From a virus: a stretch of 47,849 bases of DNA. The stretch lies in IMG/VR virus record IMGVR_UViG_3300018954_000043, positions 1-47,849 of that record; one strand, written 5' to 3'. Position 1 is the first letter of the stretch. Each line of letters begins with the position of its first letter. Of this stretch, positions 1-47,849 are shown piece after piece. A program made the translations under genes and the position numbers. The notes below the pieces were generated by a model. The model was not told the origin of the DNA. It saw only the letters and a list, made by a program, of their open reading frames with translations, and did not search any database.

Positions 1-242
1 AAAATCGGTATTGATAAAGTGATTGAGGCCGGCCAGCACGAAGGACGTCGCAAATAGATACTTCAAGATACCCTTGATATTTCGCATACATCATAACTCT
101 ACGGTACTGCGTCCCTGCTGCCTAACAGGCAGTAGACCCTAAGCCGGGCGCCTATCTCCACTACTCGCGCCCCGCGGGCCGCCTATCTCCACCCCCGGCT
201 AAATCACAGGGGGCTCACAGGCGGGAAGTGGGGGCAGAGGGG
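1..242. other. Left-end non-coding region with hairpin and direct repeats
   Basis: No convincing gene. The first 57 bases are an open plus-strand stretch ending in TAG that could be the tail of a gene cut by the window edge, but only 18 codons are visible. A hairpin CTGCCT-AAC-AGGCAG lies at 118-132. The 12-mer GCCTATCTCCAC occurs twice, at 150-161 and 181-192, 31 bp apart, next to the replication gene, so the stretch may hold part of the replication or copy-control region or the end of the rep transcript. If the contig is circular the last gene (stop at 47847-47849) runs into this region. Confidence 0.4.
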
Positions 243-932
243 TTAGCCCTTCCCTTCAAGCTCTCGACGCGCCCGCTCATATTCGGCAAGGTCTTCCGGC
301 GAAGGTGGGGCCGTTTCTTTACTTACAGTTCTTTTATAAGTTCTTCTCTCTTTTATGGGTACATACCCTGGACGGGGTGCAAAATCTGTACGGGGTCCAG
401 AATCTGCACGCGGAACGAGCACGTCAATCACGTATCCGCGTTCTCCGTTCTTCGTGATGATCTTGATTAACTTCCGCGAGTCGAGCAGGTTCAAAGACAC
501 GCGCGCCTGCGAGCGCGAGACGTGGCAGGCGTTACCGACTTCATTTAGTGAGACTTCTATGCGGACCTTGCGCCACCCGTGGCTGCGCGCGAGCAGGTAC
601 AGGAGCACCACGGAGTCGGAGGGCTTAAGGGTCGGCATCAGGTCGAAAAGGAAATGGTTGGTCAGTTGGAGAAACCCGCGCGTGGGTTCAGATTCTGGGC
701 CCCGTTCAGACTTTGGACGCCGTACATTTTGCACGGGGGGCGTGCTTTTTGTACCGAGTTCAATATCTGGGCGGGGTTCAGATTGTAGAGGGGGTGCAGA
801 TTCTGGACGGGGTTCAGATTCTACACTAGGAGGAGACCCGAAAAACTTGGCGAAAACGGCCTCATTCGTGCCCGCGCTAGTTTCCTCGCCGCGTCTTATT
901 GGCCCGTAGTTCCTTTTCCGTTTCGTGCTCAC
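243..932 (-). CDS. Plasmid/phage replication initiator-like protein with internal iterons
   Basis: A 229-aa protein. The middle part (about residues 85-170, from GFLQLTNHFLFDLMPTLKPS) looks like the winged-helix domain of plasmid replication or phage replisome-organizer proteins: helices, then a HTH (VSLNEVGNACHVSRSQARVS) and a basic wing. The N-terminal third is a Pro/Glu/Arg-rich low-complexity linker made of eight hexapeptides such as VESEPR, LQSEPR and PESEPT, encoded by 18-bp DNA repeats. A short second repeat block (RADSGPRTDFAPRPGY) lies near the C terminus. Start is GTG at 932 with AAGGAG about 7 nt upstream; the gene overlaps the end of parA by 56 bp, so the two are probably translated from one message. 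Initiator function is inferred from fold, neighbours and repeats; a RepA/DnaT-like role is the best guess. Confidence 0.65.
   Translation of the reverse strand: MSTKRKRNYGPIRRGEETSAGTNEAVFAKFFGSPPSVESEPRPESAPPLQSEPRPDIELGTKSTPPVQNVRRPKSERGPESEPTRGFLQLTNHFLFDLMPTLKPSDSVVLLYLLARSHGWRKVRIEVSLNEVGNACHVSRSQARVSLNLLDSRKLIKIITKNGERGYVIDVLVPRADSGPRTDFAPRPGYVPIKERRTYKRTVSKETAPPSPEDLAEYERARRELEGKG
358..411. repeat. Iteron-like array, 3 copies of 18 bp
   Basis: Three head-to-tail 18-bp units start at 358, 376 and 394 (for example GGTGCAAAATCTGTACGG at 376 and GGTCCAGAATCTGCACGC at 394). They fit the same consensus as the larger array, GGTTCAGATTCTGGACGG, and sit inside the 3' part of the initiator gene. 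Confidence 0.7.
685..828. repeat. Iteron-like array, 8 units with 18-bp period
   Basis: Repeat starts fall at 685, 703, 721, about 739-741, 757, 775, 793 and 811, an 18-bp period. Clear units are GGTGCAGATTCTGGACGG (793) and GGTTCAGATTCTACACTA (811). The inner 15 bases (GTTCAGATTCTGGAC) are nearly self-complementary, so each unit is a dyad. Arrays of 18-bp iterons inside an initiator gene are the arrangement of the lambda O gene origin; this is therefore the best candidate origin of replication. Confidence 0.7.
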
Positions 933-1665
933 CGATAATCTCCTTCGCCGCCCTCAGATAGTCCATCGCCCCCGAGGCGGTCGGGTCATATTGCGTGACG
1001 GGCCGGCGCGCGTTGAAAGCCTCTTTGAGCCGGACATTTTTGTTGATAGGGCTGAGGGTGTAAGCCTCAAAATGGGCCTTTATTTCCTCGTGGATGTCGC
1101 GGGCGATGTTGGTTCGCTCAAGGAAGGTCGGCAGGGCAAAGACCCTCAGGGGGTGTTTGAGCTGCGTGATGATCTTGCGGAGCGTCTGCATCAGGTAAGG
1201 AACCGCTTCCCACGATTCGGGCGCGCACTCAATCGGGATGAGCACCGTCTGAGAGGCCGCGAAGGCGTTGATGTTGGCGAACCCGAGGAAGGTCGGGCAG
1301 TCAATCAGCACGTAGTCGTAGCCCGTGACGCCTTCCAGAGCCCCTGCGAGCCTGTATTCGCGGCTGAGGGCGCTGTTGAGGTCGAGGTCGAGGCTGGCGA
1401 GCTTGAAGTTGCTCGGAGCCAGCGGGATGCCGGCCGGCGCCTTCTGGATGACATCGGGCAGGGGCAGGCCGTTCATCAGCACTTCGTAGACGGTCTGGCC
1501 CTCGGCGCCGTAGCGGTCCAAAAGAAACCGAGTTGCGGTTGCTTGCGGGTCCAGGTCTATCACCAGGACCGTGCGGCCCTGAGAGATGAGGGCCGCGGCA
1601 AGGTTTACGGCGGTGGTCGTCTTGCCGACCCCGCCCTTCTGGTTGGCGATTGCTATGACCTTCAC
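877..1665 (-). CDS. parA: ParA-family partition ATPase
   Basis: A 262-aa ParA/Soj/MinD-type ATPase. The deviant Walker A motif NQKGGVGKTTTAV is at residues 8-20, the A' motif VLVIDLDPQATAT near 34-46, and the Walker B region DYVLIDCPTFLG near 118. Such proteins move low-copy plasmids to daughter cells with a DNA-binding partner. Starts with GTG at 1665 behind an AAGGAG about 10 nt upstream; it overlaps the preceding HTH gene by 4 bp and the following replication gene by 56 bp. No ParB of usual size is present, so the small HTH protein just upstream may be the partner. Presence of parA and absence of integrase argue for plasmid-style prophage maintenance. Confidence 0.93.
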   Translation of the reverse strand: MKVIAIANQKGGVGKTTTAVNLAAALISQGRTVLVIDLDPQATATRFLLDRYGAEGQTVYEVLMNGLPLPDVIQKAPAGIPLAPSNFKLASLDLDLNSALSREYRLAGALEGVTGYDYVLIDCPTFLGFANINAFAASQTVLIPIECAPESWEAVPYLMQTLRKIITQLKHPLRVFALPTFLERTNIARDIHEEIKAHFEAYTLSPINKNVRLKEAFNARRPVTQYDPTASGAMDYLRAAKEIIGEHETEKELRANKTRRGN

Positions 1666-1862
1666 GCGGCTTTCTGCTCCTTTCTGGGCCTGCCGGCCTC
1701 TTCGAGCAGGGCGTCTATGACCGATTCCTCAATCAGCCGTTGGCGCTTGTCCAGCGGGTCAGGGATAGAAGGAATCTCGCCGGTTTTGACTCTGCGCCCC
1801 ACGGTGTAGCGGGAGACGCCGAGGGCTTTGGCCGCCTGCGTGATGCTTAACTTTCTACTCAT
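1662..1862 (-). CDS. Small HTH DNA-binding protein, possible ParA partner
   Basis: A 66-aa protein from the ATG at 1862; an upstream TTG at 1922 exists in frame but has no ribosome binding site and would add residues before the conserved start. Residues 5-30 form a MerR/excisionase-type helix-turn-helix (SITQAAKALGVSRYTVGRRV) followed by a wing-like IPSIPDP and a C-terminal helix. Its stop overlaps the parA start by 4 bp, so it is co-translated with parA. It could bind the centromere as a ParB/ParR substitute or repress the par-rep operon; the near-palindrome at 1919-1930 lies just upstream. Confidence 0.65.
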   Translation of the reverse strand: MSRKLSITQAAKALGVSRYTVGRRVKTGEIPSIPDPLDKRQRLIEESVIDALLEEAGRPRKEQKAA

Positions 1863-1918
1863 GGGCGGGAATGATAAACGCAACAGTGGCACAGCGTCAA
1901 CGAAAGTATATTTATGTG

Positions 1919-1930
1919 GCAATATGTTGC
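1919..1930. promoter_or_regulatory. Near-palindrome between divergent genes, candidate operator
   Basis: GCAATATGTTGC has GCAA/TTGC arms (10 of 12 positions symmetrical). It lies in the 110-bp gap between the leftward HTH-parA-rep operon and the rightward gene at 1973, which is relatively AT-rich for this genome. A site for the HTH protein is an inference. Confidence 0.3.
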
Positions 1931-1972
1931 AGAATGTGATAGGATGAGAGTTGCTGAAAGGAGCAGTAAGTC

Positions 1973-2554
1973 ATGTCGAAAGCATTGGTGGACATTGAAG
2001 TCGGTGACAGGGTGTGGGTCGGAGATGGCCGTGGCCGCTTGCGGAAACTGCGGACAGTGACGCGTCTGACGCCTACACAGATAATCCTTGACGACGACCC
2101 TAAGTTCTCCCGCTTTGCGCGCGACAAGCCGACCTTCTACCGCATCGGCTCCGGCAGCGGTTACATTGAATCGGTTGCCACTGAGGCAGAGGTCAAACAG
2201 TGGGAAGCCGAGCAGGCCCGAGAAGCCGAAGAGAGAGAGGCCCACAGGCGGGCGAGAGAAGCACGCGAGGCCAAGAGGCAGGAGTTGACGACCCTTTTCG
2301 CCTCGGAACGCGCCTACGTTCACGAGTCGCCCACCAACCTTGCCGGCGAGTGGTACGTGGAAATTTACGGTTCCGAAGATGACATGAGGCGAATTGCGGA
2401 GGCCGTGCGGAGTATTGTCGGCTCGCCCGCCCCCCGCCTGAAGACGGAAGGAGAAGCGATGCGAGTAATGCTGTTTTACGCCGCCCTTGGCCTGCTGCCG
2501 GTCATGGTGAAGCTGACGGCGCGGGCGTTGGAATGGATTGAGAGGCGGGCTTGA
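1973..2554 (+). CDS. Unknown protein with charged coiled-coil middle
   Basis: A 193-aa protein not recognised. The N-terminal 65 residues look like a small beta-barrel (VGDRVWVGDGRGRLRKLRTV), followed by a highly charged Glu/Arg/Ala helix at about residues 70-105, a short alpha/beta segment (EWYVEIYGSEDDMRRIAEAV) and a hydrophobic stretch near 165-182 (VMLFYAALGLLPVMVKL) that could be one membrane segment. ATG is preceded by a good AGGAG. First gene of the rightward small-gene cassette; its stop overlaps the next start (TGATG). Confidence 0.65.
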   Translation: MSKALVDIEVGDRVWVGDGRGRLRKLRTVTRLTPTQIILDDDPKFSRFARDKPTFYRIGSGSGYIESVATEAEVKQWEAEQAREAEEREAHRRAREAREAKRQELTTLFASERAYVHESPTNLAGEWYVEIYGSEDDMRRIAEAVRSIVGSPAPRLKTEGEAMRVMLFYAALGLLPVMVKLTARALEWIERRA

Positions 2555-2835
2555 TGCCCCGGCCTCTAGTATCCGAAGCGGCGGGGGAAGGGGGGACGCC
2601 GGTGGACATCACCTGGTATCTATACGAACCGTTGGGCTGGCAAGTCACGGTCGGGTATCGCGTCGATGCCGAGAAGTGCCGGGCGTCCGTACCCGTAGGT
2701 GGCCGTAGCCCCCTGTTCCGGCAATGTCGGAAGAGCCCGGTTGCGCAGATTCAGGGCTATGGGTTCTGCAAGGGGCACGGCGAGAAGATACAGAAGGCGA
2801 TAGATCGGGAGAGGGCCGCCCGAGGCGAGACGTAA
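2554..2835 (+). CDS. Small Cys/His-containing protein
   Basis: A 93-aa protein starting at ATG 2554, overlapping the stop of the gene before. The C-terminal half has the pattern QCRKSPVAQIQGYGFCKGHG, a Cys-Cys-His cluster with an earlier Cys (EKCRAS) that suggests a small metal-binding knuckle. N-terminal half has a beta-rich LYEPLGWQVTVGY segment. Function unknown; a general nucleic-acid or protein-binding adaptor is possible. Confidence 0.55.
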   Translation: MPRPLVSEAAGEGGTPVDITWYLYEPLGWQVTVGYRVDAEKCRASVPVGGRSPLFRQCRKSPVAQIQGYGFCKGHGEKIQKAIDRERAARGET

Positions 2836-2944
2836 AAGTCCCGTTACGCGACATGGTATCGGGAGAGCGAGGGATGTGAGCAACATCCTGTAAAATGAGA
2901 GGTTAGCGCGCGGGGCGCCGGCCCCGGCGGGAAAGGGGAGTGGG

Positions 2945-3208
2945 ATGGCAAAACGTGATGTTGATAAGCACTTCCCGCGCAACGGGCCGTGCATGTTTCA
3001 CCCGACGCGGTACGCGCGCCATAGGCTGATTGACAGCCTCAGAGGGCGGCACGCGGCAGGGGATTCCATCGCTGAATTGATGCGAGATTGCGGTCTGTCG
3101 CGGGCGGCCGTGCTGGCTGCTATCAATTCAAAACCCGACGATAACCGAATGACGCCGAAGGAGATTCGGGAAGGCCGAACCAAGTGGGATGATGTATTCG
3201 GCAAATGA
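2945..3208 (+). CDS. Small HTH-like unknown protein
   Basis: An 87-aa basic protein. Residues 25-65 (LIDSLRGRHAAGDSIAELMRDCGLSRAAVLAAINS) resemble a resolvase/homeodomain-like helix-turn-helix. A purine-rich GGAAAGGGGAGTGGG leader precedes the ATG. Could be a regulator of the small-gene cassette; no closer assignment. Confidence 0.5.
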   Translation: MAKRDVDKHFPRNGPCMFHPTRYARHRLIDSLRGRHAAGDSIAELMRDCGLSRAAVLAAINSKPDDNRMTPKEIREGRTKWDDVFGK

Positions 3209-3268
3209 CCGTGCCCCCGCCCTCCCGCCTGCCGAGGGGGCCGCGCCGGGGAAGAGAGGGGAACGAAG

Positions 3269-3508
3269 GTGAACAGCGAAGATAAGAGGTCCGGTGGGCG
3301 CTCGCCGGTTTCCGCCGAAGACTTCGAGGGGGCCATCAACGTGCTACTGAAGGCGAGCGTCCACAGCCACATCTGCACGCACGTCCCGCGCCTGTCTCAA
3401 GGATGCTGCCTGGGGCTGCAAGACGAGATCGCGCGGGCGCTTCTCCTTCTCGGCGTCGAAGACCTCGGCAAACGCCAACAGGAGCTGGCGCAGAAACTCG
3501 GCGGCTGA
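3269..3508 (+). CDS. Small unknown protein with Cys/His residues
   Basis: A 79-aa protein starting with GTG behind GGGGAACGAAGG. Contains HSHICTH and QGCCLG segments and otherwise helical, leucine-rich sequence at the C terminus (LLLLGVEDLGKRQQELAQKL). Not recognised. Part of the rightward cassette of short genes. Confidence 0.45.
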   Translation: MNSEDKRSGGRSPVSAEDFEGAINVLLKASVHSHICTHVPRLSQGCCLGLQDEIARALLLLGVEDLGKRQQELAQKLGG

Positions 3509-3530
3509 GCAACTGCCTGACCCGCCGCCC

Positions 3531-3811
3531 GCTACCGCACGGCTGGGGTGAAAAGTAAAATGATTCAGGCAATCATCATGTGGTTCATAGAGCGACGAAG
3601 GCGGCGGGCCGTCGCGCGTGCCCGCGCCGCGCTGGCCGCGTGGGGTCATGATCTGTCGGGCTACACGGACGAGGAAGTGGAGCGCGGGCTATTGCGGGTC
3701 GGCGACGGCCTCGCGCATTTAGGGTTCTCCGCCGCCGAGGCGCGGGAGTCAATAGAGGCGGTCGCCCGGCTGCGGCGCGGCTCGGACTGACCCGCTGCCG
3801 CACGGCCGGGG
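3531..3811 (+). repeat. Repeated leader element, two copies
   Basis: GCTACCGCACGGCTGGGG (3531-3548) and GCTGCCGCACGGCCGGGG (3794-3811) match at 16 of 18 positions. Each lies directly between a stop codon and the next start of the small-gene cassette, which suggests duplicated leader sequence that came with gene gain. Confidence 0.5.
3560..3790 (+). CDS. Small unknown protein
   Basis: A 76-aa protein from the ATG at 3560 (an in-frame GTG at 3548 would add four residues and overlap the leader repeat). Starts with a short hydrophobic stretch (MIQAIIMWFIERRRRR) that could sit at the membrane, followed by two helices (TDEEVERGLLRVGDGLAHLGFSAAEARES cut here for length) that look like a UBA/RuvA-type helical fold. 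Function unknown. Confidence 0.45.
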   Translation: MIQAIIMWFIERRRRRAVARARAALAAWGHDLSGYTDEEVERGLLRVGDGLAHLGFSAAEARESIEAVARLRRGSD

Positions 3812-3835
3812 CAGGGGCCGAGAAGGGGAAGAAGG

Positions 3836-4123
3836 ATGAGCGACGAGAGCAATGGCGGCTTCCTGCGCCTGGGCGACTACCCGCGCCGCGACCCTCGGAT
3901 TGCCACCCTTCTGAGCGAGTCGGGCCGCTTCGCCATTCACGGCGAGACCGGGCCACTCCTGACCCTCCATCCCGACCTGTCTGTAGAGTACGGGCCGAAC
4001 TACTCACCCGAAGCGGTCGAGGGGGTCATAGAGCAGGCCAAGCCGTCTACCAGATGGCAGTTGTGCCTCCTGTGGCGGCTGATTCAGGAGGTGGAGAGGC
4101 TGAGGGGCATCACGCCACCTTGA
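3836..4123 (+). CDS. Unknown protein at end of rightward cassette
   Basis: A 95-aa acidic protein behind GGGGAAGAAGG. No recognised domain; predicted mixed alpha/beta with a C-terminal helix (WQLCLLWRLIQEVERL). Its 3' end overlaps by 14 bp the end of the convergent tail-fibre gene, so the two transcription units meet here without an obvious terminator. Confidence 0.5.
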   Translation: MSDESNGGFLRLGDYPRRDPRIATLLSESGRFAIHGETGPLLTLHPDLSVEYGPNYSPEAVEGVIEQAKPSTRWQLCLLWRLIQEVERLRGITPP

Positions 4124-6689
4124 ACCAACTCAGCCTCGTCTTGCCCGACTCGTTGCCGAGAATGTGGCTCCACGTCCAGCCTGACCCGCCCGAGTTCCGT
4201 CTCACCTGTAGGGTGATCGTCTTCGGGAATGTTCCGCCCGAGACCTCCACCCTCTTGGCGAAGGCCGCCGCCCCGGCTTCCAGCCCGTTCGTTGGAAACG
4301 AACGAATCTGGCTGTGGCTGTCCGCGAGCGCCGCGCCGTCCGTCGTGTTGTAGAGCCTCGCCATCATCTCGCCCGCCCCGCCCGTGTTCGGCTGCCCGTA
4401 GAAGTTGATCGGCCCGTTGATGAGATAGGTGCCGGCCGAGGCTAAGGATATTGTGAGAGACGTGTTCTCCCATGTGTCGTTTGTCGTGATGGCGTGATTT
4501 GAGGCTAGCACCGATTCGCCGTTCGTGAGCGAGCCGCCCCCGCCCCCTCCCGTGCTGGCTATCGTCAGCGTGTCGGCCCCGTCGTCGTGAGTGACGGTGA
4601 CGTTGGAGCCGGCGACTATGAAGGCCGCCACGAGGTCGCGGATTTGTTCCTCGGTGAGCCCGCCCCCGCCCCCGCCGGCACCCAGAGCGACCGTCGCCCC
4701 GTTGATGCGCGCCCGCATCTCGCTCGACTCATACCACAAATCGCCGTCCACGGGGTCTGCGTTGCCGGACGCTACGTTGATGCCGCCCGACTTGCCGATC
4801 TTCCCGTCGTCGCCCACGGCCAGGATGAGATTGTCAACGCGGTCACGAAGCATCAGGCCCTGAACGTGTACGGCATCCCCGGCGTGCGTTCTGACCTTGA
4901 CGGTAAGCATCGAGCCGCCCTGGGGCGTGACGCCGACGGTCAACTGCCCGAGGGCGTCGAGCCACATCGCCGGGTCGGGCTGCGTCTGGTTGCCTTTCGC
5001 CACGCCCCACACTAGAGCGCCGGGGAAGTCCGCGACCTCGCCCCCCTCGCTTCCGGCCCCCCTCAGAGCCCGCATAAAAGCGACTCGCGGATCAACTCCC
5101 GTCAATGCGCGGTCAATGAAATGGATGCCGGCTATCTCCGCTCCGGTGGCACCCGTAGCGTACCCTTCGGCGGCCGTGCCGGCGTCGCCGCCCAAGCCGA
5201 ACTCTAAGAAGGTGCCGGGCTGGTCCGTGCCGAAGTTGACCGAGAGGCCGCCGTTGTCCGTCGTGTGCGCCAGGGACGTGCCGACGCTCATTCCGCCGTC
5301 AGGGTAGATACGGAGCTTGACAGGGCGGGTGGTGTTGGACGCAGGCGCCTGAGTGGCCGAGAACGAACCGTCGGCCGTGTTCAGCCTGTAGGTAAACTCC
5401 CCGTAAGGCCACTCCCCGCGGGGGTTCGTGACGGTGGCGACGCGGTAGTAAACCCCTGACGGGTCGTTGGCCTTCGTGGCGTAGATTTCCACCTCGACCG
5501 TGTGCGGGTTGCTCCTGTTCTGCCCCCATCCCGAGTAGAGCTTAACGTCGAACTGCCCGTTAGTGCCGTCTGCCGTGAAAAGGTCGGAAGCCGGCGACGG
5601 GAGCGTCCTGCCTCCGTCAGAGGTCTTCCAGACGTACCTGATGCGGTGCTGGCCCGCGGTGACATTGCCGGCCGCCGCCACGGGGGTTATCAGGGGCGTA
5701 TCTGTGGGGTTAGGGATGGGGCCGCGGAGCCACAGTTGGCCGTTCGTCTGCTGCTCGAAGGAGTGGTAATTAGTGTCGGAGGGGCCGAAGCGGACGGGCA
5801 GGGTGGCGAGCACGCGCGCACCATTGTCTTCGATTGACGAGCCGAGTAAGCTCACCCCGTCTGGCGCCTTCTTCTGTAGTGCGTGAGTGGCCCCGCCGGG
5901 AGGTGACGTTGCGGCCGAGGTGTTCGCCGCTGCCGGGGTGTAGCCGAGGGCGTTTACCACGTCGGTCTGGTTCAGCGTGACGGTCCCGTCGCGGGTGTTG
6001 AAGGTCTCGACGCCGCCCGAGCCGCCGATGTCTTCGGGGAGTTGGGCCAACGGAACCTTGCCGCCCACTAAATCCGCCTTCGCGTTGAGTTGCGTCTGGA
6101 CGGGGGAGGTGACGCCGTTCAGGCGCTGGAACTCGTCGTTGCCGACCGACCCGTCGCCGATTTGCGCGGCGTCGAGGTTGGTCAGGTCCGACCCGTCGCC
6201 CGCGAAGCCGCCCGCGGTGACTGTGCCGCCGAAAGTGCCGCTGCCTGTCACGTCCAGGTCTCCGTCAATCACAACGTCGTGGCCGACCTGCGCGGGAAGC
6301 GTGCCGGCGTTGAATGCCGCGATGTCGCCCCAGGTCTCCGCGCCGGGCGGCACGCGGAATCTTTTGAACACAGAGAGCGGGGTGAGCGGCGATACCGTGT
6401 TCTCCGAGATAGCCATTACGAACGCCGTGTATGTGGCCGAAGGGTTGTCGAGCGAGGTCGTGGTCGGCAGGAGGTCAACGGTGCCGACCGTCAGCGTCTT
6501 GTCGGTCGTGTTCGGGGTGAGCGCCGCCTTTTTGTAGAACGTCCCCTCCTCGGGCTTGCTGGCGGTAATGTGCGTGCCGTCCGGCGTGCCGTCGTCGGCC
6601 GTGAAGCTTTCGTTGGCGCAGACCCACAGCTCAAGGCTCAAATTACCCTTCTGCCAGTTCGTGAAGACCTTTTCGGCTATCGTCGGCAT
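4110..6689 (-). CDS. Tail fibre / receptor-binding-like protein
   Basis: An 859-aa protein. The N-terminal 120 residues are a beta-rich virion-attachment-like domain. Around residues 140-210 is the repeat style of phage fibre shafts (DVVIDGDLDVTGSGTFGG, then DGSDLTNLDAAQIGDGSVGN and TQLNAKADLV), followed by Gly/Thr-rich beta segments, a fibronectin-like piece (residues about 330-440), a Gly-rich hinge (GAGGGGGGLTEEQIRDLV) and a C-terminal TNF/C1q-like beta domain beginning near SLTNGESVLASNHAI. Such proteins trimerise and bind the host surface. Last gene of the leftward late operon, after the hub and a second adhesin-like protein. Ribosome site GAGGTG upstream of ATG. Confidence 0.75.
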   Translation of the reverse strand: MPTIAEKVFTNWQKGNLSLELWVCANESFTADDGTPDGTHITASKPEEGTFYKKAALTPNTTDKTLTVGTVDLLPTTTSLDNPSATYTAFVMAISENTVSPLTPLSVFKRFRVPPGAETWGDIAAFNAGTLPAQVGHDVVIDGDLDVTGSGTFGGTVTAGGFAGDGSDLTNLDAAQIGDGSVGNDEFQRLNGVTSPVQTQLNAKADLVGGKVPLAQLPEDIGGSGGVETFNTRDGTVTLNQTDVVNALGYTPAAANTSAATSPPGGATHALQKKAPDGVSLLGSSIEDNGARVLATLPVRFGPSDTNYHSFEQQTNGQLWLRGPIPNPTDTPLITPVAAAGNVTAGQHRIRYVWKTSDGGRTLPSPASDLFTADGTNGQFDVKLYSGWGQNRSNPHTVEVEIYATKANDPSGVYYRVATVTNPRGEWPYGEFTYRLNTADGSFSATQAPASNTTRPVKLRIYPDGGMSVGTSLAHTTDNGGLSVNFGTDQPGTFLEFGLGGDAGTAAEGYATGATGAEIAGIHFIDRALTGVDPRVAFMRALRGAGSEGGEVADFPGALVWGVAKGNQTQPDPAMWLDALGQLTVGVTPQGGSMLTVKVRTHAGDAVHVQGLMLRDRVDNLILAVGDDGKIGKSGGINVASGNADPVDGDLWYESSEMRARINGATVALGAGGGGGGLTEEQIRDLVAAFIVAGSNVTVTHDDGADTLTIASTGGGGGGSLTNGESVLASNHAITTNDTWENTSLTISLASAGTYLINGPINFYGQPNTGGAGEMMARLYNTTDGAALADSHSQIRSFPTNGLEAGAAAFAKRVEVSGGTFPKTITLQVRRNSGGSGWTWSHILGNESGKTRLSWFKVA

Positions 6690-6702
6690 CCTTTTTCACC
6701 TC

Positions 6703-7929
6703 TTACACTTCGTTTTCGTAGCGGTAGCGGTCGCGGTAGAACAGATCGCCAGACCCTTCCGACCCGCCCTCGCCCGTGCCCGAGTTGGCGAACGTGACCG
6801 CCAGAGGGGCAGACTCGTCGCCAAAGGTTGAACCCCCTGAGTGGGCGACAGTCAGGTAGACGGTTTCGGCAAGCCGCACGTCCTGAGGCGTCAGAGCGTA
6901 AGCAAGCGCAGCCCATACCGATTCGGAGTCGTCCGCCCCGGCAAGGTCTCCGAACCGCAGACCAGCCGCAGCTGAGGAAAGAGAGGCCGTGTTGTCCTCT
7001 GCTTTCGTGTCGCCCGTCCAGAGGTCGGCCTGAGTGCCGCCGGGGGCAACGACCAGCCGGCATCTCTGCCCTGAGTGCGCGTGAGCGGTCCCGCCGTTTA
7101 AGCGCACCTCGGTGGCCGAGAATTCCAGTAGATACCTGTGCGCGCCTGAATCAACTTCTACGGCGGCAGCAGAGGACGGCCCCGTGGCATCTGCGGCAAC
7201 GACAGAGGGGGGCGGAAGGATTTCGAGGGTGAAACCGGCAGAGAAGGGGGATGCCGATAGGTTACGGCCGTAGTAGGTCGCGGCGTCCGTTCCTGTTGTC
7301 GTGACGCGCCAGCCAGAGGGGGACGTAGAAGCGGTCGTAGTGCCCGTGCCGGTCTTCGTGAAGCCCGAGGCTGTGGGGTCTCCACCTGACCACGTAAAGT
7401 CAGGCACGAGAGCTGCCGTGCGGTCTAAGACCAGCAGGCGGGGCACCTCGCCGCCGCCGAAGTCTCTGACCGTGATGGAAGCGTCTGACATGTCGGCGTT
7501 CGGGCTTACGGTCAGGCGGCGCTTGCGGATGAACCTGCCGTGCTCGGGGTCGTCAACCGCTATCGTGACCTCCTCGGCCGTGGCCGCGCCGACCTGTGCG
7601 ACTTGCGGGGCGGCGGGTGAGCGGTTGAAGGGCACCACGACTTGATGGGCGTCGGCGAGGTCTGCGAACGCGGGCACGCCCTCACTTGAGCGGGAGACGA
7701 AATAGAGGCGCACGTCTCTGTCTGAATCGGGGGTGAAGTTGAAGCCCTCGGTTTGGCCTGCAAGACGGTAGTTGCCGTCGAACTGAGCGGACGAGGTTGT
7801 TTCGCCGTCATACGTCCAATAGACATCAACGGTGGCCGCGGGGGCTTCGGGCGCGGGGTAGTAGCGGGGCAGGGCTTGGGGCCGCGCCACGATGTTCTGT
7901 CCGCCCGAGGGTTTGGCTAAAAGGTCCAT
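6703..7929 (-). CDS. Virion/tail-tip protein, probable lectin-like fold
   Basis: A 408-aa protein rich in Thr, Ser and Ala. Residues 1-170 contain Fn3-like beta segments (TVDVYWTYDGETTSS); residues 190-350 look like a jelly-roll/concanavalin-type domain (PSGWRVTTTGTDAATYYGR, GAHRYLLEFSATEVRLNGG). Ends with a Gly-Ser hinge and a conserved-looking DLFYRDRYRYENEV tail. It sits between the hub and the fibre, so a tail-tip adhesion accessory is likely. Start ATG has TATAAA five bases upstream on the minus strand, so a local promoter is possible. Confidence 0.6.
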   Translation of the reverse strand: MDLLAKPSGGQNIVARPQALPRYYPAPEAPAATVDVYWTYDGETTSSAQFDGNYRLAGQTEGFNFTPDSDRDVRLYFVSRSSEGVPAFADLADAHQVVVPFNRSPAAPQVAQVGAATAEEVTIAVDDPEHGRFIRKRRLTVSPNADMSDASITVRDFGGGEVPRLLVLDRTAALVPDFTWSGGDPTASGFTKTGTGTTTASTSPSGWRVTTTGTDAATYYGRNLSASPFSAGFTLEILPPPSVVAADATGPSSAAAVEVDSGAHRYLLEFSATEVRLNGGTAHAHSGQRCRLVVAPGGTQADLWTGDTKAEDNTASLSSAAAGLRFGDLAGADDSESVWAALAYALTPQDVRLAETVYLTVAHSGGSTFGDESAPLAVTFANSGTGEGGSEGSGDLFYRDRYRYENEV

Positions 7930-8044
7930 CTCGTTTATACTGTTCTCTCGCGTAGGCCCGTTTGACGGCGCGAGGGACGCCTCGTTAGGGAGCGGCTATC
8001 ACGTGTAGGCCGCGCTCGTACCTACTGCGCGAGTCCCGTTTTCT

Positions 8045-8305
8045 TCACACGCTGACCTGTTCCGCGAACCCGCATAGCCCCGTCGCGTCGTCCTTCCACG
8101 TAAACCGGATGACCGAGCCGGCGTCCACGTTCAAACTCGCCGAGTCAACATGCCCCGCCGTGTCCGCCAGAAGGTCGGGCAGGAGTCTCACGATTGCGCC
8201 GGGGTCCGTAACGTCTCTGACCTCAACGACCGCCGAAGCCACGACGGCGAGCACGCCGCTCCCGTCGTCTATCACCACGTCGAATCCTGTGAATACGCTC
8301 GGCAT
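8045..8305 (-). CDS. Small tail-associated protein
   Basis: An 86-aa all-beta looking protein (FTGFDVVIDDGSGVLAVVAS, VEVRDVTDPGAIVRLL, IRFTWKDDATGLCGFAEQ). Located between the hub gene and the lectin-like gene with 4 bp to the hub stop, so probably a virion or assembly component. No family recognised with certainty. Confidence 0.55.
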   Translation of the reverse strand: MPSVFTGFDVVIDDGSGVLAVVASAVVEVRDVTDPGAIVRLLPDLLADTAGHVDSASLNVDAGSVIRFTWKDDATGLCGFAEQVSV

Positions 8306-8309
8306 AAGC

Positions 8310-10505
8310 TCACACCACGTTAGGGACCACCATCTGAGGCAGGTGGAAGAAAATTCGGTCGTTAGTGAATCCGAACCCCGTGGGCTCCACGGGCTCGGGC
8401 CTGCCCCCTCTCGGGCCTCCGGGGTTCGGGTGCTCCTCGGGTGGAGGTATAGGGGGCGGAACCTCCGCGTTCTCTAGTTCTTCGTAGTAATCAACCGAGT
8501 AGGCTTGGGCGGTTATCTCTACCTTCAAATCGCCCTTCCGCTTGATTGACTGCACGCGGAAATACTCGAACCCGAAGGGCTCGATAGTTGAGCTGACGAC
8601 CCGGATGACCTTGTAGCGATGCAGGGTAATCGCGTGCTTGAACCACGTCTGAAACTTGACCTGAAAGTTATTCTTGAGCCCGCCTTCATCGAACGGGCCG
8701 AGGTCCAGAAGCGTCCAACCGACCCTTACGGCCTCGCCGTAGTTGGTGACGCCGAGTAAGGTCTCCTTCTTCTCGACTACCCGCTGCGTGTGGTCTCCGA
8801 AGGCTCTACCGGCCCTCAACTGCGCGTCCACGTCCTCAATCGTTAAGTTCCGCTCGGCGTAGTTGGCCGACGAATCCTCGAACGTGACCACGTATCGGTT
8901 AGGGACTTCGGCGTCACTCTTCTGCGTGTAGGTCAGTGTTGATTTAAAGCTGCCGTCGTTTTGCTTTATCTTGACGATCTGCCGCGACGTGCCTTCCTCG
9001 CTGAAGGTCGGGACGTTCTCCAAATCCTCTTCTTTCCTCAGAGGCACCACCCGCATCTTTCCGGCCTGCTGGAATGGCAGCCCGAACCGGCCGGCTAGGC
9101 AGATGTCGCGGATTTGCTGCTGCGCGGTCCTCTCTGTCAGCTCCGCGTTGAACGTCGAGCGGATGGATGTAAAGAGTTCGTTCTGAGGCGTCGAGTAAGC
9201 GACAACCTCGTCGCACCACGCGGCGAGGTCTATAAAGTCTGAAACGTGAAACCGAGCATCATCTAAGCCGTGGCCCCAGCGCCGGTTTCGCAGGACTTCC
9301 ATCAGGCACCACGCGCGGTTCGTGGTGTAGTTGAGCGTGTACGTGTCTTCGTCCGAGTAGACGCGGATGTTGTTGAGGCCCAAGACGCGGCAGCTTCCAG
9401 ACAGATTGCCGGGGCCGAAGTTCGCCGGGTTGATCCAACCCCAGACGCCGAACCAATGGGCCGTGCCGCTGTAGTTGCTGACGTTCGGCGTAAATCCGGT
9501 TGGGGCTTGCCTGAGGTGCCCGAGGCGAGTATTTAAGTGCTGGAAGCCGACCGTCACGTCGTTGACGCGACAGTCCCACATCGCCGCTATCGGCCCCTCG
9601 CAGGCGGCGAACAGGGCGCGCACGAAGCCGCGGTCGGCGTTGTTGTTGTTGTACTGAGGGAGGTAGGCCAGTAGGTCTAAGTCGCGGAGCTTTCTATCGC
9701 CGAAGACGACGCGCAGGGGGCGAGATAGGTTGCTCTCGTTGCCCCTTGAGGTCGGGTAGAGCGTCCCGCCTTTGCTCTGCCGGTTGATGATCGTCTCGAT
9801 CACCGTGTCGAACGCGAGGAACTGCGGGGCGCGGGTCGCGCCCGGGGGCTCTAAGCGCGCAATACACACTCCCGTGGTGTGGCGGGGGCAGTCTGTGTAG
9901 GGCAGGCCCGTCACGGGGTCGAGGTTGCCGACCGAGCCGCCGAGGTGGCGGTTATAGGGGCAGTCGTTGTTTGCGATTGCCTCAAGAGAGTCGAGCTTGC
10001 CGCCGAATAGGGCCTGGCAGCCGCGGTAGAAGGCCCGGCGCGGTAAGGGCAGTTGAGCGGAGCGGAAACCCGCGGCGGCCTTCGCTTTGAAAGTTAAAGC
10101 GTCGGCACCCTCGGGGGGCTGCAAGTGGCCCCACCACGTCGGGTAAAGCCAATCAACTTGAGGGAAATAATAGAAAATTTCGACGCGAAGGCCGCTGCCG
10201 TGCAAAGCGTAAAGCGTCCGCATGTCGCCGTGCACGTCGGCGAAATTCAGGTCAACACGCTCGTCGCCGATGCCCGACGAGAAAGGCAGATCAAGGAACC
10301 GCTCGCCCTCGGGGAACTTCGCCACGACGTTTAACTCACGCGCCGCGAGGGTTTCATATCCCCCTTCGCGGTCGTAGTGGCTGGCCGCGTAGTAGACATC
10401 ACCCGTGGGCGCGGGCCACCTGACGCGCACAAGCTCGCAGACGCGCGGGGAGCGAAGCGCCATGAGGGCTTCCAGCTTCTCCGGGTCTATGTACTCAAGT
10501 GGCAT
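8310..10505 (-). CDS. Tail tip / baseplate hub protein with gpL-like four-Cys domain
   Basis: A 731-aa protein in the place of the lambda L-J genes. Residues 1-220 look like a minor tail protein L / DUF2163 type domain: C163, C182 (in NDCPYN), C206 (TDCPRH) and C214 have a spacing close to the four cysteines that hold a [4Fe-4S] cluster in lambda gpL. Residues about 230-690 resemble the central tail-tip (gpJ / gp27-like hub) protein with repeated beta modules. The C terminus is Pro/Gly-rich (EVPPPIPPPEEHPNPGG) and ends in FHLPQMVVPNVV. It would close the distal tube and carry fibres. The cluster itself is inferred. Confidence 0.8.
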   Translation of the reverse strand: MPLEYIDPEKLEALMALRSPRVCELVRVRWPAPTGDVYYAASHYDREGGYETLAARELNVVAKFPEGERFLDLPFSSGIGDERVDLNFADVHGDMRTLYALHGSGLRVEIFYYFPQVDWLYPTWWGHLQPPEGADALTFKAKAAAGFRSAQLPLPRRAFYRGCQALFGGKLDSLEAIANNDCPYNRHLGGSVGNLDPVTGLPYTDCPRHTTGVCIARLEPPGATRAPQFLAFDTVIETIINRQSKGGTLYPTSRGNESNLSRPLRVVFGDRKLRDLDLLAYLPQYNNNNADRGFVRALFAACEGPIAAMWDCRVNDVTVGFQHLNTRLGHLRQAPTGFTPNVSNYSGTAHWFGVWGWINPANFGPGNLSGSCRVLGLNNIRVYSDEDTYTLNYTTNRAWCLMEVLRNRRWGHGLDDARFHVSDFIDLAAWCDEVVAYSTPQNELFTSIRSTFNAELTERTAQQQIRDICLAGRFGLPFQQAGKMRVVPLRKEEDLENVPTFSEEGTSRQIVKIKQNDGSFKSTLTYTQKSDAEVPNRYVVTFEDSSANYAERNLTIEDVDAQLRAGRAFGDHTQRVVEKKETLLGVTNYGEAVRVGWTLLDLGPFDEGGLKNNFQVKFQTWFKHAITLHRYKVIRVVSSTIEPFGFEYFRVQSIKRKGDLKVEITAQAYSVDYYEELENAEVPPPIPPPEEHPNPGGPRGGRPEPVEPTGFGFTNDRIFFHLPQMVVPNVV

Positions 10506-10521
10506 GTGTTAAAATCTGCGC
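10506..10521 (+). promoter_or_regulatory. Divergent start module A with leaderless-type -10
   Basis: Sixteen bases, GTGTTAAAATCTGCGC, separate the hub start (minus, 10505) from the start of the plus-strand gene at 10522. TAAAAT at 10510-10515 is six bases before the plus-strand ATG, the geometry of a -10 box for a leaderless mRNA. The same arrangement is repeated at 11585-11600. Confidence 0.45.
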
Positions 10522-10728
10522 ATGTCGGCCAAAGTTCACAGGCGCACCGCCGAAGACTACGCACGCATCGCGGCAAGGTACGGAATGAACGCGCAACGGG
10601 TCGCACATCCGGCCCTCGCCGACCTGTTGAAATCAAAAGCCATGTATTTCGCCGCCATGAGCCTCGAAGCCCTCGCCTTTCGCGCTCTAACCAAGCAACA
10701 CCTCCGCAACGACCCCCGGCTGTCCTAA
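10522..10728 (+). CDS. Small plus-strand gene inside the tail operon (moron candidate)
   Basis: A 68-aa basic helical protein (TAEDYARIAARYGMNAQRV, LADLLKSKAMYFAAMSLEAL). It is the only plausible reading of a gap between two leftward tail genes; its TAA at 10726-10728 abuts the end of the leftward gene read in its second frame (TAG at 10725-10727). There is no Shine-Dalgarno, but a -10-like TAAAAT is placed for leaderless translation. Morons, small genes inserted in phage late operons with their own promoters, are expressed from prophages; that role is inferred. Confidence 0.45.
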   Translation: MSAKVHRRTAEDYARIAARYGMNAQRVAHPALADLLKSKAMYFAAMSLEALAFRALTKQHLRNDPRLS

Positions 10729-11130
10729 CCTTCGCTTTCGTCAAACTCGCCGAGGTCCACCCACGCATCTATCAGCCTGCCCATCGGCAAGTGTCGCGTG
10801 TACGGGTCCGCGTGCGCTTCGGCCGATTGAACCGCCCCGCCGAAAACGTGATTGTTGGGCGGGGTGTAAGCTCGGCGCGCCCACGGCTACCTTTCCGCGC
10901 ATGTTCCTCAGATAAGCGTTGAGCGCGGAGAACTCCGCATCCGTCATTGGCCGCTCGGCCGTGTGCCAAGTGGCAGCGTCGTCCCACTCGCCGGGATGCA
11001 CTTCGACGACGCGCAGCTTCTTAATGTCGAAGTCGGTCAACAGGACCGGCGCCGAACTACGTTCTCCGCGAAATCGGTAGTCATAGGCCGTGCGTATTGC
11101 CTCTTCTGGTGTTAGCCAACTTTCTGACAT
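10725..11130 (-). CDS. Tail protein read in two frames (+1 shift needed)
   Basis: Starts at ATG 11130 behind AAGGAG. The first frame is protein-like for about 87 residues (MSESWLTPEEAIRTAYDYRF ... ALNAYLRNMRGKVAVG) and then turns into unnatural Arg/Gly/Ala-rich sequence ending at 10741. In the +1 frame the reading continues naturally from about 10890 (PWARRAYTPPNNHVFGGAV ... LIDAWVDLGEFDESEG) and stops at 10725. Total length 406 bp is 3n+1. Either a single-base error or mutation, or a programmed +1 shift near 10876-10892. It lies between the minor tail protein and hub genes, the lambda K/I region, but no NlpC/P60 motif is seen; function unknown. Confidence 0.6.
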
Positions 11131-11140
11131 CGCTTCTCCT

Positions 11141-11584
11141 TCATTCGGCCGCCGCAAGTGCTAACGAGCCGTCTACGGGATCGAACTCGACGCCGGGCTC
11201 GCGGGCCTGTTCGATCTCAAGGGACGACGTATAGAAGGCGTCCAGGAGGGCGCGGTAGCTCAGGGACTTGTTTTTGAACTTGCCGAGGAAGTCTTTCTTT
11301 GTGCGGGTACACCGGAAGATGAACAGCCCCCGCCCTTCGGCCCGTCTCGCGTTGTAAAAATCCCAGATGTACGCCTCGGTTGATTGAGCGGCGAACTGCC
11401 CCTCTCTGCGGTGCGGATGGCGGTGCAAGTGCCCGTAAACAACGCGCCACGTTCGGAGTCCCGAAGGACTCCCGACGAGCGCGGCGTCGCCGTAGCCGTC
11501 GCCGTAATCAACCTCATAAACGTCGTGGCTGACCTCGACCTCGTGCTCCCGGACTTGAACGTACTTGAGTCTTTCGTATGGCAT
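11141..11584 (-). CDS. Distal minor tail protein, lambda gpM-like family
   Basis: A 147-aa protein. The segment EVDYGDGYGDAALVGSPSGL-RTWRVVY matches the pattern of the Phage_min_tail family (lambda gpM), in which an F/YGDGY motif is followed by W.V.Y. C-terminal half continues with FIFRCTRTKKDFLGKFKNKS. Follows the tape measure gene in transcription order, as in lambda (H-M-L-K-I-J). Acts at the tail tip as the first ring around the tape measure. Confidence 0.75.
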   Translation of the reverse strand: MPYERLKYVQVREHEVEVSHDVYEVDYGDGYGDAALVGSPSGLRTWRVVYGHLHRHPHRREGQFAAQSTEAYIWDFYNARRAEGRGLFIFRCTRTKKDFLGKFKNKSLSYRALLDAFYTSSLEIEQAREPGVEFDPVDGSLALAAAE

Positions 11585-11600
11585 CGGTTAAATTCCGCCC
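11585..11600 (+). promoter_or_regulatory. Divergent start module B with leaderless-type -10
   Basis: Sixteen bases, CGGTTAAATTCCGCCC, separate the minus-strand ATG (11584) from a plus-strand ATG (11601). TAAATT at 11589-11594 is six bases before that ATG. The spacer matches module A at 11 of 16 positions, and the flanking CAT...ATG spacing is identical. Confidence 0.45.
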
Positions 11601-11654
11601 ATGAAATACCTATCAGCCGGACGCTTGAGAACCGGGACGGAGCGGATGTTTTGA
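11601..11654 (+). CDS. 17-residue leader reading frame
   Basis: A short frame (MKYLSAGRLRTGTERMF) begins right after module B and ends with TGA at 11652-11654. It is in the same frame as the membrane protein gene that starts at 11667, four codons after the stop. It may be a leader peptide, or the 5' part of a longer gene broken by TGA. Confidence 0.3.
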   Translation: MKYLSAGRLRTGTERMF

Positions 11655-11666
11655 AATAGGGTCGCC

Positions 11667-11876
11667 ATGCTGCAACTAATCGGCTTCCTGCTCTGCTTCT
11701 ATCTTGTCTTTAAGGGCTACGAAATCCTTCAAATCGCCCTTGCCAGTAGTCGGGAAGACAAGAGCAAAATCGTAGCGTGGGGCGTCATGTGGTTTGTATG
11801 GAGCATCATCATTGCGGCCATCTTCGCCATGATGTTCTTCGCTGTCGGCGGCGTGGCTGACCATCCATCACGCTAA
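11667..11876 (+). CDS. Small two-TM membrane protein (moron candidate)
   Basis: A 69-aa protein with two hydrophobic segments, residues 2-26 (LQLIGFLLCFYLVFKGYEIL) and 36-61 (IVAWGVMWFVWSIIIAAIFA), separated by a short charged loop SSREDKSK. Encoded opposite to the tail genes in a 283-bp gap, overlapping the end of the tape measure gene by 9 bp. Weak ribosome site (TAGGGT). Could be a superinfection-exclusion or antiholin-type membrane protein expressed from the prophage; this is inference from position and topology. Confidence 0.6.
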   Translation: MLQLIGFLLCFYLVFKGYEILQIALASSREDKSKIVAWGVMWFVWSIIIAAIFAMMFFAVGGVADHPSR

Positions 11877-14800
11877 GGCCGGCTTCAGTTCTTTCTCTTG
11901 AATCCTGTTCGGGTCACTGTTGAAGGCGCGCACGCGCGCGTCGTTGAAGGCGTCGGCCGAGGTCATTCCGAGGATTGAATCGGCCGGCACGGCGTTGATA
12001 CGACTCACAGCCTGCGTGTTCTCGCGCAGCGCGTCTCGCGTCTCCCGCATCGTTGCCTCAACTCTGCGGAAGAAATTCTGCTCTCGGCTGTCCCGCGTGA
12101 ACCTGTCTTCTCGTGAAGTGTCGCGCTGCGGGTCAGAAGCCCCTCCGCTATTCGTCCCGCCCTGCGAGAAGGCGTCACCGGCAATCGCACGCCCCGCTAC
12201 GGCAGCCGCGCCGCCCACTAACCCATACAAAGCCGCGGCTTTCCATGCCTGCACTTTGGCGGCGCTATATAACAGGGCAGAGGGGATATTGCCGGCTGCG
12301 GCCGCGGCCGATGCCTTAGCTGCGTAGCCGAACCCTTCAGCCACTAAGAATGCTGCTTTGACAAGGGATTGAGCGGCGAAGCTTGCCAAAGTGGCCGCTG
12401 CCAACTTCCGCAGCGCATTCGAGCCGACCGTGCCGGTTAGTACCCACGCCTCTATCATGCCGCCCAAGCCCTGTACCACACCTTGAATCGCGCCCGTAAC
12501 CATTGTGGTCATGTTCCCGGCCGCATCCCCCATCTGGCGGAAGACTTCTACTGCTGTCGCGCCGAGGGCGGACAGTACAGAGCCCGTCTGGGTAAGCTCG
12601 TCCGTGAGGGTGTCGCCGAACAGGCTACGGGTCGAGAGGGGGTTTTGGAGTTCAAGTTCTCGATTGCGCTGGCGGTTAATCTCGTCAATCTCGGCCTGGC
12701 TTCTCTTTTCTTCGAGGTTCCTTAGCTCGTTGAAATGCTTCTGAATCTCAAAGGCTTTCTCTTCAAACGCAATGTTGTTGGCTATGGATTTTCGCCAGTA
12801 CAGCAACTCCGCGTGCTCGCGCTCGTTGATTGCCGTTATCGCTTCGTCTTTTGCGAGAGTGGCGCTGTCAACCTCGATTTGATACCGCTCTTTAATGACC
12901 TCGATCTCACGCCCAGAGATGTGCCGTATCCGACTGAGGGCAGCCATTCGGGCCGCGATTCGGGATGCCGTAAGGCTCACCTCTATCGGGACAAGTCGGC
13001 TGGCGCTCTCCCTTGTTCGCTCCGCGTCTTCCCTTAGGCCCTCTCTATAGCGCCTATTCCCCTCCTCCTGCGCGTTCGTCCTCTCCTGTTCGAGTTCGCT
13101 GATTTGTGCGGTAAGCTCAGAAACATCCTGCGCATATTGCTTTCTCGCTTTAACCTCTTCCTTCAGGGCGTCAATGCGACGGTCAATAGCCGAAAGGGTG
13201 ACGTTGGTTATTGCGAGTTCCGCCTCTGCGACGGGCTTGGCCCCCGTGCTCGCTTCATCCCGAAGGGCTGCTACACGGCCGGCGTCTTCCGCTGACAGCT
13301 TGCCCTCACCTAAGCGACTGCGGCGCAGGGCCGTTAGCCTCGTCTGCAACGCCGCCTCTTCTATCCGCCGCTTCGTCTCTTCTCTCTGCCTCGTGGCCTC
13401 CGCTTCGACCTTCGTCAAATCGCCGTGGAGCTTCGCGCGAAGCTCCACGTCCTGCCCGGCGGCGGCGAGTCTCCGCTTGATCTCGTCAATCTGAATCTGC
13501 GTGATGGACTGCTCAATAATCGCTATTCTTCGCGTGTGCGCTTCGCGCAAAGACTCATCCTTTGCAATAGCGGCTTCCAGCGTCTCGATTTCGGCGCGGG
13601 CGCGCGTGGCAGCGGCTTCGATGGCGTCTGCCTGCGCCTGATCCTCCATCTCCCGCATCCGTACCCGGTAATCGGCCCACGCTTTTAGTTCCTCATTCCT
13701 GAACCTGTCGGCGATGGCGCGCTCCTCAACGCGCAGGGCTTCAATGCGCGCCCTCCTGTTCGCCTCGGTCTCGCCCTCCTTAAGCTCGGCCTGCTCCTCT
13801 TCGGCCATCCTCGCCCGGATAACCGTCACTTCCGTTTCGGCCAGTCGCTTTGCGGCGGCTATCCGTTCCGCCGTGGCCGCGTGAAGCGATTTCTGCCGGA
13901 GCGCGACCTGCCGCTCGATTTCTGCGGTGGTGTTCTGCTCAATCTGCTTTTGGTAGTCGGCCGCAGCCTGCAAGGTATCGAGGTAGGCTTTTGTAGATGC
14001 TTCACGAATCTTCTGCTGGCGGCCAAGCTCAATCTCCTGCCCTTCGCTGTCGGCTCCCTGCGAAGCTCTATCCTTAGCGGCAGCGGCAAACGTGCTCCAT
14101 ACGCTACTGAAAGCGGGGTCGAGGGGGCTAACCCTCCTGAGCGTCTGCATTAGCCCGATGATGTTGCCTAATTCTTCGGAGAGGCCGGAGACGAACGAAC
14201 GGCCGAGGGTGTTGCGTAGAGCCTCATACTGAATTCCAAGCTCGCGTAAGTTGCGCTGGTATTCCTTCGCATTCTTCGCCGCCTCGGCGGTCATCAACAG
14301 GCCGGTCTCGCGCAGTTGCCTCTTGTAAGCCTCAAAGTCCGGGCCGATCTCGCGCAGGATGCCGCCCACTTTGCCGCTCTCATCCGAAAAGAGTTTTTGC
14401 AGGAGGGCCGCCTTTTGCGTCGGGTTGTGCAGGCGATTGTAGGCGTTGATGAACTGAATGAGGGCCGCGTCATTGTCTTTGCTCGCGGCCTTCGCATCAA
14501 TGCCGAGTTGCCGGAGCAGGTCGGAGACGTGGGGAAGGTTGCCGGCCGCCGCCTCACCTAACTGGCGGTTGAAGATGTTGATGCTCTCGCGTATCTCGGT
14601 GATTTCCCGGCCCGTCCGCCTCGCGGCCACGTCCAGGACCGACATATTCTCGGCGGATAGACCTAATGTGTCGGCGAGCTTCGCCACGGGCTCATCCGCT
14701 TTGGCCGCGGCGTCGCCCAGCTTGACCATTACGGCCCCGGCCACGACTGCGGCGGCGGCCGTGGCGATGAACGCCCCCAAGATGACCCCGGCGCCTTTAG

Positions 14801-15539
14801 CGGAAGCGCCCACCCCGGAGAGACCCTTACTTAATCCGGTCGTTGCCTTCTCGGCGGCCAGCATCCTCTCGCGGCCGAGTTCGAGTTGAACCGCAACATC
14901 CTTCCATCGCCGACCGAAGACCTCCTGCGCAAGAGCGGCGCGGTCGGTCGCGTTCTCGATTCGGTTATAGGCTTGGGCGAACTGCGCGAGGCCGGCGGCC
15001 GGGTTTGACGCGGCTAACTGCCGGTTGACCCGCAGGAAGTCGAGCGTCCGGCGTAAATCTGAATCCTGACGGTCTGCGGGTGAAGTAGTAAGTGCGCGGT
15101 TGGCCCGCCAGATGGCCCGCTCGAATATCTCGGCTGACTCTTTGCCGAACTTGAACGCCTTCGCCTGGTCGGTAACTGCCGCCGCGTGCTTGACCGCCCG
15201 CGCGGTCGCAAGGTGCGTCGCGGCGGCCGTGGCCGTCATTGCGGTGCCGAGCTGGTTGCCCGAGGCCGCCGCCCTCTTCTGCGCCTCCGTGACGGCGGCG
15301 ATTTCGGTCTCGGCGAAAGAGCGGAGCGCCTGGCGGGCGCTGTTGATGCCGAGGGCGCCCACGAAGCCGAGACGGCCGCGGACCGGCGCGCTCAGGATCG
15401 TTAAGGCGCGCTGCCCCGCCACCTCCATTGCGCGGACTTCTTTGACGTACTCCGCGCGGGTACGCCGCACCTCGCGGACGCTCTGGCTTCCGTCCGTATG
15501 CAGGCGGAACAAAAGCGAAATCGCCTCTCCGCTTCTCAT
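11868..15539 (-). CDS. Tape measure protein
   Basis: A 1223-aa protein. The N terminus has the typical TMP start (ISLLFRLHTDGSQSVREVRR); a hydrophobic Ala/Gly patch lies near 245-275 (GVILGAFIATAAAAVVAGAV); residues about 480-930 are long Glu/Lys/Arg/Ala coiled coil; a hydrophobic region near 1035-1150 (LRKLAATLASFAAQSLVKA) fits the segment involved in membrane penetration. By the usual rule of about 1.5 A of tail per residue the tail would be roughly 180 nm long. Preceded by the two-frame tail chaperones, with ATGA overlap at its start. Confidence 0.92.
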   Translation of the reverse strand: MRSGEAISLLFRLHTDGSQSVREVRRTRAEYVKEVRAMEVAGQRALTILSAPVRGRLGFVGALGINSARQALRSFAETEIAAVTEAQKRAAASGNQLGTAMTATAAATHLATARAVKHAAAVTDQAKAFKFGKESAEIFERAIWRANRALTTSPADRQDSDLRRTLDFLRVNRQLAASNPAAGLAQFAQAYNRIENATDRAALAQEVFGRRWKDVAVQLELGRERMLAAEKATTGLSKGLSGVGASAKGAGVILGAFIATAAAAVVAGAVMVKLGDAAAKADEPVAKLADTLGLSAENMSVLDVAARRTGREITEIRESINIFNRQLGEAAAGNLPHVSDLLRQLGIDAKAASKDNDAALIQFINAYNRLHNPTQKAALLQKLFSDESGKVGGILREIGPDFEAYKRQLRETGLLMTAEAAKNAKEYQRNLRELGIQYEALRNTLGRSFVSGLSEELGNIIGLMQTLRRVSPLDPAFSSVWSTFAAAAKDRASQGADSEGQEIELGRQQKIREASTKAYLDTLQAAADYQKQIEQNTTAEIERQVALRQKSLHAATAERIAAAKRLAETEVTVIRARMAEEEQAELKEGETEANRRARIEALRVEERAIADRFRNEELKAWADYRVRMREMEDQAQADAIEAAATRARAEIETLEAAIAKDESLREAHTRRIAIIEQSITQIQIDEIKRRLAAAGQDVELRAKLHGDLTKVEAEATRQREETKRRIEEAALQTRLTALRRSRLGEGKLSAEDAGRVAALRDEASTGAKPVAEAELAITNVTLSAIDRRIDALKEEVKARKQYAQDVSELTAQISELEQERTNAQEEGNRRYREGLREDAERTRESASRLVPIEVSLTASRIAARMAALSRIRHISGREIEVIKERYQIEVDSATLAKDEAITAINEREHAELLYWRKSIANNIAFEEKAFEIQKHFNELRNLEEKRSQAEIDEINRQRNRELELQNPLSTRSLFGDTLTDELTQTGSVLSALGATAVEVFRQMGDAAGNMTTMVTGAIQGVVQGLGGMIEAWVLTGTVGSNALRKLAAATLASFAAQSLVKAAFLVAEGFGYAAKASAAAAAGNIPSALLYSAAKVQAWKAAALYGLVGGAAAVAGRAIAGDAFSQGGTNSGGASDPQRDTSREDRFTRDSREQNFFRRVEATMRETRDALRENTQAVSRINAVPADSILGMTSADAFNDARVRAFNSDPNRIQEKELKPALA

Positions 15540-15748
15540 CTGCGCCCGGCCTCTTTCTTCAACCGCTCGGCGGCTGCCTTGTCCTCAATCGCGCACCGGA
15601 GGCGCGCGGCCACGTCGAAATCCCAGGCGATCACCTCGTCCAGAATCCCGAAATACTCACTTGCCGACTTTCCCGCGCTTTCCGCCACCCTTGCGAGAAC
15701 GAGCAGGCTGTTTTCCTCGCTCGTTACGAAAGGTGCGGACAGTTTCAA
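15536..15748 (-). CDS. Tail assembly chaperone, T part (second frame)
   Basis: Seventy residues in the +1 (equivalently -2) frame relative to the upstream chaperone gene, overlapping it by 92 bp and ending in an ATGA overlap with the tape measure gene. The sequence FGILDEVIAWDFDVAARLRC-AIEDKAAAERLKKE resembles the T domains of lambda-type GT proteins. The nearest start would be TTG 15748 with GAGGTG upstream, but the usual expression mode for this gene pair is a programmed frameshift within the overlap. Upstream of 15750 the frame is closed (TGA), so any shift must occur within the overlap. Confidence 0.65.
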   Translation of the reverse strand: MKLSAPFVTSEENSLLVLARVAESAGKSASEYFGILDEVIAWDFDVAARLRCAIEDKAAAERLKKEAGRR

Positions 15749-16295
15749 CTGTCACATCACCTCGCACAGTTTTTACCGGCACGTCGGGACACCCCTGCAA
15801 AATCCAGCCGAAGATGTAAGCGTGGTCACCGGGCGGAACTTCCGCCGCTGAAATCTCGTCGGCCAGAAGGGTGCGGACCACAGGCAAGCCCGTCTCCGCG
15901 TCCTTGTCGCCCGTGGGCACGCCGTCAATCCGCGCCCCGTAAGTGCGTTCAACGCCCTCGACGGTCAGCACGATTCGGGGTCGCACGATGGCCGCGTTCA
16001 CGGCATCACGAATGAAGACGAGCAGGCGGGCGCTGCGCTCCTCGCCGAGTTCTTCAAAAGCCGCCTCAATCTCGTCCGGGTCGCCCTTCGTCTCGCCGAA
16101 GACGCGCTGCACGTCCGCGGTCAAGGTCTGCGGCATCTTTCCCGACGATACCCAGACCTCTATCGGCGGGCGCGTAGCCATCACGACGGCGCCCGAAGGC
16201 AGGGGCAAGGGAACTGCGTTGGCCTCGCGCTGCTCCCTCGCCTTCTCGCGCCACTGTGTCGCCGTTGACGGCCCGCCGCTCATCTGTGCGCTCAT
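15657..16295 (-). CDS. Tail assembly chaperone, G-like
   Basis: A 212-aa protein between the tail tube and tape measure genes, the position of lambda G. N terminus has WREKAREQREANAVPLPLPS and PIEVWVSSGKMPQTL, a start seen in G-type chaperones of phages of high-GC hosts; C-terminal 30 residues turn into Lys/Arg/Gly-rich sequence (ARSRKGGGKRGKVGK), where the overlapping T frame takes over. It coats the tape measure protein during tail assembly. Confidence 0.7.
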   Translation of the reverse strand: MSAQMSGGPSTATQWREKAREQREANAVPLPLPSGAVVMATRPPIEVWVSSGKMPQTLTADVQRVFGETKGDPDEIEAAFEELGEERSARLLVFIRDAVNAAIVRPRIVLTVEGVERTYGARIDGVPTGDKDAETGLPVVRTLLADEISAAEVPPGDHAYIFGWILQGCPDVPVKTVRGDVTVETVRTFRNERGKQPARSRKGGGKRGKVGK

Positions 16296-16316
16296 AAATT
16301 CGTCCTTTTACCGAAC

Positions 16317-16354
16317 CGGGCCGTCCGTCTCCTGAAGTGGAGACGGACGGCCCG
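16317..16354 (-). terminator. Strong hairpin between tail tube and chaperone genes
   Basis: A perfect 16-bp inverted repeat, CGGGCCGTCCGTCTCC / GGAGACGGACGGCCCG, with a 6-base loop (TGAAGT). It sits 28 bp after the major tail protein stop. No T-run follows on the minus strand (GTTCGGTAAAAGG), so it may be a partial terminator, an RNA end that protects the abundant tail-tube mRNA, or both. Confidence 0.7.
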
Positions 16355-16381
16355 AAAGCCGCTCCAAGTTGAACGTTAGCC

Positions 16382-16996
16382 TTACGGCGCGGGCGCCGGC
16401 TTGCGGAAGACCCTGTAGAGCCTGTCGCCATCGGCGCGGCCGGGCACGCTCAGAGCTTTGACCACCATATCCATCCCTGAGCGGTCGGTCTTCTTGAACT
16501 GCATCATGTGGGCGCCCGAGTTGTAGCCGGCGTAGAAGTAGACGCCGATGAAGCTTCCATCTTTCGCGGGCGAGACCACGGCACAGGGCGCCGCCGGCAG
16601 CATCAGCCTGTCACCGCCGGCCGTGATGCGCTCAGTGACGATGCCGGAAACGGTGTTCGTGCTGTAGGTGCCGAAGGGCACGAACTCACTGATGGTTTCA
16701 AGGTCAAGCACCTGCAAGGCGCGGAAACTGATCTGCGCGGCGATGGACTCGATGCCGACCTCGATGGGGCTATCCTCCTCGTCCACCACTTCCTCATAGA
16801 ACGTGGGCTCGGCCGAGAACTCATAGCCGCCATCGGTCGCGCCGACAAAGAAGGCGTTCGGGTTCTGGGTGGCGTCGGGAACGCCCGCCGAGTCGAGCAG
16901 AAGGTCAACGTTTGAGGCGAGCAGGGCGAGGTTGAAGTAGAACTTGCCGTGCCGCCTGTGGAGGTGTGCCGGTTGGATAGCGCCGGATGCGGACAT
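16382..16996 (-). CDS. Major tail (tube) protein
   Basis: A 204-aa protein in the conserved place before the chaperones and tape measure. It is beta-rich with a loop-rich centre: FYEEVVDEEDSPIEVGIESI followed by QISFRALQVLDLETISEFVP, resembling tail tube subunits of siphoviruses. Followed by a strong hairpin, as expected for a highly expressed virion gene. Identification rests mainly on gene order and fold impression. Confidence 0.75.
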   Translation of the reverse strand: MSASGAIQPAHLHRRHGKFYFNLALLASNVDLLLDSAGVPDATQNPNAFFVGATDGGYEFSAEPTFYEEVVDEEDSPIEVGIESIAAQISFRALQVLDLETISEFVPFGTYSTNTVSGIVTERITAGGDRLMLPAAPCAVVSPAKDGSFIGVYFYAGYNSGAHMMQFKKTDRSGMDMVVKALSVPGRADGDRLYRVFRKPAPAP

Positions 16997-17008
16997 CAGT
17001 CTTCTCCT

Positions 17009-17227
17009 TTACTTGGCCGAGCCCTTCGCCGGGGTTCGGGTAGTCGCGGCGGCGTCAACCGGTGTCGGCATCTCGCCCTGACGCTCCTCGGCGCGAACAA
17101 GCCGGCCTCTCTTCTTAACCTTGACGGTGCCCGCCGGCTCGGTGGCGAGGGTAGGGTCGTAGTCGAACCCGACGCGCGCCGGGTCGTAGTACTGCCCTTC
17201 GCGGGCCTGCTCGTCTTTCTTACTCAT
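17009..17227 (-). CDS. Small unknown protein in connector region
   Basis: A 72-aa hydrophilic protein (GQYYDPARVGFDYDPTLATE, then KVKKRGRLVRAEERQGE). Overlaps the tail-terminator gene by 8 bp and lies 12 bp before the tail tube gene. Not recognised; possibly an assembly accessory. Confidence 0.55.
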   Translation of the reverse strand: MSKKDEQAREGQYYDPARVGFDYDPTLATEPAGTVKVKKRGRLVRAEERQGEMPTPVDAAATTRTPAKGSAK

Positions 17228-17747
17228 AGGGCATCACCTTTCGCGCTTCCATGAACTCAATCGTCAGGACGAAAGACCCGACCACCGTGTAAAGGTCTTC
17301 CGCTTCATACTCACGCTCTCCGTACCGCTCAACCCCGATTGACCACCGCCAATCACCGCGAGTGCCAGCATCAACCTGTTCCGTGAAGTCTTCCTCCGCG
17401 GCCGACATCAGGGCGATTCGTCCGGCTGTCACGTACAATTCAATCGTCTCAAACAACTCTTCCGCGTTCGGGGCTACCGTCTCGAACTCAACTAAGAACC
17501 GTCGCCGCTCCTGCGTGTTGCCGTCCGGGTCTTCCGCGGGGTCGCCGCCCTGCACTAAGACGTTGCACAGCGGATGCCGGTCACGAACCGCCCTCGCCAC
17601 GTAAACGCCTTGCAACGCGGGTGGCGACTCATCAAGGCTCGCCTGCTCGGCTACCAAAGCCAGGGCTTCGGCCATATCCCTCAAGAGCACAGCGCGCACG
17701 TTGTCGCGCAGACGTTTGTTAGGGATGTAGTTGAACCGGGCTTCCAT
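17220..17747 (-). CDS. Tail terminator-like / head-tail joining protein
   Basis: A 175-aa protein with an N-terminal helix (NKRLRDNVRAVLLRDMAEAL), then beta strands, and a C-terminal strand pair (YTVVGSFVLTIEFME). Size, order (after the gpG-like protein, before the tube) and fold impression fit the tail terminator (lambda U / gp17 type), which caps the tube. Sequence similarity is too weak to be certain. Confidence 0.55.
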   Translation of the reverse strand: MEARFNYIPNKRLRDNVRAVLLRDMAEALALVAEQASLDESPPALQGVYVARAVRDRHPLCNVLVQGGDPAEDPDGNTQERRRFLVEFETVAPNAEELFETIELYVTAGRIALMSAAEEDFTEQVDAGTRGDWRWSIGVERYGEREYEAEDLYTVVGSFVLTIEFMEARKVMPYE

Positions 17748-18202
17748 TAGCGCGTCTTAAAGCCCCTCCGCTCGGCCATCTTCTTCGCCTCGTCGGCCGC
17801 GGCCTCGGTCATCCGGTCAACGTCCTTCTCGGTCAACTCAATCGGCCGGTCTTTGTGGAAGTGGCGGGCGTGCGCCAGGGACGAACCAACAAACAAAGCG
17901 TTGCGACCCAAGCTCATGTGGACGTTGAAGGCCGCGCCCTTTTTCGTCAGGGACCGGATGAGAGCACCGCTGGCCTGCCCTATGGGTTTATCACCCCACC
18001 GCTCACGCTTCCGGCGGGCGTAGCCGGGTTGCAGGTCTCGCCACCGCCCCCGCCCTTCGGTGTCAAATATCTCGGCCATGATGGGATAAAACGCCCGCTC
18101 TGCCACGGTTTCAAGGATTGGCAGAGCGTCGTCAAAGTCACCTTCCAGCCCCTCGAAGGTCCGGTTGAACTCCGACAAATTGACCGCTTGGAAGCCGCTC
18201 AC
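17747..18202 (-). CDS. Virion morphogenesis / tail completion protein (Mu gpG-like)
   Basis: A 151-aa protein with the family pattern RGRWRDLQPGYARRKRERWG, followed by GALIRSLTKKGAAFNVHM and FVGSSLAHARHFHKDR; these match phage virion morphogenesis (Phage_tail_S / Mu gpG) proteins, which join head and tail. Overlaps its neighbours by 1 and 4 bp. Confidence 0.75.
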   Translation of the reverse strand: MSGFQAVNLSEFNRTFEGLEGDFDDALPILETVAERAFYPIMAEIFDTEGRGRWRDLQPGYARRKRERWGDKPIGQASGALIRSLTKKGAAFNVHMSLGRNALFVGSSLAHARHFHKDRPIELTEKDVDRMTEAAADEAKKMAERRGFKTR

Positions 18203-18573
18203 CTCTTCACCGCCCCCGGTTTAAGTTCGCGCGCGTAAAGCGTCACCACCAGCGGCGCACGCTTCGGCAGGTCGTAAGATTCGACGCGGTAAAGCGTTTC
18301 CCCTGCCGCCGTCACAACCCTTGCCCGGCTCGCCCGCGCTATGAGTTCAGGCGCCAACTCGTCCCTTGCTGTGACGCGAATAACGGCAAGTGATTCGACC
18401 TCACCCCTTCGCCGTTCCTCTTCAAAGTCCCAGCCCAACGTTATTTCAATGAGCGTTTCGTCTGCGGGGCCGGCCTTCTTTTCCAGCAGGGTGAGCGTCG
18501 CCCCCTCCCCCAGATGCCGCTTCCGCTCCCTGTCAAAGAACCGGGCCTTGAGCCGTGTGCGGTCGTAGGCCAT
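18199..18573 (-). CDS. Head-closure-like unknown protein
   Basis: A 124-aa, beta-rich, charged protein (ARFFDRERKRHLGEGATLTL, VTAAGETLYRVESYDLPKRA). Location between the connector and gpG-like genes suggests a head-closure role (lambda FII / SPP1 gp16 position). No direct family match recognised. Overlaps neighbours by 4 and 1 bp. Confidence 0.5.
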   Translation of the reverse strand: MAYDRTRLKARFFDRERKRHLGEGATLTLLEKKAGPADETLIEITLGWDFEEERRRGEVESLAVIRVTARDELAPELIARASRARVVTAAGETLYRVESYDLPKRAPLVVTLYARELKPGAVKR

Positions 18574-18902
18574 CAGCGCAGCGCCTCGACGCTTACAGGG
18601 TCCGCGGACCGCGCCACCGCCCCGCCGCCCGTCGCCCTCGCCCGGTAATGCCGCTCACGCTCGACGCAGTGCTGATAAATCTCCGACTCCCGCCCGTGGT
18701 ACTCGGCCGCGGCGTTGGCCTTCCACACCCAGCCGCGGGAGGCGGCCCGGTTGAGCATGGGCAAAGTAAATTCGGCCTCCGCCCCCGCGCTCACCCCGGC
18801 CGCCTCGTCGAGCAGCGCGTCGAGGTCTTCACTGCCGAGCCGGGGTTCGGACGTTGCCGCCGTTTCCCGGCTCAGCCATGCTTTTGCGGCTGCGCGGTTC
18901 AC
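18573..18902 (-). CDS. Head-tail connector-like protein
   Basis: A 109-aa helical protein (SEDLDALLDEAAGVSAGAEA, LPMLNRAASRGWVWKANAAA). Length and place after the capsid gene fit adaptor/connector proteins such as gp6/gp15 types. Overlaps both neighbours by 1-4 bp. Confidence 0.5.
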   Translation of the reverse strand: MNRAAAKAWLSRETAATSEPRLGSEDLDALLDEAAGVSAGAEAEFTLPMLNRAASRGWVWKANAAAEYHGRESEIYQHCVERERHYRARATGGGAVARSADPVSVEALR

Positions 18903-19222
18903 TGCCTGAGTGCTTCCCTCGCCTCGCGCATCTCTTCCACGCGCTTCGCGCCGATGTGCTTGAGCTTGACCAAATCGTCGTCGCTCGCGGCGTCGAATTG
19001 CTGCAAGGTCTTGATACCGCCTTCGGCGAGGTCGCCGCGGTACGGGAAGCCTTCGGGTATCGCGGCGACCTCGCCGAGCTTCACGTCAATCTCGGCGCGC
19101 TTGCGCTTAAGGTCGGCGCGCGTCTCCGGCACCTTGCGCGAGAGCGCGCCCCCGGCCGTCATGATGGTTCCGCCCTCGGCGATGGCGCGCTGTAAGTGCT
19201 CGCGCCGTTCTTTCGTTGCCAT
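18899..19222 (-). CDS. Small protein with helix-hairpin-helix-like C terminus
   Basis: A 107-aa protein. Residues 70-100 (LQQFDAASDDDLVKLKHIGA then KRVEEMREA) look like a helix-hairpin-helix that could bind DNA; the N-terminal half is charged and may be extended. Directly follows the major capsid gene, so it may act in DNA retention or connector assembly. Confidence 0.5.
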   Translation of the reverse strand: MATKERREHLQRAIAEGGTIMTAGGALSRKVPETRADLKRKRAEIDVKLGEVAAIPEGFPYRGDLAEGGIKTLQQFDAASDDDLVKLKHIGAKRVEEMREAREALRQ

Positions 19223-19266
19223 GTGTGCCTCCCGATGAAAGGTCAGGTGTCAGGGGCGAGCCGTGT

Positions 19267-20421
19267 TTAGAACTCCGGCTCGCCGACCTCGACGGTCTCC
19301 TCGATGGCGTCCTCGCCCGCAGCGGGCGCGAGCGTGATTGCCGCCGTCTCTTGGGGCATGTGTACACGTACCCAGCCGCGGCCCGCACCCCAGTAGGTAA
19401 CCTGTGGCGGGTTGTGCTCGGCGGTGACGTAAGCGATAGGGCCTCGGGTGTTACGCGGGAGCGTGCCGATCATGCCGGTGCCTGTACCGAGGTTGGCAAT
19501 GGTGACTTCGGTCGGCACACCGTTAGCGAAGTCGGCCACGGCGCGGCTGTTGTCGTTGGCGCGCGCGGAGAGAACCGCCCGGTTGATGGGGAAGTACCGC
19601 TCGGAGACGAGCAGACCGCCTTCGGTCTGCCCCCAATGGCGCGAGTCGTAGAACTCAATCTCTTCAAGACCGAACACATTCTCCGCGAGCGTTCGCATCG
19701 TGCGGATGTCGGAGGTGTTGAGGTTGACAAAAGAGACGTTCGGCGCGAGATACTGCCGCGCCATATCCTGAAACTCCTTGCAACGGATGACCTGACGGAA
19801 CGCGGCGCGCGGAAGGGTTAGACGGTCATACGTGATGCCGTATCGAACCTGAGCGCGCTCCATCAGGTTCGTGATGTAGGTGACGATCTTGCAGTTCTCA
19901 TAGTCGGTAATCGGGACTTCAAGCGTCACTTTGAGGTCGGCGGGTTTGCCCCAGGTGACGTTCTCCATCTTGATGCCGAGGCGGTTGTAGCTGAATCCGC
20001 CAATCCAGCTTGCGACGCGGATGGCCTCCATGCGCTGGCGCACGCCGAGCAGGAGCGCGTCCACGATGTAGTTCTCTGTGTCGTTGAAGTAGCCGGTCTC
20101 ATCCTCGACGCCGTTAGCGACCTGCTCAAGCATCTTCAGTTGCTCCTGCGTGAGCATCTGGCCGAGCTTGAGGTTCGGGGCGCCGGAGCGTTCGAGCGTG
20201 AACTTGCCGGCCGAGTAGACGGCCGCCTTCTGGTCGTCGGCCACGAGGTCGGCGATCAGGACGCGCCCCGTGAAGCGCGCCATGATCTCGCCGTCGGCGG
20301 CGGGCACGACGGGTGTGCGGCGCAGGGCGATCAGGTCGCCGGGCAGCTCGCGCGTGTCTTGGAGCGCCCTCATGATGGCGTTGACGCGCACGGCCTGAAG
20401 GATTTGAAGGTTCGGAGCCAT
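19267..20421 (-). CDS. Major capsid protein
   Basis: A 384-aa protein in the position between decoration and connector genes. The pattern PVVPAADGEIMARFTGRVLI, ADDQKAAVYSAGKFTLERSG and RQRMEAIRVASWIGGFSYNR fits the lambda gpE-like HK97-fold capsid family (a P-domain followed by a spine-like helix with REEM/ R.EAI.V). Strong AGGAG upstream of ATG 20421. Forms the icosahedral shell. Confidence 0.85.
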   Translation of the reverse strand: MAPNLQILQAVRVNAIMRALQDTRELPGDLIALRRTPVVPAADGEIMARFTGRVLIADLVADDQKAAVYSAGKFTLERSGAPNLKLGQMLTQEQLKMLEQVANGVEDETGYFNDTENYIVDALLLGVRQRMEAIRVASWIGGFSYNRLGIKMENVTWGKPADLKVTLEVPITDYENCKIVTYITNLMERAQVRYGITYDRLTLPRAAFRQVIRCKEFQDMARQYLAPNVSFVNLNTSDIRTMRTLAENVFGLEEIEFYDSRHWGQTEGGLLVSERYFPINRAVLSARANDNSRAVADFANGVPTEVTIANLGTGTGMIGTLPRNTRGPIAYVTAEHNPPQVTYWGAGRGWVRVHMPQETAAITLAPAAGEDAIEETVEVGEPEF

Positions 20422-20455
20422 TTTCTCTTTCTCCTCTCGGCTATCTAGCCGTGCG

Positions 20456-20974
20456 TTACCTGTTCTGGACGTACTCGACGCGGGGGAATGCCGCCTCGAA
20501 GTCCTCCCACGTCGGACCGGCGGCGAGAGTGCCGGCCAGGGGGTCGCCAGCGCCGCCCGCCAGCAGCCGCGCCTTCCAGACCCGCCCGCCGTCGAGCACA
20601 GCCGGGTGCATGTCCACGCCGCCGGTCAGGCCCGCGATGACGCCTCCCTCGACGCGCGTCTCGTTGAGGATGAAACACTCGCCCCGGCGCAGTTCCTCGC
20701 GCCCGTCGTCGGCCGCCGGGTCGTAGGGGCCGTATTCGCCGAAGTGGTCGCTCTCCTCGTCGGTGACGCGGCAGACGATCTGCCCGAAGCGGGCGTATCG
20801 CTGACCGGCGCGGACCTTCGTCTCGTCGGGCAGCGTCACCGCATCCTCGGCCGGCTCGAACAGCGGCCAGCCGAGCGTGATGCCGCCCGTCTTCCAGTGC
20901 GCATCCGAGCCGACCGCGACCATCACCTGACGGCCGCTCCCGCCGAGCACCTCTCTGCCGTAAGTCTGTGCCAT
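20456..20974 (-). CDS. Head decoration-like protein
   Basis: A 172-aa protein from the ATG at 20974, which has AGGAGG seven bases upstream (an upstream in-frame start at 21061 lacks this and would enter the scaffold gene). Beta-rich with RYARFGQIVCRVTDEES and GECFILNETRVEGGVIAGL. Place between scaffold and capsid genes is that of lambda gpD. Confidence 0.65.
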   Translation of the reverse strand: MAQTYGREVLGGSGRQVMVAVGSDAHWKTGGITLGWPLFEPAEDAVTLPDETKVRAGQRYARFGQIVCRVTDEESDHFGEYGPYDPAADDGREELRRGECFILNETRVEGGVIAGLTGGVDMHPAVLDGGRVWKARLLAGGAGDPLAGTLAAGPTWEDFEAAFPRVEYVQNR

Positions 20975-21009
20975 CTCTTCCTCCTGTCGGCTCGTGGCCG
21001 GGAAAGTGT

Positions 21010-21450
21010 TTACTTGTGGCCGTTGCCGTTGGCCGGGGTCGGGTTGGCCGAGGCCGCCCACGCGCGGGCGTTCGCCGCCGCTTTCTCGACCGAAGCTTTC
21101 AGCGGGTCGGAGTCGTTGTTGAGGACGGCGGCGCCGGGCGGAAGCTCCGAAGCTGCAAGCTCCGTCGTCAGGTTGTGCGCGGGCAGCGCGGCGAACATCT
21201 GCTTGAGGTTCTCGACGCGCGAGCCCGAAGCGAGCGGAGAACGCTCGTCATCCTCGGCGCGCTGGAGATACTCGGCCTTGAGCGCGTTGAAGGCGTCGGG
21301 CGTGAAGGCGGCATCCTTGCCCGTGGTGTAGAGCTTGGCGAACGCTTCGGCGTCATGCCCGCGCGCCTCGCGCTTGAGGCGCTGAAGCTCTTCCGAGTCT
21401 TTGCGCAGCCGCTCGACTTCGGCGTCATCCCGTCTTGTCTGCTCTGACAT
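21010..21450 (-). CDS. Nested scaffold protein (in-frame internal start)
   Basis: ATG at 21450 in the protease-scaffold frame is preceded by AAGGAG five bases away, a better ribosome site than most genes here have. It would give a 146-aa protein starting MSEQTRRDDAEVERLRKDSE that is pure coiled coil plus a flexible tail, the same design as lambda Nu3 inside gene C. Confidence 0.65.
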   Translation of the reverse strand: MSEQTRRDDAEVERLRKDSEELQRLKREARGHDAEAFAKLYTTGKDAAFTPDAFNALKAEYLQRAEDDERSPLASGSRVENLKQMFAALPAHNLTTELAASELPPGAAVLNNDSDPLKASVEKAAANARAWAASANPTPANGNGHK

Positions 21451-22482
21451 CTCTGCTCCTTCCGCGCCTGCGGGCGCATTCGCCTCGCCGTCTTCAAGTG
21501 CGGGCATGGTAGGCGGCTGTTTGCCGCCGAAAGCACGCCGCAGTCCGTCCACGATGGACTCGCTCAGGCGCTCCAAAAGTGATTCCGCGCGGTCTAGTTC
21601 GTCTTTCACTTTCAGCCCTCCATAGACCTCTCGCGCGAGTCGCAAGTCTTCACCGCCGAGCTTTGACCGAAGGGCGACTGCCTTACGAAAGCCCGCGCCG
21701 CGCACCGCGCCGTCAAAGACGCCCGAGACTTCGCCTAGCCGGGCGTCCTCCATCGTGTAGGAAGCCTTACCGTCGGGGACGCCGCGCGCCTTCTGCCGCT
21801 CGATGTCTTCTTCGTCCATTGCGTAGTAAGTGCCAGGCAGGTGCGGGCATTCGTCCGCATCCGTCACATCGCCCCCGCACACATCACAGACGCGCGCGCC
21901 CCCATAGAGGCCGACACTCACATCGAAAAGGGTTCCGCCGCGAATTTGTCGGTCGAGGTCGTCAGTAGATGGCCCGCCCGCACCGTTCGGACTGAGGTTG
22001 CGCTGCATGTAGAAGCCGAGAAGCGTGCGGCGAACCGGCTGCCCTTGCGCGTCGCGCCCCTCCTGATACTGCCCGGCGAAGGTCTTACCGAAAGGAAACT
22101 CAGCATCGGTGGACAGACCGCCAGTGCGGTGCGAGTTCATGAAGGCGCAGCCCGCCGCCCCGTCTCGCGCGACGTTCCTGAGCGTGCTTCTACTGAGGAA
22201 GCCGTAGCGGTCCTCAATGAAGTTGTTATTGGCAGCCTCGACGTAATGGATATAAACATCGTCGAGCGTGAGGGCGTCCGCACCTTCGGGCAGCATGGCG
22301 TTAATCATCGCCAACGCTTCTGTGTCCGAGGCCGGGAAACTGCCGCCGTAGTTCCTGAATTCAACCGGCGCGGCTTCGGTCGGCCCCGATAGAAAGTTGA
22401 CGTGCGCGGTGTCAATGCCGAAGCGGAGGGCCGCCTGACGGTTGCGCTTCTCGCATCGCTCTTTGTTGAACGTCGCCGTCAC
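21010..22482 (-). CDS. Prohead protease-scaffold fusion with zinc knuckle
   Basis: A 490-aa protein. The N-terminal half (to about 270) resembles prohead serine proteases: H118 in FMNSHRTGG and S189 in TLFDVSVGLYGG are candidate catalytic residues, and a C199/C202/C212/H214 cluster (CDVCGG...CPH) looks like the zinc knuckle found in some phage head proteases. The C-terminal third (from about 345) is a charged coiled coil, the scaffold. An internal start makes the scaffold alone. Overlaps the portal gene by 4 bp. Confidence 0.75.
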   Translation of the reverse strand: MTATFNKERCEKRNRQAALRFGIDTAHVNFLSGPTEAAPVEFRNYGGSFPASDTEALAMINAMLPEGADALTLDDVYIHYVEAANNNFIEDRYGFLSRSTLRNVARDGAAGCAFMNSHRTGGLSTDAEFPFGKTFAGQYQEGRDAQGQPVRRTLLGFYMQRNLSPNGAGGPSTDDLDRQIRGGTLFDVSVGLYGGARVCDVCGGDVTDADECPHLPGTYYAMDEEDIERQKARGVPDGKASYTMEDARLGEVSGVFDGAVRGAGFRKAVALRSKLGGEDLRLAREVYGGLKVKDELDRAESLLERLSESIVDGLRRAFGGKQPPTMPALEDGEANAPAGAEGAEMSEQTRRDDAEVERLRKDSEELQRLKREARGHDAEAFAKLYTTGKDAAFTPDAFNALKAEYLQRAEDDERSPLASGSRVENLKQMFAALPAHNLTTELAASELPPGAAVLNNDSDPLKASVEKAAANARAWAASANPTPANGNGHK

Positions 22483-23912
22483 GCTGCCCTCCCCACGTGA
22501 GACTTAATCCGCTCCACAGAGCGCAGAGAAGACGCCAGATTGCGGTGGAGCGCCGCCACCTCGCCCGAGGTCATCCGGCCGACATCGGCCGGGGCGAGCG
22601 CCGCCAGACCTTCAGAATCTTCATCTGCGACCGCTGGCGACCGCTGGCGCCCCCGCGCCGGCCATTCCTCGCCCTCTTCCGGCATGGGAAGCCCGAGCAT
22701 CTTGACGAGAGAAGCCCACTGCGAATCGGTCAGGAGCGGCGCGAGCATGGCGGCGGCCCTGGCGTCCACAGCCCAATCTTTCCGGTCCGAGTCGCCGAGG
22801 CTGACGACGGGCGTAAGTTGTGCGGCTTCCTCGCCGTGATTGACGCGGACGAACAGCCGGCAGAGCTGCCGGCGCACGTCTTCGGCGACGATGTTCTTTA
22901 AGTGCCAGATGCGGACGGCGAGCACGTCCCACGCGACCGTGGCCTGTGCGCGGGTGCCGTGCTGCCCTTCATTGGTGGCGAGGTCTTGCAGAAGGATGGC
23001 GCGCGTGACCTGCCGGTCGCACATCCTGAAGAAGAGGTCGAACTCCTTGCCGTCACCTGATGCGTCAAGCACGCCCACGGTGGTGTCGTGAGGGAAGAAG
23101 GCGGCAGTCTCGTGATCAAGCGCCGCGAGCTTGTTCGCCCCGTGCTGTAAAGCTTCCTCATCAGCGCCTTCCGGCCCGACGCCGTAGCTTGAGGGAACGG
23201 CCTTCTTCTCAAGACGTTTCAGCGTGACGGGCAGGGCCGCGCGCTTGGCAACCCACCAGTTGTAGGCGGCACGCATCGCCGGGGCGCTGCCGCGGGGGTC
23301 TTCGTCGCGCTGCTCGAAACTGAGGACGAAGAACTTCTCGCGGCTGATGATGCGCCGATTGCCACCCGTCCAGACCTGCAAGCCGAGCACGTTCATGAAC
23401 GGGTCAACGACGAACTGCACGGCCCCGCGGGGCTTGAGCTTCAGAGTGTCTAGCACCAGGAGGGGAGCGCCCGTGTCGCTCGTGGCGTCTCTGAGCGTGA
23501 TTTCGGCTACCTTGTGACCGGTGACGTAGGCGGCCCTGACTGCCTCGGCCAGCGTGCTCTTGAACGGCTTGCGCGGGGTGTCGTAGAGACACATCCGGCA
23601 GAGTTCGGCGTATTCGGCGGAGAGGGCGGCGCGCTCTTTGTCCGTATCTTCGTCGGTGAAGAGAGGAAACAACTGCACGCCGTCGCCGAGGATGGCGTCA
23701 ACTAAGACCGTCACGTCTTTTAAGACTTCGGGGTCTGTGAGTAGCTGCTCGAAGCCGCCGGGGCCGATTGCCAGCTCCGCGTCATCCGAGAAGAGGCCGC
23801 CGATGACCGTGCCGAGCCGCTGAGACAGCATGCCGCCCGCCGCCACGCTCTCCCGTTGGAGTTCGCGGCGCGCGGGCGGCGTCAGGGATTGGACGGAGGC
23901 GGCCATCGGCAA
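22479..23912 (-). CDS. Portal protein (Mu gp29 / DUF935-like)
   Basis: A 477-aa protein. Contains DVTVLVDAILGDGVQLFPLF, KSTLAEAVRAAYVTGHKVAE and LKLKPRGAVQFVVDPFMNVL in the middle and RAILLQDLATNEGQHGTRAQ later, a layout typical of DUF935-type portals. C-terminal acidic tail. Lies between large terminase and protease. Forms the dodecameric DNA channel at the capsid vertex. Confidence 0.85.
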   Translation of the reverse strand: MPMAASVQSLTPPARRELQRESVAAGGMLSQRLGTVIGGLFSDDAELAIGPGGFEQLLTDPEVLKDVTVLVDAILGDGVQLFPLFTDEDTDKERAALSAEYAELCRMCLYDTPRKPFKSTLAEAVRAAYVTGHKVAEITLRDATSDTGAPLLVLDTLKLKPRGAVQFVVDPFMNVLGLQVWTGGNRRIISREKFFVLSFEQRDEDPRGSAPAMRAAYNWWVAKRAALPVTLKRLEKKAVPSSYGVGPEGADEEALQHGANKLAALDHETAAFFPHDTTVGVLDASGDGKEFDLFFRMCDRQVTRAILLQDLATNEGQHGTRAQATVAWDVLAVRIWHLKNIVAEDVRRQLCRLFVRVNHGEEAAQLTPVVSLGDSDRKDWAVDARAAAMLAPLLTDSQWASLVKMLGLPMPEEGEEWPARGRQRSPAVADEDSEGLAALAPADVGRMTSGEVAALHRNLASSLRSVERIKSHVGRAA

Positions 23913-23998
23913 TCAGTCGAACGAAAGCGCGGTCAGATGGGAGTGTAGCGGCGGGAGGAGGCGTGCGGCGGGGCGCACGGGAAACGCACGGGAAAGGG

Positions 23999-25243
23999 TT
24001 ACAGCAGTTTAAGGCTTGGCGTCTGCCTGCGGCCTGCGGTGGCGCCGGGCGGGGGCGGCACCGGGCGGTCATCAGCCATCTTCTTTGCGAGGGCGAGGGC
24101 GCACACGCAGTCGTCATGCACTCCTTCGGGCGCCGAGTACCTGACGCCCGTTCGGGTGTAGACGTACTCAAAGCTTTCAAGCTCGGACGCTATGGCGCCT
24201 TCCGGGTAAGCTATCTCGCGCTGCTGAATCGCAACCGACAGCCCCTCCATCAACTGCTGCTTGCTCTGCGCCGTGAACTTGAAACCTTCGTAATTAGTCG
24301 CCCGCTCTTGCAGGCCCTCCAGGATGGGGTCGCCGACGCCTGTCGAGTCAACGAGACAGGGCGCCTTCCCGACCGTGCGGCGAATGCTGTCGAGCGTTTC
24401 GCGCCACGGCTTCTGAAAACGCTCGAAGCGGCAGACGGCGCTCTGCGCGTCTAGCCCGATGATGACCGTCCAATCAACGGACTTGGCGAGGTCAACGCCG
24501 AACGCCACCGGAGGGGCGGTTGACATCGGCGCGATGCAGTCTCGGATGGCCTGAATGCCGAACGGGTTCCCCTCGTCGTCAGACGCCTCGGCCAGATACA
24601 GCTCACGAAAGACGGCCTCGGGCAACTGCCGGCGCGCGTCCTCAATCTCTTCGGCCCTCAGCACGCCGGCCGTTACCGCGTCCAGCGCGGTAATCTTGGC
24701 AAACGCCATATCGGGGTCGCCGCCCTCGGCCCGGCGGGCGAGCCTGTATGCCCAATTCCTTCTACCCTTGACGTTCCCGATAACCCGAAGCCTGCCGCGG
24801 GTGGCAGTTAGAGTCGAGCGGACGGCGTACCACGCCTCTTCTTTGCAGCGCGAAGCCTCATCAATGACCGCGGCGAACACGTCCTCTCCATAAAGGGAGT
24901 CGGGCTTATCGCCCCCCTTGAACCAGATAACAGCCCCGTTGGCGAGCGTGAGGGTCAACTCCGATTCGTTTGCGGTGAAGACCTCAGAGGGTAGCCCGCG
25001 CTTCATTCGGCGGAAGGCAATCTTCGCCTGCGGGTAGACCGGCGCGACCCACCAGAAGTTTTGCCCGGCCTTGCCTTTCAAGGCTTCTTCGAGCAGCCAC
25101 GCCATACACCCGACCGTTTTGCCCGACTTGGTAGAAGCCTCAATGACGACGTAGCGGGCGGGCGCGAATATAGCGTCCCGCTGCTTGGGGTACATCCACG
25201 GCCTTTGGTAAATGGCCTCAACTGTTCTCGAAGCTGCCGGCAT
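23999..25243 (-). CDS. terL: Terminase large subunit
   Basis: A 414-aa ATPase-nuclease. Walker A is ASTKSGKT (residues 36-43, first Gly replaced by Ala, common in terminases), Walker B VFAAVIDEASR, and the nuclease acidic residues are in FGVDLAKSVDWTVIIG, LVDSTGVGD and GVHDDCVCALALA. Packages DNA into the prohead. Overlaps the small subunit gene by 26 bp. Confidence 0.95.
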   Translation of the reverse strand: MPAASRTVEAIYQRPWMYPKQRDAIFAPARYVVIEASTKSGKTVGCMAWLLEEALKGKAGQNFWWVAPVYPQAKIAFRRMKRGLPSEVFTANESELTLTLANGAVIWFKGGDKPDSLYGEDVFAAVIDEASRCKEEAWYAVRSTLTATRGRLRVIGNVKGRRNWAYRLARRAEGGDPDMAFAKITALDAVTAGVLRAEEIEDARRQLPEAVFRELYLAEASDDEGNPFGIQAIRDCIAPMSTAPPVAFGVDLAKSVDWTVIIGLDAQSAVCRFERFQKPWRETLDSIRRTVGKAPCLVDSTGVGDPILEGLQERATNYEGFKFTAQSKQQLMEGLSVAIQQREIAYPEGAIASELESFEYVYTRTGVRYSAPEGVHDDCVCALALAKKMADDRPVPPPPGATAGRRQTPSLKLL

Positions 25244-25769
25244 TGTCTAATTTCAGCGTAAAAGTGAGACGGGCGCCGCCGCTCGTCACGTCCTGTTTCT
25301 CCGTCCATTCGCCCAACTCAATAGCCGCCTGCTTCTCGTGCTCCCTCAACTCGCGTAGCAACCCCGTATCGACCGCGTACTCTTCAACCACCTGAAAGTC
25401 TTCACCCTTGCCGATGCCCTTCACCTGACGGACCAGCAGGCCGGTATTGCCGCCGCCCGGCACGTCTTTCAGGTTCACGGCCCGCTGTCGAATAACCTCA
25501 GTCATCAATCGCTGACGCTCCTCAAGGGAAGCGAGGCGCTTTTCTCTATTGAGGATATTGCGAGCGGTCAATGCTGCCCTCACCTCCTCAACTATCTCCG
25601 CTACTCGGTTCTTGAAGCTTTCCTGAGTCTTCCATCGGGCAATCGTTAACCGCTTAACGCCAACTTCCGCCGCAATCAACTCGTCACTCAATTTATCCTC
25701 AGCGACGAGATGCGCGGCGCGCTCTCGTCGCGCGGATTTATTAGGTTTGCTTGTATCATTTTGTATCAT
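25218..25769 (-). CDS. terS: Terminase small subunit-like protein
   Basis: A 183-aa protein. N-terminal HTH (LSDELIAAEVGVKRLTIARW) of the phBC6A51 type, then a coiled-coil RNILNREKRLASLEERQRLM and a C-terminal beta tail. Position directly before terL and the HTH-coiled-coil order support the call. The start codon lies in a tandem ATGATACAAA/ATGATACAAG sequence; the second ATG is out of frame. Confidence 0.85.
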   Translation of the reverse strand: MIQNDTSKPNKSARRERAAHLVAEDKLSDELIAAEVGVKRLTIARWKTQESFKNRVAEIVEEVRAALTARNILNREKRLASLEERQRLMTEVIRQRAVNLKDVPGGGNTGLLVRQVKGIGKGEDFQVVEEYAVDTGLLRELREHEKQAAIELGEWTEKQDVTSGGARLTFTLKLDNAGSFENS

Positions 25770-25825
25770 TGTAGCCCGCTTTTACTCTTCTCCGACTTAG
25801 GTACCTACTTCTTCCTTGCCCCATA

Positions 25826-26056
25826 TCAGCCGCTCAGACCTTCCCGCGCGAACACGCCGAACGCGGTCAGACGCTTCCGGCGTCGGTCAATGTACAGATG
25901 ATCGTCGCAGTGCTTCTTGCCCACAGCAGGCGCCTCGCCGCATTCGGGGCATAGACCCGCCTCGCGCCGGGCGTTACGCAGCCGCCGCATCCTGACCGCG
26001 CCGGGCGATTCGTCCCGAAGCGTCACCGCCTGCGTCTTTGAAAGCGAACCCTTCAC
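25826..26056 (-). CDS. Small zinc-ribbon-like protein
   Basis: A 76-aa protein from GTG 26056 (GAGAGGAAG upstream); an earlier GTG at 26083 is possible. CPECGEAPAVGKKHCDDHL is a Cys3-His zinc knuckle followed by the basic YIDRRRKRL, so nucleic-acid binding is plausible. Located just before the terminase genes. Confidence 0.6.
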   Translation of the reverse strand: MKGSLSKTQAVTLRDESPGAVRMRRLRNARREAGLCPECGEAPAVGKKHCDDHLYIDRRRKRLTAFGVFAREGLSG

Positions 26057-26119
26057 GGCGTCACTTCCTCTCCCCGCACTCACCCTTCAGCTCGGGCAGC
26101 CGACAGAGGAGGGTGCGCG

Positions 26120-26467
26120 TCACCCGAGCGCCCCTACTCTTTCGGCCAGCTCGTCTGCGTCGAAGGGTTTGAACATCACCTCATCAACCCCGGCCAGCCG
26201 CGCACTCACCCGAACGTGCGGGTCATCGTTGCGGCCCGTTACCAGCAGAATCTTGCCCTTAAAGCCGTTGCGCCTCATCCGTTCGGCGGCCGTGAATCCG
26301 TTCATGCCGGGCATCATCAAGTCCAGAATCACGAGGTCGAAGAGCTTCGCCCGCTCCGCGGCGGCGGCCGCCTCGTACTCGGTCGCGGCCTCGTGCCCGC
26401 TTAACCTCAAGGTTGTGGCTACCACCTCGGCCGAGTCCTCCTGGTCGTCTACGACGAGAATTTTCAC
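26120..26467 (-). CDS. Single-domain response regulator (CheY-like receiver)
   Basis: A 115-aa receiver domain complete from start to end. Acid pocket D7/D8 (ILVVDDQED), phospho-acceptor D49 (LVILDLMMPGMNG), T77 (ILLVTGRN) and K100 (VMFKPFD) are all present, so it should accept phosphate. No output domain and no histidine kinase in the window. It starts 1 bp after the holin-like gene. Either an acquired host gene used to tap a host phosphorelay or to sequester phosphate from a host kinase. A receiver is rare in phage lysis regions. Confidence 0.9.
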   Translation of the reverse strand: MKILVVDDQEDSAEVVATTLRLSGHEAATEYEAAAAAERAKLFDLVILDLMMPGMNGFTAAERMRRNGFKGKILLVTGRNDDPHVRVSARLAGVDEVMFKPFDADELAERVGALG

Positions 26468-26468
26468 G

Positions 26469-26876
26469 TCACTTCCCCGCTCGCGTCTGGATGTACACCT
26501 CTAACACCGTTCCCACGATACGAAAGACGAACCAGATGGCCCCCACGGCGGCGGCGACCGCACCCCAGCGTTTGAGGGTCGGGACTAACTGCTTCTCCCG
26601 CTCCTCGGCCTCGCGCCTCGCCTGCTCCTTGTCTAGCGCCGCCTTGTGGGCGGCGTAGAAGCCCTCGACCTCTTTGTCGCGCCGCGCCTCGCCGTCGGCG
26701 AGCTTCGTGATGGCGGACTCGATCTTGTCAACGGACTTCTGGATGGGGGTGATGACCTCGGAGACGTAGAGACGGACGCGCGGACCCGGCGCGCCGTCGT
26801 CTCTGATGGCTTCCAGGCCCACCACCCGGCGGTCGAGGTTTGCGATCTGCTGGGCCATTTCGTTCAAGTCGGGCAT
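26469..26876 (-). CDS. Holin-like coiled-coil protein with C-terminal TM
   Basis: A 135-aa protein. Residues 1-90 are heptad-rich coiled coil (EMAQQIANLDRRVVGLEAIR, IQKSVDKIESAITKLADGEA), residues 100-124 one membrane span (KRWGAVAAAVGAIWFVFRIV), with a short basic tail. This is the layout of XhlA-like hemolysin/holin accessory proteins. Close to the endolysin cluster. Confidence 0.5.
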   Translation of the reverse strand: MPDLNEMAQQIANLDRRVVGLEAIRDDGAPGPRVRLYVSEVITPIQKSVDKIESAITKLADGEARRDKEVEGFYAAHKAALDKEQARREAEEREKQLVPTLKRWGAVAAAVGAIWFVFRIVGTVLEVYIQTRAGK

Positions 26877-27150
26877 CTTGGGCGCTTCCCCCTGGCGTTG
26901 AGGCGGCGGGGCGAGCCGCCCGCGTGCGTACCTACCCCGCTGAGGACGGGGCCGTGGATTGCCTTTCCGGTGTCAAGGTTGTACTCTCCCGCGCGGCCGT
27001 GGGCGCCGTTCGCCTGACCAGTGGGCGGCGCTCGCGGTTAAGGGGCCGGTCTCTGCGTCAACAGGGGCCGGCCTCGGTCGTCTCTGCGGGTTAGGCAGAG
27101 AGTGTCGGGCGGGGCAACGTAACGGCCACCCCGCCCGGCCGGCGGTCGTT
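26877..27150. other. Gap in the lysis region with gene remnant and hairpins
   Basis: No complete gene. A minus-strand frame from about 27030 to 26868 reads ANGAHGRAGEYNLDTGKAIH and GPVLSGVGTHAGG, which looks like the end of a degraded gene with no start. A 9-bp stem CGGGCGGGG/CCCCGCCCG (27106-27137) and a second stem CTCTGC/GCAGAG (27082-27100) follow the stop of the secreted-protein gene. Confidence 0.35.
27106..27137 (-). terminator. GC-rich hairpin after secreted-protein gene
   Basis: CGGGCGGGG, 14-base loop, CCCCGCCCG. It lies 14 bp after the stop of the leftward gene; no T-run on that strand, but a TTTT follows on the plus strand. Candidate partial terminator. Confidence 0.4.
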
Positions 27151-27489
27151 TTAGACCTTCATCGGCGGGTGCGCGGCGGCGCGGTTCGTGTTGTAGTCGT
27201 AGCCGGTGGCGACGTTGCCCCTGTGACGCTTGTTCGTATACGCGCGGCGGTCGGGCTCGGTCTTCTCGTTCGCGGTCAGGACGACGTGACGGGCCTGCGG
27301 CGCGACGATGGCGGGCGGGCTGGTGTCCACGACGGCGATGTTGATGGCGCCGACGGTCGTCTCGATCTCGGGCTGCTCGAAGGTCTGCACATGCGCGGTC
27401 TGTTGTGTGTCGCTCGGCGGCGACTCGGGCGCGAACATCGCCAGCGCCACGAAGGCGACGAGCGCCAGCAGGGAAAGGACTTTCTTCAT
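27151..27489 (-). CDS. Secreted or periplasmic protein in lysis cluster
   Basis: A 112-aa protein with a signal peptide (MKKVLSLLALVAFVALAMFA then PES). The mature part is Thr/Val/Ala-rich with a basic C terminus (NKRHRGNVATGYDYNTNRAA). Strong AGGAG before ATG. Overlaps the lipoprotein-like gene by 4 bp. Possible spanin-type or cell-envelope factor, but no family recognised. Confidence 0.55.
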   Translation of the reverse strand: MKKVLSLLALVAFVALAMFAPESPPSDTQQTAHVQTFEQPEIETTVGAINIAVVDTSPPAIVAPQARHVVLTANEKTEPDRRAYTNKRHRGNVATGYDYNTNRAAAHPPMKV

Positions 27490-27662
27490 GGTTTTCGTTG
27501 CTCCTGTTGTCTGCGGTTTAAGTTTCCCCTCGAATTAGGGCGAATATCATCCGAACAACCAACCCAACAACCAGAACACCCCACCGCCGCAGCCGCGAAC
27601 GCCAGCAGGAGAAGGGCGGCGCGGGCCGTGCGGCCCCGGAAGGCCGTAAGCAGCGCCCTCAC
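27486..27662 (-). CDS. Small lipoprotein-like protein (possible spanin subunit)
   Basis: A 58-aa protein from GTG 27662, overlapping the stop of the upstream 41-residue frame. Hydrophobic RAALLLLAFAAAAVGCSGC has a lipobox-like AAVGC, then a short polar tail. Small outer-membrane lipoproteins next to an endolysin are often Rz1-type spanins, but the Pro-rich tail typical of Rz1 is absent. Confidence 0.45.
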   Translation of the reverse strand: MRALLTAFRGRTARAALLLLAFAAAAVGCSGCWVGCSDDIRPNSRGNLNRRQQEQRKP

Positions 27663-27784
27663 CGTCTCCACCTCGGCTTTTTCCTGTCTTTGTACTTAAC
27701 GCCGCTCATGTACCGCTCGCGCGCCGTCAACTCGGGCATGGCGTTCAGCCGCCACATGAAGAGAAGCCACTCGGCGGTTGCCAT
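27659..27784 (-). CDS. Very small lysis-region protein
   Basis: Forty-one residues (MATAEWLLFMWRLNAMPELT... KYKDRKKPRWRR). Start overlaps the endolysin stop (TGATG) and the stop overlaps the next GTG, so it is bridged by two translational couplings. Amphipathic N terminus and strongly basic C terminus suggest membrane contact. Confidence 0.45.
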   Translation of the reverse strand: MATAEWLLFMWRLNAMPELTARERYMSGVKYKDRKKPRWRR

Positions 27785-29304
27785 CACTTAACCACCTTCA
27801 CATCTTTAAGATTCGGGTCCGCCCCGATGCGGGTCGTCTCAAGGGTTATCTCGTGCGCCTGCGCCTTCTTTTGCATCTGCATGGCCGTCTGCCGCTCAAT
27901 TAAGGGCTTGACGACGAGGGCCACGGCGACGAGCACGCCGACGGTCAGCCAGAGCATGTGCGGGTTGGCGCGGTAGTACTCGGCAGAGGCGGTCAGGTAA
28001 TTCCAGCCGATGAAACCCGTGGCCGACGTGCCGGTCAGCCACACGGTCAGCTTGTTTCGCAGGGTGTCGGAACGGGCGGCCGTGATAAGGACTTTGCCGA
28101 GTTCGCCCCCGCCGAGAACTTCCGCACCCTTCTCCTTCGCCCTGTCGGTCACGCTCTGGAAGATGCCGCCGGGGGTGTAGCTGCTCCCGCCGTGCTTCTC
28201 CAACCAAGCGTCCTGCCGTCGCAAACTGGCGTCGATCAGCTCCTGCACGGGCTCGGCCGAGGGCGGCGCGGGCCACGTACTCGGGTCGTTCAGATAGATG
28301 TAGCCCTCGGAAGTTTCAGGCGGCGGGGCCGCAGTATCCGCCACACCCCCGCCGCCCTCGTGCGCCGATTCAGACCCCCCATCCGTCTCGGCAGCAATGG
28401 TGGGCGCGGTATGTTGTGCGTCCTGAAAAGGAGCGACCGCGCCCTGTTCGCCCGCAGGAGGGGCGGCGGGCGAGTCCATGAGTTTTGCCGGCGTCAAGGC
28501 CAACTGCCGGTAAAGTTCCCGCATGGTCGCGGGGCCGGCGATGCCGTCAACCCGAAGGTCGGAGACGGCCTGCCACCTCTCAAGCGCCGCAGTTGTGGTC
28601 GGCCCGAACTCGCCGCTAACGTCCGCCGGCTTGAGGAAGCCGAGGGCGGCGAGGCCGTTCTGTAGGTTCCACACCTCGCGGCCCTGGTCGCCCTCGCGTA
28701 GCAGTTTGGTGGCGGGTGAGGGTGCGGGCGGGGCCGGGGTCTCTTCACTGTCGAGCGCGGGCGGGCTGTCAATGGCGACCGCCTTCGCCACCCTCTTCAT
28801 CGGGGCCGGGCGCTTGCCGGCTTTGGCCTCTGAGATTTCGAGGCCGGCAACCTGGACGTGGGCGGGATCCCACCCTCGCGTCACCTTCGCGGGGTCCGTC
28901 TCGCCGTCGAGAATCTTCCTTAGCCGCTCCTTCTCCGCATCCTTCAGCCCGAAGAAGCCGCCCCACCCTAAGCCGGCCTTCAAAGCGGCGCGGCCAACGT
29001 CGAGCCAATAGTCTTCCCCGGCCGTCCAAAGCCGGTCGGCGTCAACGATGTCTGCGGCGAGCGAGCCGGGCTTGCCGTCCTTCGTGGTGGCACAGTGAAA
29101 GCCCCACTTCGCTTTCGAGACGCCCTGCCGGAACTTCCTCAACTGCGTCTCGGGCGAGCGCCACACGTCGCCGTCTATCACGGGGCGGTGGCCCTGCGAT
29201 TCGAGGTATTCGAGGCACATCGAAACGCGCTCGCGGATGGAGGGGTCTACTTTTTCCAGCCGCTCGGCGTTCGCCTTTTTGCGTTGCGCTTCTGTTAGTG
29301 CCAT
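27784..29304 (-). CDS. Endolysin: M15-like peptidase, PG-binding domain, C-terminal membrane anchor
   Basis: A 506-aa protein. Residues 1-160 resemble VanY/M15 L-Ala-D-Glu peptidases: H70 (KWGFH), D85 (SLAADIVD) and H149 (WDPAHVQV) are candidate zinc ligands, with a longer H-to-D loop than usual. Residues about 195-265 are a PG_binding_1 domain (REGDQGREVWNLQNGLAALG, DGIAGPATM). A Pro/Ala/Gly-rich linker follows, then one or two membrane spans near 425-465 (LWLTVGVLVAVALVVKPLIE). The membrane part is unusual and suggests an anchored or self-exporting enzyme. Confidence 0.8.
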   Translation of the reverse strand: MALTEAQRKKANAERLEKVDPSIRERVSMCLEYLESQGHRPVIDGDVWRSPETQLRKFRQGVSKAKWGFHCATTKDGKPGSLAADIVDADRLWTAGEDYWLDVGRAALKAGLGWGGFFGLKDAEKERLRKILDGETDPAKVTRGWDPAHVQVAGLEISEAKAGKRPAPMKRVAKAVAIDSPPALDSEETPAPPAPSPATKLLREGDQGREVWNLQNGLAALGFLKPADVSGEFGPTTTAALERWQAVSDLRVDGIAGPATMRELYRQLALTPAKLMDSPAAPPAGEQGAVAPFQDAQHTAPTIAAETDGGSESAHEGGGGVADTAAPPPETSEGYIYLNDPSTWPAPPSAEPVQELIDASLRRQDAWLEKHGGSSYTPGGIFQSVTDRAKEKGAEVLGGGELGKVLITAARSDTLRNKLTVWLTGTSATGFIGWNYLTASAEYYRANPHMLWLTVGVLVAVALVVKPLIERQTAMQMQKKAQAHEITLETTRIGADPNLKDVKVVK

Positions 29305-29573
29305 CAGTCCAGAATCTCCACGGTCAGCCGCACCCGGCTGCCCTTCTTCGCCCCCTTCGGCAGCCGTTCATAGGTCAAATCCTCGGCCCCGCCGGGGAAG
29401 TCAATCGTGGCCGTGTTGTCCTGCATCACCTCTATGCGCCCCACGGCCACGACCATCGGACGGCCGCCCGAGCGGGGTTCGGAGACGGTCGTGGCCTTGT
29501 TCGCCTGCGCCGCCTCGGCGGTGACGTATTGGCCGGATTCTGCGGAGCGGTGGTTGCGTTTTCTTTCGCGCAT
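29304..29573 (-). CDS. Small conserved-looking phage protein
   Basis: An 89-aa protein beginning MRERKRNHRSAESGQYVTAE, with SGQYVT...ANKATTVSEPR, a pattern I associate with small phage proteins near lysis or virion genes; the rest is beta-rich (VAVGRIEVMQDNTATIDFPG). Function unknown. Overlaps the endolysin start by 1 bp. Confidence 0.6.
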   Translation of the reverse strand: MRERKRNHRSAESGQYVTAEAAQANKATTVSEPRSGGRPMVVAVGRIEVMQDNTATIDFPGGAEDLTYERLPKGAKKGSRVRLTVEILD

Positions 29574-29656
29574 AAATGACGAAAGCCCGCCTGTCCCGAA
29601 AGGCCGTCAAGGCGATTCGGTGCAAGCGGGCTGGCTCCTGGTGAGCGTCGTTACCC

Positions 29657-29833
29657 TTAGTCTAAGATTTCAAGTTCGTCGGGCCAGTCGTCCGAGTCAA
29701 TCAGGCATTCGCCGGAGTCAAGCGCGGCATCCTCCTGCTCTCGCCGCACATTCGTCCAGAGGTCGGCGGCTTCATCGGCGGCCCGCCCGAGTGCGCGGAT
29801 GGCTTCGGCCGCTTCTTCAAGACCTGACATCAT
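29657..29833 (-). CDS. Small acidic protein
   Basis: A 58-aa protein starting at ATG 29833, overlapping the preceding stop (ATGA). Mostly helical and acidic (LEEAAEAIRALGRAADEAAD, CLIDSDDWPDELEILD). Acidic mimic-like composition is compatible with a binder of host proteins, but this is not more than a guess. Confidence 0.5.
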   Translation of the reverse strand: MMSGLEEAAEAIRALGRAADEAADLWTNVRREQEDAALDSGECLIDSDDWPDELEILD

Positions 29834-30066
29834 TCCGTCAGCCCGTGCCTCTCTCTCAACTCGTGAATCATCCGCTGGTGCTGCTTGATCTGCCACCGGA
29901 CGAAATCTAAATCAGCCGGGGCGATTTTAGCACGATTCGCCTCTTTTTCAGCGGTAAACTTTTGGCAGTCGCACAGCAGGCAGCCCCCCAGCACTAACGC
30001 AGGTTTCCCCTCGGCCCTCTGCCGGGTGTGGTTGTCGCGGGGGTGGGGGCAGTTGGAGCAGTTCAT
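29830..30066 (-). CDS. Small zinc-binding protein
   Basis: A 78-aa protein from ATG 30066, overlapping the HNH gene stop by 4 bp. CSNCPHPRDNH and CLLCDCQKF supply two Cys-rich clusters, followed by a helical part (LDFVRWQIKQHQRMIHELRE). Unknown role. Confidence 0.6.
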   Translation of the reverse strand: MNCSNCPHPRDNHTRQRAEGKPALVLGGCLLCDCQKFTAEKEANRAKIAPADLDFVRWQIKQHQRMIHELRERHGLTE

Positions 30067-30497
30067 CCTTTGGCCCTCCTCATGGCGCCCTGCCGAAAGC
30101 TCTGCGCGATCTTCAGCGAATGGATGACGTGCCCCATCAGGCCGGGGTTGCGGTGGCGCGCCGACCACGCTTCGAGCACCCGCAGCAGGTCGCGGTATTC
30201 GGCGTCGGTCTGGAAACCTTTGGCTTTGTTACAGCCGGAGCAAACAAGTTGGAGGTTGCTGAGACTCGCGCGCCCGCCGCGCTTCAACGGCGTCGAGTGG
30301 TCAACCGAGAACGTCCGCGGGGTTAGCGTCTGATTGCAGTAGGCGCACAGAGGACGAGACCCTAATGCGCCCGCCAGCCACACGCGAAACTCTTCGAGCG
30401 TGTAGTCGGGCGCGGCCCGCGCGGCGTCGTCCCGATAAATCTGGTAGGAGCGGCGCGTGAACTGCGGCCTGGTCGCGGGCCTGCGCTTTGCCGGCAT
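30063..30497 (-). CDS. HNH endonuclease
   Basis: A 144-aa protein from ATG 30497 (start overlaps the previous stop). CAYCNQTLTPRTFSVDHSTP has the first zinc pair and the catalytic DH, then LSNLQLVCSGCNKAKG the second pair and Asn. A phage HNH of this type may assist packaging or act as a free-standing nuclease; it is far from terL, so a homing or early-gene role is equally possible. Confidence 0.85.
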   Translation of the reverse strand: MPAKRRPATRPQFTRRSYQIYRDDAARAAPDYTLEEFRVWLAGALGSRPLCAYCNQTLTPRTFSVDHSTPLKRGGRASLSNLQLVCSGCNKAKGFQTDAEYRDLLRVLEAWSARHRNPGLMGHVIHSLKIAQSFRQGAMRRAKG

Positions 30498-30748
30498 CAG
30501 TACAAATCCTCGCTGTACAGCAGGGGCGGCCATTGGAGCTTCTGAATCTGACCCGACTTTATTGCAATCACCGCCCCCTCGATTCGGTCAACGAACCGCC
30601 CCGCGTCGGTCACGAATCCTTGCTTTCCGCCGATGGGCGTCTTGAATCCGCGGCCGGCGAGGTCGTGAATGATGTTGTGGTGGCGACGGCCGGTGTAGAC
30701 CTCGCCGTCGAGCAGGATTGCAGCCTCTTTTATTCGCTCAGTCGGCAT
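30497..30748 (-). CDS. Conserved phage protein of unknown function
   Basis: An 83-aa protein from ATG 30748. The pattern AAILLDGEVYTGRRHHNIIH, then GKQGFVTDAGRFVDRIEG-A and the ending LYSEDLY is one I recognise from many unrelated phages without known function. Confidence 0.75.
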   Translation of the reverse strand: MPTERIKEAAILLDGEVYTGRRHHNIIHDLAGRGFKTPIGGKQGFVTDAGRFVDRIEGAVIAIKSGQIQKLQWPPLLYSEDLY

Positions 30749-30887
30749 CGTCACTTCCCTTCGACCGGCTTCTCATTAAAGCAATAATCACGAAGCTCGC
30801 CGCGCAAAACGATGCGGCAGCATTTGGGGCGCCAACCGCGCACAAGATGAATGAGGCCGCGATACAAATAGCAAAACAAATCATCAT
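30738..30887 (-). CDS. Small two-segment hydrophobic protein
   Basis: Forty-nine residues (MMICFAICIAASFILCAVGA, then NAAASFCAASFVIIALM) and a polar C terminus. Overlaps the following gene by 11 bp. Would be a small membrane protein; too short to assign. Confidence 0.5.
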   Translation of the reverse strand: MMICFAICIAASFILCAVGAPNAAASFCAASFVIIALMRSRSKGSDDAD

Positions 30888-30950
30888 TGAATCACCGTCT
30901 CTCACCCCCGGCCCGAGCAGGGTCAGCGTACAGGGGGCCGCGGGAGGGGG

Positions 30951-31385
30951 TCAGGCCCGAATCTCGACTCTCCCATCCGGCCACACGATGTAAACGAGCG
31001 TCCGCCCCTCGGCGTAATCCTCCGTCTGCCACGTCCCGCTCCCCCGCAGCGATTTCGGCTTTTGCATCTGCTTCGGCGCGACGATAAGGGCCGACGTTTC
31101 CCCCACGATGTCCATACTCCTCTCAAAATAACCCTTAGCCGTGCGCATCACATCGCCCTGACAGAACGCGCGCAGCGCGGGATTGAGCGGAGGGTGAATC
31201 ACGATGTTAATGCCCTCGACGCGGGGGAGGCTTACCAAGCGGCAAATGCTGTGAAACTCTCGGTCGGCGCCCACGCAGTCGCCGTGGTGCGCCTCCGTGA
31301 CGGACAGGCGCTTGACGAGTTCGAGCACCTGAATGTTTTGCGCGCCCGTCATATCCTCGCGCGTTCCCGTAAAGCCAAGTTTCAT
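30951..31385 (-). CDS. SLOG/Rossmann-type nucleotide-binding-like protein
   Basis: A 144-aa protein. MKLGFTGTREDMT with EAHHGDCVGADREFH is the SLOG-superfamily N-terminal pattern; RGSGTWQTEDYAEGRTLVYI gives the typical GT-W motif and final strand. These proteins bind nucleotides or nucleotide-derived signals. In a phage it could metabolise or sequester such a signal; no evidence beyond fold. Confidence 0.7.
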   Translation of the reverse strand: MKLGFTGTREDMTGAQNIQVLELVKRLSVTEAHHGDCVGADREFHSICRLVSLPRVEGINIVIHPPLNPALRAFCQGDVMRTAKGYFERSMDIVGETSALIVAPKQMQKPKSLRGSGTWQTEDYAEGRTLVYIVWPDGRVEIRA

Positions 31386-31434
31386 CGTCAGGTTGTGCGA
31401 ATAAATCCATCATGCGTGTAGCGCGCTGGCTTCG

Positions 31435-31542
31435 TCAGTGCGGGAGTCTCGACACGGCCGTCAGCATGTCGCCGCACGCCTCGACGAGCAGCAGCGTAAC
31501 GACGACGGCCAGAAGCCAGAGGGCGGCGACGGTCCTGCTCAT
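31435..31542 (-). CDS. Tiny membrane protein
   Basis: Thirty-five residues with one hydrophobic span (TVAALWLLAVVVTLLLVEAC). Starts 2 bp after the previous stop with GAGGGA upstream. Belongs to the set of one-TM miniproteins in this block. Confidence 0.4.
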   Translation of the reverse strand: MSRTVAALWLLAVVVTLLLVEACGDMLTAVSRLPH

Positions 31543-31544
31543 CG

Positions 31545-32159
31545 TCAGTTCCCTCTGGCGAGCGTCGCGTTCATCACGGCCCGCTCAATCTCGGTCAAAT
31601 CCCACTGCGCCACTACGGCGTAGAGCGGCCCCGTGACGTGCGTCAGGAGCAGCGGGTCAACCGGCGCGACGGGCTCCCACCGCGCCACTTCCCAGAGGAT
31701 GTAGTAGTTGCGGTAGGCGTCTGCGGGCCTGCACTGCGGCGGGATGATCGGCGCCGGCGCGCGGTGAACGTCCAAGCTGCTAAACTTGGCGTTCTGCCTG
31801 TCGAAAGTCTTCTCAGGAAACTCGATCCGCGCCGTCCCGGCCCGCGTCTTCGTGCGCGGCATCACGAACTCTCGCGTGCCGGCCATGATCGCCGTGCCGC
31901 GGTATTCGAGGCGGCAGAAGACCTCCTTGAAGTCGGCGCGGACGACGGCGAGTTTCGGTAGCTTCGTCTCCTCGTGGACGCCGACGGCACGCATCGTCGC
32001 TTCGAGGTCGAGCAGCGCCCGCCCCTCGGCCAGCGCCGCGTAAGACCGTGCCAGCGCCCGATCCATCGCCGAGTGTGAGCGTCGCGCCGCGGCCAGATAG
32101 GCATCGCGGGCCGCAGCGGCCTTCTCAGGGTCTTCAACCGTGATCGAAGTGAACTGCAT
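31545..32159 (-). CDS. Unknown protein in early block
   Basis: A 204-aa protein behind AAGGAAGGAGACG. First 70 residues are helical (EKAAAARDAYLAAARRSHSA), the middle beta-rich (FCRLEYRGTAIMAGTREFVM), the end helical. VPRT/MPRTKTRAG segment is basic. No family recognised. Confidence 0.6.
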   Translation of the reverse strand: MQFTSITVEDPEKAAAARDAYLAAARRSHSAMDRALARSYAALAEGRALLDLEATMRAVGVHEETKLPKLAVVRADFKEVFCRLEYRGTAIMAGTREFVMPRTKTRAGTARIEFPEKTFDRQNAKFSSLDVHRAPAPIIPPQCRPADAYRNYYILWEVARWEPVAPVDPLLLTHVTGPLYAVVAQWDLTEIERAVMNATLARGN

Positions 32160-32345
32160 TTAGCGTCTCCTTCCTTTCACTTCCTGAGCTTCGTGGAAAA
32201 GCTCCTTCCGCGCCCGGCTCACCCTCGCCTGCCTGTTCGCGGGCAACCCCAGCGCAACGGCCAGATCAGTCGCCGGTCGTGCGGTGTGAGCGGCTGTTGA
32301 GCTGTCGTGGTCGTGTCGGGCATCCCGGTCCCCTCCAAGCGTCAA
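32160..32345 (-). CDS. Small unknown protein, start uncertain
   Basis: Up to 61 residues from TTG 32345. The C-terminal half (LAVALGLPANRQARVSRARK) looks like a helix-turn-helix, but the N-terminal part is low-complexity His/Ala. A competing ATG in another frame with a better ribosome site (GGAGGGGACCGGG) gives a 34-residue frame. Only the C-terminal part is convincing. Confidence 0.3.
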   Translation of the reverse strand: MTLGGDRDARHDHDSSTAAHTARPATDLAVALGLPANRQARVSRARKELFHEAQEVKGRRR

Positions 32346-32359
32346 AGTTCGTCAAAGCC

Positions 32360-32560
32360 TTACCCTTCGCCGCGACCTTTGCGCCTCTCTCGCTCCCGCT
32401 GCTTGCGCAGGGCCGCCGCGCAATCGCACCGCACGACCCGGCCTTCCTCGTCCTGAAGCACGTGGGTCTTCCCCGCGCGCTCGACGTGGACGGCGCCGGT
32501 GTTGAAACACCTCGCGCACGTCTCGCCCCTCGTGTAGCTGAAATCCTCGCGCGCCTGCAT
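32360..32560 (-). CDS. Small Cys-rich protein
   Basis: A 66-aa protein; CARCFNTGAVHVERAG then VVRCDCAAALRKQRER form a CxxC...CxC cluster like a zinc ribbon or a truncated DnaJ-type finger. Overlaps the replication protein stop by 1 bp, so the two are coupled. Confidence 0.6.
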   Translation of the reverse strand: MQAREDFSYTRGETCARCFNTGAVHVERAGKTHVLQDEEGRVVRCDCAAALRKQRERERRKGRGEG

Positions 32561-33429
32561 CAGCCGGCCCTCCTCTCCGCGTTACGCGCCGTCCACTCTG
32601 GGCAGCGCCGGGTATCGTTGTCGAGAAACAGCCACCCTCGGCCGCTGCACGCGCACGACGCGTCGCACGCTGCGGTATCCCCAGGCGCCGCATCACGGCC
32701 CGCAGGCGAAGCTCGTGTGGGTCCGTCGCGCCACCGCACGACGGCGAGGTCATAGCGACCGTCGCGGCAGCTCCCGAGCCAGCCATCGCCCTTGCCCGTC
32801 GCGGTGGCGTATGCCAGGCGGTCTTCATCCGTGACCGCCGCAGGCGGTGAGCCTCTCTCTCTCTCTTCCGGGACCGGGACGAGCGCGAGCGCGGTGTGAG
32901 AGGGGGTAGGGGGAGAGAGAGAGTTCTGTTCTGTTCTTTCTTTTCTGTTCTGTTCCGCGCGCGCGCGTGAGGGCGCACCCTCCTGCGGCGCGGGTTCTAC
33001 GTCCGCCGCAGGCTCCTGCGGGATGGTCGCACCCTCCTGCGGGATGAGCGCCGGGGCGGGCGGCGCGGTCTCCGATTCGCCCTCGACGGCGGGGTCAAGG
33101 GATTCGAGCCAGCCTATCTCGACGAGGCGCGCGAGGGCGGTCTCGAACACGGAGGGCGGCAGGCGAGAGATACGCGAGAGCGAGCGAGCGTCGTGCGGCT
33201 GGCCGCCGTCCCGACGCAGGACGCCCCGCTCCTCACACTTCGACGCGATCTGAAGGATTGCAAGCCACGCGCCGAGATGCGCGGCGCCTTCCGGGTGGTC
33301 AACCAGCTCCGTGTAGCCGTCGCCGTCCATCCGGTTCGGCACTGGCACCCACGCCATCTCCTTGATTTCGCGTGTGCGGTTATTCTCGAAATGGAGCGAC
33401 CAATTCCTGATACGATAGGTAGGCTTCAC
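32560..33429 (-). CDS. Replisome-organizer-like protein A
   Basis: A 289-aa protein. Residues 1-110 (YRIRNWSLHFENNRTREIKE, LGAWLAILQIASKCEERGVL, LSRISRLPPSVFETALARLV, IGWLE) form the N-terminal domain of phage replication organizers / helicase loaders. A low-complexity Pro/Glu/Ser linker follows; the C terminus has a Cys-rich piece (CDASCACSGRGWLFLDNDTR). Paralogous to the gene at 37496-38398. Confidence 0.75.
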   Translation of the reverse strand: MKPTYRIRNWSLHFENNRTREIKEMAWVPVPNRMDGDGYTELVDHPEGAAHLGAWLAILQIASKCEERGVLRRDGGQPHDARSLSRISRLPPSVFETALARLVEIGWLESLDPAVEGESETAPPAPALIPQEGATIPQEPAADVEPAPQEGAPSRARAEQNRKERTEQNSLSPPTPSHTALALVPVPEERERGSPPAAVTDEDRLAYATATGKGDGWLGSCRDGRYDLAVVRWRDGPTRASPAGRDAAPGDTAACDASCACSGRGWLFLDNDTRRCPEWTARNAERRAG

Positions 33430-33497
33430 AGTACCCTCTGTGGAGTTGATGAGAGGGGCGTTGGTGGATTTCAGCTTCCCGCGCCCCTCTTTCCCTG

Positions 33498-33683
33498 TTA
33501 GGCTGTCACTGCCGCGGCGTAGACTTCACAGACGCGCCTGGTCGCGGCGATCCAGGCGCTAATGATCGCGGCGGGCAGCTCGTCGAAAGACGGCATCTCC
33601 TCGCCGCGGAAGTTTTTGTTGTTGGTGGTAGCGGCATAAGCCGCGTATGCCTCAGCGGCGACTGCGCGCCAGTTGATCTCCAT
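33498..33683 (-). CDS. Small conserved-looking phage protein
   Basis: A 61-aa protein from ATG 33683 (AAGGGG upstream). MEINWRAVAAEAYAAYAATT and FDELPAAIISAWIAATR match a short phage protein type with a W..AA..AY start and a LP...AW middle. Function unknown. Confidence 0.6.
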   Translation of the reverse strand: MEINWRAVAAEAYAAYAATTNNKNFRGEEMPSFDELPAAIISAWIAATRRVCEVYAAAVTA

Positions 33684-33738
33684 GAAAGACCCCTTTGAAT
33701 GAAAATGGCGGGGCGCCCGCACAACGCCCCGCCGCGGC

Positions 33739-35082
33739 TTAGGTTTCGACCGTGGGCGCGTAATCGAGTGCGCCCTTGCCGAACGTCCAGGCGACCGCCT
33801 CGTGCGCCTTCGTGATATTTGGCGGCACGCGCAGGAAATAGTCTTTGAAAGTCCCGTCCGGTTCCGGCGTGGAGTTCGTCACCTGCACTATGACGAGCGG
33901 TTCGTCGCCGGGCAATTCCTTCCGATACAGCGTGCCAAAGCGGTCGCAGTGAACCTGCTTGGCGCCCGCGTCGAACAAGAACCTCTCCTGCCCGTACAAC
34001 TCGATCATCACGCGCCGGACCTCGGCATTCTCTTCGGCCTCTATGCGCGTGACGGTGATTGAGGAGGGCTGCTCGATAACGTCGGCTGGCACGCGGACGC
34101 CGTGGACGGCATAGATTGCCCAGCCGTCGGGGAATGCCACCGCCGGGCCGGTAACACAGTGGAGCCTCCCGCGCTCGTCGCGCTCAAGTACGTGGTGGCG
34201 CTCCGAAACCCAGCAGATGTTGCCGTGAGGCAGGAACCACCCGGCGGCCTTCGCCTGGTCGAAGAGACCGACGAGCTGTTCCGTCTCTGCCGTGAGCCCG
34301 CACGCCTCGCGAAAGAATTCGTAGAACCCGAGCCACTCGGCGTCGTGTTGGCCGTAAGCGCTGTCCCAGACGCTGTCCCCGACGCTGTCCCAGACGCTGG
34401 CCCAGACGCTGTCCCCGACGCTGTCCCAGACGCTGGCCCAGACGCTGGCCCCGACGCTGGCCCCGACGCTGGCCCCGACGCTGTCCCAGACGCTGGCCCC
34501 GACGCTGGCCCCGACGCTGTCCCCGACGCTGTCCCAGACGCTGGCCCCGACGCTGTCCCAGACGCTGGCCCAGACGCTGGCCCCGACGCTGGCCCAGACG
34601 CTGGCCCCGACGCTGTCCCTGACGCTGGCCCAGACGCTGGCCCAGACGCTGGCCCCGACGCTGGCCCCGACGCTGACCCTGACGCTGTCCCTGACGCTGT
34701 CCCCGACGCTGGCCCAGACGCTGTCCCCGACGCTGGCCCCGACGCTGACCCTGACGCTGGCCCAGACGCTGTCCCTGACGCTGTCCCTGACGCTGGCCCA
34801 GACGCTGTCCCCGACGCTGTCGCCGGCAATGCCGGCGACAGCGTCTCCGAACCGCTTATCGAGGATGACGGCGCGAGTCAGCCCCATCGAAAGTGGAGAG
34901 CCGCACCAGACGATTCGGTGCGGCTCCGGCAAGCCGGCCGCCCGGTAGGCGCTGCGGATTGCGGCCTCGGCTCGCGGGCGGTCGGCCGCGGCGGTGCAGA
35001 GGCCGATGGCCGTCCACCGGTCCCTGAACTCCACCAGGCGCCCCCGCTGCTCCGGCGTCAGTGTTGTGATTATCTTCGTCAC
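33739..35082 (-). CDS. Tetrapeptide-repeat protein (DUF6745-like flanks)
   Basis: A 447-aa protein in three parts. Residues 1-87 (LTPEQRGRLVEFRDRWTAIG, RIVWCGSPLS) and 244-447 (YGQHDAEWLGFYEFFREACG, RLHCVTGPAVAFPDGWAIYA, NAEVRRVMIELYG, VQVTNSTPEPDGT) match a family I know as DUF6745, widespread and of unknown function. Between them, residues 88-243 are 39 tetrapeptides [D/A/V]-S-V-[G/W/R]. A solenoid or beta-helix is likely. The DNA is a 12-bp tandem array. The gene is followed in transcription order from the small VTGHAHA gene at 35093, the usual neighbour as far as I recall. Confidence 0.8.
   Translation of the reverse strand: MTKIITTLTPEQRGRLVEFRDRWTAIGLCTAAADRPRAEAAIRSAYRAAGLPEPHRIVWCGSPLSMGLTRAVILDKRFGDAVAGIAGDSVGDSVWASVRDSVRDSVWASVRVSVGASVGDSVWASVGDSVRDSVRVSVGASVGASVWASVWASVRDSVGASVWASVGASVWASVWDSVGASVWDSVGDSVGASVGASVWDSVGASVGASVGASVWASVWDSVGDSVWASVWDSVGDSVWDSAYGQHDAEWLGFYEFFREACGLTAETEQLVGLFDQAKAAGWFLPHGNICWVSERHHVLERDERGRLHCVTGPAVAFPDGWAIYAVHGVRVPADVIEQPSSITVTRIEAEENAEVRRVMIELYGQERFLFDAGAKQVHCDRFGTLYRKELPGDEPLVIVQVTNSTPEPDGTFKDYFLRVPPNITKAHEAVAWTFGKGALDYAPTVET
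34354..34821 (-). repeat. Tandem array, 39 units of 12 bp
   Basis: On the plus strand nearly every unit reads GACGCTG-x-CCC-y, with x one of T/G/A and y one of C/A/T. All other ten positions are constant apart from the array edges. On the coding strand this gives codons yGG, GxC, AGC, GTC: only two bases vary per unit and both change the amino acid. Because stop codons are rare in the unit, long open frames appear on both strands here; they are shadows. Confidence 0.95.
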
Positions 35083-35092
35083 TCAGTACCTC

Positions 35093-35434
35093 CTAGTCCG
35101 CGACGTTGCGAATCTCTTCAGGGCTGTACTCGCGCTGTCGGACGACGCGGTAGGTGCCGGGCGGAACGAGAATCGTCGCGTGCTCCTCGTGGCGCAACGA
35201 GATGCCGTGCTCTGTCACGATGAAGCGCTCGCCCGTCTCCAGCTCGATCTGCTCGACCCCGGGCTCCGCGATGGCGTGCGCGTGGCCTGTCACCTCGCCG
35301 TAGGCGAGCACGACGCGGCCCGCGTCGCGCGGCACCACCTTATGCGGGAGCGCTTTTATGTCTGCCTTGACGCGCTCGACGAGCACGTCGCCCTGCCTGA
35401 ACTGGGTCTGCGGAGCCGTTTTCTTTCTCTTCAT
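35093..35434 (-). CDS. VTGHAHA-type small protein, partner of the repeat protein
   Basis: A 113-aa protein. RQGDVLVERVKADIKALPHK, GRVVLAYGEVTGHAHAIAEP, LRHEEHATILVPPGTYRVVR and QREYSPEEIRNVAD match a small family that I recall next to DUF6745-type genes. Several conserved His (HAHA, HEEH) suggest metal binding. Overall it looks like a small double-psi or cupin-like beta fold. Its gene is 10 bp before the repeat protein, so the two form a unit. Confidence 0.7.
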   Translation of the reverse strand: MKRKKTAPQTQFRQGDVLVERVKADIKALPHKVVPRDAGRVVLAYGEVTGHAHAIAEPGVEQIELETGERFIVTEHGISLRHEEHATILVPPGTYRVVRQREYSPEEIRNVAD

Positions 35435-35475
35435 AATTGGTCCTTTCTGGATTCTCCGTTTAGGAGGTTAGGGAT

Positions 35476-35691
35476 TTACGAAAGCGCCTCCGCCGCCGTG
35501 ACGCGCGGGAGCTGCCGGAGCGGCCCGCGTTGCTCGATTTCCTGCCAGCTATAAAGCTGGTCGCACGTCTGGCAGTAGGCTTGGCGCGGGAGCGGGGTGT
35601 CGTCGGATTCGTCGTGCCCGCGCGGGCACGTCCAGTTGAGCTGGAGCCCTGATGTTTGGAAGTTGAGCCAGTTGATAAATTTCCTAACCAC
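35476..35691 (-). CDS. Small zinc-ribbon-like protein
   Basis: A 71-aa protein with WTCPRGHDESDD and YCQTCDQLYSW, a C..H/C..C ribbon, and a C-terminal helix. Unknown role; one of several zinc miniproteins in the early block. Confidence 0.55.
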   Translation of the reverse strand: MVRKFINWLNFQTSGLQLNWTCPRGHDESDDTPLPRQAYCQTCDQLYSWQEIEQRGPLRQLPRVTAAEALS

Positions 35692-35701
35692 GGTTCACCT
35701 C

Positions 35702-36205
35702 CTAAATTGAAATCAAGGGCGGCTGAAGCTCGGTCGACCTCATGTCGCGCGTCTCGACGACGGCGCCCGAGTCGGCCCGCACGGTCTCGACAACGCGCCT
35801 GTCGTAGCTGCGCCGCTCGAAGACCTGCCTGGCGTTCACCGCCGAGTCGGACCTCACCAGGTAGCCTGCGCCGCCCTTGCTCACCAGGCCGCGGTTGACC
35901 ATGCCGCGGGCTCGCTGCTCGCGCCGGACGGCGAAGCGGTCCGCCTGAGACCGGGGCTGCGCCTCCTGCGCCGGCTCGTTTGCCTCGACCATCGCCGCCT
36001 CCCACGCCCTGAACCTCGCCCGGACGTGCTCGATTGAAGTCTCGTCAGCCGCGTAAGACTCTGCGGCTTGTAGGTATCCTTCTCGGGCCGCGTTGACCTG
36101 CGGGATGATGACGAGGAAGTTGAAGCCGGGCCGCTCGCGGCGGATGCGCTCGACGCCTGCCTTGTGGCCTTTGCGGACCTGTGCGAAGCGTTCCTCGGGC
36201 GTCAC
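35702..36205 (-). CDS. Unknown helical protein after DnaB
   Basis: A 167-aa protein from GTG 36205, which overlaps the dnaB stop and has AGGAGG seven bases upstream. Helical (FAQVRKGHKAGVERIRRERP, EHVRARFRAWEAAMVEANEP), then basic with Arg-rich segments (RFAVRREQRARGMVNRG). Not recognised; close coupling with dnaB suggests a role in replication. Confidence 0.6.
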   Translation of the reverse strand: MTPEERFAQVRKGHKAGVERIRRERPGFNFLVIIPQVNAAREGYLQAAESYAADETSIEHVRARFRAWEAAMVEANEPAQEAQPRSQADRFAVRREQRARGMVNRGLVSKGGAGYLVRSDSAVNARQVFERRSYDRRVVETVRADSGAVVETRDMRSTELQPPLISI

Positions 36206-37545
36206 CAAGCGTCCTCCTCGCGCGCGCCGACCGTCGGGCGGAAGGTGACGAGCGGGCCGTTGAAGACGAGCTCGGCGCGGAAGAGCCCCCCGTCGCGCTG
36301 CTTGGCGCACTTAAGGGTGCGCGAGTAGAACTCCTCGCCCTCCTCGGGCCGGTTGCCGAAAAGGAAGAGCACCACGTCGGCGTCCTGTTCGAGCTCGCCC
36401 GAGTCTCTAAGGTCGGACAGTTCCGGCTCGCGGCCCTGCTTCTCGCAGTCGCGGGAGAGCTGCGACAGGGCGATTACCGGCACGCTCAATTCCATCGCCA
36501 GCGCCTTCAAGCCTCGGGAAACGGCGCCCACGTCGTCGTTGCGACTTCCCCGGCGGGTTTCGCCCTGCACGAGCTGCAGGTAGTCCACGAGGATCACGTC
36601 GGGGCGCGTCTCGGGCGACTTCCACATCTGCCGCGCGTAGTCGCGGACCCGCGCCAGCGTGCGGGCCGTGTCGTCCACCCAGACGGGAAGCTTCGAGAGT
36701 TCGGCCAGGCCCTCGACGCCGCGGCGGTAGTCTCGCTCCCAGACGCCGGGCCGGAACTTCCACCGCTCAATCCCGGTCTCGACGGCGAGCAGGCGCAGGG
36801 TTAACTGCTCGGCGCCCATCTCCAAGCTGAAGCAGAGGGCGCGCCCGCCCTTCCGGGCGACGTTGGCGGCGATGTCGAGCATCAGCGAGCTTTTGCCGAC
36901 CGACGGCCGCGCGGCTATCAGGACGAACTGCTTGGGCAGAAGACCGCCGCCCGTCAGGCGTGAGTCAATCTCGTCGAAACCCGTGGGCACGGCGTCCGAG
37001 ACGCCGCGGTACATCCTTTCGAGGGTCTTCGTGACCTGCGGGGCCAACTCCGCGAGCGAGCGAGGTCGGTGCGTGGCCGCGTCTGCGTTATCGCGGGCGA
37101 GCGCCGAGAACATCTCCTCGGCGCGCCTGAGCACCTCGGCCGGCTCCTCGTCGCCTTCGAGCGCCTCGGTCGTCACACGGTTGGCGGTGCGAACGATCTG
37201 CCGCATCAACGCCTTGCCGCGCACGATGCGGGCGTAAGGCGCGACGTTCATGGCCGGCACGCCGTAGGACAGGCCGGAGACGAACGCCACGCCCCCGACC
37301 TGTTCAAGCAGGCTGTCGTCGCGCAGACTCTCACCGACCGTCACGGCGTCCACGGGGCGGCCCTCCTCCGAGACGGCGCGCGCGGCGCGGCAGACGAGCT
37401 GGTGGGCGCGGACGTAGAAATCCTCGGGCGCGAGCAGGGAGAGGGCCGCCGCAGCCGCCTGCCCGTCGAGCAGCATGGCGCCGAGAATGGCGCGCTCAGC
37501 CTCGGGACTGTGCGGCAGCGGTTGGTCTAGCGTCTGTCGGTCCAT
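36202..37545 (-). CDS. dnaB: Replicative DNA helicase, DnaB family
   Basis: A 447-aa helicase. N-terminal domain (HSPEAERAILGAMLLDGQAA, EDFYVRAHQLVCRAARAV), Walker A ARPSVGKSS at residues 212-220, Walker B DVILVDYLQL at 316-325, then VPVIALSQLSRDCE and SDLRDSGELEQDADVVLFL typical of DnaB/gp41 helicases. Overlaps the loader-like gene by 50 bp. Unwinds phage DNA at the fork. Confidence 0.95.
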   Translation of the reverse strand: MDRQTLDQPLPHSPEAERAILGAMLLDGQAAAAALSLLAPEDFYVRAHQLVCRAARAVSEEGRPVDAVTVGESLRDDSLLEQVGGVAFVSGLSYGVPAMNVAPYARIVRGKALMRQIVRTANRVTTEALEGDEEPAEVLRRAEEMFSALARDNADAATHRPRSLAELAPQVTKTLERMYRGVSDAVPTGFDEIDSRLTGGGLLPKQFVLIAARPSVGKSSLMLDIAANVARKGGRALCFSLEMGAEQLTLRLLAVETGIERWKFRPGVWERDYRRGVEGLAELSKLPVWVDDTARTLARVRDYARQMWKSPETRPDVILVDYLQLVQGETRRGSRNDDVGAVSRGLKALAMELSVPVIALSQLSRDCEKQGREPELSDLRDSGELEQDADVVLFLFGNRPEEGEEFYSRTLKCAKQRDGGLFRAELVFNGPLVTFRPTVGAREEDAW

Positions 37546-38398
37546 GAGATTTCTCCTGGTACTTGCGCCTGAGTTCTTCCTGTGTCGGTTTCGCCGAGGC
37601 TACGGGCTTCGCCCCGGGCGGCGAGGCTCGGCCCTTTCGCTCGACCTGCTCGCGGTACATCCGCAAGACCGTGCCGACGTTTTTGGGCGGGGTGTTGTTG
37701 GCTTTGGCGTCGCGGCAGACGGCGCGCCACACGTCGAGGTCCGCGACGGGCTCGGCCTCGATCTCGGTCGCGGCGAGGACGTGCGGCGGCGAGCCGAAGA
37801 CCTCGGCGAAGATGCGGCAGGGGGGCGACGGGGTTTCGGCGGGCTGCGGCGGCGGGGCGCCGCGGGGCGGGCGCGGGTCGGAACTCTCACCAGAGCGGGG
37901 GGCGGTGCCCCCCGAACCCCCCGGGGCCGTCAGGCCCCCGCGCGCGCCCTCTCGTTCCGTTCCGTTCCCTTCCCTTCTGTTCCCTTCTAGGGCGGATTTT
38001 CCCGGCGCGGCGGGAAGTTCCGGGAGGTGCCGGGAGATTGCAGGAGGCTCCGCCGCCTCGGCCCCGGCCTCGACCTCTTCGAGCCACCCTATCTTCGGCT
38101 CTGTCAACAACTTAAAGGCAGAGTCGAAAATGGCAGCCGGGAACCCCGTCATCACGGAGAGGTCGTCGGAGTCGAGCGGGCCGTCTTCGTCAGCCAGAAC
38201 GCCCCGGGTGGGCATCTTCGAGGCCACCTGGAGGATGAGTGTCCACGCGCAGAAGATTTGGACGCCCTCGGGGTGTTGAGCGACCCGGCGGTAGCCCTTG
38301 CCGTCGTGCTTGTTCGGCAGGGCCACCCACCGGACGCCCTTGACCTTCCGGCTCTCGTGGTTCTCGAAATGCTCTTCCCAGTGTTTTATTCTGAACAC
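37496..38398 (-). CDS. Replisome-organizer-like protein B (helicase-loader candidate)
   Basis: A 300-aa protein with the same N-terminal domain as the protein at 32560-33429 (FRIKHWEEHFENHESRKVKG, FCAWTLILQVASKMPTRGVL, IGWLEE), a Pro/Gly-rich linker, and a C-terminal helical part (DVWRAVCRDAKANNTPPKNV-GTVLRMYREQ) that is missing from the other copy. It directly precedes dnaB with a 50-bp overlap, so it is the better candidate for loading the helicase. Confidence 0.75.
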   Translation of the reverse strand: MFRIKHWEEHFENHESRKVKGVRWVALPNKHDGKGYRRVAQHPEGVQIFCAWTLILQVASKMPTRGVLADEDGPLDSDDLSVMTGFPAAIFDSAFKLLTEPKIGWLEEVEAGAEAAEPPAISRHLPELPAAPGKSALEGNRREGNGTEREGARGGLTAPGGSGGTAPRSGESSDPRPPRGAPPPQPAETPSPPCRIFAEVFGSPPHVLAATEIEAEPVADLDVWRAVCRDAKANNTPPKNVGTVLRMYREQVERKGRASPPGAKPVASAKPTQEELRRKYQEKSHGPTDARPTAAAQSRG

Positions 38399-38429
38399 GG
38401 CTGTTGCCTCTGCCGAAGGTCCGGCTACG

Positions 38430-39125
38430 TTAGAAAGGGATGTCGTCGTCTTCCATCTCGTCGGAGCCGGCGCCCTCGCGCAACCCGAACGAGTCGCCCG
38501 CCGGAGCTGCCACCGCTGCCGCGTAGACGGGTGCCTGGCGCGGCGCGCCCTCGGGGTTGGCGGCGGCCTCGACCGCAGGGATGACGACGCCCGTGATCCG
38601 CTCGTAGAGGAAATCGGTCTGCGCGTCGTAGTTCCATTTGCCCGAGCGGCTCTGCGTCGGCGGCGGGCACTTGCCGGGGTTGTCGCGGGTGTACTTCTGG
38701 CGCACCACCTCGCCGTCCTGACGCATCACGAAGGCCGTCGAGCCTTCTTTGTCTTCCCACACCGAGAACTCGACGGGCTCCGACCAGACGACGTTCTCGG
38801 CGCACTTCATGAAACGATTGGCGGCCTTCGAGTTGAAGGGGAGGTCGAGGACGCAGGCGGTGCCGGCGGCGTTAAGGTAGAGCTTCCAGCCCATGTAGCG
38901 GGCGTCGTAGCGGTCTCCGGTGTCGTACCACTCTATTTTGGTGACGAGAGCCTCGACCGAGCGGTAACGTTTAATGTACTTCGTGATCTGCTCGCCCGAG
39001 CGCGGGTTCGTGACCTCGATGGCCTCGAAGCCGGGCTGGGGTTTTTTCGACTGCTCGACGATGGAGTGGTGCTTGACGGTGAGGAAAACGTTCTGCTCGT
39101 GCGTGTCTTCGACTAAGCCTTTCAT
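38430..39125 (-). CDS. Single-stranded DNA-binding protein-like
   Basis: A 231-aa protein. Beta-rich N-terminal body (VKHHSIVEQSKKPQPGFEAI, YIKRYRSVEALVTKIEWYDT, MGWKLYLNAAGTACVLDLPF), a low-complexity Ala/Pro linker and an acidic tail EMEDDDIPF like the conserved C-terminal tip of SSB proteins. Near dnaB and loader genes. Confidence 0.75.
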   Translation of the reverse strand: MKGLVEDTHEQNVFLTVKHHSIVEQSKKPQPGFEAIEVTNPRSGEQITKYIKRYRSVEALVTKIEWYDTGDRYDARYMGWKLYLNAAGTACVLDLPFNSKAANRFMKCAENVVWSEPVEFSVWEDKEGSTAFVMRQDGEVVRQKYTRDNPGKCPPPTQSRSGKWNYDAQTDFLYERITGVVIPAVEAAANPEGAPRQAPVYAAAVAAPAGDSFGLREGAGSDEMEDDDIPF

Positions 39126-39171
39126 GGTGTGTCCTTTCTGTCGGTTGTTTTGAACTTGGGTTGTTTTGGCT

Positions 39172-39540
39172 TTATGGCCGGTAGTTGTTGACAGCGGCCT
39201 CTGTCTTCAGTAGCCGCGCCTGGGTCTGCACGGCTGAAAGGGAATCGGAAACGGCCGAGAGGCGCGTCTTAATGGCGTCGAGGTGGGCCTCGGCGATGCG
39301 TGCCTCGGTCATCTGAGGTTCGCACAGGACGAGTGCTTCGGCCTTGATGCGGTCCACGGTCCACGACTTGTCGCCCTGATGCTCGCTGGCGGTCCTGAGC
39401 ATGGCTTTGGCGCGCGCGAGGTCGTAGGCGTTCCTTGCTTCTACCACCTTGAGAGCCTGCGTCCGGTATTCATCGCTGCGAGTCATTAACTCTTTGCTGT
39501 GCTCGTCCAGCCGACGGTTGAGTTCGTCCAGCTCGCTCAT
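39172..39540 (-). CDS. Coiled-coil phage protein
   Basis: A 122-aa protein from ATG 39540, with GGGGGG seven bases upstream. Almost wholly helical (SELDELNRRLDEHSKELMTR, ARNAYDLARAKAMLRTASEH), ending in AVNNYRP. Similar small coiled-coil proteins occur beside recombination/SSB genes in other phages; role unknown. Confidence 0.6.
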   Translation of the reverse strand: MSELDELNRRLDEHSKELMTRSDEYRTQALKVVEARNAYDLARAKAMLRTASEHQGDKSWTVDRIKAEALVLCEPQMTEARIAEAHLDAIKTRLSAVSDSLSAVQTQARLLKTEAAVNNYRP

Positions 39541-39542
39541 CC

Positions 39543-39692
39543 TCATCCCCCCAGCAGGTAAGCCGCGAGCCCGACAGGTGCGAGAAGCGCGGCGGCCTCG
39601 ACGGCGTACCAGACCCACAGGCGCTTGCCTTGACGCAGGCGGTCTATCCAGCACTCGGCGCGGTCAATGAGGTCGTCGGTCAGAGTGGTCAC
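39543..39692 (-). CDS. Small one-TM protein
   Basis: Forty-nine residues from GTG 39692 behind GGGAGGTG. Polar N terminus (TTLTDDLIDRAECWIDRLRQ) then one span (VWYAVEAAALLAPVGLAAYL). Stop overlaps the next gene's upstream region (GGATGAGGATG). One of three chained miniproteins. Confidence 0.5.
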   Translation of the reverse strand: MTTLTDDLIDRAECWIDRLRQGKRLWVWYAVEAAALLAPVGLAAYLLGG

Positions 39693-39835
39693 AGCAGCAC
39701 CTCCCTAACGGCGAGCAGGGCGGCCAGGGTGAGGGCGCACCACAGGAGGCGGCCCCGGAAGCGGCGCTTGGCCGACCCCCGAGCGGCACGCCGGAAGTCG
39801 GGCAGGTAAGTAAAGCGGTCCGCGTTGTAGCTCAC
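39689..39835 (-). CDS. Small one-TM protein
   Basis: Forty-eight residues from GTG 39835, overlapping the stop of the Cys-rich gene before it and the start of the one after it by four bases. Basic N terminus (DFRRAARGSAKRRFRGR) then LLWCALTLAALLAV, a single span. Unknown role. Confidence 0.5.
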   Translation of the reverse strand: MSYNADRFTYLPDFRRAARGSAKRRFRGRLLWCALTLAALLAVREVLL

Positions 39836-40014
39836 TTAGTCACCTCCTCAATCCCGAGAAACCTGACCGCCGGCCGCATCTCAATCCGCTCCCTCCGGGG
39901 CGCCCTCCTTCGCCTGAACTCTTCCGTCAGGCAGACGGAGCAGAGGGGCCGCAAGCGTGCCCTGAAGCACTCGCGCAGGGCTTCGTCGGAAATCGGTCTG
40001 CGGCAGTCACACAT
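39832..40014 (-). CDS. Small Cys-rich protein
   Basis: Sixty residues: CDCRRPISDEALRECF and LRPLCSVCLTEEF supply two CxC/CxxC pairs, then an Arg-rich stretch. Overlaps the methyltransferase gene by 8 bp. A zinc-ribbon nucleic-acid binder is likely. Confidence 0.55.
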   Translation of the reverse strand: MCDCRRPISDEALRECFRARLRPLCSVCLTEEFRRRRAPRRERIEMRPAVRFLGIEEVTK

Positions 40015-40690
40015 TAGTCTGTCCCTCGAATAGTGGGGCGGGGGCGGGGTTGCGTAATGGTCCAGGGATGTCTGCCGGGATGCCGGACGCCCGCTTTAAC
40101 CTTGCCTCGCCTATGCGGCAGTAATGCTCGTCCTGCTCTATGCCAATGAAGTTGCGGCCCTCGATGATGCAGGCGACTCCGGTTGTGAAGCTGCCGGCGA
40201 AGGGGTCGACAATCGTGTCGCTGGGGTCGGAAACGAGCCTGACGAGCCAGCGCATCAACTCCAAAGGCTTCTGGCAGGGGTGGTAGGGCGAGTCGCCGTT
40301 GTAGGCCGTGAAGTCCCACGGCTCGGGATTGACGGGCGCAGGCGAGACGATAATCGGCTCCCTCGCTGGCGCGCCGGGGCGCGCGTTCGTTTTGCGGTAG
40401 TAGCAGAGGGCGCGATTCGGCAACGCCTCGGCCACCTCTTCGGCTCGAGAGACGGGCGCGAACAGGGCGAGGCGCTTGGGGTCGCCGACCGTCGCCAGCC
40501 ACTTGAGCGAGAACACGTCCCATGCCGGCTGCTCGTGCTTCGCAAAAAACTCACCCACCTTCTTACCGCCTCCGCGCGCCCAGCCGGTGCCGTAGGGTTG
40601 GTCAGTCACGACAACATGCCCGGTCAGGCCGCGCTCTATCAGCTTCGGCATCTCGGCTTCACACTTGCCGTTGATGACTTCCCAACTCAC
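40007..40690 (-). CDS. Orphan DNA methyltransferase (N6-Ade/N4-Cyt type)
   Basis: A 227-aa methyltransferase of the D12/N4-N6 class. The catalytic motif IV is TDQPYGTGW at residues 29-37 (DPPY changed to DQPY), and motif I is TIVDPFAGSFTTGVAC near 160-174, in the order typical of the beta class. CQKPLELMRWLVRL upstream of motif I supports it. No restriction partner is seen; it may protect phage DNA or mark it. Confidence 0.85.
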   Translation of the reverse strand: MSWEVINGKCEAEMPKLIERGLTGHVVVTDQPYGTGWARGGGKKVGEFFAKHEQPAWDVFSLKWLATVGDPKRLALFAPVSRAEEVAEALPNRALCYYRKTNARPGAPAREPIIVSPAPVNPEPWDFTAYNGDSPYHPCQKPLELMRWLVRLVSDPSDTIVDPFAGSFTTGVACIIEGRNFIGIEQDEHYCRIGEARLKRASGIPADIPGPLRNPAPAPLFEGQTNV

Positions 40691-40770
40691 CCCTCCAACC
40701 TCCCCATAACTTCCTTCATCGTCGCCACCGCCGCCTCACTGGCCCTCTGAGAGCCGCAGGGCGGCCGAAA

Positions 40771-41058
40771 TCAATCCTGTCGTCTTGTATCGGATTGTTG
40801 AAATAGAGGCTTGAACCACGCATTCGGGCAATGCTTCTCGATGTACTCAAGGGCGCTCGCGTTGATCGCCAGATGCAGGTGAGTGACCATTGCGGGAGGG
40901 TAGTTTTCGATAGGCTCATCCCATCGGTCCCGCATCGCTGCGTTCGCCGGGTCGTTGATAACTATTTCAGTAACAGCGTCCGCGTCGGACAGGAACATCC
41001 CGCGCTCGTCCAGGAACTGCCCGATGTATTCTTTGAAGGTTGTCGCTCGCGCACTCAT
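40771..41058 (-). CDS. Unknown small protein
   Basis: A 95-aa protein (TFKEYIGQFLDERGMFLSDA, EIVINDPANAAMRDRWDEPI, LHLAINASALEYIEKHCPNA). Mixed alpha-beta, no family recognised. Overlaps the TPR gene by 4 bp. The 80 bp after it carry only a short remnant frame. Confidence 0.5.
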   Translation of the reverse strand: MSARATTFKEYIGQFLDERGMFLSDADAVTEIVINDPANAAMRDRWDEPIENYPPAMVTHLHLAINASALEYIEKHCPNAWFKPLFQQSDTRRQD

Positions 41059-41729
41059 CTTTGCTTCCCCAGCAGCTCATCCTTAAACTTCTCGGCCGCT
41101 TCTATCGCCCTTCTCGACCCGTGCCGCCACAGCAGAAGGATTGCTTCGTTGATTGAGTCCATCGCCCGGTTGAAATCCCCCTGAGCCAGATACACGCGCG
41201 CACGGGTGTCCAGAATCTCCCCCCTCACCGCTTCGGAGACGGCCATCTCAAGGGCGGCCGAGAGGGTTTCGTGTGCTTCGGAGAAGCGGCCGAGTTCGGC
41301 GAGTAGGAGTGCCCTGTTGTTGTCCGCGGAGGCCGCATAGTCGAGATGGCCGGCGGTCAGGAACAGGCCGCGGGCGGCGCGGTAGTCCATCGCCGCCACC
41401 TTCGCCAGATCGTCCGCCCCCTCAAGGCCGTATATGCGCCAGCCCGCTATCGCCAAAGCGTTGCGGACCTTGCCGGCGTGGAGCGGGTCGCGCGCCGTGT
41501 CGGTCAACTCCAAAGCCTGCGTGAAATGAAGGTGCGCCGAGTACGGGTCTTTGGAGAGAATCGAGAGGCCGAAGGCGTGGAGCCAATATTCTCGACGCTC
41601 GCCCGTTCGCAGCATCCCGAAGGCTAGGCGGCGGGCCTCAATCATGTTGTTATCTTCGTGGAGTGTGCGGAATAGGGCGGCGGGGTCGGGTATAATCAGC
41701 CCGTCGTGCCGGGCATCCCGCCCGGCCAT
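41055..41729 (-). CDS. TPR-repeat protein
   Basis: A 224-aa protein from ATG 41729 (a longer frame to 41954 is unlikely because it runs through a divergent gene). Helix pairs such as DPYSAHLHFTQALELTDTAR, ASADNNRALLLAELGRFSEA and RGEILDTRARVYLAQGDFNR are tetratricopeptide repeats. Proteins of this kind often act in regulation or as scaffolds. No HTH seen in this copy. Confidence 0.65.
   Translation of the reverse strand: MAGRDARHDGLIIPDPAALFRTLHEDNNMIEARRLAFGMLRTGERREYWLHAFGLSILSKDPYSAHLHFTQALELTDTARDPLHAGKVRNALAIAGWRIYGLEGADDLAKVAAMDYRAARGLFLTAGHLDYAASADNNRALLLAELGRFSEAHETLSAALEMAVSEAVRGEILDTRARVYLAQGDFNRAMDSINEAILLLWRHGSRRAIEAAEKFKDELLGKQR
41691..41696 (+). promoter_or_regulatory. Consensus -10 TATAAT upstream of secreted gene
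   Basis: TATAAT lies 50 bp upstream of the plus-strand start at 41746 and inside the 5' part of the leftward TPR gene. No clear TTGACA at the right distance, so confidence is low. Confidence 0.35.
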
Positions 41730-41745
41730 AGCCAAAGGACTCCCT

Positions 41746-41961
41746 ATGAAATCGTTCCGCTCGTTCGCGCTCGTGTGTCTGCTCGTCGCTTCTGCTTCGG
41801 CCGGCGTTATTCCCATCCCGCGCGAGGAACCGCCGCCCTGCCAGCCGACCGTTGACCGGCCCTGCCCCGAAGACGGCGGGACCAGCTCGACGCAGGGAGA
41901 CGACGGCGAAGGGTTCGCGTCTCTCTCGTCCATCTTGTCGGCTCTGCTCGGCATCCTCTAA
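41746..41961 (+). CDS. Small secreted protein, plus strand
   Basis: A 71-aa protein behind AAAGGACT. A signal peptide (MKSFRSFALVCLLVASASAG) is followed by a Pro/Cys piece (REEPPPCQPTVDRPCPEDGG) with two Cys and a hydrophobic end (LSSILSALLGIL). Lone plus-strand gene among leftward early genes with a promoter-like TATAAT, so it may be expressed from the prophage and change the cell envelope. Confidence 0.6.
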   Translation: MKSFRSFALVCLLVASASAGVIPIPREEPPPCQPTVDRPCPEDGGTSSTQGDDGEGFASLSSILSALLGIL

Positions 41962-42047
41962 CCCTCTAACCCCTCAGAGACGCGCGCCCGACGTGTCCGC
42001 ACGCTCGAACGTCCACAGCCGGGACGCGCGCCCCTGAGAGCCTTTAG

Positions 42048-42287
42048 TTATTTCGTCGCGCTTTCGCCCCAATGCTGCTGCACCCAATCGTAGAATTTGG
42101 GGAGCAGCCTTGTGTCAAAGAACGGGTCAAGATTCGTTCCCTGTATTTGCAAGACCAGGTCAGGGCGCATCTGCGACAAGACGTTGAAGGCGGCCTGGCC
42201 CACGCGCCAGTTGGGGTACGCCGCCACCGCCCGCTCGACGGCGGCCGTGTAATCCTCGAATGAAATTGTTTTGACTTGCTCGCTCAC
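42048..42287 (-). CDS. Conserved phage protein of unknown function
   Basis: A 79-aa protein with FEDYTAAVERAVAAYPNWRV-GQAAFNVLSQMRP and TNLDPFFDTRLLPKFYDWVQ; the pattern WR.GQ..FN.L...RP..DPF is common in phage proteins of unknown function. Overlaps the next gene by 4 bp. Confidence 0.7.
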   Translation of the reverse strand: MSEQVKTISFEDYTAAVERAVAAYPNWRVGQAAFNVLSQMRPDLVLQIQGTNLDPFFDTRLLPKFYDWVQQHWGESATK

Positions 42288-42745
42288 AGCATCGCCTTCT
42301 CTCTCGACGCCTGCCTGCCGTAGCCGGCGATGAACTCGGCCAGCCGCTCCCTCACCCGCTCGGCGTCCGAACGGCTCGTGTAGCCGTCGTCCGCGTCCTT
42401 CATGGCCCCGATGAACTCGCGGGTCAGCGCCAGCAGTTCGTGGTCTTCCGAGGCCCGCGGCTCATCCGAGTGGCGGGCGATGATCCTGTTGAGAATCGAG
42501 AGGGCGAACCGGGCGACGCGCGGGTTTGCTGCTGCTGCGGCGTTGAACTTCACCGCGACCTTGTAGAGCCACGACGGGGTTTCGGGAACGTGCGGGGAGT
42601 GCATCCGCGAGACGTGGGCGTCGTCCTTGTGGCCTAATTGACGGGCGAAGGCGGCGTTAAAGCCGTAGTTCTCCGGCCGCTGAAGGAAGTCGTAAAACTC
42701 GCGTTCAACGTCGTACTGATTGACCGGCTCTATTGTTGACTTCAT
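42284..42745 (-). CDS. Possible regulatory protein (CII-like)
   Basis: A 153-aa protein from ATG 42745. REFYDFLQRPENYGFNAAFA-RQLGHKDDAHVSRMHSP contains a helix-turn-helix-like element with a Gly in the turn; the rest is helical. It is the first leftward gene after a long non-coding gap, the place of an early activator such as CII. Family not certain. Confidence 0.5.
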   Translation of the reverse strand: MKSTIEPVNQYDVEREFYDFLQRPENYGFNAAFARQLGHKDDAHVSRMHSPHVPETPSWLYKVAVKFNAAAAANPRVARFALSILNRIIARHSDEPRASEDHELLALTREFIGAMKDADDGYTSRSDAERVRERLAEFIAGYGRQASREKAML

Positions 42746-42751
42746 GGTCAA

Positions 42752-43167
42752 GAGTCCCGTTCAGGTTTGACTAGAAACGGCTATTGATATCGCTTACTCT
42801 CATCCTCGCGCCGCCCATCCGGGCTGATGCGGCGGGGCGGGGGCCGGGCGAAAGGTGCGGGCGCATCGAGCGCCGGCCCCTTGCGAAAGACTGGCGCCGG
42901 TTACTCTCGTCCGGCTCCGCGCCGCTGGCCGCTCGCAAGCGGGGCGTTCGGAAGGTGGCCCGTAAATGATGGCGGACGGCATCCCGGCCCCTCATTTCAC
43001 CCGTGTTACTACTCGGACCGGACTTCGCTTCCACGGGCGCCGCTTTGGTGGGCGGCCCAGCCGGTGACTCTTTCGAGTTCAAGCCGGGTGCGTATAGCCC
43101 CCGGCATTCTGGCCGGTGAAGATTGAAAAGAGCTTGGCCTCTCCCCTGTGGGGCGGGCCGGGGGTGG
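42752..43167. other. Non-coding GC-rich region upstream of early block
   Basis: No convincing gene in any frame. It holds a structured stretch (about 42838-42880) in which GGGGCC pairs with GGCCCC around an inner hairpin GGCGC-ATCGA-GCGCC, and several smaller stems. Both flanking genes point left, so the leader of the early transcript, a structured RNA or an origin-like region are possible. Confidence 0.35.
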
Positions 43168-43380
43168 TCAGACTTGCTCGCCGGTCAAGGCCCAAACCTG
43201 CCTCCGGCCTTCATCGGTGAGCTTGGCCTTGATGTTCTCGGCCTCGCGCAGTTTGGCGGCAAGCTTGGCGGTCCTAGCCGGGGAGACGCCGAAGGTTTTG
43301 ACCGTGCGCTCAAGGGCTCGAATCTCCCAAAGTCTCGCGGCGAGCGCCTTGATGCGCTTTTGCTCTTTGGTCTGCGGCAT
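43168..43380 (-). CDS. Small helical unknown protein
   Basis: A 70-aa protein from ATG 43380 (GGGAGAG five bases upstream); the longer frame to 43458 runs through Pro-rich sequence and is rejected. Highly charged, helical (KRIKALAARLWEIRALERTV, AAKLREAENIKAKLTDEGRR). Might be a DNA-binding or antirepressor type protein. Function unknown. Confidence 0.5.
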   Translation of the reverse strand: MPQTKEQKRIKALAARLWEIRALERTVKTFGVSPARTAKLAAKLREAENIKAKLTDEGRRQVWALTGEQV

Positions 43381-43411
43381 CGGTTCTCTCCCTTGTGGGG
43401 CGGCGGGGCGG

Positions 43412-43615
43412 TCAGGCGGCGGCGGGCGCGTCGCTTTGTTTTTCTTCAACGGGCACAAAGCGGACAGGGTGTCGCTTCATGTACACCGGCAAGCCATATT
43501 TCAGCGCGTAGCTCAAAGCCTGCGAGAGCGTGTCGCCTCTCAAAGCGCTCTCACGCTGTAGTTGCTCTTTGATTTCCGCTTCGGTGTAACCGCAAATAGT
43601 GGTTTTCTCTGACAT
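43412..43615 (-). CDS. Small regulator-like protein at divergent promoter
   Basis: A 67-aa protein from ATG 43615 (GAGGTG upstream). EKTTICGYTEAEIKEQLQRE, then SALRGDTLSQALSYALKYG and a short tail. Its promoter overlaps operator TATAAAGTTATA at 43644-43655. Small size, charged helices and location next to an RHH-like gene suggest a regulator, but no fold is certain. Confidence 0.5.
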   Translation of the reverse strand: MSEKTTICGYTEAEIKEQLQRESALRGDTLSQALSYALKYGLPVYMKRHPVRFVPVEEKQSDAPAAA

Positions 43616-43634
43616 AATCACCTCGCTGGATAGG

Positions 43635-43664
43635 TTTATAATCTATAAAGTTATACAGAGTCAA
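43635..43664 (-). promoter_or_regulatory. Leftward promoter with operator in its spacer
   Basis: Minus-strand -35 TTGACT (43664-43659), 18-bp spacer and -10 TATAAA (43640-43635). The palindrome-like TATAAAGTTATA occupies 43644-43655 in the spacer, and TTTATA-ATC-TATAAA (43635-43649) is a perfect dyad. Confidence 0.5.
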
Positions 43665-43676
43665 GCACAATTTTCA

Positions 43677-43712
43677 TTGCGGGCAAAAGGGCTTGTGGTG
43701 TATAGAGTTATA
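43677..43712 (+). promoter_or_regulatory. Rightward promoter overlapping second operator
   Basis: TTGCGG (43677-43682), 18-bp spacer, TATAGA (43701-43706). The operator copy TATAGAGTTATA (43701-43712) covers the -10. Drives the RHH-like gene at 43727. Confidence 0.45.
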
Positions 43713-43726
43713 GGCTTAGAAAAGAA

Positions 43727-43987
43727 ATGGCGAGACCAAAGATTGATCAATCGCGCGCGAAATTCCAGGTTTGGCTGACCGGTGAGGATGCCGACCGCTA
43801 TGAAGAAGTGCTGAAACGGGCCTTTGCGCGACAGCCTCGGGCACCCGTAAGCGTAATTAACAGACGTTTACTTGGCCTTGACTACGATGAGGATTTGTTG
43901 ACGGATGATGATATTAATTTCTTTCGGAGGGAGGTAGATGTGAACAGCGTAAAAGCCAACCAACCCAGTAAGGAGGATGCCGCTTGA
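43727..43987 (+). CDS. Ribbon-helix-helix-like protein, probable regulator
   Basis: An 86-aa protein. SRAKFQVWLTGEDADRYEEV-LKRAF then APVSVINRRLLGL fits a strand-helix-helix RHH fold of the Arc/CopG type; the C terminus is acidic. Its promoter carries an operator-like repeat, so autoregulation is a reasonable idea. First gene of the rightward block. Confidence 0.55.
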   Translation: MARPKIDQSRAKFQVWLTGEDADRYEEVLKRAFARQPRAPVSVINRRLLGLDYDEDLLTDDDINFFRREVDVNSVKANQPSKEDAA

Positions 43988-44247
43988 CCCAACCGCTGCG
44001 TAAGCCGCTCCCTCACAGAGAGGCTGACGACTTAGCGGTCGAGGTTGAACAGCTCGCGCGCTACTATGTAGAACTGCCGCGCGAGTGTCAGCTCGACGTA
44101 CTTGCCCTAACACGAGCGTTGTGGAAGCGGCGCCACAAGGAGGCCGCCGCGTTGAAGAAAATTTCGGAACGAGAGGAGGCTCGGTCGCGTCTTACGGACG
44201 TGCCGCAGGTTAAGGCGAACGTCCCTAAACGGAAGAAGGATCGTTAG
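43984..44247 (+). CDS. Small charged protein, coupled to RHH-like gene
   Basis: An 87-aa protein starting at TTG 43984 and overlapping the previous stop. Highly charged helical (HREADDLAVEVEQLARYYVE, LWKRRHKEAAALKKISEREE) with a Lys-rich tail NVPKRKKDR. Could be the partner of the upstream RHH-like protein (a toxin or co-regulator); no family recognised. Confidence 0.5.
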   Translation: MTQPLRKPLPHREADDLAVEVEQLARYYVELPRECQLDVLALTRALWKRRHKEAAALKKISEREEARSRLTDVPQVKANVPKRKKDR

Positions 44248-44330
44248 TCCAAGCAGAAGACCGATTAGGCTGCCCGCACCGCCGTCAACCCTCCCCACAT
44301 GCTCCCGCGTTTATGGGGCAAGGCCTTTTT

Positions 44331-45005
44331 ATGTCCAAAATCCTCAGAATGCCGTGGGTGAGCGTCAGGAGGGTACGCCTGCCCCGCGGGGTTACACGCG
44401 CCGACAAGCCCCTGTCACTCGAAATCTGCAATGACGCCTTAGAGCCCGAGGGTTATCCCAGAGGCTCCTTCGCTCTTGCAATTCACGGCCCTGTCTCATC
44501 AGGCCGGCTCTGCGCCCTCATCTACCGGGGTTGCTACCTGGTCTCGCGCATCGTCAAAACTCCGCGCGAGACCGTAATTTTCATTGACCAGGATTGCCAG
44601 ATACGTGACGAGCCGGAGAAGAGTATTACCCTCGTTGGCCCCATCGTGCCCGAGCGGCCAAAGCCCAGACAGTCGCAACACATCCTTGAGGTCGGCCGCG
44701 AGACTGTCTCCTGGCAAACCGATCCGGCCGGCCTCACTGTTCAGGTCTCCCAAAACTCGCGCCGGGTGCTTGGCATGGACTCTGAAGACATCAGGGGGTT
44801 TGGGTGGATTAGTAAGTTTCACCCCGAAGATATTCAGGGCTACGTGAAAGCCCGGCAGGAAGCGCGCGAGAAAGGAGCCGTCTTGCAGTTCTCTTTCCGC
44901 TGGCGAATGCCCGTGGGTGATTACCGTATAGCGGCAGTTGTTGCTTGCCCTGTTAAAACGGATGATGGCCTAATTTATGAAGGTCATACGCAACTTGCAC
45001 GTTAA
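44331..45005 (+). CDS. S24-like (inactive) domain fused to PAS domain
   Basis: About 224 residues from ATG 44331 (another ATG at 44313 adds six). Numbering from 44313: residues 33-112 look like the LexA/CI-type S24 fold (LEICNDALEPEGYPRGSFAL, LVSRIV, TLVGPIV), but A42 stands where the catalytic Ser is expected (DAL for DSM) and no Lys is seen at the VKR site (LVSR). Residues 129-228 are a PAS_3-like domain (SWQTDPAGLTVQVSQNSRRV, HPEDIQGYV, RWRMPVGDYRIAAVV). No HTH. Interpretation as a sensory, non-cleaving protein is inference. Confidence 0.6.
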   Translation: MSKILRMPWVSVRRVRLPRGVTRADKPLSLEICNDALEPEGYPRGSFALAIHGPVSSGRLCALIYRGCYLVSRIVKTPRETVIFIDQDCQIRDEPEKSITLVGPIVPERPKPRQSQHILEVGRETVSWQTDPAGLTVQVSQNSRRVLGMDSEDIRGFGWISKFHPEDIQGYVKARQEAREKGAVLQFSFRWRMPVGDYRIAAVVACPVKTDDGLIYEGHTQLAR

Positions 45006-45022
45006 AAATGAAAGGAACTCAC

Positions 45023-45826
45023 ATGCGTCTCATACTGCCAATCATCCTCACGCTCTGCTTTAGTTTGGCCGCTTTAGGTCAAGAGTTAACTCCACCGCTC
45101 ACCAATAGCGATGTTATAGAGCTGCATAAGGCGGGACTCTCGGCCGAGGTGATTGCGGCCAAGATTAAGTCCTCGCCAACTGATTTTGACACATCGGTTG
45201 CGTCTCTTCAGGAATTAAAGAAGGTAGGCATCACCGATGTCATCATCTTGGCGATGCTGGAAGCGAGGAAAGAAGGCAAGAGGATGTCGCCCGCCACCCC
45301 CGCGCCGGCCACGGGAGCGTCTGAGGCCAAGACGAATGTCGAACTGCGCTTTCCGCCGCGCGGTGCCTACAAGCACAAGAAGAATATAGAAGTTGAATAT
45401 GACCGCTTCAAGGATGTTACTTACGTCCGTCTTAAGTATCTCAACGTAACAACCGGATTGACGGATCATGTAAGTATCGTTGCCACGTATTCTTATAAAG
45501 GTACGAATCCGGCGACTCCTGAAACGGTGAATCTTGGCTTTTACTCACGCTCAAGGTCATGGCGCTTTTTGAAAGACCGCGCCTTTGTCGTTATCGCTGA
45601 TGGGGAGCGTTTGGATTTTGGCGAAGCGGTCCGATTAGATAGCGACGTTAGCAGCAGTCGGTACAGCGTAAGTGTAAGTGAGACGCTGGCCGTCTCGATG
45701 CCGCTTGAGTCATTCCTGAAAATTGTCAACGCAAGTAGCCTGCAACTGCGGCTCGGCTACTATGAATTGCCGTTGGCGCCCGATCACTACGAAGCGTTAA
45801 AGGATTTCGCCAGTCGTATGCAGTAA
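45023..45826 (+). CDS. Secreted protein with Acidobacteria-type N-terminal domain
   Basis: A 267-aa protein from ATG 45023. Signal peptide (MRLILPIILTLCFSLAALGQ), then LTNSDVIELHKAGLSAEVIA-AKIKSSPTDFDTSVASLQELKKVG, a repeat-like helical domain that I associate with secreted proteins of Acidobacteriota. The C-terminal 150 residues are beta-rich (VRLKYLNVTTGLTDHVSIVA). Probably carried cargo from a host gene; function unknown. Confidence 0.65.
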   Translation: MRLILPIILTLCFSLAALGQELTPPLTNSDVIELHKAGLSAEVIAAKIKSSPTDFDTSVASLQELKKVGITDVIILAMLEARKEGKRMSPATPAPATGASEAKTNVELRFPPRGAYKHKKNIEVEYDRFKDVTYVRLKYLNVTTGLTDHVSIVATYSYKGTNPATPETVNLGFYSRSRSWRFLKDRAFVVIADGERLDFGEAVRLDSDVSSSRYSVSVSETLAVSMPLESFLKIVNASSLQLRLGYYELPLAPDHYEALKDFASRMQ

Positions 45827-45855
45827 GCTCATTCCTCTACGAAAGGACTCTAACT

Positions 45856-46284
45856 ATGCTCCATGAGCAACCCTTTAGGTTGATATACCTTATTCTTTGT
45901 GAGGATTTTTCGGAGGATGAGGAAGGCAGGCTGCACTTACACCGGGTACTGGGGAGCCACTTAGTTAGTTCTGACTCGCCAGAAATGCCGCCGTTAAAGC
46001 TCAGCATCAAAGCAGTGGCATCTTTTTACCTCACAGATAAGACAGTCAAGTTTGAGATAAGGCTTGCGATGCTGATGCCGGACGGCCAAGAGCGCACATT
46101 TGGCACGGGCTACTTCGGAACCGTTGACGGCGTTTACATGCCTTTGCGAATAATTGTCTTCAACTTAACGATAGACACACCCGGCGTCTATTGGTTTAGG
46201 GCTTATCACGCGCAAGATTTAATAGGCGAATATCCCTTTACCGTCACCTATCATCCCGCTCAGGAAGCTCTAGGTGTCCAATGA
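45856..46284 (+). CDS. Small beta-sandwich-like protein (DUF6941-like?)
   Basis: A 142-aa protein with RLIYLILCEDFSEDEEGRLH, then LAMLMPDGQERTFGTGYFG and FNLTIDTPGVYWFRAYHAQD and GEYPFTV. The layout resembles small beta-sandwich proteins annotated as DUF6941. Ends 41 bp inside the convergent gene. Function unknown. Confidence 0.5.
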   Translation: MLHEQPFRLIYLILCEDFSEDEEGRLHLHRVLGSHLVSSDSPEMPPLKLSIKAVASFYLTDKTVKFEIRLAMLMPDGQERTFGTGYFGTVDGVYMPLRIIVFNLTIDTPGVYWFRAYHAQDLIGEYPFTVTYHPAQEALGVQ

Positions 46285-46450
46285 CGCCATCGGGTGAGGA
46301 CGTGCTATTGCCCTTAGAATCGTAAAACGTCCATACGTCTTCAACGGCGACGGATGTTAAATCCTCAAAGCTAATCGTCCTCACCGGCGCCTTTAAGCTA
46401 GCCGCTTCGCCTCTCGCTTCCACCCTCAACTGACCTTCCTTTTCGGCCAT
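46244..46450 (-). CDS. Small protein, convergent with upstream gene
   Basis: A 68-aa protein with a strong GGGAGGTG before the ATG (46450). TISFEDLTSVAVEDVWTFYD looks like a strand-helix-strand unit. It overlaps the end of the rightward gene by 41 bp and shares the AT-rich promoter region with the gene at 46572. Confidence 0.5.
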   Translation of the reverse strand: MAEKEGQLRVEARGEAASLKAPVRTISFEDLTSVAVEDVWTFYDSKGNSTSSPDGVIGHLELPERDDR

Positions 46451-46495
46451 AAGCCACCTCCCGAAAGATTCTTTTTAGAAGATAGCAGAAAAAGC

Positions 46496-46530
46496 TTGCA
46501 ATGTATAGAAATATAAGTTATAACTTTATA
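46496..46530 (+). promoter_or_regulatory. Promoter with operator identical to that at 43.6 kb
   Basis: TTGCAA (46496-46501), 17-bp spacer, TATAAC (46519-46524). TATAACTTTATA at 46519-46530 is the exact reverse complement of the operator at 43644-43655; a weaker copy TATAGAAATATA lies at 46504-46515. TTGCAA is itself a palindrome, so it could serve both strands. Confidence 0.5.
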
Positions 46531-46571
46531 CAGCAATCGAGAGCAGCCGCTGCCCACGAGGAACACAGACC

Positions 46572-46897
46572 ATGACCACCGCCCAAGCAACCGAAGCCGA
46601 GAGAGCCGCCAAGCGCGCCGCCGCCGAGAAGATGAGAGTTGAGATCGTGGCCCCCGGCGCGTGGAGAGTCACGACTCACCTTCACGAGCCCGGGCCGCAC
46701 CGCTACACCGTCCGTCTGGTTCCCGGCGGCTACTCCTGCGATTGCCCGTCGCGGGGGTATGGAAGCAGGGCGAGGGACCATTCAGCGACTACGACAACCT
46801 TACCGGGCAGTTGATGTACCGCGTCGGCAAGAAGGCCGCTGGCCGCATCCTCGACGGCAGGACTTGGGATGAGCTGCCCGCGGGTCAACTCAACTGA
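46572..46897 (+). pseudogene. SWIM-like N terminus joined out of frame to DUF5131-like tail
   Basis: The first frame (46572-46814) gives a charged helix and VRLVPGGYSCDCPS, a SWIM-like CxC start, then turns into unnatural sequence. In the -1 frame from about 46745 the reading continues as VAGVWKQGEGPFSDYDNLTG and RVGKKAAGRILDGRTWDELP, the very end of a gp37/DUF5131-type phage protein. The main part of that family is missing, so this looks like a deletion scar or frameshifted chimera. Confidence 0.5.
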
Positions 46898-46935
46898 GCG
46901 CACCCCCGCAACACCATCACAGGAGCCGACACCCG

Positions 46936-47256
46936 ATGAACGCCACTGAAAGCCGCTACGAAGCACGAGGCGCGAACGTCTACTTCAACGACCGGCTTCT
47001 CTACGCCCTCGACTCCGAAAGGGACGCCCGCCTCGCCGTCCTGGCTTTGGAGGCCGGCTACCACAGGGGGCTGCGCGAGGGCATCCACCGGGCCGCCACG
47101 CTCCACGGCAGGATTCAGGAGGTCGTCAGCAGGCCGAAAAGGTACGGGCTGACTGACGGGAAGTTCGGCCCGGCGTTTAGACAGGCAGATCGAGCACATG
47201 TGAGCGGCGCGGGACCGGACACCGACGACCCGATGACAAGCCTGCTGTGGCCGTGA
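46936..47256 (+). CDS. Unknown protein
   Basis: A 106-aa protein with AGGAG before the ATG. YFNDRLLYALDSERDARLAV-LALEAGYHRGLREGIHRA is helical; the last 30 residues (VSGAGPDTDDPMTSLLWP) look disordered. Not recognised. Confidence 0.5.
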   Translation: MNATESRYEARGANVYFNDRLLYALDSERDARLAVLALEAGYHRGLREGIHRAATLHGRIQEVVSRPKRYGLTDGKFGPAFRQADRAHVSGAGPDTDDPMTSLLWP

Positions 47257-47277
47257 GAGGGCAACAGGAGAAGAGAA

Positions 47278-47424
47278 ATGCCGGAACAAGAGACGACCAG
47301 GGGCGGGCGGCCGCACGACCACTTCTGCCCCGGCTGCGGGCACTACGACGAGTGCGAGGGGGCGGACTGCGTGCCGTGGTCGGAGCGCCGCTGCTGCGAG
47401 AGGTGCCCGGAGTGCGCGGACTAG
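47278..47424 (+). CDS. Cys-rich miniprotein (zinc-binding)
   Basis: Forty-eight residues behind AGGAGAAGAGAA. FCPGCGHYDECEGADC, ERRCCERCPECAD: nine Cys plus His in three CxxC-type groups, certainly metal-binding in character. Part of the set of zinc miniproteins of this genome. Confidence 0.6.
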   Translation: MPEQETTRGGRPHDHFCPGCGHYDECEGADCVPWSERRCCERCPECAD

Positions 47425-47552
47425 AGGGGCGCCCTGACGATTGAGCTGACCGGGCGGCGCGCCGCGCGTCCGCCCCAACGAAGGGACATATTGACAGCCG
47501 CGCTCCCGCCGCTCCGGTCGAGCGGGAGTTAGGGGGCGCGGTTGGAGAAAAT

Positions 47553-47849
47553 ATGAAAGCGCACGTTTATGTCGGGCGGGAGATTGAGATACCAGACGAA
47601 GAGTTGCCGCGCATCGTGCGCGCCGTAAAGAGCGAACGTGTCCGTCGCCTGCGAAACGACCCGCGATTCAGCGACCAAACCGACTTCAAAAAGTTTCCCG
47701 TGCAGGTATGCGAAATCATCGAGAAGGCGGTTGATCTCGGCATTCTGAAACTCAAAGATATTTCGACCGACGCGGACGATGGTCGAAGGTGGTGGTGCGG
47801 GCGTCTCATCACCCGGGAAGAGTGGTGGGAGATCGTGGAAGCCCGCTAA
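47553..47849 (+). CDS. Unknown small protein at right end
   Basis: A 98-aa protein behind GGAGAAAAT; stop TAA is the last codon of the window. VYVGREIEIPDEELPRIVRA and FPVQVCEIIEKAVDLGILKL suggest alpha/beta fold; RWWCGRLITREEWWEIVEAR ends it. Not recognised. Confidence 0.55.
   Translation: MKAHVYVGREIEIPDEELPRIVRAVKSERVRRLRNDPRFSDQTDFKKFPVQVCEIIEKAVDLGILKLKDISTDADDGRRWWCGRLITREEWWEIVEAR

Follow-up and report, generated by a model that had tools for sequence, protein, structure and literature searches.

A viral protein is described in which a true PAS domain is fused to what is probably a non-cleavable S24-like domain. S24 domains are the classic link from DNA damage to prophage induction. 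The individual parts of the protein are known, and its novelty probably lies in their combination; the function discussed below is proposed from sequence and models. The window analyzed is the whole of a 47,849-base stretch of viral DNA.

Reading frame and PAS half

The open reading frame (ORF) encoding this protein is real, whether it starts at 44313 or at 44331, and its frame outscored the other five in codon usage. The earlier note had placed the gene at 44331–45005; the plus-strand ORF is present, although 44331 is an in-frame internal ATG and the ORF opens at 44313. No convincing ribosome-binding site was seen by eye at either start, and the surrounding open frame amounts to 258 codons in total. 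The ORF and its C-terminal domain are located as follows.

44313–45005, plus strand: whole ORF (P0001), 230 amino acids, in the frame favored by the codon-usage score
44331–45005, plus strand: product of 224 amino acids from the alternative start, an in-frame internal ATG
44739–44972, plus strand: PAS_3 domain (PF08447), residues 143–220 of P0001, E = 8.2e-11

On the strength of its profile match, the C-terminal half is a genuine PAS domain. PF08447 was matched with 42.5 bits in the Pfam profile search, above the curated cut-off of 25.6 bits, in agreement with the PAS_3-like domain noticed earlier. The chain stops directly behind the PAS core, and therefore no output domain follows it. By eye, this half showed none of the residue patterns that mark heme, flavin (LOV) or chromophore PAS domains.

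Close relatives of the protein were found in neither viral_contigs nor genome_contigs using peptide patterns and two degenerate motif scans, which by our estimate detect roughly at least 70% identity, so that more distant homologues may exist. A tblastn search against phages and plasmids returned PAS proteins and chance matches only. One near-full-length match, from Deinococcus, was discarded because it lay within a PAS S-box protein of far greater size (2469-nt CDS). Furthermore, no full-length homologue was found among the viruses related through the terminase (TerL) or in phage G047, the nearest relative phage found, from which the ORF is absent.

S24 resemblance of the N-terminal half

The N-terminal half is probably of S24 ancestry, and its assignment to S24 is suggestive. 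The relevant features, with residues numbered from 44331, are the following.

44355–44654, plus strand: degenerate S24-like (LexA/UmuD C-domain-like) domain, approximately residues 9–108, from MAFFT, a guided model and Foldseek, with weak statistics
44385–44390, plus strand: Arg19-Gly20, which by eye stands where the Ala-Gly/Cys-Gly self-cleavage site would probably be
44436–44438, plus strand: codon of Ala36 (GCC) at the catalytic Ser column, in NDALEP (MAFFT)
44544–44546, plus strand: codon of Ser72 (TCG) at the catalytic Lys column, in LVSRI (MAFFT)

Natural S24 proteins gathered from viral contigs served as the comparison set, and profiles were built from their cores. In an unguided MAFFT alignment of the target with 58 of these cores, NDALEP fell on GDSMxP and LVSRI on VKRI, and in the same run LVGPIV fell on the single invariant Gly. 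The spacing between Ala36 and Ser72 is 36, and the commonest Ser–Lys spacing in the S24 set is 37–38. Global BLOSUM alignment to 63 natural cores gave z = 2.6 for the mean and z = 3.6 for the best score, which were equaled by 1.3% and 0.7% of shuffles, respectively. With hhalign the score was 17.25 against a shuffle null of 10.8 ± 2.4, and one shuffle in 150 surpassed it.

Other searches gave no support. The N-terminal half had no sequence match in Pfam, PHROG, NCBIfam or the PDB, the S24 profile PF00717 does not recognize it, and in HMMER with HMMs of the natural viral S24 cores it scored no better than its own shuffles. The S24-like domain claimed in the earlier note is thus weakly supported by the collinear motifs, by a shuffle tail of about 1% and by the guided model described below, but not by any profile or HMM. 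Structure prediction, which had been suggested as a check, was similarly divided. AlphaFold returned a pLDDT of 35 for the protein without relatives (single sequence), whereas with an S24 alignment the pLDDT was 77 and the pTM 0.68, with residues 31–80 at 80–89. The top PDB matches of the guided model in Foldseek were the C-domain of Mtb LexA, λ CI and UmuD', and phage CI and LexA-like models were also matched; the E-values were modest (best 0.0086) and the TM values about 0.5. Because the guiding alignment was itself S24, this fit indicates compatibility with the S24 fold and is no independent proof of it.

It is unlikely, though far from negligibly so, that the N-terminal half is some other small β domain carrying S24-like motifs by chance, which would make the protein a PAS protein with a non-S24 N-domain. 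Such a reading would account for the absent HMM support and for the approximately 1% of shuffles that attain S24 scores, and the motif had been picked by a reader scanning the entire window. However, the half is collinear with S24 over its whole length at near-correct spacing, and the guided model is confident in the core.

If the half is of S24 ancestry, it has lost the means of cutting itself. The earlier observations that Ala replaces the catalytic Ser in NDALEP and that no Lys stands at the second catalytic site both held in the unguided alignment, where Ala36 occupies the Ser column and Ser72 the Lys column; the Lys nearest to the latter is residue 76. No AG or CG dipeptide occurs in residues 1–120, which span the S24-like domain, and the distance from cleavage site to catalytic position is, on our reading of the sequence, about 18 residues shorter than in Escherichia coli LexA or UmuD. 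With Ser, Lys and cleavage site lost, RecA-dependent self-cutting is not to be expected, and the half is probably an S24 fold minus these three features that is incapable of it. The reading frame is intact, which suggests reuse rather than decay of the S24-like core.

A DNA-binding part is also lacking. A profile search found no helix–turn–helix (HTH) in the protein, the only HTH_3 site in the window being a single weak one at 1794–1856. An N-terminal HTH has not merely been overlooked, since the open frame comprises only 258 codons. With neither an HTH nor space for one, the protein is not a repressor of the CI/LexA type, and without a DNA-binding part it most likely works by protein contact.

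Gene cassette, palindromes and virus

The ORF is the third of five co-directional genes that overlap or are separated by short gaps.

43727–43987, plus strand: gene 1, a small charged protein of 86 amino acids, possibly a regulator
43984–44247, plus strand: gene 2, 87 amino acids, overlapping gene 1 by 4 nt; by eye, an HTH-less protein whose C-terminal part resembles that of XRE regulators
44313–45005, plus strand: gene 3, the PAS ORF
45008–45826, plus strand: gene 4, 272 amino acids, beginning 2 nt past the stop of the PAS ORF; an N-terminal signal-peptide-like stretch suggests that it is probably exported
45856–46284, plus strand: gene 5, 142 amino acids, DUF6941-like (PF22091, E = 2.3e-4, below the cut-off)

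The GC3 of these genes is 0.52–0.67, compared with 0.75–0.84 in the adjoining minus-strand genes at 42048–42751, and their GC is also lower. This composition and the foreign codon usage suggest that the set is an acquired cassette. The 87-residue upstream gene was matchless against plasmids, as was a 155-residue gene against phages.

Palindromes of the form TATAA-N2-TTATA lie on either side of the cassette.

43644–43655: palindrome TATAAAGTTATA, in the gap between 43412–43621 (minus strand) and 43727 (plus strand)
43701–43712: near-palindrome TATAGAGTTATA, in the same gap, 57 nt beyond TATAAAGTTATA
46519–46530: palindrome TATAACTTTATA, just past the cassette, in the gap between 46244–46450 (minus strand) and 46572 (plus strand)

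Perfect or near-perfect copies number three in the window against 0.04 expected, a comparison to be read in the light of the motif having first been spotted in the cassette region and of AT-rich promoter elements as a partial alternative. All are confined to the two divergent gaps bounding the cassette, two before it and one after, which makes the motif a good candidate for an operator.

The virus carries the structural genes of a tailed phage (TerL, portal, major capsid protein and tape measure) together with genes of plasmid character.

243–932, minus strand: Rep-like gene; the Rep identity is weak (Phage_rep_O, E = 0.021)
877–1665, minus strand: ParA
1662–1922, minus strand: small HTH-like gene overlapping parA

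These genes are laid out as a plasmid-like operon (243–1922, minus strand) for an HTH-like protein, ParA and a Rep-like protein. The Rep-like gene contains 14 iteron-like matches to CAGAWTCTGNAC at 377–826, counting both strands. Searches for a tyrosine or serine recombinase were negative in the record, which may be incomplete. Judging from ParA, the iteron-bearing Rep gene and the lack of a recognized integrase, the virus is probably a phage-plasmid. A DUF6745 protein is encoded at 33739–35082 on the minus strand (E = 8e-65); repeats of 12 nt form an extended array there, starting near 34251.

The TerL protein (23999–25243, minus strand) is 57–71% identical to that of many viral contigs. When long contigs were compared, these relatives shared little besides TerL, and it therefore seems that this terminase passes from phage to phage even where the rest of the genome differs. 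The acidobacterial phage Tunturi_4 had the top TerL bit score among the named phages listed; from the cargo of the virus, its host may be acidobacterial. Phage G047 shares more, namely the capsid (75–85% identity), portal (58%), tape measure (44%) and tail fiber (41%), as well as ParA (39%) and a TPR protein (37%).

The TPR protein of G047 (L293:11495–12892, plus strand) has a C-terminal S24-like domain with GDESLADAGIQPGDII, in which the Ser is retained and the Lys column is apparently Gly. Its Pfam S24 match is weak (E = 0.22), and its z value against the viral S24 set is 4.1; pairwise comparison with the N-domain of the PAS protein was not significant. With this protein, the pairing of a sensor with a worn S24 core seems to recur; that one phage group should contain two HTH-less sensor proteins with such S24-like cores is a hint in that direction.

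In the window, the TPR gene (41055–41645/41729, minus strand) stands head to head with a gene at 41746–41961 (plus strand), which has a good Shine–Dalgarno sequence and encodes a 71-residue signal-peptide-like protein with a hydrophobic end (ASLSSILSALLGIL). G047 keeps this arrangement of small protein and TPR protein (L293:11148–11378, minus strand, and 11495–12892, plus strand), and an XRE gene adjoins its TPR protein. No recognized HTH is present in the TPR receptor. From its layout the pair looks like a peptide and receptor of the RRNPP/arbitrium type; descriptions of such systems have so far come from Firmicutes and from mobile elements of that phylum (PMC10075063).

Proposed function and related systems

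These observations are best, though tentatively, explained by a docking module, S24-like and non-cleavable, that is under the control of a PAS sensor. As a whole, the explanation, plausible but short of probable, is that the protein acts as a two-domain cytosolic signal-responsive adaptor. The S24-like part would serve as a dimerization or docking surface, and the PAS part would switch state on a ligand, redox or other cue and so tune a partner. Candidate partners are a host or phage S24-domain protein (of the LexA, CI or UmuD type) and the products of the small genes just upstream. The gene may have arrived within the accessory cassette of foreign codon usage, whose transcription is probably under a regulator binding TATAA-N2-TTATA in the bounding divergent gaps. 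That the output is control of the phage or plasmid, as against a host trait, is possible but less likely than not.

Known systems share parts of this design. The Peptidase S24 family (LexA, λ CI and UmuD; PF00717) resembles the protein in its collinear motifs, in the spacing of the catalytic positions and, when modeled on S24 relatives, in its predicted fold; the PAS-ORF protein differs in lacking Ser, Lys, the Ala-Gly/Cys-Gly site, an HTH and a Pfam match, and in a shorter cleavage-loop region. UmuD likewise has no DNA-binding domain and acts by protein contacts, as proposed here, but it retains the Ser–Lys pair and cleaves itself, whereas the PAS-ORF protein has no dyad and is fused to PAS. 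CI of phage 186 is not cleaved in the SOS response and is controlled by the Tum antirepressor. It is a phage protein with a LexA-like C-domain fold (PDB entries 2fjr and 2fkd); however, it has an HTH and no PAS domain and was weak in the fold search (ranks 42–43). To our knowledge, neither gp7 of GIL01 nor DdrR of Acinetobacter contains a PAS or S24-like domain. Both are small partners whose direct contact with an S24-family repressor modulates it, gp7 acting on LexA (PMC4551915) and DdrR on UmuDAb (PMC11332147), and this is the mode proposed for the PAS-ORF protein. The LexA-like regulator IrvR is an example of a family member freed from RecA (PMC7101444). VqmA of vibriophage VP882 (PMC8284805, PMC12802170) is also a PAS sensor protein borne on a phage-plasmid, but its PAS domain is N-terminal and is followed by a C-terminal DNA-binding HTH of the LuxR type, whereas here the PAS domain is C-terminal and an HTH is absent.

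Two other functions were weighed against the adaptor. The first, which we regard as rather unlikely, is that of an accessory moron, in which a PAS sensor of a bacterial host was captured by the phage-plasmid and acts on host physiology and not on a phage switch. The lower GC and GC3 across the cassette would fit such an origin, as would the full-length homologue missing from the TerL relatives and G047 and the probably exported neighbor directly downstream. However, no host homologue was found in the scans of genome_contigs, and the palindromes at the divergent gap of the cassette recur beside another phage gene pair, hinting at phage-wired control.

The second grows out of the earlier note's view of a non-SOS switch for prophage control: the protein would decide between lysis and lysogeny as a repressor or as an antagonist of one, its PAS domain responding to a host cue in the manner of VqmA in VP882. 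The signs of a phage-plasmid (ParA, a Rep gene carrying iteron-like repeats, and no recognized integrase) and the operator-like palindromes common to the divergent gaps around the cassette are consistent with it, and in VP882 and further plasmid-like phages SOS-independent induction is brought about by sensory regulators (PMC8284805, PMC12802170, PMC10432266). The anatomy given in the note, a degenerate S24-like part plus PAS, gained support and is the best reading of the protein. The switch role was nevertheless not borne out and is distinctly unlikely: the protein neither contains an HTH nor leaves space for one, the cassette is foreign in composition and codon usage and is not an obvious immunity region, the neighbors in the cassette encode a DUF6941-like protein and one that is probably exported, the gene is missing from the nearest relative found, where an XRE gene adjoins that for the TPR protein, and other small genes that look regulator-like lie on the opposite strand at 42048–42751. 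Prophage control is possible all the same, because signal-dependent, SOS-independent control has precedents among phage-plasmids: VqmA of VP882 (PMC8284805) and the TF-smORF small-protein modules of plasmid-like phages (PMC10432266).

Extended to the family, the adaptor reading becomes a speculative and rather improbable one, in which worn S24 cores would be recycled in these phage-plasmids as non-cleavable docking modules on sensors (PAS here and TPR in G047), feeding environmental or peptide signals to S24-type repressors of phage or host without RecA. Signals would in this way reach the classic SOS switch by a sensory path that bypasses the SOS response.

If the adaptor reading is correct, a non-cleavable S24-like core joined to a PAS domain, with no DNA-binding part, would mean that an S24 domain has been retained as a protein-contact module for other signals. 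It would also offer a case, open to experiment, in which a phage from a little-studied viral group senses its surroundings by means other than the SOS response.
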